Shown here piece after piece: positions 1-38,742 of a stretch of 38,742 nt of DNA. The position numbers and the translations under genes are program-made. The notes below the pieces were generated by a model. That model did not search any database, was not told the DNA's origin, and was given only the letters and a program-made list of their open reading frames with translations. The DNA is from Butyrivibrio sp. GTDB lineage: Bacteria > Bacillota > Clostridia > Lachnospirales > Lachnospiraceae. The stretch spans positions 1 through 38,742 of the forward strand of contig JAGAAO010000096.1 in assembly GCA_017615275.1 (NCBI GenBank). The letters run 5' to 3'. How positions within the stretch are numbered: position 1 is the first letter of the stretch; each line of letters starts with the position of its first letter.

Positions 1-1853
1 GGTGTAGCACCTGTAGCCTTACCATAAACAACGTTAGATGTGATTGTAAGGATAGATGTTGTAGGCTCAGAATCACGATATGTGTGGTGCTTCTCGATCT
101 TCTTCATGAATGTCTTAAGAAGCCATACAGCGATCTCGTCTGCTCTCTCATCATCGTTACCGTATCTGGGGAAGTCTCCCTCGATCTTGTAATCTACAAC
201 AAGACCTGACTCATCACGAACAGTTGAAACCTTTGCATACTTGATAGCTGAAAGTGAATCAACAACGTGTGAGAATCCTGCGATACCTGTAGCGAATGTA
301 CGTCTAACATCTGTATCGATAAGAGCCATCTCAGCTGCTTCGTAGTAGTATTTATCATGCATGTACTGGATGAGGTTGAGGATGTTTACATAAAGTCCTG
401 CAAGCCAATCCATCATGATGTCATATTTGTGCATAACTTCATCATACTCAAGAACGTCAGCTGTAATAGGAGCCATCTCAGGTCCTACCTGCATGTGCTT
501 ACCGTCTTTTGTAAGGAACTTCTCATCCTTACCACCGTTAATAGCGTAAAGGAGACACTTAGCAAGGTTAGCTCTTGCTCCGAAGAACTGCATCTCTTTA
601 CCTGTCTGTGTAGCAGATACGCAGCAGCAAATGCTGTAGTCATCGCCCCAGATAGGACGCATAACATCATCGTTCTCGTACTGAATTGAAGATGTTGTAA
701 CTGAAATCTTAGCAGCATACTTCTTGAAAGTTGCAGGGAGCTTTGATGTATAGAGCACTGTAAGGTTAGGCTCAGGTGAAGGTCCCATGTTCTCAAGTGT
801 ATGAAGGAAACGGAAATCGTTCTTTGTAACCATGTGACGACCATCCATTCCAAGTCCGCCAACCTCAAGAGTAGCCCATACAGGGTCACCTGAGAAGAGG
901 TTGTTGTATGAAGGGATACGAGCGAACTTAACCATTCTGAACTTCATTGTCATATGGTCGATAAGTTCCTGTGCCTCTTTCTCTGTAAGAGTTCCCTCTT
1001 TAATATCTCTCTCAATATAAATATCAAGGAATGTTGAAACACGTCCAACAGACATAGCAGCACCGTTCTGAGTCTTGATAGCTGCAAGATATCCGAAGTA
1101 AAGCCACTGAACAGCCTCTTTAGCGTTCTTAGCGGGAGCTGAGATATCGAAGCCGTAAGCTTTAGCCATCTCTTTCATTCCCTTAAGAGCTCTAACCTGC
1201 TCAGAGATTTCTTCTCTCTGACGGATGATGTGATCAAGCATTGTTCCGTCACCGCAGTTGTTGTAATCTTCCATCTTCTTATTGATGAGGTAGTCGATAC
1301 CGTAAAGAGCTACTCTTCTGTAGTCGCCTACGATACGTCCACGACCGTATGTATCAGGAAGACCTGTTACGATGTGGCTGTGTCTTGCTGCTCTCATCTC
1401 AGGTGTGTAAGCATCAAATACTGCCTGGTTGTGAGTCTTGTGGTACTCTGTGAAGATCTTGTGGAACTTCTCGTTAACCTTGTAGCCGTATGTCTCAGCA
1501 GCTTCCTCAGCCATCTTGATTCCACCGAAAGGCATAAATGCTCTCTTAAGAGGCTTGTCTGTCTGAAGACCAACAACCTGCTCAAGATCTTTCATTGACT
1601 CATCGATATATCCGGGGCCATATGCTGTAAGACTTGAAACTACTTCTGTCTCACACTCAAGAACGCCGCCCTTTTCACGCTCCTGTTTCTGAAGCTCCTG
1701 AAGCTTGCCCCAAAGCTTATCTGTAGCCTCTGTGGGTGCCTCCAAAAAGCTCTCGTCTCCGTCATAAGGTGTGTAGTTATTCTGGATGAAATCTCTTACA
1801 TTAACATCATCCAGCCAGTGGGTTCCCTTAAACCCTCTCCATGCTTCGTTCAT
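1..1853 (-). CDS. pflB: Pyruvate formate-lyase (formate C-acetyltransferase), 3' end outside window
   Basis: Glycyl-radical enzyme that converts pyruvate and CoA to acetyl-CoA and formate in the cytoplasm under anaerobic conditions. The first ~617 residues are visible, beginning MNEAWRGFKGTHW. The active-site loop WGDDYSICCCVSAT places three cysteines at residues 409-411; by family alignment the catalytic pair is C410-C411. Family proteins are about 750-760 residues, and the glycine-radical loop lies near residue 730, so it falls outside the window. The start is set by an AAAGGAG ribosome binding site eight bases upstream. The gene is downstream of pflA but separated from it by a terminator and has its own promoter region with an FNR-type box, so it is probably expressed more strongly than its activase. 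Identification is secure; the truncation comes from the window edge, not from mutation. Confidence 0.97.
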   Translation of the reverse strand, partial: MNEAWRGFKGTHWLDDVNVRDFIQNNYTPYDGDESFLEAPTEATDKLWGKLQELQKQEREKGGVLECETEVVSSLTAYGPGYIDESMKDLEQVVGLQTDKPLKRAFMPFGGIKMAEEAAETYGYKVNEKFHKIFTEYHKTHNQAVFDAYTPEMRAARHSHIVTGLPDTYGRGRIVGDYRRVALYGIDYLINKKMEDYNNCGDGTMLDHIIRQREEISEQVRALKGMKEMAKAYGFDISAPAKNAKEAVQWLYFGYLAAIKTQNGAAMSVGRVSTFLDIYIERDIKEGTLTEKEAQELIDHMTMKFRMVKFARIPSYNNLFSGDPVWATLEVGGLGMDGRHMVTKNDFRFLHTLENMGPSPEPNLTVLYTSKLPATFKKYAAKISVTTSSIQYENDDVMRPIWGDDYSICCCVSATQTGKEMQFFGARANLAKCLLYAINGGKDEKFLTKDGKHMQVGPEMAPITADVLEYDEVMHKYDIMMDWLAGLYVNILNLIQYMHDKYYYEAAEMALIDTDVRRTFATGIAGFSHVVDSLSAIKYAKVSTVRDESGLVVDYKIEGDFPRYGNDDERADEIAVWLLKTFMKKIEKHHTYRDSEPTTSILTITSNVVYGKATGAT

Positions 1854-1908
1854 TCCATGTACTCCTTTAGAATTGTTAAATTATTATCATATGTACTGTC
1901 CGAAAATG

Positions 1909-1916
1909 ATATTATC
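1909..1916 (-). promoter_or_regulatory. Candidate -10 element of the pflB promoter
   Basis: On the minus strand the sequence GATAATAT lies about 57 bases upstream of the pflB start. It offers GATAAT or TAATAT as a -10 hexamer. Either would place the transcription start near 1902-1904 and the centre of the FNR-type box at about -40 to -41.5, the classic position for activation by an FNR-family protein. No good -35 hexamer is seen, as expected for an activator-dependent promoter. Confidence 0.45.
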
Positions 1917-1936
1917 ATCAGTCGAACTTCCAAACA

Positions 1937-1950
1937 TTGATTGTAATCAA
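1937..1950 (-). promoter_or_regulatory. FNR-type operator (TTGAT-N4-ATCAA) in the pflB promoter
   Basis: The 14 bases are a perfect match to the FNR consensus palindrome TTGATNNNNATCAA (spacer TGTA on the plus strand). The site is in the 160-base gap between pflA and pflB, in front of pflB. The FNR-like protein encoded at 2768-3529 keeps the Glu-x-x-Ser-Arg pattern that reads TTGAT in E. coli FNR, so it is the obvious candidate to bind here. The match is seen directly; the binding and activation are inferred. Confidence 0.75.
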
Positions 1951-1977
1951 GTTTCCAAAATTTATCAGATTAAATGC

Positions 1978-2005
1978 AAAAAAAGACAGCCCATTTTGGC
2001 TGCCT
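1978..2005 (-). terminator. Rho-independent terminator of pflA
   Basis: An eight-base-pair stem (1984-1991 with 1998-2005, one wobble pair) closes a six-base loop and is followed on the minus strand by a run of seven or more U residues. It starts eight bases after the pflA stop codon, which separates pflA transcription from pflB. Confidence 0.85.
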
Positions 2006-2012
2006 CTTGAGA

Positions 2013-2741
2013 TTATTTTCCATTTAATATGTTCATGGCGTTGTCCACTCTTTCTTTTGAAGGTGACTTAACGCCATCCAAACGGTAAGGAATACCGAGT
2101 GTTTCAAATTTATGCTGTCCCATCGAATGATAAGGAAGGACTTCTATCTTCTTCACATTAGAAAGTTTCTCAATAAACCTCCTTGTCTGCTTAAGATACT
2201 CATCATTGTCCGTTATTCCCGGAACAAGTACATGGCGGATCCAGATTGGCTGACCTTTCTCCGAAAGATATTCCATTCCGTCAACTATGTTGTCATTCGG
2301 AAGTCCCGTGAGTTCAATATGCTCCTGCCTGTCAATGTGTTTGATATCCACAAGCATAAGATCTGTGTACTCAAGAAGCTCGTTAAACTTTGAAAAGAAG
2401 GGTTCCTCTCTTGTAAAAGGCTCAAGCGCCGTGTCGATACACGTTCCAATTCCGCGTTCTTTTGCCTTCTTAAAAAGTTCAAGCAAAAAATCTATCTGAA
2501 GAAGAGGTTCTCCACCGCTTACGGTTATTCCGCCTTCCTCTCCCCAATAACTTCTGTATCTCTCAGCAAAATCCAAAAGCTCATCTGCGGTTCTCATATC
2601 CTCTGAATTAGGGTCCCAAGTATCCGCGTTGTGACAATACTTACATCTGAGTCTGCATCCCTTTAAAAATACGATAAATCTGATTCCCGGTCCGTCTACG
2701 GATCCGAATGTCTCTATTGAATGAATTGCACCTTTTACCAT
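2013..2741 (-). CDS. pflA: Pyruvate formate-lyase activating enzyme (radical SAM)
   Basis: Radical-SAM enzyme that installs the glycyl radical on pyruvate formate-lyase, using a [4Fe-4S] cluster, S-adenosylmethionine and a reductant. With the start chosen here (242 residues) the protein begins MVKGAIHSIETFGSVDGPG, as in the family. It carries the cluster motif C-x3-C-x2-C (C29, C33, C36) and the SAM-binding GGEP motif. The ATG at 2741 has a GGAG ribosome binding site five bases upstream. An in-frame GTG at 2771 would add ten residues and overlap the regulator gene's stop, but it has no clear ribosome binding site and does not match the family. The gene follows the FNR-like regulator with a short gap, suggesting one transcript from the NUDIX gene through pflA, ended by the terminator at 1978-2005. 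Confidence 0.95.
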   Translation of the reverse strand: MVKGAIHSIETFGSVDGPGIRFIVFLKGCRLRCKYCHNADTWDPNSEDMRTADELLDFAERYRSYWGEEGGITVSGGEPLLQIDFLLELFKKAKERGIGTCIDTALEPFTREEPFFSKFNELLEYTDLMLVDIKHIDRQEHIELTGLPNDNIVDGMEYLSEKGQPIWIRHVLVPGITDNDEYLKQTRRFIEKLSNVKKIEVLPYHSMGQHKFETLGIPYRLDGVKSPSKERVDNAMNILNGK

Positions 2742-2767
2742 TACTACTCCGTTCTGAAATTCCACCG

Positions 2768-3529
2768 TCACTGGTAGATATAAATCTCTCTGAGAGCATC
2801 TCTGTCAAGAACCTTGATCCTTGCATGCCCTTTTCTCTCTATAAGTCCGCTCTTCTCAAGTTCTCTGAGCTTCCTGCTGACGGTCTCTGTCCTCAAGTTC
2901 ACACTTGCGGCGATATCGTCGAGTTTTAATACTATGTCGTCTTCCACGCTTCTGTCAACTCTGTACATCAAAAATCCCGCCAGTCTCGCCATTGGATCTT
3001 TGGTGGAAAGAAGCATATTTCTCTCATTTGCATCGTGAAGTTTTTTGCTCAAAAGGATGATGATATTCATAGCCGCTGTCGGATCGTCAACAACCTTTAT
3101 GAAATCATCTCTGTGAATCTGGCATATAGAAGCATTTGTAAGGCAAACTGCCGAATACGGATAAATACTGCCATCCAGAAACATGCCTTCCCAAATGATA
3201 TCGTGATCTGCAAGTATTGTTATAATCTGCTCTCTTCCGAGCGAATCATATCTACAGAGTTTTACCCTGCCCTTCCTGATTATACAGATTGAGTCTACCG
3301 GCTCGCCTTCTCTGAAGAGATAACTGTTTTTCTTGAGAGTCTCATGGACAGAATGCTCCATAAGGCTTACCTGCGCGTTTACGGGAAGTCCCTCAATAAT
3401 GGGAACGCTCTCCGTGCACAGACCACCGCATTCCTCACAGATATTCAGGCCTACAATTCCTCTCTTTAGTTCCTCTGCCTGACTCTGCCCCTGATATATT
3501 CCGTTTTTTATTTCTTTTTTCTCATTCAT
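2768..3529 (-). CDS. Crp/Fnr-family transcription regulator, FNR-like with cysteine cluster
   Basis: A 253-residue regulator with an N-terminal cysteine segment (C31, C34, C38), a cyclic-nucleotide-binding-like beta-barrel (about 55-150) and a C-terminal winged helix (about 178-250). C136, in the stretch SICQIH, aligns with C122 of E. coli FNR. Together these give the four cysteines expected for an oxygen-sensing [4Fe-4S] cluster, although the N-terminal spacing is C-x2-C-x3-C rather than FNR's C-x2-C-x5-C. The recognition helix ETVSRKLRELEKSG keeps E215, S218 and R219, the FNR residues that contact TTGAT. It sits 13 bases after the NUDIX gene and just before pflA, and a perfect FNR box lies in front of pflB. 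Inference: it is an anaerobic activator of pflB. An alternative is a nitrosative or redox sensor of the same fold. Confidence 0.9.
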   Translation of the reverse strand: MNEKKEIKNGIYQGQSQAEELKRGIVGLNICEECGGLCTESVPIIEGLPVNAQVSLMEHSVHETLKKNSYLFREGEPVDSICIIRKGRVKLCRYDSLGREQIITILADHDIIWEGMFLDGSIYPYSAVCLTNASICQIHRDDFIKVVDDPTAAMNIIILLSKKLHDANERNMLLSTKDPMARLAGFLMYRVDRSVEDDIVLKLDDIAASVNLRTETVSRKLRELEKSGLIERKGHARIKVLDRDALREIYIYQ

Positions 3530-3542
3530 ACATTATTGCTCT

Positions 3543-4103
3543 TTACTCTCTAGACCACAGATAACAATATGCCTGCGTTCTACCTGCAAAAGGCTGAGTT
3601 TTAAGGAGTTCTCTGACTTCTTCTTTGGTGTACCAACCGGGAACAATCTCCTCAAGTGTCGAGCTGCTCTTTGCAAATGTTCCGGTCGCTTTTCCAACAC
3701 AGCAAAGATTTTTCTCATTGGAAAAGCCCACTGCGCTGTAACTCTCACCGATCCACTCATCGATACATATTATATCAAGTCCCGTTTCTTCCTTGAGTTC
3801 TCTCCTTGCACTTTCCTCGGGCTTCTCTCCGGGATCGATAAGTCCTGCGGGAAAATTGTATACCCAAGCTCCGGGAGCAAGTCTGAACTCCCTGTTTATC
3901 AATATCTTTTCACCGGTCTCATCGTGCATAATGAGCACAACTGCATCCGCTTTACTGTTATGAATGTCATCGTATCCCTTTAGATTTGGATTTCTGCTGA
4001 TTATCTCGTATGTCTTATCCTTGTTGTCTACTGTCTTATAATGAAGGTCATAGCGAGTGATAAATTCACCCTGTTCCTTCTTCTCCAAGTATTGAAATTC
4101 CAT
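3543..4103 (-). CDS. NUDIX hydrolase, ADP-ribose pyrophosphatase-like
   Basis: A 186-residue NUDIX protein. The complete Nudix box G-x5-E-x7-R-E-L-x-E-E-x-G-L spans residues 87-109 (GLIDPGEKPEESARRELKEE, then TGL), giving the Mg-binding glutamates. The preceding stretch with a beta-strand-rich N-terminus and FRLAPGAWVYNFPAG resembles ADP-sugar pyrophosphatases, which cleave ADP-ribose to AMP and ribose 5-phosphate. Substrate specificity is inferred from this general resemblance only. The start has a TAAGG ribosome binding site. It is the first gene of the NUDIX - FNR-like - pflA run; no functional link between the hydrolase and the regulator is evident. Confidence 0.88.
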   Translation of the reverse strand: MEFQYLEKKEQGEFITRYDLHYKTVDNKDKTYEIISRNPNLKGYDDIHNSKADAVVLIMHDETGEKILINREFRLAPGAWVYNFPAGLIDPGEKPEESARRELKEETGLDIICIDEWIGESYSAVGFSNEKNLCCVGKATGTFAKSSSTLEEIVPGWYTKEEVRELLKTQPFAGRTQAYCYLWSRE

Positions 4104-4151
4104 ATTACCTTACTCCAATCTTTTTGAAACACCGAGTAGATCAATGTTTCC

Positions 4152-5945
4152 TTAGAACTTAACAGAAGGAAGCAGATACTTTCTCTCATAGAAATCAACT
4201 GCCTGCTCAAAGCCTTCTCTCTTTTCAGCCTTGAGTGTTTCCAAATATTCATGAGCATCATATGCGTCCTCATGAACTTCTATTATTCCGACCGCTATAT
4301 TACTGCAGTGGTCGGCAATTCTCTCATAATCCGTTCCGATATCACTAAGATCAAAGCCCTGCTCGATCGTGCATTTTCCTTTACGAAGTCTTCTGACATG
4401 ACGTCTCTTAACTTCCATGTTGATACCGTCGATTGCTTCCTCAAGAGGCTCGATAGTCTTGGCAATTGTAACATCCTGTGTTTCAAGTGCCTTAATGGAA
4501 AGATCAACAATCTCCTTTACTGCTGATGCAAAGATATCCATCTCAGTCTGAGCCTTAGGTGTGAAGCTTCTCTTGTTCTGTGACATTCCCTTTGCTTTCT
4601 GCATGATGTTGAGTGCGTGATCACTGATTCTCTCATAGTCGGTAATGCAGTGAAGAAGCATTGAAAGGGTATGGCTGTCCTCAGGTGCAAGATGATGATT
4701 GTTTATCTTCATGAGGTAAGTTCCGAGACTATCCTCGTACTGATCGACCTTTCGCTCAAGGTAGTCAACCGACTGAGCTTCTTCCTCATCATAATCTGTA
4801 ATAAGCTTAATTGCCGTATCAAGCGCATCCCTTGACATGTTAGCCATCTCGATGGCAGCAAGTCTCGCCTGCTCAAGAGCAAAGGGCGGGTTGGTAAGGA
4901 AACGGGGATCCAAAGTGCGGATTCCTTCCTGCTCCTCCTGCTCTTTTTTCTCTTTCTCATCAATAGGAATAGAGCTGAGCGCAAGCTTTACAAGAATTCC
5001 CGAGAACGGCAACATAAGAGGTGTCGCTACCAGGTTGATAAGTGTATGAATACCGGCAATTCCCGCCATTCCAATCACATTGTCCAAGAAAGTAAAATGC
5101 ACAAACTCATTTACAGAATAGAATATCACCATAAACAAGCCTGCCTTAATTATGTTGAAATACAAGTGCATAAGAGCTGTTCGCTTACCGTTCTTGTTGG
5201 CACCGAAAGATGACAGGATAGCTGTGATACAAGTACCTACCTCTGCACCCACTACGACAGGAATAGCTGTACGGTAAAAAACGGGAATATCTTTTGACAG
5301 AGCCTGAAGTACAGCTATTGTACCCGCAGAACTCTGAATTATCATTGTAAATATTATTCCCACCATAAATCCAATGAAAGGATTTCCGAAAGTCATAAGA
5401 AGATTCTGGAACGACTGAACTTCCTTAAGCGGAGTAACAGCGCTTGACATGCTGTTCATACCAAACATCAGCACTGAAAATCCAAGAAGGATCGTTCCGA
5501 TATTTTTCTTTTTGTCACTTTTGGAAAACATATACAATCCAATTCCTATAAGTGCCAGAATTGGTGTAAAAGACTTTGGCTTTAACAGATTTATCAAGAA
5601 ACTCTCACCGCTGATCGCGTTAAGTGAAAGAAGCCACGCTGTAAATGTTGTACCGAGATTGGCCCCGAGGATTACATTTACTGCCTGTCTGAGAGTCATA
5701 ATTCCCGAGTTAACAAGACCAACAACCATTACAGTAGATGCTGATGATGACTGAACCAGCGCCGTTACACAAACACCGAAGATGTAAGCTATTATGGGAT
5801 GCTTAGTCACTTTGGCAAGCACGCTCTCCAACTTTCCGCCCGCTACCTTGGTAAGACCGCTGCTCATAACATTCATTCCGTAAAGAAACATTGCAAGGCC
5901 GCCTACAAGCCCAGCCACTAAGTTATACATTTCTAATGGTTTCAT
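4152..5945 (-). CDS. Na/Pi cotransporter family protein with C-terminal PhoU-like domain
   Basis: A 597-residue inner-membrane protein. Residues ~8-330 hold two inverted Na/Pi-cotransporter repeats, each with the signature glutamine-serine motif: QSSSAS at 65-70 and QSSAG in the second half. About eight or nine hydrophobic segments are visible. Residues ~350-570 are soluble, helical and PhoU-like, with repeated D-Y-E-R-I-(S/A)-D-H motifs typical of metal-binding PhoU helices. Family members import inorganic phosphate with sodium, and the PhoU tail is thought to regulate transport. The start follows a GGAGG ribosome binding site. The leader (5946-6085) is purine-rich on the transcript with a small AAGGG/CCCTT hairpin and a TATAAT about 80 bases upstream, but no strong -35. 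No phosphate regulon genes are adjacent. Confidence 0.93.
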   Translation of the reverse strand: MKPLEMYNLVAGLVGGLAMFLYGMNVMSSGLTKVAGGKLESVLAKVTKHPIIAYIFGVCVTALVQSSSASTVMVVGLVNSGIMTLRQAVNVILGANLGTTFTAWLLSLNAISGESFLINLLKPKSFTPILALIGIGLYMFSKSDKKKNIGTILLGFSVLMFGMNSMSSAVTPLKEVQSFQNLLMTFGNPFIGFMVGIIFTMIIQSSAGTIAVLQALSKDIPVFYRTAIPVVVGAEVGTCITAILSSFGANKNGKRTALMHLYFNIIKAGLFMVIFYSVNEFVHFTFLDNVIGMAGIAGIHTLINLVATPLMLPFSGILVKLALSSIPIDEKEKKEQEEQEGIRTLDPRFLTNPPFALEQARLAAIEMANMSRDALDTAIKLITDYDEEEAQSVDYLERKVDQYEDSLGTYLMKINNHHLAPEDSHTLSMLLHCITDYERISDHALNIMQKAKGMSQNKRSFTPKAQTEMDIFASAVKEIVDLSIKALETQDVTIAKTIEPLEEAIDGINMEVKRRHVRRLRKGKCTIEQGFDLSDIGTDYERIADHCSNIAVGIIEVHEDAYDAHEYLETLKAEKREGFEQAVDFYERKYLLPSVKF

Positions 5946-6085
5946 TTTTCCTCCATAGGCACTCTTCGTTAAGGGCTTTCTTCCCTTCGTACCTATCCTT
6001 CCTTATCTCTATTGTTACAAATATATATTATAAGATTGCGAAAAAAAATACCACTCATATTTTGCATGATTAATATTACATTTCC

Positions 6086-7000
6086 TCAAAGTGCCTTGAC
6101 CATTCTGACATATTCTCCATATGTGGGACCGCCCACCTGAACAGTCCTCTCGCCGTTGTACTCTCTGCCGTAGATATCTTCCTCGACTGACACTTTATCA
6201 AGAATTTCAAATCCAAGTTTTTTACATAGTTTTATCGATATTTCATTCTCCGCTTTTACAAGAGTCTGAACTTCATTAAACAAAAGAACGTCTTTCCCGT
6301 AGTCAAGAACCGCACTGCATGCTTCAAATGCATAGCCCTGTCCCTGATATTCTTTTCCTATAAGAAAGCCAAGCTCAATGTCCTCAAATCCGTTTCTTAC
6401 AGAGTATCCGACTCTTCCGATAACCTTTTGATCCTCGCGCCTTACAAGCGTCCATATCCCAAAGCCCATGAGTCCGTATACTTTCTCTATATAGTCCTTC
6501 TGATATCTCTTCTCATCCTCCGGATTCTCAAAGAGCCCTTCCATGTACTTCGTCATTTCAGGATCTTTGTAGAGCTTGTAGAACTCATCAACGTCATCCA
6601 ACGTCGTTTCCCTGACCAAAAGTCTGTCTGTTGTGAGAACTTCCCAGGGTTCATTTGCATATCTCTGGTACGCTTTCACATAGGAATCAATATCCACCTC
6701 TTCTATATCGGTGAATATATACTTTACTCCTTCAAACTCTTCGTTTCTGTTAAGCGAATGCTCAATCCCTATCACATACATTCCAAACTCCGCCGCTTTT
6801 TTTGAATTTTCATTCTTATCGGCGACAATTAGAGTTTCCTCTTTATCCGTGACAGTTCCTTGGAAAAAAACCTGTGCTCCCGTCACATCCGCATCTAATC
6901 CGCATTTTTTTATATAATTCTTCGCGGAATTTAAACTTTCTGCAACTTCACTGTCTTCCAGATTCCTCTCATCTATTAAAAAAACAATCTTTTTAAGCAC
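6086..7000 (-). CDS. GNAT-family N-acetyltransferase with an N-terminal HAD-like domain
   Basis: A 304-residue two-domain protein. Residues ~1-120 form an alpha/beta domain that resembles a degenerate HAD-type fold (pattern LIVADKNENSKKAAEFGMYV) without the catalytic D-x-D, so it is probably not a phosphatase. Residues ~125-300 are a RimJ/RimL-like GNAT domain starting LTTDRLLVRETTLDD, with the acetyl-CoA loop GKEYQGQGYAFEA and the following LVKAENEISIKLCKKLGF. The substrate is unknown. The start is the GTG at 7000, supported by a GGAGG nine bases upstream; a TTG further upstream would add 18 residues but has no ribosome binding site. It appears to be a single-gene transcript with a long leader. 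Confidence 0.85.
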   Translation of the reverse strand: MLKKIVFLIDERNLEDSEVAESLNSAKNYIKKCGLDADVTGAQVFFQGTVTDKEETLIVADKNENSKKAAEFGMYVIGIEHSLNRNEEFEGVKYIFTDIEEVDIDSYVKAYQRYANEPWEVLTTDRLLVRETTLDDVDEFYKLYKDPEMTKYMEGLFENPEDEKRYQKDYIEKVYGLMGFGIWTLVRREDQKVIGRVGYSVRNGFEDIELGFLIGKEYQGQGYAFEACSAVLDYGKDVLLFNEVQTLVKAENEISIKLCKKLGFEILDKVSVEEDIYGREYNGERTVQVGGPTYGEYVRMVKAL

Positions 7001-7053
7001 AACCTTTTTCCTCCAAAATCTATTATAATACAGGCCAACTCTATTAACCTGCA

Positions 7054-7083
7054 AACGCCCGCATTACCGAAAATGCGAGCGTT
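7054..7083 (-). other. Leader hairpin upstream of the GNAT gene
   Basis: A 12-base-pair stem (7054-7065 with 7072-7083, one wobble) closes a six-base loop in the leader of the GNAT gene. There is no U-run on the minus strand directly after it, so it is not a convincing terminator. A TATAAT lies between it and the gene, so it may be a transcript-stabilising hairpin, an attenuator arm or a remnant of the HPr-operon 3' end. Confidence 0.6.
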
Positions 7084-7151
7084 CATAATTTGTTTACAAT
7101 TATTTAAAAGATTAGTCACTTCAAATCATCTTTTGGACATACCTGCTTGTT

Positions 7152-7181
7152 ATTATAATATTGTCAGATGAGTTGAGACAA
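7152..7181 (-). promoter_or_regulatory. Promoter for the GNAT gene
   Basis: On the minus strand TTGTCT (7181-7176) is followed by an 18-base spacer and TATAAT (7157-7152), giving a start near 7145 and a leader of about 145 bases. A second TATAAT nearer the gene (about 7020) has no matching -35. The pattern fits the vegetative sigma factor consensus. Confidence 0.5.
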
Positions 7182-7210
7182 GACAATACCAATTAAACTT
7201 TTTCATAATG

Positions 7211-7237
7211 TGCCGAGTAAGCGAAGCTTGCTCGGCA
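7211..7237. repeat. 12-bp hairpin with GAA triloop
   Basis: The stem 7211-7222 pairs with 7226-7237 (one wobble) around the loop GAA, so the apex is the unusually stable GCGAAGC mini-hairpin. It lies between the HPr-operon terminator and the GNAT promoter and is not followed by a clean U-run on either strand. A similar GCGAAGC-tipped hairpin occurs at 24880-24892. Its role is unknown. Confidence 0.65.
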
Positions 7238-7276
7238 TCCTCCCTTTTATAGAGAATTTTAAAAATAAAAATATTT

Positions 7277-7332
7277 AAAATGAAGTCTGTAATAAGAAGT
7301 CGCGAACGACTCTTTATTACAGACTTCATTTT
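7277..7332 (-). terminator. Long-stem terminator of the hprK-whiA-HPr operon
   Basis: A perfect 19-base-pair stem (7277-7295 with 7314-7332) continues, after two unpaired positions, into an inner five-pair stem with a CGAA tetraloop. On the minus strand it begins 15 bases after the HPr-like stop codon and is followed by A/U-rich sequence with U-runs. It is symmetrical and could also stop transcription from the other strand. Confidence 0.88.
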
Positions 7333-7346
7333 TCATTTCACCAAAA

Positions 7347-7607
7347 TTACTTGCGATTTCCGTGAAGAAATTTTTCCATATCTGCGACAGCTGATTCCTC
7401 ATCGCTTCCCTCCGCGATAACTGTCACTTCTTCACCTGAATTAAGGCTGAGTGTCATCATTCCCATGATGCTCTTAGCGTTTACCTTTTTGGACTGAGCC
7501 TCGATATGAACGGTGCTCTCGTACTTGCTTGCAAGCTGAACAAGCTCCGCAACAGGCCTTGCCTCCAATCCACGGGGCAACTTGATTTCGATAGACTTTG
7601 TTAACAT
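7347..7607 (-). CDS. HPr-family protein, Crh-like: PTS histidine replaced by Glu15, Ser46 retained
   Basis: An 86-residue HPr-fold protein. In ordinary HPr the active-site motif is GIHARPA; here it is GLEARPVA, so residue 15 is Glu. The regulatory site KSIMGMM keeps Ser46, the target of HPr kinase/phosphorylase. Bacillus Crh likewise lacks His15 (Gln there), keeps Ser46 and acts only in catabolite regulation with CcpA. The gene is last in an operon headed by hprK and directly follows whiA, matching the position of crh after yvcL/whiA in Bacillus. Inference: it cannot carry PTS phosphate and serves as a regulatory HPr; Glu could mimic constant phosphorylation. The start follows GGAGG with an eight-base spacer. 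Confidence 0.92.
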   Translation of the reverse strand: MLTKSIEIKLPRGLEARPVAELVQLASKYESTVHIEAQSKKVNAKSIMGMMTLSLNSGEEVTVIAEGSDEESAVADMEKFLHGNRK

Positions 7608-7620
7608 AATAATTTCCTCC

Positions 7621-8562
7621 TCATCTCAGCTTATCCGCAAGCTCGCTTAGTTTCCTAAGCCGATGATTTACTCCTGACTTGCCTACAGGCGGATCAAGAA
7701 ACTTGCCCAATTCAAGAAGCGTTGCATCAGGGTGTTCAAGCCTGACTTCCGCCATCTCCCGCAAGTTCTCCTGCAAGCGATTAAATCCATAAAAGTCTCT
7801 GATATATGTAATGTCCTCTATCTGTTTAGTCGCGGCATTAACAGTCTTGGTTATGTTGGCGACCTCACAGTTCACTCTTCTGTTTATGGAATTTCTCATC
7901 TCTTTGACGATCCTGAGATTCTCCAGATTCATAAGACTGACAGGTGCTTCCATGATGTTCAGAAGGTCTACGATACCGGATCCCTCCTTAACATACAACA
8001 CATAATACTTCTTACGTCTGACTATTCTTGCCTCAATATCAAAGCTCTCAATTATTTCCTGTAATCGTACTGCCTGATTCTCATTATCACAGACAAATTC
8101 CAGATGATATCCCTTGTTGGGATCACTTATAGAACCGATACACAAGAAAGAGTCGCGAAGAAAGGCCCTCTTGCAACAGGAATTTCTGGTTATCATCGGA
8201 CCGGAACCTGCTTCCGCCGGTTTGAAATTTCCATCCCCGTCAATCAATCGGATTGCCTTAAGACACGATTCAAGGAGCTCCCCTTCCATCAGTACAGGCC
8301 TGTAAACACGCCCATTCACCTTAATATCGGGGGATTCTTCCAAAAAGCTAGTTCCTATATTAAATGCTTTTTTTAATAATGTAAAGAACTTTCTAATTAC
8401 GATACCGTTATCCGGTTGTAAATAAAGCATTACAGGACGCCCATCATCAAACTCGATATGACCCGTGCTGCCTACGATAGCTGCAATCTCTGCGAGCTGA
8501 CAATGTCTTGATGTCCCTATGTGCTTAGCGAGTTCTTCCTTCACATCGGCTGAAAAAGACAT
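7621..8562 (-). CDS. whiA: DNA-binding protein WhiA
   Basis: A 313-residue protein of the WhiA family, which combines an N-terminal LAGLIDADG-homing-endonuclease-like fold (here about residues 1-200) and a C-terminal helix-turn-helix (about 225-310). It begins MSFSADVKEELAKH, as expected for the family, and the C-terminus contains LGKFLDPPVGKSGVNHRLRK, a conserved WhiA signature. In Bacillus WhiA affects cell division and chromosome segregation; in Streptomyces it controls sporulation. The start lies four bases after the rapZ stop, with an AAGGTGA ribosome binding site inside the rapZ end. In Bacillus yvcK separates rapZ from whiA; that gene is absent here. Identification is secure; the exact role in this species is unknown. 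Confidence 0.96.
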   Translation of the reverse strand: MSFSADVKEELAKHIGTSRHCQLAEIAAIVGSTGHIEFDDGRPVMLYLQPDNGIVIRKFFTLLKKAFNIGTSFLEESPDIKVNGRVYRPVLMEGELLESCLKAIRLIDGDGNFKPAEAGSGPMITRNSCCKRAFLRDSFLCIGSISDPNKGYHLEFVCDNENQAVRLQEIIESFDIEARIVRRKKYYVLYVKEGSGIVDLLNIMEAPVSLMNLENLRIVKEMRNSINRRVNCEVANITKTVNAATKQIEDITYIRDFYGFNRLQENLREMAEVRLEHPDATLLELGKFLDPPVGKSGVNHRLRKLSELADKLR

Positions 8563-8565
8563 ATC

Positions 8566-9441
8566 TCACCTTGCCTGTTTTACATCTCTGTGGGAAAGCT
8601 TAAGTCCAAAATTTCCGCCTCCCGCTTTCATTCTATCGTACAGTTCATTTGCTATGGTCACACTTCTGTGCTGACCTCCCGTACATCCGATAGCAACAAC
8701 AAGCTGATATTTACCTTCCTGAACGTAACCGGGAATCAGAAACTCCAACATACCTGTCAGTTTATCAAGGAACTCTCCACATGCGGGAAAGCTCTTTACA
8801 TAATCCTGAACAGGCTTGTCGTTACCCGTCTGGTGTTTAAGCTCATCAATATAAAAAGGATTGGGTAAAAATCTTACATCAAAGACCAGATCTGCATCTG
8901 AAGGAATGCCGTACTTAAATCCGAATGAAAGAATTGTTACCATCAAAGAATTATATTCTTCATTTCTTACAAATATTCTGTCGAGTTCTTCTCTGAGTTC
9001 TCTGGTAAGAAGCTGAGAAGAATCTATTACGTAATCAGCTTTTTTCTTAACTTCAGCCAGAACTGCTCTCTCCTTGGCAATTCCGTCCTCAATTCGATTT
9101 CCCACATCATTGACGTTCATGGGATGAACTCTTCTGGTCTCTTTGTATCTCTTTATGAGAACCTGATCGCTCGCGTCCATATAAAGGATCTCAACGGGAA
9201 TGCCTCTCTCTTTTAATTTATCGATTATCCCCGCAACCTCTTCAAACTTCTGGCCGGCTCTCGCATCGATTCCAAGTACAACTTTATCTATTTCATTATC
9301 CGGCATTGCAATAAGCTCGGAAAATTTCTCTATCAGGAATACCGGAAGATTATCTACGCAATAAAATCCCGCGTCTTCCAACATATGTATGGCTGTGGAC
9401 TTACCGCCACCGCTCATTCCGGTAACAATTACGAATCTCAT
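8566..9441 (-). CDS. rapZ: RNase adapter protein RapZ (YvcJ-type nucleotide-binding protein)
   Basis: A 291-residue protein with an N-terminal P-loop domain (Walker A GMSGGGKS at 8-15, followed by the family motif DAGFYCVDNLP) and a C-terminal domain (about 155-291) with the signature GCTGGQHRSV. In E. coli RapZ senses glucosamine 6-phosphate and guides RNase E to the small RNA GlmZ; in Bacillus YvcJ hydrolyses GTP and affects competence. Firmicutes lack the E. coli small RNAs, so the direct target here is unknown. It lies between murB and whiA, consistent with a link to cell-wall amino-sugar supply. The ribosome binding site AAAGGA supports the start. Confidence 0.96.
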   Translation of the reverse strand: MRFVIVTGMSGGGKSTAIHMLEDAGFYCVDNLPVFLIEKFSELIAMPDNEIDKVVLGIDARAGQKFEEVAGIIDKLKERGIPVEILYMDASDQVLIKRYKETRRVHPMNVNDVGNRIEDGIAKERAVLAEVKKKADYVIDSSQLLTRELREELDRIFVRNEEYNSLMVTILSFGFKYGIPSDADLVFDVRFLPNPFYIDELKHQTGNDKPVQDYVKSFPACGEFLDKLTGMLEFLIPGYVQEGKYQLVVAIGCTGGQHRSVTIANELYDRMKAGGGNFGLKLSHRDVKQAR

Positions 9442-9465
9442 GTTTCAATCCTTTCACTAAGTGCT

Positions 9466-10380
9466 CTACGCAAATCTGCCAAGCATGATAACTTCCGGTT
9501 CCAGCAGCACTCCATAGGATTCATGTACTTTTTTCCTGACGTCATCAATTACTTTATATATATCGGACGAAGTTGCAGAACCTTTATTTACCACGAAACC
9601 GCAGTGTTTCTCTGAAACACAGGCACCTCCGACGGTATATCCTCTAAGTCCCGCATCTTCTATAAGTTTTCCCGCAAAAAATCCTTCAGGTCTTTTAAAT
9701 GTTGATCCTGCACTTGGATATTCAAGCGGCTGCTTATCTCTTCTTCTCTGAGCAAGATCTGCCATTTTAGCAGCTATCTCTTCAGGCTGTCCCTTCTCAA
9801 GCTCTATGAGAACAGACACCACCACGTAATTCTTGCCCTTGATAAAACTGGTCCTGTAACCAAATCCCATCTCTTCACAAGAAAGAGTCTTCAGATCTCC
9901 GTCAGGTGAGATAACAAGAACCTCTTTTACCACCTGCTTCATCTCTCCATCATAAGCTCCGGCGTTCATAACCATTGCTCCGCCTATTGTTCCGGGAATT
10001 CCCGCTGCAAATTCGAAACCTGTAAGATCTCTGTCCTTGGCAAAAGTAGCTATGGCAGAATTGAGCGTTCCCGCTCCCGCTCTGATAAACACCTCGTTCT
10101 CATATGAGATGTCTGAAAAATGCTTAAGAGAAACCACCACGCCATCATAACCTGAATCTGAAACCAGGAGGTTGCTGCCGTTTCCGAGCACAAAAAATTC
10201 AGCGCCCGATGTTCTTAAGCACTCCATAACTTTCTTAAGCTCGCTGATATCCGCCGGGCTTATAAATAAGCTCGCAGGCCCACCGGTTCTAAACGTAGTG
10301 TGCCTGCTCATTTTTTCATTCAATATAAAGTTATCTTCTGAGACATATTGTCTGAGATCATCAATAATATTGCTGTTCAA
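9466..10380 (-). CDS. murB: UDP-N-acetylenolpyruvoylglucosamine reductase
   Basis: FAD-dependent cytoplasmic enzyme that reduces UDP-GlcNAc-enolpyruvate to UDP-MurNAc with NADPH, the second committed step of peptidoglycan precursor synthesis. The 304 residues show the FAD-binding motifs RTGGPASLF, GNGSNLLVSD and AGIPGTIGGA, then YRTSF, and the catalytic-serine motif YPSAGSTFKRP of the shorter (Bacillus-type) MurB class. It starts with TTG: the ribosome binding site AAAGGAG lies seven bases upstream and the family's N-terminus fits. It lies between a ROK glucokinase and rapZ with gaps of 12 and 24 bases, so it is co-transcribed with hprK. Confidence 0.96.
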   Translation of the reverse strand: MNSNIIDDLRQYVSEDNFILNEKMSRHTTFRTGGPASLFISPADISELKKVMECLRTSGAEFFVLGNGSNLLVSDSGYDGVVVSLKHFSDISYENEVFIRAGAGTLNSAIATFAKDRDLTGFEFAAGIPGTIGGAMVMNAGAYDGEMKQVVKEVLVISPDGDLKTLSCEEMGFGYRTSFIKGKNYVVVSVLIELEKGQPEEIAAKMADLAQRRRDKQPLEYPSAGSTFKRPEGFFAGKLIEDAGLRGYTVGGACVSEKHCGFVVNKGSATSSDIYKVIDDVRKKVHESYGVLLEPEVIMLGRFA

Positions 10381-10392
10381 AAACTCTCTCCT

Positions 10393-11328
10393 TTAATAAA
10401 GAAGCATTCTTGCTGCTCCAAACACTCCGGCATCATTTCCAAGCTTGGCAAGAGCAAACTCTGCCGTGCTGCATCCGGAAAATACATACTTTTTAAATGA
10501 AGGCATCAGCAAATCGAAAAGCATTTCACCCGCCTTTGAAACTCCGCCTCCTATAACTATTATCTCAGGATTTACAACTGTTGCAACGCTTGCAATTCCT
10601 TTTCCGAGATAATATCCGTATTTCTCAGCACACTTTACAGCAACCTTGTCGCCTTTCTTAGCCGCATCGAATACGTCTTTGCACTCGAATTCTTTGCCTC
10701 TTAAAACACTGTCCTCTGTAGTTTCGGCAAGTATTCTCTTTGCAACTCTTACTGCTCCGGTTGCGCTTCCGTACTGCTCAAAACATCCGTGATTACCGCA
10801 TCCGCAAGAATCGGGCTCATCGTCAACAAGATGGATATGTCCGATCTCACCGCCGGAACCTGTTGCTCCTGTTAAGATTTTTCCTTCATTTATGATTCCA
10901 CCGCCTACGCCTGTTCCGAGGGTAACAAGGAGCATGTTCATATGTCCCTGTCCGCCGCCTCTCCACTGCTCGCCAAGAGCTGCAACGTTTGCGTCATTTC
11001 CTGCTTTTACTTTCAATCCTGTGAGAGCTTCAAGCTCTTTTACCACATTCACTTTTTCCCATCCGAGATTAACTGCCTGAAGGCACAAGCCATCTGAATT
11101 TACAGCGCCGGGAACTCCGAGGCCCACTCCGAGAACATCCTCAGCCGCTATATTTTTCTCTGCAAGTTTTGCCTTTACAGACTCTGCAACATCACTCAAT
11201 ATCTGAGTTCCGTTGTTTTCTTTTCTGGTAGGTATCTCCCAAAGTTCAACCTTCTCGCCTTCCTGTGTAAGAAGTCCGATCTTTACTGTTGTTCCTCCGA
11301 TATCTACGCCAAATACATACTTTCCCAT
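10393..11328 (-). CDS. ROK-family glucokinase
   Basis: A 311-residue ROK kinase that would phosphorylate glucose to glucose 6-phosphate with ATP in the cytoplasm. It has the N-terminal phosphate-binding loop DIGGTTVKIG, the catalytic region GNDANVAALGE, the second glycine loop GTGVGGGI, and the ROK signature GEIGHIHLV followed by the zinc site CGCGNHGCFEQY. The pattern matches Firmicutes GlcK rather than fructokinases, but specificity is inferred. The gene directly follows hprK (28 bases) and precedes murB (12 bases). This places a free-glucose kinase under the same promoter as the sensor kinase that reads glycolytic intermediates. The start has an AGAGG ribosome binding site. Confidence 0.93.
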   Translation of the reverse strand: MGKYVFGVDIGGTTVKIGLLTQEGEKVELWEIPTRKENNGTQILSDVAESVKAKLAEKNIAAEDVLGVGLGVPGAVNSDGLCLQAVNLGWEKVNVVKELEALTGLKVKAGNDANVAALGEQWRGGGQGHMNMLLVTLGTGVGGGIINEGKILTGATGSGGEIGHIHLVDDEPDSCGCGNHGCFEQYGSATGAVRVAKRILAETTEDSVLRGKEFECKDVFDAAKKGDKVAVKCAEKYGYYLGKGIASVATVVNPEIIVIGGGVSKAGEMLFDLLMPSFKKYVFSGCSTAEFALAKLGNDAGVFGAARMLLY

Positions 11329-11356
11329 AAAACCTCTTTATTCTCCTTAATTAATA

Positions 11357-12310
11357 TCAATCTTCATCATCGTCGTCATCTTCGGAACGCTTTCTTGCAA
11401 GTGAGTTCTGAACTCTGTTGTAGAGCTCCTGTGCAGCGTTGTATCCCATAGCTTTCTGTCTGTGGTTAACTGCTGCCGACTCACAGATAACTGCAAGGTT
11501 TCTACCGGGTCTGATGGGAATTCTGTGACAAACGATCTTATTTCCCAAATACTCCGTATACTCTTCCTCAAGTCCGAATCTGTCGTACTCTCTGTCCTTG
11601 TCCCATTCTTCAAGCTTTATGACAAGGTCTATAGTCTGAGTCTCCCTTACGCTTGATACACCGTAAAGGGTCTTAACATCTATGATTCCAACGCCTCTCA
11701 TCTCAATGAAATGCTTGGTTATGTCAGGCGAAGTTCCTATAAGGGTCTCTTCGCTTACACGTCTAAGTTCAACGGCATCGTCCGAAACAAGACGATGTCC
11801 TCTCTTTATAAGCTCGATCGCAGTTTCTGACTTACCGATTCCGCTCTCACCTGTTATAAGTACACCGACACCGTACACGTCGACAAGGACACCATGAATT
11901 GAAATACAAGGTGCAAGTCTGACATTGAGCCATCTTATGATCTCTGCCATGAATACCGATGTGGATTTCTTGGTCATGAGAACAGGTACTTTTTCTTCCA
12001 CAGCTATCTTCAAGAAGATAGGATCCGGAGTAAGATCTCTGCAAAAGATCACGCCGGGAATATCAAATGAAAGAAGTTCTCTGTACATTTTCTCTTTTTC
12101 CTTATCAGAAAAAGATTCCATATATGTATATTCTACAAATCCGATAACCTGGATTCTTGTTGCTTCAAAATGCTCGAAATAGCCTGCAAGCTGCAACGCC
12201 GGTCTGTTAATATCAGGCTGAATAATTCTAATCTTCTTGATATCAAGCTCCGGTGTCAGATTCCTAAGCTGCATTTTCTCAATAATAGTTTTAAGGCTTA
12301 CGCTTGACAT
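11357..12310 (-). CDS. hprK: HPr kinase/phosphorylase
   Basis: Bifunctional enzyme that phosphorylates HPr or Crh on Ser46 when fructose 1,6-bisphosphate is high and dephosphorylates it when phosphate is high, thereby setting carbon catabolite repression. The start chosen (317 residues, MSSVSLKTIIEKM) follows GGGGAGG with a five-base spacer and matches the family; an in-frame ATG at 12355 would add 15 residues without a ribosome binding site. The catalytic domain has the conserved histidine in SIHGVLVDV, the Walker A GESGIGKS, the following SDDAVE, and the HprK signature EMRGVGIIDVK. The C-terminus ends in an acidic tail (EDDDDDED). It heads the operon that ends with the Crh-like gene, its likely substrate. 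Confidence 0.96.
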   Translation of the reverse strand: MSSVSLKTIIEKMQLRNLTPELDIKKIRIIQPDINRPALQLAGYFEHFEATRIQVIGFVEYTYMESFSDKEKEKMYRELLSFDIPGVIFCRDLTPDPIFLKIAVEEKVPVLMTKKSTSVFMAEIIRWLNVRLAPCISIHGVLVDVYGVGVLITGESGIGKSETAIELIKRGHRLVSDDAVELRRVSEETLIGTSPDITKHFIEMRGVGIIDVKTLYGVSSVRETQTIDLVIKLEEWDKDREYDRFGLEEEYTEYLGNKIVCHRIPIRPGRNLAVICESAAVNHRQKAMGYNAAQELYNRVQNSLARKRSEDDDDDED

Positions 12311-12376
12311 GTCTTCCTCCCCACTCAACATGATCTTATATGCAATATCGTACAAAACAGTTATTCACTCGGCTAA

Positions 12377-12405
12377 ATGATACCATAGTTGAATCACTTC
12401 TTCAA
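12377..12405 (-). promoter_or_regulatory. Promoter of the hprK operon
   Basis: TTGAAG (12405-12400), a 17-base spacer and TATCAT (12382-12377) form a good vegetative promoter on the minus strand, directly after the stop codon of the SGNH-like gene at 12412. The expected start is near 12370, about 60 bases upstream of the hprK start. No terminator separates it from the upstream gene, so readthrough is also possible. Confidence 0.7.
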
Positions 12406-12411
12406 TTTTTA

Positions 12412-13902
12412 TCAGTTGTCGTATTTGCCGCCCTTTGAAGTGAAATAATCCTGCTTAAGGACCTCTCCTGTTTCTTTGTCGTATATTATGAGCTGTATAT
12501 CTTCATCGGCATGTTCATCGCTGTAAAGATAGTTCGTTTCTTCATCATCCGAAGTGTATAAGCGCCTGAACTTCTGCTCAACAGGCTGGTAATTCAACTC
12601 TCCCATTGCAGTCGGAATGCCATCAAGCGTAGCTGTTCCCGAAGCTTCATATACTTTAGCCGATGCGGGATCATATATCATAATGTACGGTCCCATGGTC
12701 ATGTTGATCGACTTAGAATCTGATATCGCACTTATAACATGCTTCAAAGGCTTGTCGGTAAATACCTGCGATCCATTATTACAATAGAGAATCACGCCAT
12801 AATCTCCAAGAGAAAGAATATTCAACTTAGTAAAAAGATTACTCTCATTCAGCGCTATATCTTCCAATGAATCGACATACTTTGAACTGAGTTCTTCCCA
12901 GTAAGCATAATTGCTATCGTTTCTGTGGTCTTCAAGCTTCGAATTCTTTGAAAGCCACTCTCCTATAGTGCATGTCACCTTGGATGCACCGACAGCATTT
13001 AAATGTCCATGATCGTTCAGATCCTTATAAATATCTATCACATCATCATTTAGCATATTAAGATAAGGAACTCCGCATGACTTTGCAATCTGTCCCGCAG
13101 AAGTTGCTGCCACAATATCCTTTGTCTCAGGTGCAAAAGGAAGATACGTAACCAGAACATTGATATTTCTTTTTTTACACTCCTCAATTATCGCCGCAAG
13201 ATACTCTTCTCCGACAGTCTGATTTTCAAGAGTTTCTCCCTTCTCAGGTGCCGCACATATGGGAGGAGCCGTCTCCACATCATATCGCATCTCCGCTCCG
13301 AAAAGTTCGTTTCTAGATTCGGAACCAACAACAGACTTAAAGTCATCTTCCGTAATATATTCCCATCTGTTGTGATACACAGAGAAATCAACCAAAAACT
13401 CCCTCTGTATGTCTTTATCCAAGATCAGATCCTTAACTGCTGCAATCTTGGTCTTATTAAGGGGCCACACATCCATGTTCAGATGAAGCTGCTCGATTGA
13501 TGTATTCACCTCATTATCGTCAGGATTGGCATCTCTGTCATCAAGATATCTGTAATCCTTCTCGATCATATAAGCATCCACAACAACCCACTTTGGAGTT
13601 GTGTATTCCAACGACTCCATCAATTCCCAATAAGTTGCCTGCAGAAGCGATCCGTGTCCTCCCATGTTGTAAGACGTATAGCCGTACTCATCGTACAATA
13701 CCGCAGGGTTAACCGCATTAATCACATGAGATGAACCGAGAAAAAGAACATCTATCTGATCTTCTTTTGCAAGCTTAAAGAAATCCGCATACTTATAAAG
13801 GCTGTCTTTTCGCCTCAATACAATTGTTGAAGCATACAAAAGAAAACCAAGGATCAAAACAAAAAATATTATTTTTAACGTTATATTTATCTTTGTCTTC
13901 AT
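12412..13902 (-). CDS. Membrane-anchored SGNH-hydrolase-like protein, partner of the MBOAT acyltransferase
   Basis: A 496-residue protein with one N-terminal membrane segment (about 8-28) and a large extracellular part. The sequence LFLGSSHVINAVNP is an SGNH block I (serine nucleophile), NMGGHGS may be block II, and LNDHGHLNAVGASK supplies the D-x-x-H-like block V, so catalytic residues appear to be present. The fold recalls DltD and AlgX/AlgJ-type proteins that work with MBOAT transporters in O-acylation of wall or exopolysaccharides. The C-terminal ~150 residues are unrecognised. The ATG at 13902 begins five bases after the MBOAT stop, implying translational coupling; a TTG three codons earlier overlaps that stop. 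No strong ribosome binding site is seen. The polymer substrate is unknown. Confidence 0.75.
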   Translation of the reverse strand: MKTKINITLKIIFFVLILGFLLYASTIVLRRKDSLYKYADFFKLAKEDQIDVLFLGSSHVINAVNPAVLYDEYGYTSYNMGGHGSLLQATYWELMESLEYTTPKWVVVDAYMIEKDYRYLDDRDANPDDNEVNTSIEQLHLNMDVWPLNKTKIAAVKDLILDKDIQREFLVDFSVYHNRWEYITEDDFKSVVGSESRNELFGAEMRYDVETAPPICAAPEKGETLENQTVGEEYLAAIIEECKKRNINVLVTYLPFAPETKDIVAATSAGQIAKSCGVPYLNMLNDDVIDIYKDLNDHGHLNAVGASKVTCTIGEWLSKNSKLEDHRNDSNYAYWEELSSKYVDSLEDIALNESNLFTKLNILSLGDYGVILYCNNGSQVFTDKPLKHVISAISDSKSINMTMGPYIMIYDPASAKVYEASGTATLDGIPTAMGELNYQPVEQKFRRLYTSDDEETNYLYSDEHADEDIQLIIYDKETGEVLKQDYFTSKGGKYDN

Positions 13903-13907
13903 AATTA

Positions 13908-15362
13908 TCAAAACTGTTTGTAGATGAAATCAGCCACGTTGTAGCCCGGTCCCCACATGCCGCATATTACGGTAAAGAGAATTCCGGTAAGGATGATTAT
14001 CCATCTAAGCCACATTCCCTGACTCAGTATCTTCTCCCTTATTACTATTCCCGAACAATTAAAGATATCGACAACCGTCATCAGCACTATGCCGAAGGAC
14101 GCCAACAGGAAATTGGCTCTGTTAAGCCCAAATGCGTAAAGGCTGCCATCGACAAACTTCCACGGTGTAAATGCGATCGATCTTTTGATCAAAGTTAACG
14201 CCTGCGTCATGCTGTCCGCTCTGAAAAATACCCAGGCGTAACTTACAAGAATAAAGGTTCCCACGGTCTTGATCACTCTGTGAGAAAAACTCGATCTTCC
14301 AACATTAAACATTGCAGCAACTTTATCTCGCATAGGTGTAAGAATTCTTCCTATAACCTGATATATTCCGTGAAGAAGTCCCCAAACAAGGAAATTAAAT
14401 CCCGCACCATGCCAAATACCGCTTACAGTAAATACGATCAGGACGTTTATGTATCTTCTGACTTCACCTTTCCTGTTTCCACCAAGCGGAATATAAAGGT
14501 AATCTCTGAACCATGAAGAAAGCGAAATGTGCCATCTTCTCCAAAACTCAGCAATCGATCTTGCCAGATAAGGAGACTCAAAGTTCTTCATGACATCAAT
14601 TCCGAGTATTCTTGAAACGCCTATCGAAATGTGGGAGTATCCCGCAAAATCGGCATATATCTGAAATGTATAGAACATGATCGCCATAAACGATACTGCT
14701 CCCACTGTTCCGGTCTCTGCTGACAAAACAGAATCTACATATATTGCCAACCTCTCCGCAATAACAAGCTTAAGAAAATAGCCCCATAGCATCTGAAACA
14801 ATCCGTTCCTGAAACGATCGAAATCAAGCGGAACAGGATTTTCAAATTGCTTTATCATATTGCCTGCTCTCTCGATAGGTCCTGCCAGGATCTGCGGAAA
14901 GAACGATACGAAAAGAGCCAGCTTAATTATATTTTTTTCAGGTTCGATATCTCCCCTGTAAACATCTATCAGGTATCCTACAGACTTAAGAATATAGAAC
15001 GACAGTCCGAGCGGCAAGATAAGATTCAGCCTCATTGCGTCTGACTCTCCATATGCAATGCTGCCCACCATCCCCAAAACGAAATTAAGATATTTGGAAA
15101 CAAAAAGAATCCCGATATTAAAAACAAGACTACATATAAGAATAAGCTTCGACTTACTCTTATTTCGTCCCATCATAATTCCGGACTCATAAACTGAAGC
15201 TATGGAAATCAGTAACAAAACCATAGCACCTATACCAGCAGTATAATAAAAGGCCATACTGACAACGAAGAGCCAGATGTATCTGAACTTCTTCGGTACC
15301 AGAAAATTGATTGCAACTGCTATTGGCAAAAATATCATAAAAGCAAAAGATATAAAGCTCAT
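13908..15362 (-). CDS. MBOAT-family O-acyltransferase (AlgI/DltB-like)
   Basis: A 484-residue polytopic membrane protein with about ten or eleven hydrophobic segments. The MBOAT core is clear: FESPYLARSIAEFWRRWHIS, then SSWFRDYLYIPLGGNR, and the catalytic histidine in VSGIWHGAGFN. Family members move acyl groups across the membrane onto extracellular polymers such as alginate, peptidoglycan or teichoic acid. The ATG at 15362 is chosen because GGGAGA precedes it with normal spacing; an ATG seven codons upstream lacks this. The next gene is an SGNH-like partner, a common pairing. No dltA or dltC is adjacent, so D-alanylation is less likely than acetylation. Confidence 0.92.
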   Translation of the reverse strand: MSFISFAFMIFLPIAVAINFLVPKKFRYIWLFVVSMAFYYTAGIGAMVLLLISIASVYESGIMMGRNKSKSKLILICSLVFNIGILFVSKYLNFVLGMVGSIAYGESDAMRLNLILPLGLSFYILKSVGYLIDVYRGDIEPEKNIIKLALFVSFFPQILAGPIERAGNMIKQFENPVPLDFDRFRNGLFQMLWGYFLKLVIAERLAIYVDSVLSAETGTVGAVSFMAIMFYTFQIYADFAGYSHISIGVSRILGIDVMKNFESPYLARSIAEFWRRWHISLSSWFRDYLYIPLGGNRKGEVRRYINVLIVFTVSGIWHGAGFNFLVWGLLHGIYQVIGRILTPMRDKVAAMFNVGRSSFSHRVIKTVGTFILVSYAWVFFRADSMTQALTLIKRSIAFTPWKFVDGSLYAFGLNRANFLLASFGIVLMTVVDIFNCSGIVIREKILSQGMWLRWIIILTGILFTVICGMWGPGYNVADFIYKQF

Positions 15363-15381
15363 TATCTCTCCCTGAATCGGC

Positions 15382-15409
15382 ATTATATTTCTATATTAGA
15401 ATAAAACAA
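15382..15409 (-). promoter_or_regulatory. Promoter of the MBOAT-SGNH pair
   Basis: TTGTTT (15409-15404), a 16-base spacer and a perfect TATAAT (15387-15382) on the minus strand predict a start near 15375, leaving a very short leader that still contains the GGGAGA ribosome binding site. Confidence 0.55.
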
Positions 15410-15445
15410 TCTCACAGAAAAGAATAGCCTTTTTTCGTCATATAT

Positions 15446-15494
15446 AATCAAAGTCCAGACCATCTTGCTTGTGCCGATTTTCTGGACTTTGATT
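15446..15494 (-). terminator. Terminator-like hairpin after the Ig-repeat surface protein gene
   Basis: A perfect 14-base-pair inverted repeat (15446-15459 with 15481-15494) surrounds a 21-base loop, about 40 bases after the stop codon of the large surface protein. The U-run after it on the minus strand is weak, so termination may be inefficient; it could equally protect the transcript end. Confidence 0.6.
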
Positions 15495-15533
15495 TTGCTT
15501 TATTTACTTATATTATTTCAATTACAGAAATAA

Positions 15534-18500
15534 TTATCTTCTGAACTTGAGCAAAGTAAATGCTCCTCCACCTACCAATGTGGATAATATTGAACCGAGT
15601 GCAACTACCATGTATTTCTTCTGAACAGGTCTATCTATCGGATTTTCAGGATCGGTTATAATTGTAGGATCCTCGGGTACAACCGGATCAGGAATAGTCT
15701 TTGTATTAACAACAATTCCTCCGACTACCATAATCTCTTCGTTACCTGCATAGTCTTCTGCAACGATCTTAACTTCCTGTTTCTTATCAGACTCAGTAAG
15801 AGTGATCTTCTTTGATCCGCCTGCGCTCTCAAGCTCTTCACCTGTGCATGATTCAACTTCTTTTCCGTTCTTGTATACAACAAGTTTATCAACACCCATG
15901 TTATCGGTAACATTTATATTGACATCAAGTGAATCCTGCTTATATACACCGTTCTCTTCAATTCCTGCTGTAACAATACCGGGAGCAGTTCTGTCAATCG
16001 CAAATGTAACCTCTGCGTCTCTTGACTTGTTATCCTGAACGTTGGTTGCTCTGTCCTTAGTATATACGGTTACGGAATAAATTCCGTCATCATTGAAGTT
16101 GTCCTTGCCGATCGTATATGTATATGTCTTCCAAGATGTTTCATCTCCCTGGCATTTAACGGTGAAATCTTTACCGGACTTAAGTTCCTTGATATCGCCG
16201 TCTCGGCTTATTGAAACATCCTTCTTGGTAAGTTCGTCAACGTTGATCTCTGTGATGGTAATATCCTTAGGCTCGTTGATGTAGTACTTATCATTGAATT
16301 CTTTTCCTACCTTACCAACTACAAATACTGAACCATGGCGGTTTACAGAGAATACAAGTTTCTCCTTTGTCTCATTTCCTGCCTTATCGCGAACAGTTGC
16401 CTCAAGAGTATAGAGGTCATCCATATTCTTGTCGTGTGCAATATCGCTGTATGCTACAGAAAATCCGTTCTGTGTAGGAGTTACAGTATTTGCTACTTTT
16501 ACTTCTCCGTTGTTATAACCTTTGAGAACTACGGTAGAAGCATCTATATCAATGTACTTATCTTCATAAGATACTGTAGGTGCTACCTTGCCCTTATTTG
16601 CAGAATTGTTCTCAACTCCCGAGAATGTTACCTTAGGAGCTGTCTTATCGATTGTAAATATCTCAGATACAAAATCTGATGCTGAATTTCCTGCAAGGTC
16701 TGTGCACTTAATCTTGAAGCCGTATGTTCCGTCTTCACTGAATGTGATCTTCGCAACATTGCTGTCTCCCGAAGAAACGAATGCGCCAAGTCCGGGCAAT
16801 GTTCCGGGATCCTTTACTTCCTGTGACGAAAGTTCAACAAGATTTCCGTCAAAAGACATCTCTTTGACAGTTACTGTTGCAACACGTGTGTCTTTATAGA
16901 ACTTATCGGCTACTGGTGCTCCTGTACTGTATGTAACAGTAACAACAGGTGCAGTCTTATCAATTACGAAATCAGCTGCTTCGATTTCCTTTGACTTGTT
17001 ACCTGCTCTGTCTGTGCAGCTAAACTTGATACCGTATATTCCGTCCTCAGAGAACTTAATCTTACGTGTGTATGTATCTTCACCTGCAGGTGTCCAAGAC
17101 TCTGCAGATGCACTTCCGAACTGCTCTGAAACATGAACATCCGCACCATCGTCATAGAATGTGTAATCCTTAACTGTAAGTGTTGCAGTTCTTGTCTTAT
17201 TGTAATACTTCTCGTTTTTAGGCTCGTTCTCATCGAACACGAGGCTTACTTCAGGAGCAGTAGTATCTACTATGAATTTACTTCCGTCTTTCTTACTGCT
17301 GTTCTCAGACATATCTATTGCATCAACTGCGATCTGATATGTTCCGTCAGCATCTGTTGTGAATGTGATCACATGCTCTTTTTCACCAAGATCTCCGCTC
17401 CAGTCACTGAGAGGCACGCTTCCGATCTCACTTCCGCTGTGATCAAGCTTTTTAATACTAACAACAGATTTTTCCTTATTAAGCCACTTATCGTTTACAG
17501 TAACAGTTACCTGTACATTAGAAGCATAATAAGTATTTCCGTCGGCAGAAGATCCTTCCTTGTCGTATGAGATAGAGATCTCAGGAGCAGTTTTATCAAC
17601 GATCAACTGCTTTGTTGCAAGTTCGCTCTCCTGTCCGAGTTTATCTTTTGCATATGTCTTAACCTTATATGTTCCGTCATCTTCGAGCTTGAAATTATAA
17701 ATTGCTGTTGTCTTTCCATCGCTGTCATCCTTGTTATATTCAGGAACTACATAAGTATAGTCTTTTCCTTCTTCAGCTTCTTTTTCAAACTTAATGGCGT
17801 CAACATCAAGGTTCATATCCTTTACGGTTACTTTTCCATTTGTCTCGCCCTTGAAGAACATTCTCTCTTCGTCTTTTGTAACAGACTTATCAACGGTGTA
17901 AGAGATCTTGGGACCTGACTTATCTACGACGAATGAACCGTTTCCGTCCTTAACGTCGCCTGACTCGTTTCCTGCAGAGTCTCTGAGGCTCAAAACCTGT
18001 ACATCATATTTATCTTCGTATGAAGAACTGATCGTCTCGACAAATACATAGTACTCGTCGTTACTTCTTGACTTATCGGCGTCATTTATCGACTTTACTC
18101 GTCTGTTTCCGTTCATGGTATAAGTAATACCATAGAATCCGCTGACTTTCTTTTCTTCTGTTTCACCGTCACAATTCTTTGGAACTTTTACAAGTACTGT
18201 AATGTCCTTATTTGCAGCAAACCATCCGAAAGGATCAAACATACGGATAAATCTGTAGTAAGGAGTTGATTTCTCTTCTTCGGCATCAACTTTTACTTCT
18301 GCTGAAGGAGCTGTATTATCAATCTTTACAGTCTTGGTTGTTATTGTCTTAGCTTCCTCTTCTCCGAAATAAATGCAGGTTACTTCATAATTCTTTTCAC
18401 CTTCTTCATTGGGAAGATCAACTGTTGCTGTTATTTTATATTTTCCATCTTGGGTGGATCTCTTTAATTCAGGTGCAGCTTCTATTCCTGCAACCTTAAT

Positions 18501-19616
18501 TTCTTTTATTTCTCTTACGGTTGTTCCGCGAATCTCCATCTTAAGAGTAGATTCATGGTTCTTCGAAAGTGAATACCAGTTGTCAGCCTTTGTTGAAACA
18601 CTGATATTATTAACTTCATCTGCAGAATAATAGCAGAATGTCTTGGCACCATCGATGCCGCTTTCTGACTTATTGCCCGCTTTATCTCTTGCAACTACTT
18701 TGGTGATCTTGTAATTACCATTTTTATCGGGTGTCCAGGTATAAGCACCCTCGCCGTTTGAAGACATCTCATACTCTGTACCGTTTGCATCAACTGCGGT
18801 AACTTTGCTGATTCCTGTTCCTTCATCGGTAGCCTTTGCATTAACTGCAAGTGTTGCCTTGTCTGTAGAACAGATTACAGTCTCCCCGTTACTTCCTTCA
18901 TATGAAGAAGATCCCTCTCCGACACTAACATCAGAAAGTTCGGGTGCTTTATTATCAACTGTTTTTTCAACGGTTATCTTAAGCTTGGATTTATTCTCGC
19001 CGCTCTTAAGATCTTCAAACTTACATACAATCTTCTTGTTGTCTGTATCAAGCTCACCGCCTGAAACATCCTTGATATAATAGTTGTCGGCAATAGAATA
19101 ATCGAAGACTACTTCGGCTGAATCTTTGCCATCCTCAACTTTATAAGTATACGAATCGGAAATCTCTTTACCATCTTTAGACAGTTTCAGCTTACTGCTG
19201 CTGTTTTCGATGGTGATCTTTACTGATGTTTCCTTATTTTCTTTCTTTTTATCATCTTTGTCAGATTCTTTATCAGATTCCTTATTCTCGCTACTCTGCT
19301 TGCTTGCAGAATCTCCTTCGCTCGAACTTGACTTTGCAGCCTCGGATTCCTTCTTGTTTTCCTTATCTTCCCCAGTAGTCTGCTTTTCCTCAGTTGTCGT
19401 AGTATTTTCTGTCTTCTGCTTTTCTTCCGTGGTCTGGTTACCATCCGTGGTGGTTTTTTCTTCAGTAGCAGGCTTCTCTTCAGTAGCCGGTGTTCCCTCA
19501 GAAACTGTATCATCCGCGTATGCTGTAATTGAATAGCAATTACCATATAGAAGAACCGATGCCATCAAAACCGGAACCAGTCTCTTTGCTAGAGACTTTA
19601 CCTTGATGTTTCTCAT
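15534..19616 (-). CDS. Large cell-surface protein with tandem Ig-like repeats and C-terminal membrane anchor
   Basis: A 1360-residue exported protein. A signal peptide (about 1-35, ending near SITAYA) is followed by a low-complexity stretch (about 40-130) rich in Thr, Glu, Lys and Ser, probably an extended wall-spanning stalk. The rest is a series of Ig-like modules of roughly 95-110 residues, whose borders are marked by eight variants of (V/I)D-x-x-(A/G)-P such as VDKTAPE and IDKTAPV, with D-x-A-G-N near the end of many modules. The C-terminus has a Pro-rich linker, a hydrophobic helix (about 1330-1350) and the basic end KFRR, so it is membrane-anchored; no LPXTG motif is present. The start is the ATG preceded by GGAGG. 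Function is unknown; adhesion or glycan binding is plausible. Confidence 0.85.
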   Translation of the reverse strand: MRNIKVKSLAKRLVPVLMASVLLYGNCYSITAYADDTVSEGTPATEEKPATEEKTTTDGNQTTEEKQKTENTTTTEEKQTTGEDKENKKESEAAKSSSSEGDSASKQSSENKESDKESDKDDKKKENKETSVKITIENSSSKLKLSKDGKEISDSYTYKVEDGKDSAEVVFDYSIADNYYIKDVSGGELDTDNKKIVCKFEDLKSGENKSKLKITVEKTVDNKAPELSDVSVGEGSSSYEGSNGETVICSTDKATLAVNAKATDEGTGISKVTAVDANGTEYEMSSNGEGAYTWTPDKNGNYKITKVVARDKAGNKSESGIDGAKTFCYYSADEVNNISVSTKADNWYSLSKNHESTLKMEIRGTTVREIKEIKVAGIEAAPELKRSTQDGKYKITATVDLPNEEGEKNYEVTCIYFGEEEAKTITTKTVKIDNTAPSAEVKVDAEEEKSTPYYRFIRMFDPFGWFAANKDITVLVKVPKNCDGETEEKKVSGFYGITYTMNGNRRVKSINDADKSRSNDEYYVFVETISSSYEDKYDVQVLSLRDSAGNESGDVKDGNGSFVVDKSGPKISYTVDKSVTKDEERMFFKGETNGKVTVKDMNLDVDAIKFEKEAEEGKDYTYVVPEYNKDDSDGKTTAIYNFKLEDDGTYKVKTYAKDKLGQESELATKQLIVDKTAPEISISYDKEGSSADGNTYYASNVQVTVTVNDKWLNKEKSVVSIKKLDHSGSEIGSVPLSDWSGDLGEKEHVITFTTDADGTYQIAVDAIDMSENSSKKDGSKFIVDTTAPEVSLVFDENEPKNEKYYNKTRTATLTVKDYTFYDDGADVHVSEQFGSASAESWTPAGEDTYTRKIKFSEDGIYGIKFSCTDRAGNKSKEIEAADFVIDKTAPVVTVTYSTGAPVADKFYKDTRVATVTVKEMSFDGNLVELSSQEVKDPGTLPGLGAFVSSGDSNVAKITFSEDGTYGFKIKCTDLAGNSASDFVSEIFTIDKTAPKVTFSGVENNSANKGKVAPTVSYEDKYIDIDASTVVLKGYNNGEVKVANTVTPTQNGFSVAYSDIAHDKNMDDLYTLEATVRDKAGNETKEKLVFSVNRHGSVFVVGKVGKEFNDKYYINEPKDITITEINVDELTKKDVSISRDGDIKELKSGKDFTVKCQGDETSWKTYTYTIGKDNFNDDGIYSVTVYTKDRATNVQDNKSRDAEVTFAIDRTAPGIVTAGIEENGVYKQDSLDVNINVTDNMGVDKLVVYKNGKEVESCTGEELESAGGSKKITLTESDKKQEVKIVAEDYAGNEEIMVVGGIVVNTKTIPDPVVPEDPTIITDPENPIDRPVQKKYMVVALGSILSTLVGGGAFTLLKFRR

Positions 19617-19820
19617 TACTCTTTCCTCCAAGATTTACGTTACGTAATATGCTTCTCCCCCAAGCAGTGTAAACTAAAAATTAAACAGTTTAACACCGTT
19701 AATACTACATCATTTTTACGACAATAACAATATATTTTCATAAGAATTGTGCAAAAGTGAAATATTGTTTCAGAGAGGTGCTTCTCGCCCGCCAAATACT
19801 GACACGAACGAATTTGGTCT

Positions 19821-19850
19821 AAAAAGGAACAGTCGCTAAACTGTTCCTTT
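19821..19850 (-). terminator. Rho-independent terminator of uvrC
   Basis: An 11-base-pair perfect stem (19823-19833 with 19840-19850) closes a six-base loop and is followed on the minus strand by five U residues. It lies about 30 bases after the uvrC stop and ends the PP2C-kinase-uvrC run. The remaining sequence up to the surface protein gene (19617-19820) is AT-rich with no clear promoter hexamers. Confidence 0.88.
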
Positions 19851-19883
19851 CATGTTCTATTTATCACACAAGTGGGATTTGCT

Positions 19884-21758
19884 TTATGTTGCAGGATTTT
19901 CAAAAAAGTCTTTAATTTTTTTCGCAACATTCTCCGGGATTCCCGGAACTTCAGACAGCTCCTCTATTGAAGCGTTTTTGATATCTTCTATTGATTTAAA
20001 ATGTTTCATTAGTGCTCTTCTTCTCGAAGGACCTATTCCAGGAATATCATCGAGTGAACTCTTTACCTGAGCTTTACTTCGAAGCGATCTGTGATATTCG
20101 ATTGCAAATCTGTGCGCCTCGTCCTGAATCCTGGTTATAAGTTTAAATCCCTCCGATCTCGTATCGATCGGAAGCTCGACATTATTGTAGTACAGACCTC
20201 TTGTCCTATGGTTGTCATCCTTTACCATTCCGCATACGGGAATGTTTATCCCAAGTTCATCGAGCACTTTAAGACATATATTGACCTGACCTCTTCCTCC
20301 ATCCATCAGAATAAGATCGGGGAACTTGGTGAAACTTCCGTATCTGGCGTCAATATCTCTGACTTCCAGATCTTTCTTTTCCTCAATTCCATGAAGAAGT
20401 CTTCTGGTAAGAACTTCATGCATGCAGGCGTAATCATCGGGACCGGATACGGATTTTATGCGAAATTTCCTGTAATCGCTTTTTTTGGCTTTTCCTTTTT
20501 CGTATACCACCATTGAACCGACATTCGCAAATCCACTGATATTGGAAATGTCGTAAGCTTCCATTCTGTTTAGGTTTTTGAGTCCGAGAATTTTTTCAAT
20601 TTCTTTGACTGCACCGATTGTTCTGCCTTCTTCACGCTTTATCCTCTCTTTATCTTTTGACAAAATGAGTTTTGCATTCTGGGACGCCAGTTCCATGAGT
20701 TTTTCTTTTTGTCCTCTCTCTGGAACCGTTATATAGACTCTGCCGGCCTTCCTCTCGCTTAGCCACTCCTGTATTATCTCCATATCTTCTATGGATTCGG
20801 GGAGCACTATCTCTCTTGGTATGAACGGCGTTCCGGCGTAGAACTGCTTAACAAAATTTAATAAGAGCTCTTTTTCCGGATTCTCGGATACGTGCGTCAT
20901 ATAGAAATGTTCTCTTCCTATAAGTCTTCCGTCTCTGACAAAGAAGACCTGAACAACAGCATCGTTGTCATCCGAAGCGATTGCTATTATGTCCTTATCT
21001 TCCATGGAAGAATCGGTCATTTTCTGCTTTTGCGCTACCATTTTTACACTTGCAAGAAGATCTCTGTATTTGGCTGCCGATTCAAAATCAAGCTCTTCAG
21101 ATGCATTCTGCATTTTCTGTTCAAGATCTTTTAGTATAAGTCCATAGTTTCCGTTAAGAAATTCAAGTGCCTTGTCAACACGCTCTCTGTATTCTTCTTT
21201 TGTGATATTGCCGATACACGGGCCGCAGCACTGTTTCATGTGATAATTAAGGCACGGCCTGTCAGCGCCTATATCCCTCGGAAGCACCCTGTTACAAGTT
21301 CTCAGGCCGTATATTTTGTTGATAAGGTCGATTGTATCCTTTACAGCAGCTGCACTTGTAAAAGGTCCGAAGTATCTCGATCTGTCTTTTTTCATAAGTC
21401 TGGAAAAAAGAACTCTCGGATAATCTTCCGACACGGTTACCTTAATGTATGGATATGTCTTGTCATCTTTTAAAAGGGTATTGTATCTGGGACAGTGCTC
21501 TTTGATAAGATTGTTCTCAAGGACAAGTGCCTCAAGCTCAGAATCTGTGACTATGTATTCGAATCTTGCTATCTGCTCCACCATTCTGTCTATCTGCGGA
21601 CCTCTTCCGATATTTGCACGAAAATAGGACCTGACACGATTGTGCAGGTTCACCGCTTTTCCAACATACATGATAGTATCGTTTGCATCATGCATGATGT
21701 AAACTCCCGGAGCGTTGGGAAGCTTTTTTAATTCCTCTTTGACGTCAAAGTCGCTCAT
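19884..21758 (-). CDS. uvrC: Excinuclease ABC subunit C
   Basis: Nuclease subunit of nucleotide excision repair; it joins the UvrB-damage complex and makes the 3' and 5' incisions. The 624 residues contain the N-terminal GIY-YIG nuclease domain (about 12-95: GVYIMHD, MYVGKA), a zinc-type cysteine cluster near [19 protein letters not shown], a UVR motif (about 205-240), the RNase H-like endonuclease domain (about 250-540) and C-terminal helix-hairpin-helix motifs ([13 protein letters not shown] and [13 protein letters not shown]). It overlaps the preceding small membrane-protein gene by 14 bases, with an AGAGG only two bases before the ATG, so its translation is probably coupled. Being downstream of a PP2C/kinase pair is unusual context for a repair gene. 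Confidence 0.97.
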
Positions 21759-22191
21759 CGCCTCTGTTAACTATTTCTCTCTCAACAACAAATTCCGATT
21801 CTTTTATGGCATCAAGAACTGTTGTTGCGTAATCTTCACTGCTTTGCAAAACAGTTGTGGAATCGTCTCTCATCATCGTGCCTGTGGCGGCAAGCATGAC
21901 GGTTCCGTCCTCATCGGATATCTCCATGGCAGCAACTCTCGCAAGACCTTCTGAAGTATTCCAGGAGATCTTGGCTTTGTTGTTCTTGCCATATACATCT
22001 GCATGAATATTTCCCGCTTCAGCGGATTTCTGCAGACTCTCTATGCTCTTTCTGGCTTCCGATCCGGTTAGCACCGCTATGTAATGCCTTATATCAAGCT
22101 TAAACCACATTACTATCGCAAGTATAAGCATTATAAATGCAGTTACTACGGAAATTATCGCCATTATATTGTAAAGTTGTATATCGTTCAT
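21745..22191 (-). CDS. Small single-pass membrane protein of unknown function, co-encoded with the Ser/Thr kinase
   Basis: A 148-residue protein with an N-terminal membrane helix (about 8-31, [21 protein letters not shown]) and a cytoplasmic tail. The tail begins with a short stretch containing [14 protein letters not shown], then a hydrophilic region and several acidic segments ending [12 protein letters not shown] do not recognise a family. Its serines and threonines (for example in [13 protein letters not shown]) could be kinase targets, but this is speculation. It follows the kinase gene by 11 bases and overlaps uvrC by 14, so it belongs to the same transcript. The ribosome binding site is GGGAAAG. 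Confidence 0.75.
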
Positions 22192-22202
22192 ATCTTTCCC
22201 AT

Positions 22203-23888
22203 TTATTTTCCGGCAGCGGTATCAAGCGCTGTCTTTGCCTGCGCAAAAGTCTTCCTGTTCTTGCTGACAAGTTCCCTGGTTCTGTCTGTAAGCTCATAGT
22301 TTGCTTCTATGGAATCAATCTGACCAAGTATGTAATTTATCTCTTTGTCCATTTCTTCATATGTAACGCCTTCTTTTAAAAAGTTTATCGCAGATGAATA
22401 TATCCAGTAGCCAATTTCTTTGTAAATAATAAGAGCCGTTGTCTCATTATCCATAGCTGCTATATCACCACTGGCAATAGCAACCATATCATTCCAATAT
22501 ACACTAAAGCTTGCTATCGAGTCACCTGACTGACTACCTTTTCCAAGTTTATCGTAATAACTTGCTATCTTACCGAGTCGCTCTACTCTTTCCTGTCTTC
22601 CTTTAGGAAGCTTTTTAAGTTCTGTTGCAATACCAAGCCACTTACTTGCTCTCTGCTTGCTACCTTCGCCGTCATAGCAGTAATAATACGCCACTGCCAG
22701 TTTATAGGCAACCTGCGCATATACTTCTTTATTTTCGGCAAGTCGCTCCTCAACGGTTCCGTTTCCGGTAGATGTTATAAGTATCGATCGCAACTGCCTG
22801 TCTTCTTCTTCTGTAAGTACATCATCAGACATTATATAATTATCTATCAGATCAATGTATCCTTCTAAATTATCCGGCTGCATCGAGAGAGCCTTGGCAT
22901 ACATCTGTGTGGCTGTCTGTGGATCCGGCGCGCCCTTTGCTTCCGCAATGTAATGAGAATAGTTCTCTTTTGCTATGGTGTTTGCCTTTACTTTGAAAGC
23001 CACCGCTGAAGATAAGAACACCATAAAAAGAATTATCATTGCGCTGAAAAGTGCAATACTGATCCTTGCGGTCCTCTTGTATCCTCTGTCGAGTTCCTTG
23101 TAGTTCTGAAGATCATACATTAATTCCGCACATGAATTATATCTGTCGTCAGGATTGTTCTGAACGCATTTGTTAATGATATATTCAAGTCCCGGCGAAA
23201 GCTGCTGATTCCAATATCTTATCGGATACAGCTCAAAAGGCGGCTCTCCGGGATTGTGTCCCGTAACAAGGTGATACAATGTTGTTCCCAGACAGTAGAT
23301 ATCTGTTCTGGCATCAGTCTGTCCCATACCTCCGAACTGCTCGGGTGCCGCGTAGCCCCTTGTTCCTAAGTATGATGTATCTCCAAGATTGGCTTCTTTA
23401 TATTCTCTTGCCGTTCCGAAATCTATCAGTGTTATCGTTCCGTTGGGACGAAGCATGATATTTCCGGGCTTGAGATCTCTGTATATGATCGGAGGTTTTC
23501 TGGTATGAAGATATCCCAACACATCGCAGAGCTGTATCCCCCACTCAACAACGTATTCCTGTGGCTGAGGTCCGAGAAGTCTAAGTGCCTTCTCCAGAGT
23601 ATTTCCCTCTATGTAGTCCATTACGATCAGGAATCTTCCGTCCTCTTCTATAACGTCAACTATGCTGGGAAGATATGGATGAGAGAGCTCTTTTAACAGA
23701 TCTGTCTCTGTAATAAGGCTCTGTCTGACAACGCGGTAGTTAGTCACCGCGTCCTTTCTGACCTCTTTGATAGCCCACTGCTTGTTAGCACGCTCATTCA
23801 TAGCCAGATAAACGGTACTCATACCGCCCTGACCTATAACGTTTAGTACTTTATATTTGCCACCTACTATACTTCCGATCTCTAACAT
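22203..23888 (-). CDS. Transmembrane Hanks-type serine/threonine protein kinase
   Basis: A 561-residue kinase. The cytoplasmic kinase domain (about 10-265) has the glycine loop GQGGMSTVYLA (19-29), the ATP lysine K41 in WAIKEV, the catalytic loop YRDLKPGNIM (D138, with Tyr in place of the usual His), DFG at 156-158 and the activation-segment end GTRGYAAPEQ. A membrane helix follows at about 283-308. The outer ~250 residues are helical and TPR-like (SMQPDNLEGYIDLIDNY), with no PASTA repeats, so it is not a PrkC/StkP wall-sensing kinase. It starts nine bases after the PP2C gene, its likely opposing phosphatase. Substrates are unknown. Confidence 0.92.
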   Translation of the reverse strand: MLEIGSIVGGKYKVLNVIGQGGMSTVYLAMNERANKQWAIKEVRKDAVTNYRVVRQSLITETDLLKELSHPYLPSIVDVIEEDGRFLIVMDYIEGNTLEKALRLLGPQPQEYVVEWGIQLCDVLGYLHTRKPPIIYRDLKPGNIMLRPNGTITLIDFGTAREYKEANLGDTSYLGTRGYAAPEQFGGMGQTDARTDIYCLGTTLYHLVTGHNPGEPPFELYPIRYWNQQLSPGLEYIINKCVQNNPDDRYNSCAELMYDLQNYKELDRGYKRTARISIALFSAMIILFMVFLSSAVAFKVKANTIAKENYSHYIAEAKGAPDPQTATQMYAKALSMQPDNLEGYIDLIDNYIMSDDVLTEEEDRQLRSILITSTGNGTVEERLAENKEVYAQVAYKLAVAYYYCYDGEGSKQRASKWLGIATELKKLPKGRQERVERLGKIASYYDKLGKGSQSGDSIASFSVYWNDMVAIASGDIAAMDNETTALIIYKEIGYWIYSSAINFLKEGVTYEEMDKEINYILGQIDSIEANYELTDRTRELVSKNRKTFAQAKTALDTAAGK

Positions 23889-23897
23889 GTTCTTACC

Positions 23898-24707
23898 TTA
23901 CTCTATAGCAATATGTATCGCGGAAATATTATCGGTCTCCCCCAATTCCTTTAAATGTTCCACCATATTGTCTAATTCCTTCTTCATTTCCTCTTCGGGT
24001 AAAACTCTGCTCAGTACAAGTTTTTCCCTAATTTCTCCCTCGGACAATCTCCTCCAAAAACCATCCGAACACATGAGTATTGATGTTATGCCTGAAATCT
24101 TTCCTCTGACAAACTGAGGAACAACTCTTTCCGACGCGCCCACGCATTGTAGCAGTACGCTCTTCTGCGGGCTCTTTTCTGCCTCTTCCGCAGTCATGAT
24201 TCCCTTGTCGATCATATCCTGAACAACGCTCTGATCGTGTGTCAAAAGAGTCAGCTTCATATTATCAGCCAAGTAAACTCGCGAATCTCCGACGTTCATG
24301 ACAAGAAAGTCATCTCCGACTTTTAAAAATGCCACTATGGTAGTTCCGAGCCTGCATTTGTTATCATCTCCGAATTTTAATATATCGGCGTTTATATCCT
24401 GAACAAGTGAAAACCAATGATGCTCAACTTCTGTCATGATATCGGCTTTTTCATCCGTATCGAGACGCTCTGTAGTATTTTCCCTTGTAAGCGCCCTTGG
24501 AAGCCCTGTCACAAACCAATCTGCAAAACCTTCTATTGCCGATGCACTGGCAACTTCTCCATGAGAGAGGCCTCCCATTCCGTCACACAAAACTCCCATG
24601 ACAATTCTTCCGTGGCTTGCGGTATTGGCAATCTTGACCATTGTGGCATCCTGATTTACCTGCTTCACAATTCCTTTATCTGTACTTATGCAAATTTTAT
24701 AATTCAT
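23898..24707 (-). CDS. PP2C-family serine/threonine protein phosphatase
   Basis: A 269-residue metal-dependent phosphatase. The PP2C motifs are in order: metal-binding D20 in NQDA, the CDGMGG motif with D42, NVGDSRVYLA, CSDGFWRRLS and the final ETDNISAIHIAIE. It is shaped like bacterial Stp/PrpC enzymes and is cytoplasmic, without membrane segments. As first gene of the PP2C - kinase - small membrane protein - uvrC run, it would reverse phosphorylation by the kinase encoded next. A good promoter lies about 90 bases upstream. The ribosome binding site is weak (AGGT). Confidence 0.93.
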   Translation of the reverse strand: MNYKICISTDKGIVKQVNQDATMVKIANTASHGRIVMGVLCDGMGGLSHGEVASASAIEGFADWFVTGLPRALTRENTTERLDTDEKADIMTEVEHHWFSLVQDINADILKFGDDNKCRLGTTIVAFLKVGDDFLVMNVGDSRVYLADNMKLTLLTHDQSVVQDMIDKGIMTAEEAEKSPQKSVLLQCVGASERVVPQFVRGKISGITSILMCSDGFWRRLSEGEIREKLVLSRVLPEEEMKKELDNMVEHLKELGETDNISAIHIAIE

Positions 24708-24798
24708 ACTTTTACCTGTATATTCTGAGTCTGTATCACCTCAATATTGCCTTATCATAATTTATGATGCTGTTATTCCATATTAACAACGTACTAAC

Positions 24799-24827
24799 AT
24801 TATAATATACACTGCATAATACGACAA
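24799..24827 (-). promoter_or_regulatory. Promoter of the PP2C-kinase-uvrC operon
   Basis: TTGTCG (24827-24822), a 17-base spacer and TATAAT (24804-24799) form a strong vegetative promoter on the minus strand. The expected start is near 24792, giving a leader of about 85 bases before the PP2C start codon. Confidence 0.75.
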
Positions 24828-24843
24828 TCCGTTAAAAAATTAA

Positions 24844-24865
24844 AAAGAGTCGCTCGCGACTCTTT
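24844..24865. terminator. Palindromic hairpin, part of the ftsH downstream hairpin cluster
   Basis: A nine-base-pair perfect stem (24844-24852 with 24857-24865) has a CTCG tetraloop and is flanked by an A-run that gives U residues on the minus strand. It sits just upstream of the PP2C promoter and may be a back-up terminator for ftsH. Its core GAGTCG/CGACTC recurs in the HPr-operon terminator near 7298-7312. Confidence 0.6.
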
Positions 24866-24879
24866 CGCGCGCGAGCGGT

Positions 24880-24892
24880 ATTGCGAAGCAAT
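24880..24892. repeat. Small GCGAAGC-tipped hairpin
   Basis: ATTGC pairs with GCAAT around a GAA loop, followed by a further weak stem TCCGC/GCGGA (24903-24907 with 24924-24928). It resembles the apex of the hairpin at 7211-7237. The stretch 24866-24930 holds no gene. Confidence 0.45.
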
Positions 24893-24931
24893 TATCTTCT
24901 ATTCCGCGAGCTGCGCATCCATAGCGGAGCG

Positions 24932-24982
24932 TTTTTTATTTGATATGAATTTCGGAGAAATTTCCTCGTATCAAATAAAAAA
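24932..24982. terminator. Second, symmetrical terminator-like hairpin after ftsH
   Basis: A perfect 14-base-pair stem (24932-24945 with 24969-24982) ends in six A-U pairs on both sides, so either strand would give a hairpin followed by U residues. It shares its outer A-run with the first ftsH terminator, forming a tandem. Confidence 0.65.
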
Positions 24983-25021
24983 GGACTGTCGTCTCGGATT
25001 GAATATCCGAGGCGCCAGCCC
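24977..25021 (-). terminator. Rho-independent terminator of ftsH
   Basis: A 17-position GC-rich stem (24983-24999 with 25005-25021, with two mismatches and a wobble) closes a five-base loop and is followed on the minus strand by six U residues. It begins eight bases after the ftsH stop codon. Confidence 0.88.
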
Positions 25022-25028
25022 AGTTAAA

Positions 25029-27224
25029 TCAATTGTTGTCAAAATTGTCGGGAACATGTGAAAATCTTCCGCCTGAAGTATTCTCTTCGGGCGCTTTTGT
25101 TTCATTGCTCTCGCTCTTTTCTTCCTGCGCAGAAGCTTTTGGCTCCTCTATTGCAGTTGAAGACTCGGGTTCCGTTACAGCCTCCGGCTCTTTCTTTGAG
25201 TCAGATTCCTCAGAGTTCTTTTTTTCTCTAACAGGAATGTTCTCTCCAACCATCGCAGATTCAGGTCTTACCGCATAGATACGTTTTCTCTTTGCAGTTT
25301 CTTCCTCTGTGGGTTCGGGAATATTCTCAACCTCCCTGTATATCTTCATGAACTCTTTTCCGGTAATGGTCTCTTTCTCAATGAGGAACTCAGCGATCTT
25401 ATCCATAGCGGGAAGATGTTCATTGATGATCTTCTTAGCTCTTTCATAGCACTGAGCAAGAAGCTTCTTAACTTCCTCGTCAATAAGAGTTGCTGTTTCA
25501 TCACTGCACTGAAGGACTCTGTTGCCATCGAGGTACTGATTCTGAATAGATTCAAGCTGCATAAGTCCGAATCTCTCACTCATACCAAGCATTGTGATCA
25601 TGCTTCTTGCCTTAGATGTAGCCTTCTCAATATCACTGAACGCACCGTCTGTTACAGTGTTAAAAATAACTTCTTCCGCAGCTCTTCCTGCAAGAAGAAC
25701 GGTAATCTCATCAAGAATCTCTTCTCTTGTGTGAAGGAAAGTCTCATCTTCGGGAACCGGAAGAACATAACCAAGCGATCCCTTTGTTCTGGGAACAATT
25801 GTAATCTTCTGAACAGGCTCAGCACCATCCAGAGCTGCACTTGTGATTGCATGTCCGACTTCGTGATAAGAAACAATCTTACGCTCTTCCTTACTGAGAA
25901 TCTTATCCTTTTTCTCTTTACCGGCAATTACCTGCTCTAAGGCTTCCATTAGATCATGCTGACATACATAATCACGATTTGCCTTAACAGCATTGATTGC
26001 AGCTTCGTTGATCATATTGGCAAGATCCGAACCAACAAGTCCGCTTGTAGCAAGAGCCATTGCCTTAAGATCAACAGTCTCATCCATCTTAACGTCTTTT
26101 GAATGAACCTTAAGAATTTCTTCTCTTCCCTTAAGATCAGGTCTGTCTACGATAATTCTTCTATCGAAACGTCCGGGTCTTAAGAGCGCTTTATCAAGAA
26201 TCTCCGGTCTGTTGGTAGCACCGAGGATAAGTACACCCTTTGAAGAATCGAAACCATCCATTTCAGAAAGAAGCTGGTTAAGAGTCTGCTCTCTTTCTTC
26301 GTTACCGCCGCCGTACTTGCTGTCACGACTGCGTCCGATGGCATCAATCTCGTCTATAAATATGATACAAGGTGCATTTTTGCTTGCCTCACTGAAGAGG
26401 TCTCTTACACGGCTTGCGCCGACACCTACATATAACTCAATGAAATCAGAACCTGCAAGTGAATAAAAAGGAACGTGTGCCTCACCTGCTACCGCTTTGG
26501 CAAGAAGTGTCTTACCTGTTCCGGGAGGTCCCACAAGAAGCGCTCCCTTGGGAAGCTTAGCACCGATCTTGGCATATTTGGCAGGATTGTGAAGGAAATC
26601 AACGACTTCGACAAGTGATTCCTTAGCCTCATCCTCACCAGCAACATCCTTAAATGTTACGCCTGTCTCCTTCTGAACATAAACCTTTGCATTGCTCTTT
26701 CCGACTCCGAGCGGTCCGCCACCTTTGCCCATTTTTTTGAAAATAACAGAAAATATGAGCCACAATAAAAGGAACGGAGCAACGTACTGAAATATAATTG
26801 TAAGAATGAATCCCGAATTATCCGGGACTTCACTGCTCACCTCAACGCCCGCTTCCAGCATTCTCTTCGTAAGATCACTGTCTTCCTCAGCTTTACCTGT
26901 ATAGTACGTTACCTGATCGGCACCGGTCCAATAAGCATATCCTATGCCAGTATGGTCCTCAGTCTTTTCTTCCTTGGGATAAATATCAATCCTGTCATAT
27001 TCGATAACGATCTTCTGAACTTTACCCTCGTCTACCATCTTGATAAACTCGGTGTATGTTATCTCTTTATTTGTATCTCCGGAAAATGCCTTGAGAAAAT
27101 AGGTCATGAAGATCATCGTAACAAGTGCCGCAACCAACAGTAATATAATATTCTGTCGTCTTGGAGAGTTAGAACCTCCGCCACCCATAGGGTTGTTATT
27201 TCTTTGATTTTGATTGTTGTCCAT
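25029..27224 (-). CDS. ftsH: ATP-dependent zinc metalloprotease FtsH
   Basis: Membrane-bound hexameric AAA+ protease that degrades damaged membrane and regulatory proteins. The 731 residues show two membrane helices (about 26-45 and 139-162) around an extracellular domain, the AAA domain with Walker A GPPGTGKT (232-239), Walker B IIFIDE (287-292) and arginine-finger region LLRPGRFDRR (347-356), and the zinc motif HEVGH (454-458; HEAGH is more usual, but both fit HExxH). The last ~70 residues are an acidic Ser/Glu/Lys-rich tail. The N-terminus is an Asn/Gly-rich segment before the first helix. It is longer than many FtsH proteins because of this tail. AAGGA precedes the start. It is divergent from pyrG. 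Confidence 0.97.
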   Translation of the reverse strand: MDNNQNQRNNNPMGGGGSNSPRRQNIILLLVAALVTMIFMTYFLKAFSGDTNKEITYTEFIKMVDEGKVQKIVIEYDRIDIYPKEEKTEDHTGIGYAYWTGADQVTYYTGKAEEDSDLTKRMLEAGVEVSSEVPDNSGFILTIIFQYVAPFLLLWLIFSVIFKKMGKGGGPLGVGKSNAKVYVQKETGVTFKDVAGEDEAKESLVEVVDFLHNPAKYAKIGAKLPKGALLVGPPGTGKTLLAKAVAGEAHVPFYSLAGSDFIELYVGVGASRVRDLFSEASKNAPCIIFIDEIDAIGRSRDSKYGGGNEEREQTLNQLLSEMDGFDSSKGVLILGATNRPEILDKALLRPGRFDRRIIVDRPDLKGREEILKVHSKDVKMDETVDLKAMALATSGLVGSDLANMINEAAINAVKANRDYVCQHDLMEALEQVIAGKEKKDKILSKEERKIVSYHEVGHAITSAALDGAEPVQKITIVPRTKGSLGYVLPVPEDETFLHTREEILDEITVLLAGRAAEEVIFNTVTDGAFSDIEKATSKARSMITMLGMSERFGLMQLESIQNQYLDGNRVLQCSDETATLIDEEVKKLLAQCYERAKKIINEHLPAMDKIAEFLIEKETITGKEFMKIYREVENIPEPTEEETAKRKRIYAVRPESAMVGENIPVREKKNSEESDSKKEPEAVTEPESSTAIEEPKASAQEEKSESNETKAPEENTSGGRFSHVPDNFDNN

Positions 27225-27415
27225 TATATTTATTCCTTATATTAATATGCTATACTAGATGTGATATTTGCTTTTTTGCGGAAATACCCCATTTTTAGGA
27301 ATATTTCAACATCTCGTGGGCTTTTTTGCCCTCACATTTAACCATTATATAGTGTACAATTTAATAATTCAATTACTGATTCTGAAACTTTTATTAAATT
27401 ATTTCCATTTATATG

Positions 27416-27444
27416 TAGATTTTACCCCGCTGAAATTATATAAT
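27416..27444 (+). promoter_or_regulatory. Candidate pyrG promoter
   Basis: TATAAT at 27439-27444 with a weak -35 TAGATT at 27416-27421 (17-base spacer) points to a start near 27451 and a leader of about 55 bases. I do not see the G-run start or attenuator hairpin of the Bacillus pyrG CTP-sensing leader. The rest of the ftsH-pyrG gap (27225-27415) is AT-rich with a weak GGGC/GCCC hairpin near 27320 and no clear ftsH promoter. Confidence 0.35.
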
Positions 27445-27506
27445 TATTACTTGTTTTTGTTTATTAAAATTTTTATCTCGTCAAAAAATCAGGAGGAATG
27501 TTTGAA

Positions 27507-29120
27507 ATGGCTGTAAAGTATATTTTTGTGACAGGCGGAGTTGTGTCAGGTCTAGGAAAGGGGATAACCGCTGCATCTTTGGGAAGACTTCTCAAAGCTC
27601 GCGGCTACAAGGTGACAATGCAGAAATTCGATCCCTATATCAACATCGACCCCGGTACAATGAACCCCGTTCAGCACGGTGAGGTTTTCGTTACTGAGGA
27701 CGGTACGGAGACTGACCTGGATCTTGGTCACTACGAAAGATTTATTGACGAGAATCTTGATAAAAATTCCAACGTTACAACCGGTAAGATCTACTGGTCA
27801 GTACTACAGAAAGAACGTCGCGGTGATTATGGCGGACGTACCGTACAGGTTATCCCTCATATCACAAATGAGATCAAGAGCAAGTTCTACAGGAACTTTA
27901 CCGATGACGAAACACGCATCGCTATCATAGAGGTAGGAGGAACAGTCGGAGATATCGAAAGTCAGCCTTTCCTTGAAGCAATCAGACAGTTCCAGCATGA
28001 AGTTGGTCGCGAGAATGCAATGCTTATCCTCGTATCACTCATCCCTTACCTCAGAGTTTCTCAGGAGATCAAGACAAAGCCCACACAGTCTGCCGTTAAG
28101 ACAATGCAGGGAATGGGTCTTCAGCCCGACGTTATCGTATGTCGTTCCGAGATGGAACTCGATCAGGATACAAAAGATAAGATTGCACTCTTCTGTAATG
28201 TTCCCAGCAATCACGTATTGCAGAACCTCGATCTTGAGTATCTCTACGAAGCTCCTCTTGCTATGGAAAAAGAGCACCTTGCTCACGTTGCATGCGAGTG
28301 CCTGAACCTTGAATGTCCCGAGCCCGATCTCACAGATTGGAAGGCAATGGTAGACACTCTCTACTCACTCAGTCATGAAGTTAAGATTGCTCTTGTAGGT
28401 AAGTATACACAGCTTCACGATGCATATATAAGTGTTGTTGAAGCTCTAAAGCACGGCGGTATCTCTAATCAGACCGCAGTTGATATCAAATGGGTTGACT
28501 CTGAAGAAGTTAACGAAGACAATGTTGCATCTTTCTTTAAGGATGTTGACGGAATTATCGTTCCCGGTGGTTTCGGCGATCGCGGAATCGAAGGCATGAT
28601 TCACTCTATCAAGTATGCCCGTGAGAATAATGTTCCGTTCCTCGGACTTTGCCTCGGTATGCAGCTTGCTATCATCGAGTTTGCAAGAAATGTTATCGGT
28701 TACGCCGATGCACATTCTATCGAGTTTGATCCAAACACACTTCATCCTATGATCGCGCTTCTTCCTGACCAGAACGGTGTAGAGGACATCGGCGGAACAC
28801 TTCGTCTCGGTTCATATCCTTGCGTACTTGATAAGGATTCCAAGGCATTTGAACTTTTCGGTTCAGAAAATATTACAGAGCGTCACCGTCACAGATATGA
28901 AGTAAACAATGATTACAGAAACGTACTTGTAAGCAACGGAATGAAACTTTGCGGAATGTCCCCTGACGGACGTATTGTTGAGATGATTGAGCTTCCTTCA
29001 AACGACTTCCACATTGCAACACAGGCTCATCCGGAACTTAAGTCACGCCCCAACAGGCCTCATCCCCTTTTCTCAGGCTTCATTAAGGCGTCTCTCGATC
29101 ATGAAAAGAAAAACAAATAA
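27507..29120 (+). CDS. pyrG: CTP synthase (glutamine-hydrolysing)
   Basis: Makes CTP from UTP, ATP and glutamine; last step of pyrimidine nucleotide synthesis. The 537 residues start [19 protein letters not shown], the family's amidoligase P-loop, with [13 protein letters not shown] and the conserved GGTVGDIES. The C-terminal class I glutamine amidotransferase domain (about 290-535) has the oxyanion loop PGGFGDRG, the nucleophile motif FLGLCLGMQ and the His-Glu pair in [10 protein letters not shown]. An ATG at 27498, one base after AGGAGG, is too close to the ribosome binding site, so the ATG at 27507 is preferred. It is a single-gene transcript ended by the perfect hairpin that starts in its stop codon. 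Confidence 0.98.
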
Positions 29121-29163
29121 TAACTATAAAATGCCTCCGGTTGGAGGCATTTTATAGTTATTA
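29118..29163 (+). terminator. pyrG terminator, 21-bp perfect stem including the stop codon
   Basis: Bases 29118-29138 pair perfectly with 29143-29163 around the loop GGTT. The stem contains the pyrG TAA stop codon at its foot. There is no long U-run after it on the plus strand, but the lower stem is A/U-rich, and the hairpin is symmetrical, so it could also act on the minus strand. Confidence 0.85.
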
Positions 29164-29220
29164 ACGTTTCTTTCATGTCAAACATTTATATACCAAAAAT
29201 AATTCTACTCAGAAAAGAAG

Positions 29221-29609
29221 GTGTGAATTTTTGTCTGTGAAAAAGCTTGTAGATTCATGAGACACCAAAATCTGCCATTTAATTCTTCTCGCAGCTCATT
29301 TGTTTGACATCCCAATATACTAAGGGCTATGGCTTTGGGCTTTGTTTTTTGAGTCATTAGCAACAAATCCACATTTTCAAATGTTCCATCGACCGTTTTC
29401 CACGCGCATACGAAGACGTTTGTAGTCGTAGTATGCGCATTAAAGGAAAACGGTCGGAACATATAGAAAATGTGAGATTTGTTGATCGCGATAAAAACAA
29501 AGCCCAAAGCCATAGCCCTTAGTATATTGAGATGGAGTTTATGAGCTGCAGAATTAAATGACAGATTTTGATGTCCATGAATCCAAGCTAAAAAGCGACA
29601 AAAATTCAG
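29221..29609. repeat. Giant imperfect palindrome (~390 bp) between convergent transcripts
   Basis: The left arm (about 29221-29411), read on the minus strand, matches the right arm (about 29431-29609) read on the plus strand along almost its whole length, at roughly three quarters identity with small gaps. The longest exact match is 37 bases (29313-29349 with 29493-29529). The centre is near 29421, between GCGCATAC (29404) and GTATGCGC (29431). The right arm ends exactly at the permease stop codon. Transcribed, it would fold into a ~185-pair bulged hairpin. It fills the pyrG to permease gap (29164-29605), which otherwise holds no gene. A small ORF inside it is not convincing. It may be a MITE-like or duplicated dispersed repeat, or a structured RNA. 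Confidence 0.85.
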
Positions 29610-30472
29610 CCCTTTACCGATCCTGTTGTAATTCCAGCCACGAAGTATTTCTGAAGGGAAAGGAAAACCACAAATACAGGGATGAGCGACAGCACAGAGG
29701 CTGCCATTATGAGTCCATACTCTGCAGAATATTGTGAGATGAACATTTTTAAACCTATCTGCAGAGTCTTTTTGGACTCTGTTGTAAGATAGATGAGGGG
29801 GCCAAGAAAGTCATTCCATGTATTTACAAACGTAAAAATTATAAGTGTAGATAATGCCGGCTTGGAAAGCGGAAGCATTATAGTTGAATAAATCTTGTAC
29901 TCGCTCATTCCGTCGATACGAGCCGCTTCGCATAGAGAATCGGGTATTCCCTCATAGAACTGTCTCATAAGGAAAACTCCGAATGCCGAAAACGCCTGCA
30001 ATATTATGATCGCAAGATGAGTATCCGCAAGTCCGAGTTTTCTCATAAACATGAACTGAGGAACCATATATACCTGCCACGGAACAGCTATTGTCGAAAC
30101 GTACGCAAGAAAGAGGACATTTTTCCCCTTGAACTGCAGCTTTGCAAAGGCATATGCCGCAAAGCTCGATGTAAGGAGCTGAAGCCCTGTCACTATAAGC
30201 GTTAATTTGACCGTATTTAACGTAAATTTTGCCAGCGGTATCTTTGTCCATATGTCGATGTAATTCTTCCATCTGGGCTCTTTGGATATCCATTCGAAAG
30301 GAATTACAAATACATCCTTATTGAACTTAAGAGAAGCCGATATCATCCACGCGAAAGGCACCAGCATCATAAGCGCCAGAAATATGAGAATTATATATAC
30401 GATCACGCTTCCGATCACTTTGTTGTTCTTTTTACTTCTCACTCTTTTGCCCTCCCGATCAGTCATTAGCAT
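29606..30472 (-). CDS. Carbohydrate ABC transporter permease, MalG-like (CUT1 family)
   Basis: A 288-residue membrane protein with six predicted helices, the first at about 21-43. The EAA loop that docks the ATPase is EAARIDGMSEYKIYSTIMLP, near residues 190-210, and the C-terminus FVAGITTGSVKG is typical of MalG-type permeases. With the upstream permease it would form the channel of a sugar importer. It overlaps the upstream gene by 14 bases; two in-frame ATGs (30472 and 30466) are possible and the first is used because GAGAAG lies closer to it. No terminator other than the giant palindrome follows it. Confidence 0.93.
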   Translation of the reverse strand: MLMTDREGKRVRSKKNNKVIGSVIVYIILIFLALMMLVPFAWMISASLKFNKDVFVIPFEWISKEPRWKNYIDIWTKIPLAKFTLNTVKLTLIVTGLQLLTSSFAAYAFAKLQFKGKNVLFLAYVSTIAVPWQVYMVPQFMFMRKLGLADTHLAIIILQAFSAFGVFLMRQFYEGIPDSLCEAARIDGMSEYKIYSTIMLPLSKPALSTLIIFTFVNTWNDFLGPLIYLTTESKKTLQIGLKMFISQYSAEYGLIMAASVLSLIPVFVVFLSLQKYFVAGITTGSVKG

Positions 30473-31382
30473 AATTCTTCTCGCCTCTGAACTGAACGAT
30501 GGTGATCGTCAGAACTATCGCAAAAAGAACAAGCGCTGAGGCAGAAGCTCTTCCAAGCTTCCAGTTTCTGAATGCCTCTTCATAGATATAGTAAACAAGA
30601 ACCATTGCGCTCTTATTTACCACTCCGTTCGAACCGCCTGCAAGCATATATACTATGTCATACACCTTAAAGCAGTTGATCGTGAGCATTATGGTCACAA
30701 AAAATGTTGTCGGCTTAAGCTGCGGAACCGTAATGTGGATAAACTTCCTCCAGGAATTAGCTCCATCCAATGCCGCTGCTTCGTAAAGATCTTCACTTAT
30801 TCCCTGCAGACCGGCAAGGTAAATTACCATATAGTAACCCATGTTCTTCCAAACAGAAAACAGGATAATAGTCAACATAACTGTATTCGATGCAGCCGCC
30901 CACTTAAGAGGCTGCACATGAAATACATTCATCAGAAGCTGGTTCATTATTCCGCCTTTTGCAGGTGTAAACAACATATTCCACACAGCGGCTACGGCAA
31001 CCAGCGATGCCACATAAGGAAAAAATGCCACTGTTCTGAAAAAATTTCTTCCCTTTATCTTTTGATTCAAAAGAATAGCGAGCGCAAGTGCTATCACCAG
31101 CGTAAAGGGAACTGTAAATATACTGTAGATTATCGTATTCTTCAGTGAAGCTAAAAATCTGTCATCAGAAAAAATTTCCGTAAAATTCTGCAAGCCGATA
31201 AATTTCATCGTATTGCTTCCGTCCCACTCCATAAATGACATAATAAGAGCGAGGATGATCGGTCCCAATGTAAAAATGGCAAAACCCAAAAAGTTAGGTG
31301 CGATAAAAGAGTAAGCAACAAGATTTCTCTTTTGCTGCCTTCTCTTCATGTTTTTGTCCAAAGCATAAACTTCCTCTGCCAT
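30459..31382 (-). CDS. Carbohydrate ABC transporter permease, MalF-like (CUT1 family)
   Basis: A 307-residue permease with six predicted helices. The first helix begins near residue 23 (LVAYSFIAPNFLGFAIF), a pattern typical of the MalF/UgpA group. The EAA loop is EAAALDGANSWRKFIHITVP. The start at 31382 is chosen for its AGAGG six bases upstream; a GTG 16 codons earlier lies inside the intergenic hairpin and has no ribosome binding site. It is preceded by the hairpin at 31403-31449, which would lower its expression compared with the binding protein gene. Confidence 0.94.
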   Translation of the reverse strand: MAEEVYALDKNMKRRQQKRNLVAYSFIAPNFLGFAIFTLGPIILALIMSFMEWDGSNTMKFIGLQNFTEIFSDDRFLASLKNTIIYSIFTVPFTLVIALALAILLNQKIKGRNFFRTVAFFPYVASLVAVAAVWNMLFTPAKGGIMNQLLMNVFHVQPLKWAAASNTVMLTIILFSVWKNMGYYMVIYLAGLQGISEDLYEAAALDGANSWRKFIHITVPQLKPTTFFVTIMLTINCFKVYDIVYMLAGGSNGVVNKSAMVLVYYIYEEAFRNWKLGRASASALVLFAIVLTITIVQFRGEKNYAND

Positions 31383-31402
31383 GTCGTACCTCTTCCGCTT
31401 AT

Positions 31403-31449
31403 CAAAAACGGCACTTGAATTATTTAACACATCTGCAATCCAAGTGCCG
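31403..31449 (-). terminator. Intercistronic hairpin between binding-protein and permease genes
   Basis: A nine-base-pair perfect stem (31409-31417 with 31441-31449) has a 23-base loop and is followed on the minus strand by five U residues. It lies 15 bases after the binding-protein stop codon. Such partial terminators set a high ratio of binding protein to permease and protect the upstream message. Confidence 0.7.
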
Positions 31450-31463
31450 CGTCTTTACTTTTA

Positions 31464-32816
31464 TTACTTGCCGATAATCGCCTGAACTCCTTCATTCATA
31501 GCTTTTATCGCTTCATCAACACTCACTTCTCCGTTCATAATAAGGTCGTGTTGTTCATTAAGAACTGTCTCAATCTCAGATGACTTATCATTTGCAGGCA
31601 TCTCGAGATATGTGTGACTTGTTACAAGAGCTTCTTTTGAATTCTCATCCTGAGGAAATCCATCCATCTGCGCGATGATATCAACAATCTTGTCATTTGT
31701 CATAGCGGGGATGTTTCCTGTCTGAGCCATTACCTCTGCACCTTTTTCACCACTTACAAACTTTACGAAATCCCAAGCTACGTCTTTGTTGGGTGCTGTT
31801 GTGGGAATTGCAAGAGCAGTGATGGTTGAAAGTGTTGAGCCCGGCTCAACGCCTTCTGCGTGAGGATACTTGACCATTCCCCAGTTTGTGCAATCTGTGA
31901 ACTCGCCGTCTTTGATCTTTTGGATGAGTGTTGCAATGAACCATGATCCCATGTTCATTGTAGCAACGTTTCCGTTAGCAAATGCTGCCGAGTAGTGGAG
32001 GCCCTGGGTCTTAAGTAATGCGTAGTCCATGCAAACCCCATCCTTTTGTTGACCAAGTACCATATCGTAATAAGGCTTTGTAAAATCATAATTGCCATCA
32101 ACGATCGTGTTTTTTCCATCGAGGATACCGTCAAGCTGTATCGTCGATCTCCATGTATGATAATGTGATCCGTAAATCTCGGATCCGGGTGTTGTATCTG
32201 TTACTTTTCTGCAAAGTGCGTCATACTGATCCCATGTCATGTCATTTGTGGGATACTCAACACCTGCTTTATCAAAAATATCTTTGTTATAGTATAGAAC
32301 CCAGATATCTGAACGGAAAGGAAGTTCATAAAGTTTTCCGTCAATCTTTACCTGATCTGTCACTCCGTTATAAAGTGAAAGGTCTACCCCGTCTTTTGAA
32401 ATAAGGTCATCAAGTGGCTCAAGTGCCCCTTTATTTACAAGTGTTACATATCCGGGAACGTCTTTAATCGTAACAACATCGAAATCCGAGCCCGAGCCTG
32501 AAAGCTGTGTGCCCAGAACTGTGCTGTAATCTGTAGATCCAAGATCAACCATTTCGATAGAAACATTTGGATGTTCTGCAGTATATGCATCAATAAGCGG
32601 CTGATAATATACCGTGCTTGAAATATCCCAGAGCGCCCACTTAAGATTAACCGGCTCCCCTGATGCCGCCTGACCTGCTTCGCCTCCTGTTTCTGCCGCA
32701 CTTCCGGCAGGTTCCTGCGAACTACTGCCCTCTGCTGTGGTTGTCTTTCCACAACCTGTGATACTTGCGATGATCATCGAACATGCAAGTAAAGAACTGA
32801 TGAGTTTTCTTCTCAT
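31464..32816 (-). CDS. Sugar ABC transporter substrate-binding lipoprotein (CUT1 family)
   Basis: A 450-residue extracellular lipoprotein. The signal peptide ends in a lipobox with the lipidated cysteine C22 (SITGC), followed by a Ser/Gly/Ala/Glu-rich linker to about residue 55. The remainder is a family 1 solute-binding fold: VNLKWALWD at the start, PFRSDIWVLYYNKDIFDKAGVEYP, MTWDQYDALCRKV, and AWDFVKFVSGEKG near the end. It captures an oligosaccharide or sugar for the two permeases; the ligand cannot be told from the sequence. The start has GGGAGG seven bases upstream. No ATPase gene is nearby, so the importer probably uses a shared MsmK/UgpC-type ATPase. Confidence 0.94.
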   Translation of the reverse strand: MRRKLISSLLACSMIIASITGCGKTTTAEGSSSQEPAGSAAETGGEAGQAASGEPVNLKWALWDISSTVYYQPLIDAYTAEHPNVSIEMVDLGSTDYSTVLGTQLSGSGSDFDVVTIKDVPGYVTLVNKGALEPLDDLISKDGVDLSLYNGVTDQVKIDGKLYELPFRSDIWVLYYNKDIFDKAGVEYPTNDMTWDQYDALCRKVTDTTPGSEIYGSHYHTWRSTIQLDGILDGKNTIVDGNYDFTKPYYDMVLGQQKDGVCMDYALLKTQGLHYSAAFANGNVATMNMGSWFIATLIQKIKDGEFTDCTNWGMVKYPHAEGVEPGSTLSTITALAIPTTAPNKDVAWDFVKFVSGEKGAEVMAQTGNIPAMTNDKIVDIIAQMDGFPQDENSKEALVTSHTYLEMPANDKSSEIETVLNEQHDLIMNGEVSVDEAIKAMNEGVQAIIGK

Positions 32817-32930
32817 TTTTTTGCCTCCCTCTCATTTTCATACCCTGCAACGGTATGCAGTAACCTCAATACCTATGTTAATTTTAATATCGAAATACCG
32901 TTTATTAAATGTACATTCTTTGTTATCTCT

Positions 32931-32946
32931 TGCAAAAAAATGCAAA
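32931..32946. promoter_or_regulatory. Candidate response-regulator operator: TGCAAA direct repeat with 10-bp period
   Basis: TGCAAA occurs at 32931-32936 and again at 32941-32946, one helical turn apart, in the 185-base gap between the divergent binding-protein and sensor-kinase genes. AraC-type response regulators often bind such direct repeats. The gap also has a short inverted repeat CTGCA/TGCAG near 32850. Assignment is speculative. Confidence 0.3.
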
Positions 32947-32989
32947 TTTTTTTCATAAAATTGTATTTTCTTTATTTCGTCTGTAAACC

Positions 32990-32995
32990 TATAAT
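32990..32995 (+). promoter_or_regulatory. -10 element of the sensor kinase gene, directly before the start codon
   Basis: A perfect TATAAT ends six bases before the A of the ATG at 33002. With standard spacing the transcript would begin at or within a base of the start codon, so the message would be leaderless. The -35 region is poor (TTCTTT), and no ribosome binding site is seen. Confidence 0.5.
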
Positions 32996-33001
32996 AGATG
33001 T

Positions 33002-34750
33002 ATGTATAAAAGCGGACATTCCATACGTACAAAGATCATACTGTGGGCACTCGGATTTGCTCTTGTTCTTGCGCTCCTCGTTGCTTTTGCAAGCTATGCC
33101 CTTTCTTTCAGATATCTCAAACAAAACCAGACTCAGTCAGCCATGACCAACATCCATCTTCTCGGAAACGAGCTCGATTCAGAGATTGGAAGCGTTATAA
33201 CTTTTTCGAACTGGATATGTCTGGATACCACTATCGGAAATTATCTCCAAAATATAGAAAGCAAAAAAGCTACCGATTCAAAAGGTGCCCGACATCTGTC
33301 TCTTGCATCCTGGAATCATTTAAATGACGAGTTCAATATCGTAACCGCAAGAAATCTTATAAACAGAGTTATCGTTTCGACTTCCGACGGAAAAGACTTT
33401 CTGCAATGCGTCTCTATTGTTGAATCACACTCTTTTCCCAAAATAACGGAAAACATAATGTCGACGGAATACTTTGGTGACCTCATCGGATCCCCGACAA
33501 ATCTATGGGTCGGAATAAAGGATAATCCTCTTTATAAAGCGTCATCTTCTGTTATCGTTCCGATCGCAAGACCTATTTTCAGTGCCTCTTCATCCACAAC
33601 TGTCGGGTGGGTATATATGGAACTTCCACTTGCTGTCATAACCGACAGACTCAATGATTTTTCGATGGAGGAAGACGGCAAACTTTTTATTACAATTGGC
33701 GAAAATAATTCTTACCTGTTTACCGATAATCAGCTTATAATTGAAGATGTCGACAGCAATGCCATCTCATACAAGCTTCCTACAACAGGTTGGATTATAT
33801 CATATCTTCCATCTGCCCGTGCATTCCAAAGCAGAATGAAGCTTTATATTTTTATCATTCTTATGATATTCTTTATTATATTGTGTGCAGGTATCTTGCT
33901 GACATATGCCCTGCACCATACAATTGCAAGACCTGTTTCTCTTCTTATAAACAGGCTTGAAGAGATCGGTAGCGGCGACTTTTCAAGAGATGCGCAGATT
34001 GAATGGGACAATGAGCTTGGCGCCATAGGCCGAGGTATCAACAATCTTTCCGACAATGTATCCGCTCTTTTGGAAAAAAGGCTTATGGATGAAAAGACCA
34101 AGCAGGATCTGGAATATCAGGTCTTGCAGTCTCAGATAAATCCTCATTTTTTGTACAACACATTAAATACTATTAAATGGATGGCAACGATCCAAGGATC
34201 TGACGGTATCGCTGATATGTCCACTGCTCTTTCGCGCCTTATGAAGAACATCTCTAAGGGCAAAGAAAACCTCATAACACTCAAAGAAGAATACGCTCTT
34301 CTCAATGACTACTTCACAATCATGAAATACCGCTACGGCGGAACAATATCACTCGAGTACGTAACTGAGGATGACAGTCTTCTTTTGAATAGAATAAATC
34401 GCTTTTCTTTGCAGCCTATAATCGAAAACGCCATTTTCCACGGGATCGAACCCAAGGGAAGTGCCGGCAAGATCGTCATTCACACTTACGAAAAAGATAA
34501 TAATGTCGTGATAGACGTTACCGACAACGGCGTAGGAATGGATGAAAAGGCAATTGAAGCAGTCTTAAGCGGAAAGAGCAAAACCTCCACAGAGTTCTTT
34601 AGACAGATCGGAGTTTATAATGTTAATGAACGCATAAAGTATACCTTCGGAAAAGAGTACGGAATCAGTATTTCCAGCATTCCCGGAGAATATACCACTA
34701 TGAGTTTCGTGATTCCACATCGACTAGAAGAGGAAAACGCACATGTATAA
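33002..34750 (+). CDS. YesM-type sensor histidine kinase
   Basis: A 582-residue membrane sensor. One helix at about 11-33 and another at about 281-304 flank a ~245-residue extracellular sensing region (Cache-like in size and position). A HAMP linker follows (about 305-357), then a His_kinase domain with the phospho-acceptor motif INPHFLYNTLNT and a HATPase_c domain (NAIFHGI, DNGVGM, GVYNVNERI). This architecture is typical of the YesM/LytS-like class paired with AraC-type regulators that control sugar transporters. It overlaps the regulator gene by eight bases and diverges from the sugar-importer genes, its probable target. The next in-frame Met is after the first helix, so the ATG at 33002 is needed. 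Confidence 0.93.
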   Translation: MYKSGHSIRTKIILWALGFALVLALLVAFASYALSFRYLKQNQTQSAMTNIHLLGNELDSEIGSVITFSNWICLDTTIGNYLQNIESKKATDSKGARHLSLASWNHLNDEFNIVTARNLINRVIVSTSDGKDFLQCVSIVESHSFPKITENIMSTEYFGDLIGSPTNLWVGIKDNPLYKASSSVIVPIARPIFSASSSTTVGWVYMELPLAVITDRLNDFSMEEDGKLFITIGENNSYLFTDNQLIIEDVDSNAISYKLPTTGWIISYLPSARAFQSRMKLYIFIILMIFFIILCAGILLTYALHHTIARPVSLLINRLEEIGSGDFSRDAQIEWDNELGAIGRGINNLSDNVSALLEKRLMDEKTKQDLEYQVLQSQINPHFLYNTLNTIKWMATIQGSDGIADMSTALSRLMKNISKGKENLITLKEEYALLNDYFTIMKYRYGGTISLEYVTEDDSLLLNRINRFSLQPIIENAIFHGIEPKGSAGKIVIHTYEKDNNVVIDVTDNGVGMDEKAIEAVLSGKSKTSTEFFRQIGVYNVNERIKYTFGKEYGISISSIPGEYTTMSFVIPHRLEEENAHV

Positions 34751-36029
34751 GATTTTGATCGTAGATGATGAACCTCTTGTTCAAATAGGTCTCAAGACTA
34801 TGTTGACCAAAGAACATGCAGACGCAGTAGAGATAATAGGAACCGCCTCAAACGGAAAAGAAGCCTGGGATATTGTTGAATTTTCAAAGCCGGACATCGT
34901 TATCGCAGATATCAGGATGCCCGTAATGACAGGTCTTGAACTTTTGGAAAAAACTCATGACAAGTACGGAAACATTCCTGCTTTTATCATGCTCACCGCT
35001 TACGAAGAATTTGAAATGGCTCGCAAAGCGATACATGGCGAAGCTGTAGATTATCTCGTTAAATTGGAGCTCAACTCAGAGACTCTTTCAGGCGCACTAA
35101 ACAAAGCTTTTCAAAGGCTTGACGAAGCAAGCGGTCCGGAAACTTCCGAAGTATCTTCAAGCGGCGCTTCTCTCGAAGACCTCCGCCAGAAATTCATAAT
35201 AAAACTTTTTAACAGGCTCTTTTCAAATGAAGAAGATCTTTATGCTGAAGCAAGGGCACTTGAAATGGAGCTTAATTACAACAGATATATTGTTGTATCA
35301 GCAGAGATCACAAACGGCTGCGGGATAGATGTTTCATCCGGTTCCGACACGCTTGGAATCTACTCTTCCAGCATAGCTATGGCAAAAGAGATCATATCAA
35401 AACACGCCCCTTGCTCTGTTGTCTCTATAGACCTCAAGCACTTTGCGGTTGTGTTTTATTTTACCGAGGATACTCCAATAGCGGAAACAATGGATATAAT
35501 AACCGAAGCGCTCGAAAATGCCAAAGTCATGATAACAAGCTACTTTAAGACGGTTATCTCTTTTGGTATCGGCTCTGCTGTTTCTTCTCCTATGGATATC
35601 TCGGTCTCATACGGTGAAGCAAAGACCGCTCAGGCACAAACAGATGACACGACTCCTATTCGCCTGTTCAGCCACATTGTAGGCAGTAACAGACGCTCCG
35701 GCAAGGATAAGCTTATCGGAACCATTCAGGAATATATTGACAGTAACTTAGGCGGAAAGCTTCAGTTAAATGAAGTTGCCGAAGTTTTCGGTCTTTCACC
35801 TGCATATCTATCAGTATTGTTTAAGAAAACCACAGAGACCGGTTTCTCTGAATATGTTTATACCAAGAAAATTTCCAAAGCAAAAGAAATGCTTTTATCG
35901 GGTGATATGAAAATCTATGAAGTTGCCGATTCTCTTGGCTTTGAATCCGCATACTACTTCTCAAAGGTGTTTAAAAAAGTAGACGGACACAGTCCGAGAG
36001 ATTACATTCACAGTAAAAGTACTTATTGA
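34743..36029 (+). CDS. YesN-type response regulator with AraC-family DNA-binding domain
   Basis: A 428-residue cytoplasmic regulator. The receiver domain (about 1-125) has the acidic pair D8-D9, the phospho-acceptor D56 in VIADIRMP, T85 and K107. A middle region (about 150-310) is weakly conserved and may be GGDEF-like in fold only. The C-terminal AraC domain (about 325-425) has two helix-turn-helix motifs, LNEVAEVFGLSPAYLSVLFK and IYEVADSLGFESAYYFSKVF. It is translated from a GAGGA site inside the kinase gene. Likely controls the divergent sugar importer. Its last seven bases overlap the convergent ROK kinase gene. Confidence 0.95.
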   Translation: MYKILIVDDEPLVQIGLKTMLTKEHADAVEIIGTASNGKEAWDIVEFSKPDIVIADIRMPVMTGLELLEKTHDKYGNIPAFIMLTAYEEFEMARKAIHGEAVDYLVKLELNSETLSGALNKAFQRLDEASGPETSEVSSSGASLEDLRQKFIIKLFNRLFSNEEDLYAEARALEMELNYNRYIVVSAEITNGCGIDVSSGSDTLGIYSSSIAMAKEIISKHAPCSVVSIDLKHFAVVFYFTEDTPIAETMDIITEALENAKVMITSYFKTVISFGIGSAVSSPMDISVSYGEAKTAQAQTDDTTPIRLFSHIVGSNRRSGKDKLIGTIQEYIDSNLGGKLQLNEVAEVFGLSPAYLSVLFKKTTETGFSEYVYTKKISKAKEMLLSGDMKIYEVADSLGFESAYYFSKVFKKVDGHSPRDYIHSKSTY

Positions 36030-36901
36030 TTCTCTTTAGCTGCATCCATCGCAAGTTTAACGGCGCCCATGATTCCCTGGTCATCGTTTAAGCTTGCGGG
36101 AACAATGTAGTTGTCTATATCTTCAAGTTCTTTGGTATTTATATAGCCGCCAAGCTGCTCCAATGTCTTCTTACGGATAAGCGGAAAGAGCTGCTTCTGA
36201 TGCATAACTCCGCCTCCCAGTATTATTATCTGAGGGCTCAGCACAACGATATATGCTGATAGAGCCTGCGCTATATAATAGCTCTCAAGTTCCCATACTC
36301 TGTCATCTTCAGCAAGATCAACAGCTTTTTTGCCCCATCTTTCTTCTATTGCGGGTCCCGATGCAAGTCCTTCAAAGCACGTGCCGTGATACGGACACTT
36401 TCCCTTGTACGAATCCTCTTTTGAAACTGCCATCTTAATATGACCAAGTTCGGGATGAAGCATTCCGTGAAGTAGTTTGCCATTAGACATTACTCCGCCT
36501 CCAATTCCCGTTCCGATTGTAATATAAAGTGCATCGGTCTTACCTTTGGCGCATCCCCAGGTAATCTCACCAAGAAGAGATCCGTTCACATCCGTATCAA
36601 ATCCGATAGGGATGCCTAAACTTCTCTTAAATTCACCGACAATATCAAAGTTTATCCAGAGCTCTTTGGGTGTAGATGTAATGTAACCATAGGTTTTTGA
36701 TTCTTTATTAAGGTCAATCGGTCCAAAACATGCAATCCCCAGTGCCTTTATGTCTTTTCCCTTAAAAAAATCAATCATTCCGGGCATCGTTTCCTTTGGA
36801 GAAAGAGTCGGAAATGTAGCTCTTTCAAGTATCTCGCCGTTTTCATTTCCAACGACACATATCATTTTGGTTCCGCCTGCTTCAAGACCTCCGAACAGCA
36901 T
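36023..36901 (-). CDS. ROK-family fructokinase-like sugar kinase
   Basis: A 292-residue ROK kinase, distinct from the glucokinase at 10393-11328. It starts MLFGGLEAGGTKM, as in Bacillus YdhR/GmuE-type fructokinases, and has DTDVNGSLLGE, GTGIGGG and a zinc site of the fructokinase kind (HPELGHIKM with C-P-Y-H-G-T-C-F-E). It would phosphorylate fructose or mannose in the cytoplasm; specificity is inferred. The start has GGAGG. It lies just after the pckA terminator with only ~20 bases between, so its transcription source is unclear. It overlaps the end of the response regulator gene by seven bases. Confidence 0.9.
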   Translation of the reverse strand: MLFGGLEAGGTKMICVVGNENGEILERATFPTLSPKETMPGMIDFFKGKDIKALGIACFGPIDLNKESKTYGYITSTPKELWINFDIVGEFKRSLGIPIGFDTDVNGSLLGEITWGCAKGKTDALYITIGTGIGGGVMSNGKLLHGMLHPELGHIKMAVSKEDSYKGKCPYHGTCFEGLASGPAIEERWGKKAVDLAEDDRVWELESYYIAQALSAYIVVLSPQIIILGGGVMHQKQLFPLIRKKTLEQLGGYINTKELEDIDNYIVPASLNDDQGIMGAVKLAMDAAKENQ

Positions 36902-36920
36902 TTTTATATCCTCCGTTTAT

Positions 36921-36952
36921 AAAAATGAGTCGGCTAAAAATAGCCGACTCAT
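36921..36952 (-). terminator. Rho-independent terminator of pckA
   Basis: A perfect 12-base-pair stem (36925-36936 with 36941-36952) with a four-base loop is followed on the minus strand by five U residues. It lies 28 bases after the pckA stop codon and 20 bases before the ROK kinase start. Confidence 0.9.
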
Positions 36953-36980
36953 ATAATAGATCATTTTATAAGATTGCTTA

Positions 36981-38594
36981 TCAAAGCTGAGGGCCTGCAG
37001 CAACAAGTGCCTTACCGTCTGCATTTCCTTCATACTTCTTGAAGTTCTTGTTGAATCTCTGTGCAAGATCCTTAGCCTTTGCTTCCCACTCAGAAGCATC
37101 AGCGTATGTATCTCTGGGATCAAGGATTGCAGGATCAACTCCGGGAAGTGATGTAGGAACTTCGAAATCGAAGATCGGGATCTTCTTTGTCTCAGCCTTG
37201 TTTACATCACCGTTAAGGATTGCATCGATGATTCCACGAGTATCCTTAATAGAGATTCTCTTACCTGTTCCGTTCCATCCTGTGTTTACGAGGTAAGCCT
37301 TAGCTCCGCTCTTCTGCATCTTCTTAACGAGCTCCTGAGCGTACTTTGTAGGATGAAGCTCAAGGAATGCCTGTCCGAAGCAAGCTGAGAATGTAGGTGT
37401 AGGCTCTGTGATTCCTCTCTCTGTTCCAGCAAGCTTAGCTGTGAAACCTGAAAGGAAGTAGTACTGAGTCTGCTCAGGTGTAAGGATTGAAACAGGAGGA
37501 AGTACTCCGAAAGCATCAGCTGAAAGGAAGATAACGTTCTTCGCATCAGGACCTGCAGAGATCTTGTTAACCTTCTGTACGATGTTGTCGATGTGGTTGA
37601 TAGGATAAGATACACGAGTATTCTCTGTTACGCTCTTATCTTCGAAATCGATCTTTCCGTCTGCTGCAACTGTAACGTTCTCAAGAAGAGCATCTCTCTT
37701 GATAGCGTTGTAGATATCAGGCTCAGACTCTTTGTCAAGGCCGATAACCTTAGCGTAGCAACCACCTTCGAAGTTGAATACACCGTTGTCATCCCAGCCG
37801 TGCTCGTCATCACCGATGAGGAGTCTCTTAGGATCTGTTGAAAGTGTTGTCTTACCTGTTCCTGAAAGACCGAAGAAGATTGCTGTGTTCTTACCTTCCA
37901 TATCTGTGTTAGCTGAGCAGTGCATAGAAGCCATGCCCTTAAGAGGAAGATAGTAGTTCATCATTGAGAACATACCCTTCTTCATCTCTCCGCCGTACCA
38001 TGTGTTGATGATAACCTGCTCACGGCTTGTGATATTGAATGCTACACATGTCTCAGAGTTAAGTCCAAGTGCCTTGTAATCCTCAACCTTTGCAAGTGAA
38101 GCGTTGTATACTACGAAATCAGGCTTGAAGTCTGCAAGCTCTGCATCTGTAGGCTGGATGAACATGTTCTTGATAAAGTGAGCCTGCCAAGCAACCTCAA
38201 CGATGAAACGAACTGCCATACGAGAATCTTTGTTAGCGCCGCAGAATGCGTCAACTACGAAAAGTCTCTTGTTGCAAAGCTCGTTCTTTGCGATCTCTTT
38301 AACCTTAGCCCATGTCTCTTCTGTCATAGGGTGGTTATCGTTAGGATACTCCTCTGTTGTCCACCATACAGTGTCCTTAGAATTCTCATCCATAACGATA
38401 TATTTATCTTTAGGTGAACGTCCTGTGTAGATACCTGTCATAACGTTGACAGCACCAAGTTCTGTGTCCTGTCCTTTCTCATAACCTGTAAGTTCAGGCT
38501 TTAACTCTTCTTCATATAAGCACTCATATGAAGGGTTATGAACTATCTCAGTTGTTCCTGTGATACCATACTGACTTAAATTAATCTCTGCCAT
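36981..38594 (-). CDS. pckA: Phosphoenolpyruvate carboxykinase (ATP)
   Basis: Interconverts oxaloacetate and phosphoenolpyruvate with ATP/ADP. In rumen and gut anaerobes it often runs toward CO2 fixation and succinate, or in gluconeogenesis. The 537 residues match the ATP-type family length. Visible motifs are [11 protein letters not shown] (substrate Arg), [13 protein letters not shown], the kinase-1a P-loop GLSGTGKTT (about residue 245), [22 protein letters not shown] (metal site; quoted in part by family) and [11 protein letters not shown]. The start has GAGAGG nine bases upstream. It has its own promoter and terminator. Confidence 0.97.
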
Positions 38595-38647
38595 CTGATT
38601 TGACCTCTCTTCTTTTATTTTTGATCTTATGTAATAAATTGTACTCT

Positions 38648-38670
38648 CTTTTCAATCATCTTTTGAAAAG
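38648..38670 (-). other. Small hairpin in the pckA leader
   Basis: CTTTTCAA (38648-38655) pairs with TTGAAAAG (38663-38670) around a seven-base loop, about 20-40 bases after the predicted pckA transcript start. It may be an operator palindrome or a message-stabilising structure. Confidence 0.45.
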
Positions 38671-38695
38671 AAAACAAATTATGACCGATACTTCT

Positions 38696-38724
38696 TTTAT
38701 ACTACAAAGTCTATCTTTTAACAA
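38696..38724 (-). promoter_or_regulatory. pckA promoter
   Basis: TTGTTA (38724-38719), a 17-base spacer and TATAAA (38701-38696) on the minus strand form a good vegetative promoter, with a predicted start near 38689 and a leader of about 95 bases. Confidence 0.7.
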
Positions 38725-38742
38725 GAATTTAGCACAAAAAAA

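Follow-up and report, generated by a model that had tools for sequence, protein, structure and literature searches.

A giant imperfect palindrome behind pyrG of a Butyrivibrio is probably a decayed copy of a mobile hairpin family

The stretch of DNA analyzed here, termed the window, comprises 38,742 nucleotides of a Butyrivibrio contig and carries an imperfect palindrome of 397 bp between pyrG and a sugar-transporter permease gene. We consider it probable that this palindrome is one copy, likely decayed, of a mobile repeat family whose members are giant palindromes. These giant hairpins, up to 850 bp long, are scattered in intergenic DNA and lack any recognized gene, and the family seems akin to REPINs and MITEs in kind and behavior while matching the full definition of neither.

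An earlier note on this DNA had described a giant imperfect palindrome centered near 29421, with inverted arms about three quarters identical and an exact match of 37 bases. This description was borne out: the BLAST self-match covers 29218-29614 at 75.9% identity over 419 columns (251 bits), the longest exact match between the arms is 37 bases (left copy at 29313-29349), and a 7-base apical loop lies at 29418-29424. The right arm was also said to end exactly at the permease stop codon (29606-29608), but it continues slightly beyond, to 29614, overlapping the final codons. The features of the locus are as follows.

27498..29120, + strand: pyrG, flanking gene (ORF; name from the first reading of the sequence)
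29118..29163, no strand assigned: bidirectional terminator-like hairpin behind pyrG, a neighbor outside the element (inverted repeats and terminator scan; both strands score)
29218..29614, no strand assigned: whole giant imperfect palindrome, the window's family copy (self-match, fold z on both strands, related copies)
29218..29414, + strand: left arm (four inverted repeats found in the window)
29313..29349, + strand: exact run of 37 bases, identical to the opposite arm (29493-29529) read as its reverse complement
29415..29427, - strand: apical hairpin, 7-base loop closed by GAC/GTC (comparison of copies)
29428..29614, + strand: right arm, overlapping the last permease codons (inverted repeats and ORF)
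29606..30472, - strand: sugar-transporter permease, with its stop codon inside the right arm (ORF; name from the first reading of the sequence)

The + strand of the palindrome folds to -219.6 kcal/mol (z of -24.9 versus shuffles) and the - strand to -225.8 kcal/mol (z of -24.3). Across ten sequences simulated at the length of the window with a first-order Markov model, the top mirrored palindrome reached 38.3 bits, compared with 251 bits for the real one. Among 19 mirrored hairpins from the same genome (264,148 bases, the starts of 20 contigs), one reached 60 bp and none reached 100 bp, indicating that the window palindrome does not belong to the tail of ordinary hairpins. A second mirrored hairpin in the window (7277-7332; 56 bp, 86% identity) has the size of an ordinary terminator.

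The region had been taken to be free of genes, and this agrees with our searches: no protein family passed the cut-off, no tRNA was found in the window, and no Rfam model matched the window at or above its gathering score. A permissive Rfam search of 29050-29700 returned just 19 sub-threshold hairpin look-alikes, the best being MIR2630 (78.8 bits on the + strand and 73 on the - strand; cut-off 144), a score that any long hairpin may give. Translated ORFs from element loci, six plus five of them, likewise gave no family over the cut-off; three weak sub-threshold matches in such translations (DUF3755, ResT-TelK_cat, and PRK01903.1-4) were set aside.

When the assembly that contains the window was searched by DNA similarity, 20 matches at 11 places were retrieved, one of these places being the window copy; this count is a lower bound, given that the assembly (G000) is 84.79% complete and lies in 99 contigs. 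Five long palindromes were recovered, namely the window copy (397 bp) and those on contigs C90 (577 bp), C26 (572 bp), C6 (511 bp), and C36 (573 bp), together with two shorter ones on C26 (231 bp) and C49 (149 bp), the remaining matches being one-arm or cut pieces. Most of the compared copies are collinear over their full length with distinguishable arms (C26a and C6 are 85% identical in one orientation and 68% in the other), showing that the repeating unit is the whole palindrome. This refines the earlier idea of an inverted pair of a dispersed repeat, which is largely right in its MITE-like reading: the repeat is dispersed, but it does not consist of two smaller copies placed back to back. 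Compared with C26a, the window copy is 84% identical over its inner 200 bp in one orientation and 74% identical over its full length in the opposite one, a pattern that looks as if the center of the window copy had been flipped. On C26 (L021), an inner-only copy of 231 bp (3356-3586) lies ~330 bases from the full copy (2453-3024); it is 97% identical to the inner part of the latter and would stem from a recent event nearby, in which the inner hairpin was either copied or converted.

Combining DNA-similarity searches with several members, we found the family in 15 of 79 genomes of the genus, including that of the window; single queries matched 6 of the 79 in two of the searches, and diverged family members will have been overlooked by DNA comparison. 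For 11 of the 15 carriers, self-comparison of their loci confirmed palindromes, whereas G063, G064, G068, and G079 are counted on similarity alone. A pattern of conserved core letters, scanned against named genomes (5 matches), identified Butyrivibrio sp. M55 and Butyrivibrio hungatei NK4A153 and XBD2006 as carriers; a pattern match in a Rikenella MAG has no palindrome and was taken as chance. In a search of 299 genomes across the bacterial family, the own genome matched again, as did one (G346) of 297 genomes from other genera, and none of 24 other-genus genomes matched at the level of the order. The G346 loci (L217 and L219) hold one-arm pieces near a small three-hairpin motif, with nearby hairpins of only 56 bp.

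The genome G014 is rich in copies. Queried with the initial 111 bases of the unit, it shows matches at ten places (87-100%); seven are near-complete units (89-100%), one matches at 86% over 567 of 590 bases, and two are shorter palindromes of 562 and 297 bp. The convergent ORFs around one of the G014 copies are 715 bp apart, whereas the same pair lacks the giant palindrome in four relatives: the ORFs abut in G068 and G099, are ~36 bp apart in G095, and are ~62 bp apart in G080, with an ordinary terminator-like hairpin in between. Because these four relatives keep the gene pair without the palindrome, the G014 copy is clearly an insertion, even though the empty-site relatives show only 74-78% DNA identity on the left side and are not sister strains. 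Nor was a giant palindrome found behind five similar permease genes in relatives (75-78% DNA identity). The suggestion of a dispersed, MITE-like repeat is thus supported by the copies in the genome and its relatives and by presence or absence at one site. In G063 (L236, 470-1540), the same junction is filled by ~1 kb of different DNA, which on visual inspection resembles coding sequence.

Inspection by eye of nine loci (eight from G014 and one from G023) revealed that eight units sit in a further outer stem of ~16-24 bp that varies in sequence from copy to copy; the ninth unit is cut at its right end. Some of the outer stems share a weak common consensus, so they are not wholly unrelated. In 8 of the 9 loci the flanks run on into the copy-specific stems with no clean boundary, and no target-site duplication was seen at the nine loci, where the stems blur the boundaries. 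At one empty site, the relatives do not have the same outer stems. The stems may derive from resident hairpins or may arise on insertion; movement of a fixed unit leaves them unexplained. A search of G014 and G023 with the end sequences returned copies and pieces of the element.

Copies also differ at their apex. Minimum-energy folds possess three loops in 14 of 28 elements, one loop in 12, and two and six loops in the remaining two, and in the printed folds three hairpins at the apex form a T-like end. Two further three-loop cases come from G080 and G077; the one-loop forms include the window copy, its relatives in the same genome, XBD2006, and two further G014 copies. Palindromes usually decay by losing their center, and the one-loop forms of the window, its relatives in the same genome, and XBD2006 are accordingly more likely centre-deleted, although the three-hairpin apex may have been gained in long copies. 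On first reading, the three-hairpin apex of M55 was considered a later insertion; the frequency of three loops makes loss the more likely course. One orthologous site lies behind a response-regulator-like ORF: here the palindrome measures 471 bp in XBD2006 and 671 bp in M55, where the apex contains additional sequence, while in NK4A153 a leftover hairpin of ~100 bp probably reflects palindrome loss. The apical loop reads TACAAAC on the - strand of the window copy and TATAAAC or TATAGAC in six other copies, and is closed by GAC/GTC in the window copy, GGC/GCC in XBD2006, and GAC/GTT in C36.

The two arms change together. Over 12 comparisons we counted 218 paired double changes versus ~22 expected under independent sides, along with 223 single-side changes and 32 non-pairing double changes; these sums are descriptive, as the comparisons reuse sequences and the members were chosen as palindromes, which favors paired changes. 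Single changes dominate the cores of recent G014 copies, and double changes those of the more diverged pairs. Mismatches comprise 175 G.T versus 171 A.C in 23 elements, the strand of several of which was assigned by eye, and single changes led to G.T in 65 cases and to A.C in 60 (12 comparisons); single elements are off balance in both directions (14 G.T and 5 A.C in NK6, 7 and 13 in G014g).

Orthologous sites provide further evidence. M55 and NK4A153 carry a copy at a second shared site, between convergent ORFs, where the element (M55b/NK6) is 89% identical in inverted orientation while the collinear alignment with the flanks extends over 1,514 columns at 83%. At a third site, shared by G014 and G023, the element is 93% identical when inverted, inside a collinear alignment of 3,066 columns at 89.8%. 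Taken together, the flips, the paired changes, and the lack of a wobble preference fit a process in which DNA synthesis uses one arm as the template for its partner. Template switching that homogenizes the arms of inverted repeats and inverts their spacer is described in the consulted part of PMC8604942.

These data bear on the possibility, raised in the earlier note, of a long structured RNA, considered here as a giant non-coding RNA, or an RNA hairpin at a 3' end, whose pairing is maintained by selection. It would explain the very stable fold of both strands, the many paired double changes, the conservation of inner mismatches and the apical loop among copies, and the position of 12 of 24 elements, each with an end no more than 25 nt from where a neighboring ORF stops (orthologous copies counted apart). 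However, a selected RNA should keep G.U and lose A.C on its strand; arms that co-change without favoring G.T over A.C point to homogenization at the DNA level rather than to an RNA fold. The flips at two orthologous sites, the placement of C90, C26a, and C6 between divergent ORFs (the left one at C6 being just 74 aa), and the lack of an Rfam match at threshold also argue against an RNA, which we regard as unlikely despite the compensatory changes. Selection on DNA pairing is possible, given the conserved inner mismatches and apical loop. It is similarly doubtful that the palindrome is a two-way transcription terminator or 3' mRNA stabilizer, grown large and serving the adjoining genes. The window palindrome does start at the permease stop, in several cases a copy takes up the space that separates two convergent ORFs, and one convergent site is retained in two species, but pyrG already has its own bidirectional hairpin, one convergent pair is kept without the giant palindrome in four relatives, and some copies lie away from 3' ends. 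A terminator scan of 29000-29750, which sees only short stems with loops of 3-8, scored the hairpin at 29118-29163 and nothing inside the palindrome. Any role of the palindrome at the window locus is probably incidental; two-way termination is conceivable as a side effect, and under our preferred reading of a mobile family, any effects of its copies on adjoining genes are likely to be of that kind. As for a chance palindrome or a local inverted duplication that has no relatives elsewhere, readings that the earlier note had placed opposite its own proposals, the imperfection of the arms is the sole point in their favor, and the copies refute them: the arms recur at 11 places in the genome, in other species, and at orthologous sites, and compensatory changes are present, leaving these explanations with practically no probability.

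Two further explanations concern the way in which copies move, and no enzyme has been tied to the family. The palindromes could be giant REPINs, mobilized by a RAYT (REP-associated Y1 transposase) and bearing an inverted REP pair as outer stem. One genome, G006, offers indications for this: the outermost stem of its 850-bp palindrome consists of inverted repeats that match, at 87-94%, those found around a Y1_Tnp gene.

G006, L044 1769-2618: 850-bp palindrome; Y1 locus L138 (shared repeat match)

A 211-base stretch with these Y1-linked repeats matches G006 in 115 pieces, which include single places counted on both strands. The giant palindrome of this genome sits inside a REPIN-like repeat pair, part of a RAYT/REP-like system in Butyrivibrio. 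A 30-base piece also occurs at a Y1 locus of G034 (L139). Compensatory changes, moreover, are described for REPIN spacers in the portion of PMC3116915 consulted. Nevertheless, Y1_Tnp (PF01797) is present in 6 of 9 genomes searched and gave no match in G032 (a draft estimated to be 100% complete), G087, and G000, all of which carry copies, and when 24 elements were compared with 12 Y1 loci (E of 0.001), the G006 element matched and the other 23 did not. Y1/RAYT is therefore not supported as a general mover, and we consider giant REPINs a rather unlikely account of the family as a whole. Parvoviruses have T-shaped terminal hairpins, and by analogy in outline one can imagine a new class of bacterial hairpin transposons in which the T-shaped giant hairpin, with its long bulged stem and three apical hairpins, would be a mobile single-stranded DNA form moved by a nuclease; insertion into the loop of an existing hairpin, or inverted copying of the flank, would then wrap each copy in a new outer stem, with layered growth as a result. 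This, too, we give a small chance.

In the reading that we prefer, a mobile-repeat family, the copies would spread non-autonomously, moved in trans by an enzyme that recognizes the folded single strand, as proposed for RAYTs and REPINs, or alternatively by one that recognizes the element ends, as with MITEs. Arm pairing would be kept mainly by template switching in DNA synthesis, or by recombination conversion, between the arms; either process could rewrite one arm from the other and flip the middle, and loss of the center would produce shorter forms such as the window copy.

MITEs are short, dispersed, gene-free elements with inverted ends that are present or absent at a given site. The Butyrivibrio family shares the dispersal, the inverted ends, the freedom from genes, and the presence or absence at one site, but its arms occupy nearly the whole element, its outer stem varies by copy, and neither a target-site duplication (nine loci) nor an autonomous partner (end-sequence search of G014 and G023) was found. 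ERIC, YPAL, and bcr1 are intergenic imperfect palindromes of ~100-170 bp that occur in several copies; those of Butyrivibrio are likewise intergenic and multicopy, yet several times longer and layered. With the REPIN/RAYT system, as presented in part of PMC3116915, the family has in common populations of extragenic hairpin repeats and compensatory changes on both hairpin sides, and one giant palindrome (that of G006) is bounded by inverted Y1-linked repeats. It differs in the length of its long forms (~400-850 bp, where that part of PMC3116915 gives 71 and 110 bp as common distances between REPs), in its few copies, in the carriers without a Y1_Tnp match, and in the lack of Y1-linked end repeats in the other elements compared. 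REP dimers inserted within longer palindromes are reported, in the part of PMC3733652 consulted, for short REPs of other bacteria; a palindrome within a palindrome is a shared trait, but the inner one in Butyrivibrio is hundreds of bases long. Similarly, the template-switch homogenization covered in the consulted part of PMC8604942 shares the alike arms and the spacer flip, but involves short inverted repeats in the Saccharomyces lineage, whereas in Butyrivibrio it would act on long bacterial palindromes.

The size of these elements, the paired evolution of their arms, their flips, and their layered outer stems should surprise a specialist. In bacteria, a palindrome several hundred bases long is not expected to last, as SbcCD and slippage should cut or delete it. 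This family nonetheless persists between species at the same sites, both in a genome with SbcD (G014) and in one with a weak partial match (G016). SbcD was over the cut-off in G014, with its ~ten copies, a finding that led us to reject lack of SbcD as the reason for survival; G016 and G000 gave weak partial matches only. As orthologous pairs exist, arm homogenization, flipping, and center deletion of long palindromes can be measured in nature, and if a mover is found, it may represent a new way of spreading hairpin DNA.

The literature that we searched, which was covered in part, contained no description of a giant palindrome family in Butyrivibrio. According to the consulted part of PMC10434271, Butyrivibrio hungatei was reported to have the lowest total number of inverted repeats; PMC13155455 deals with perfect repeats with short spacers, and the parts of it that were consulted do not mention Butyrivibrio. 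Such elements may also break assemblies, the C79 copy running off its contig end. In the alignment of L042 and L091, the sequence TTAGCACTC-N9-GAGTGCTAA, which we take to be a CIRCE-like operator, lies between the element and the next ORF.
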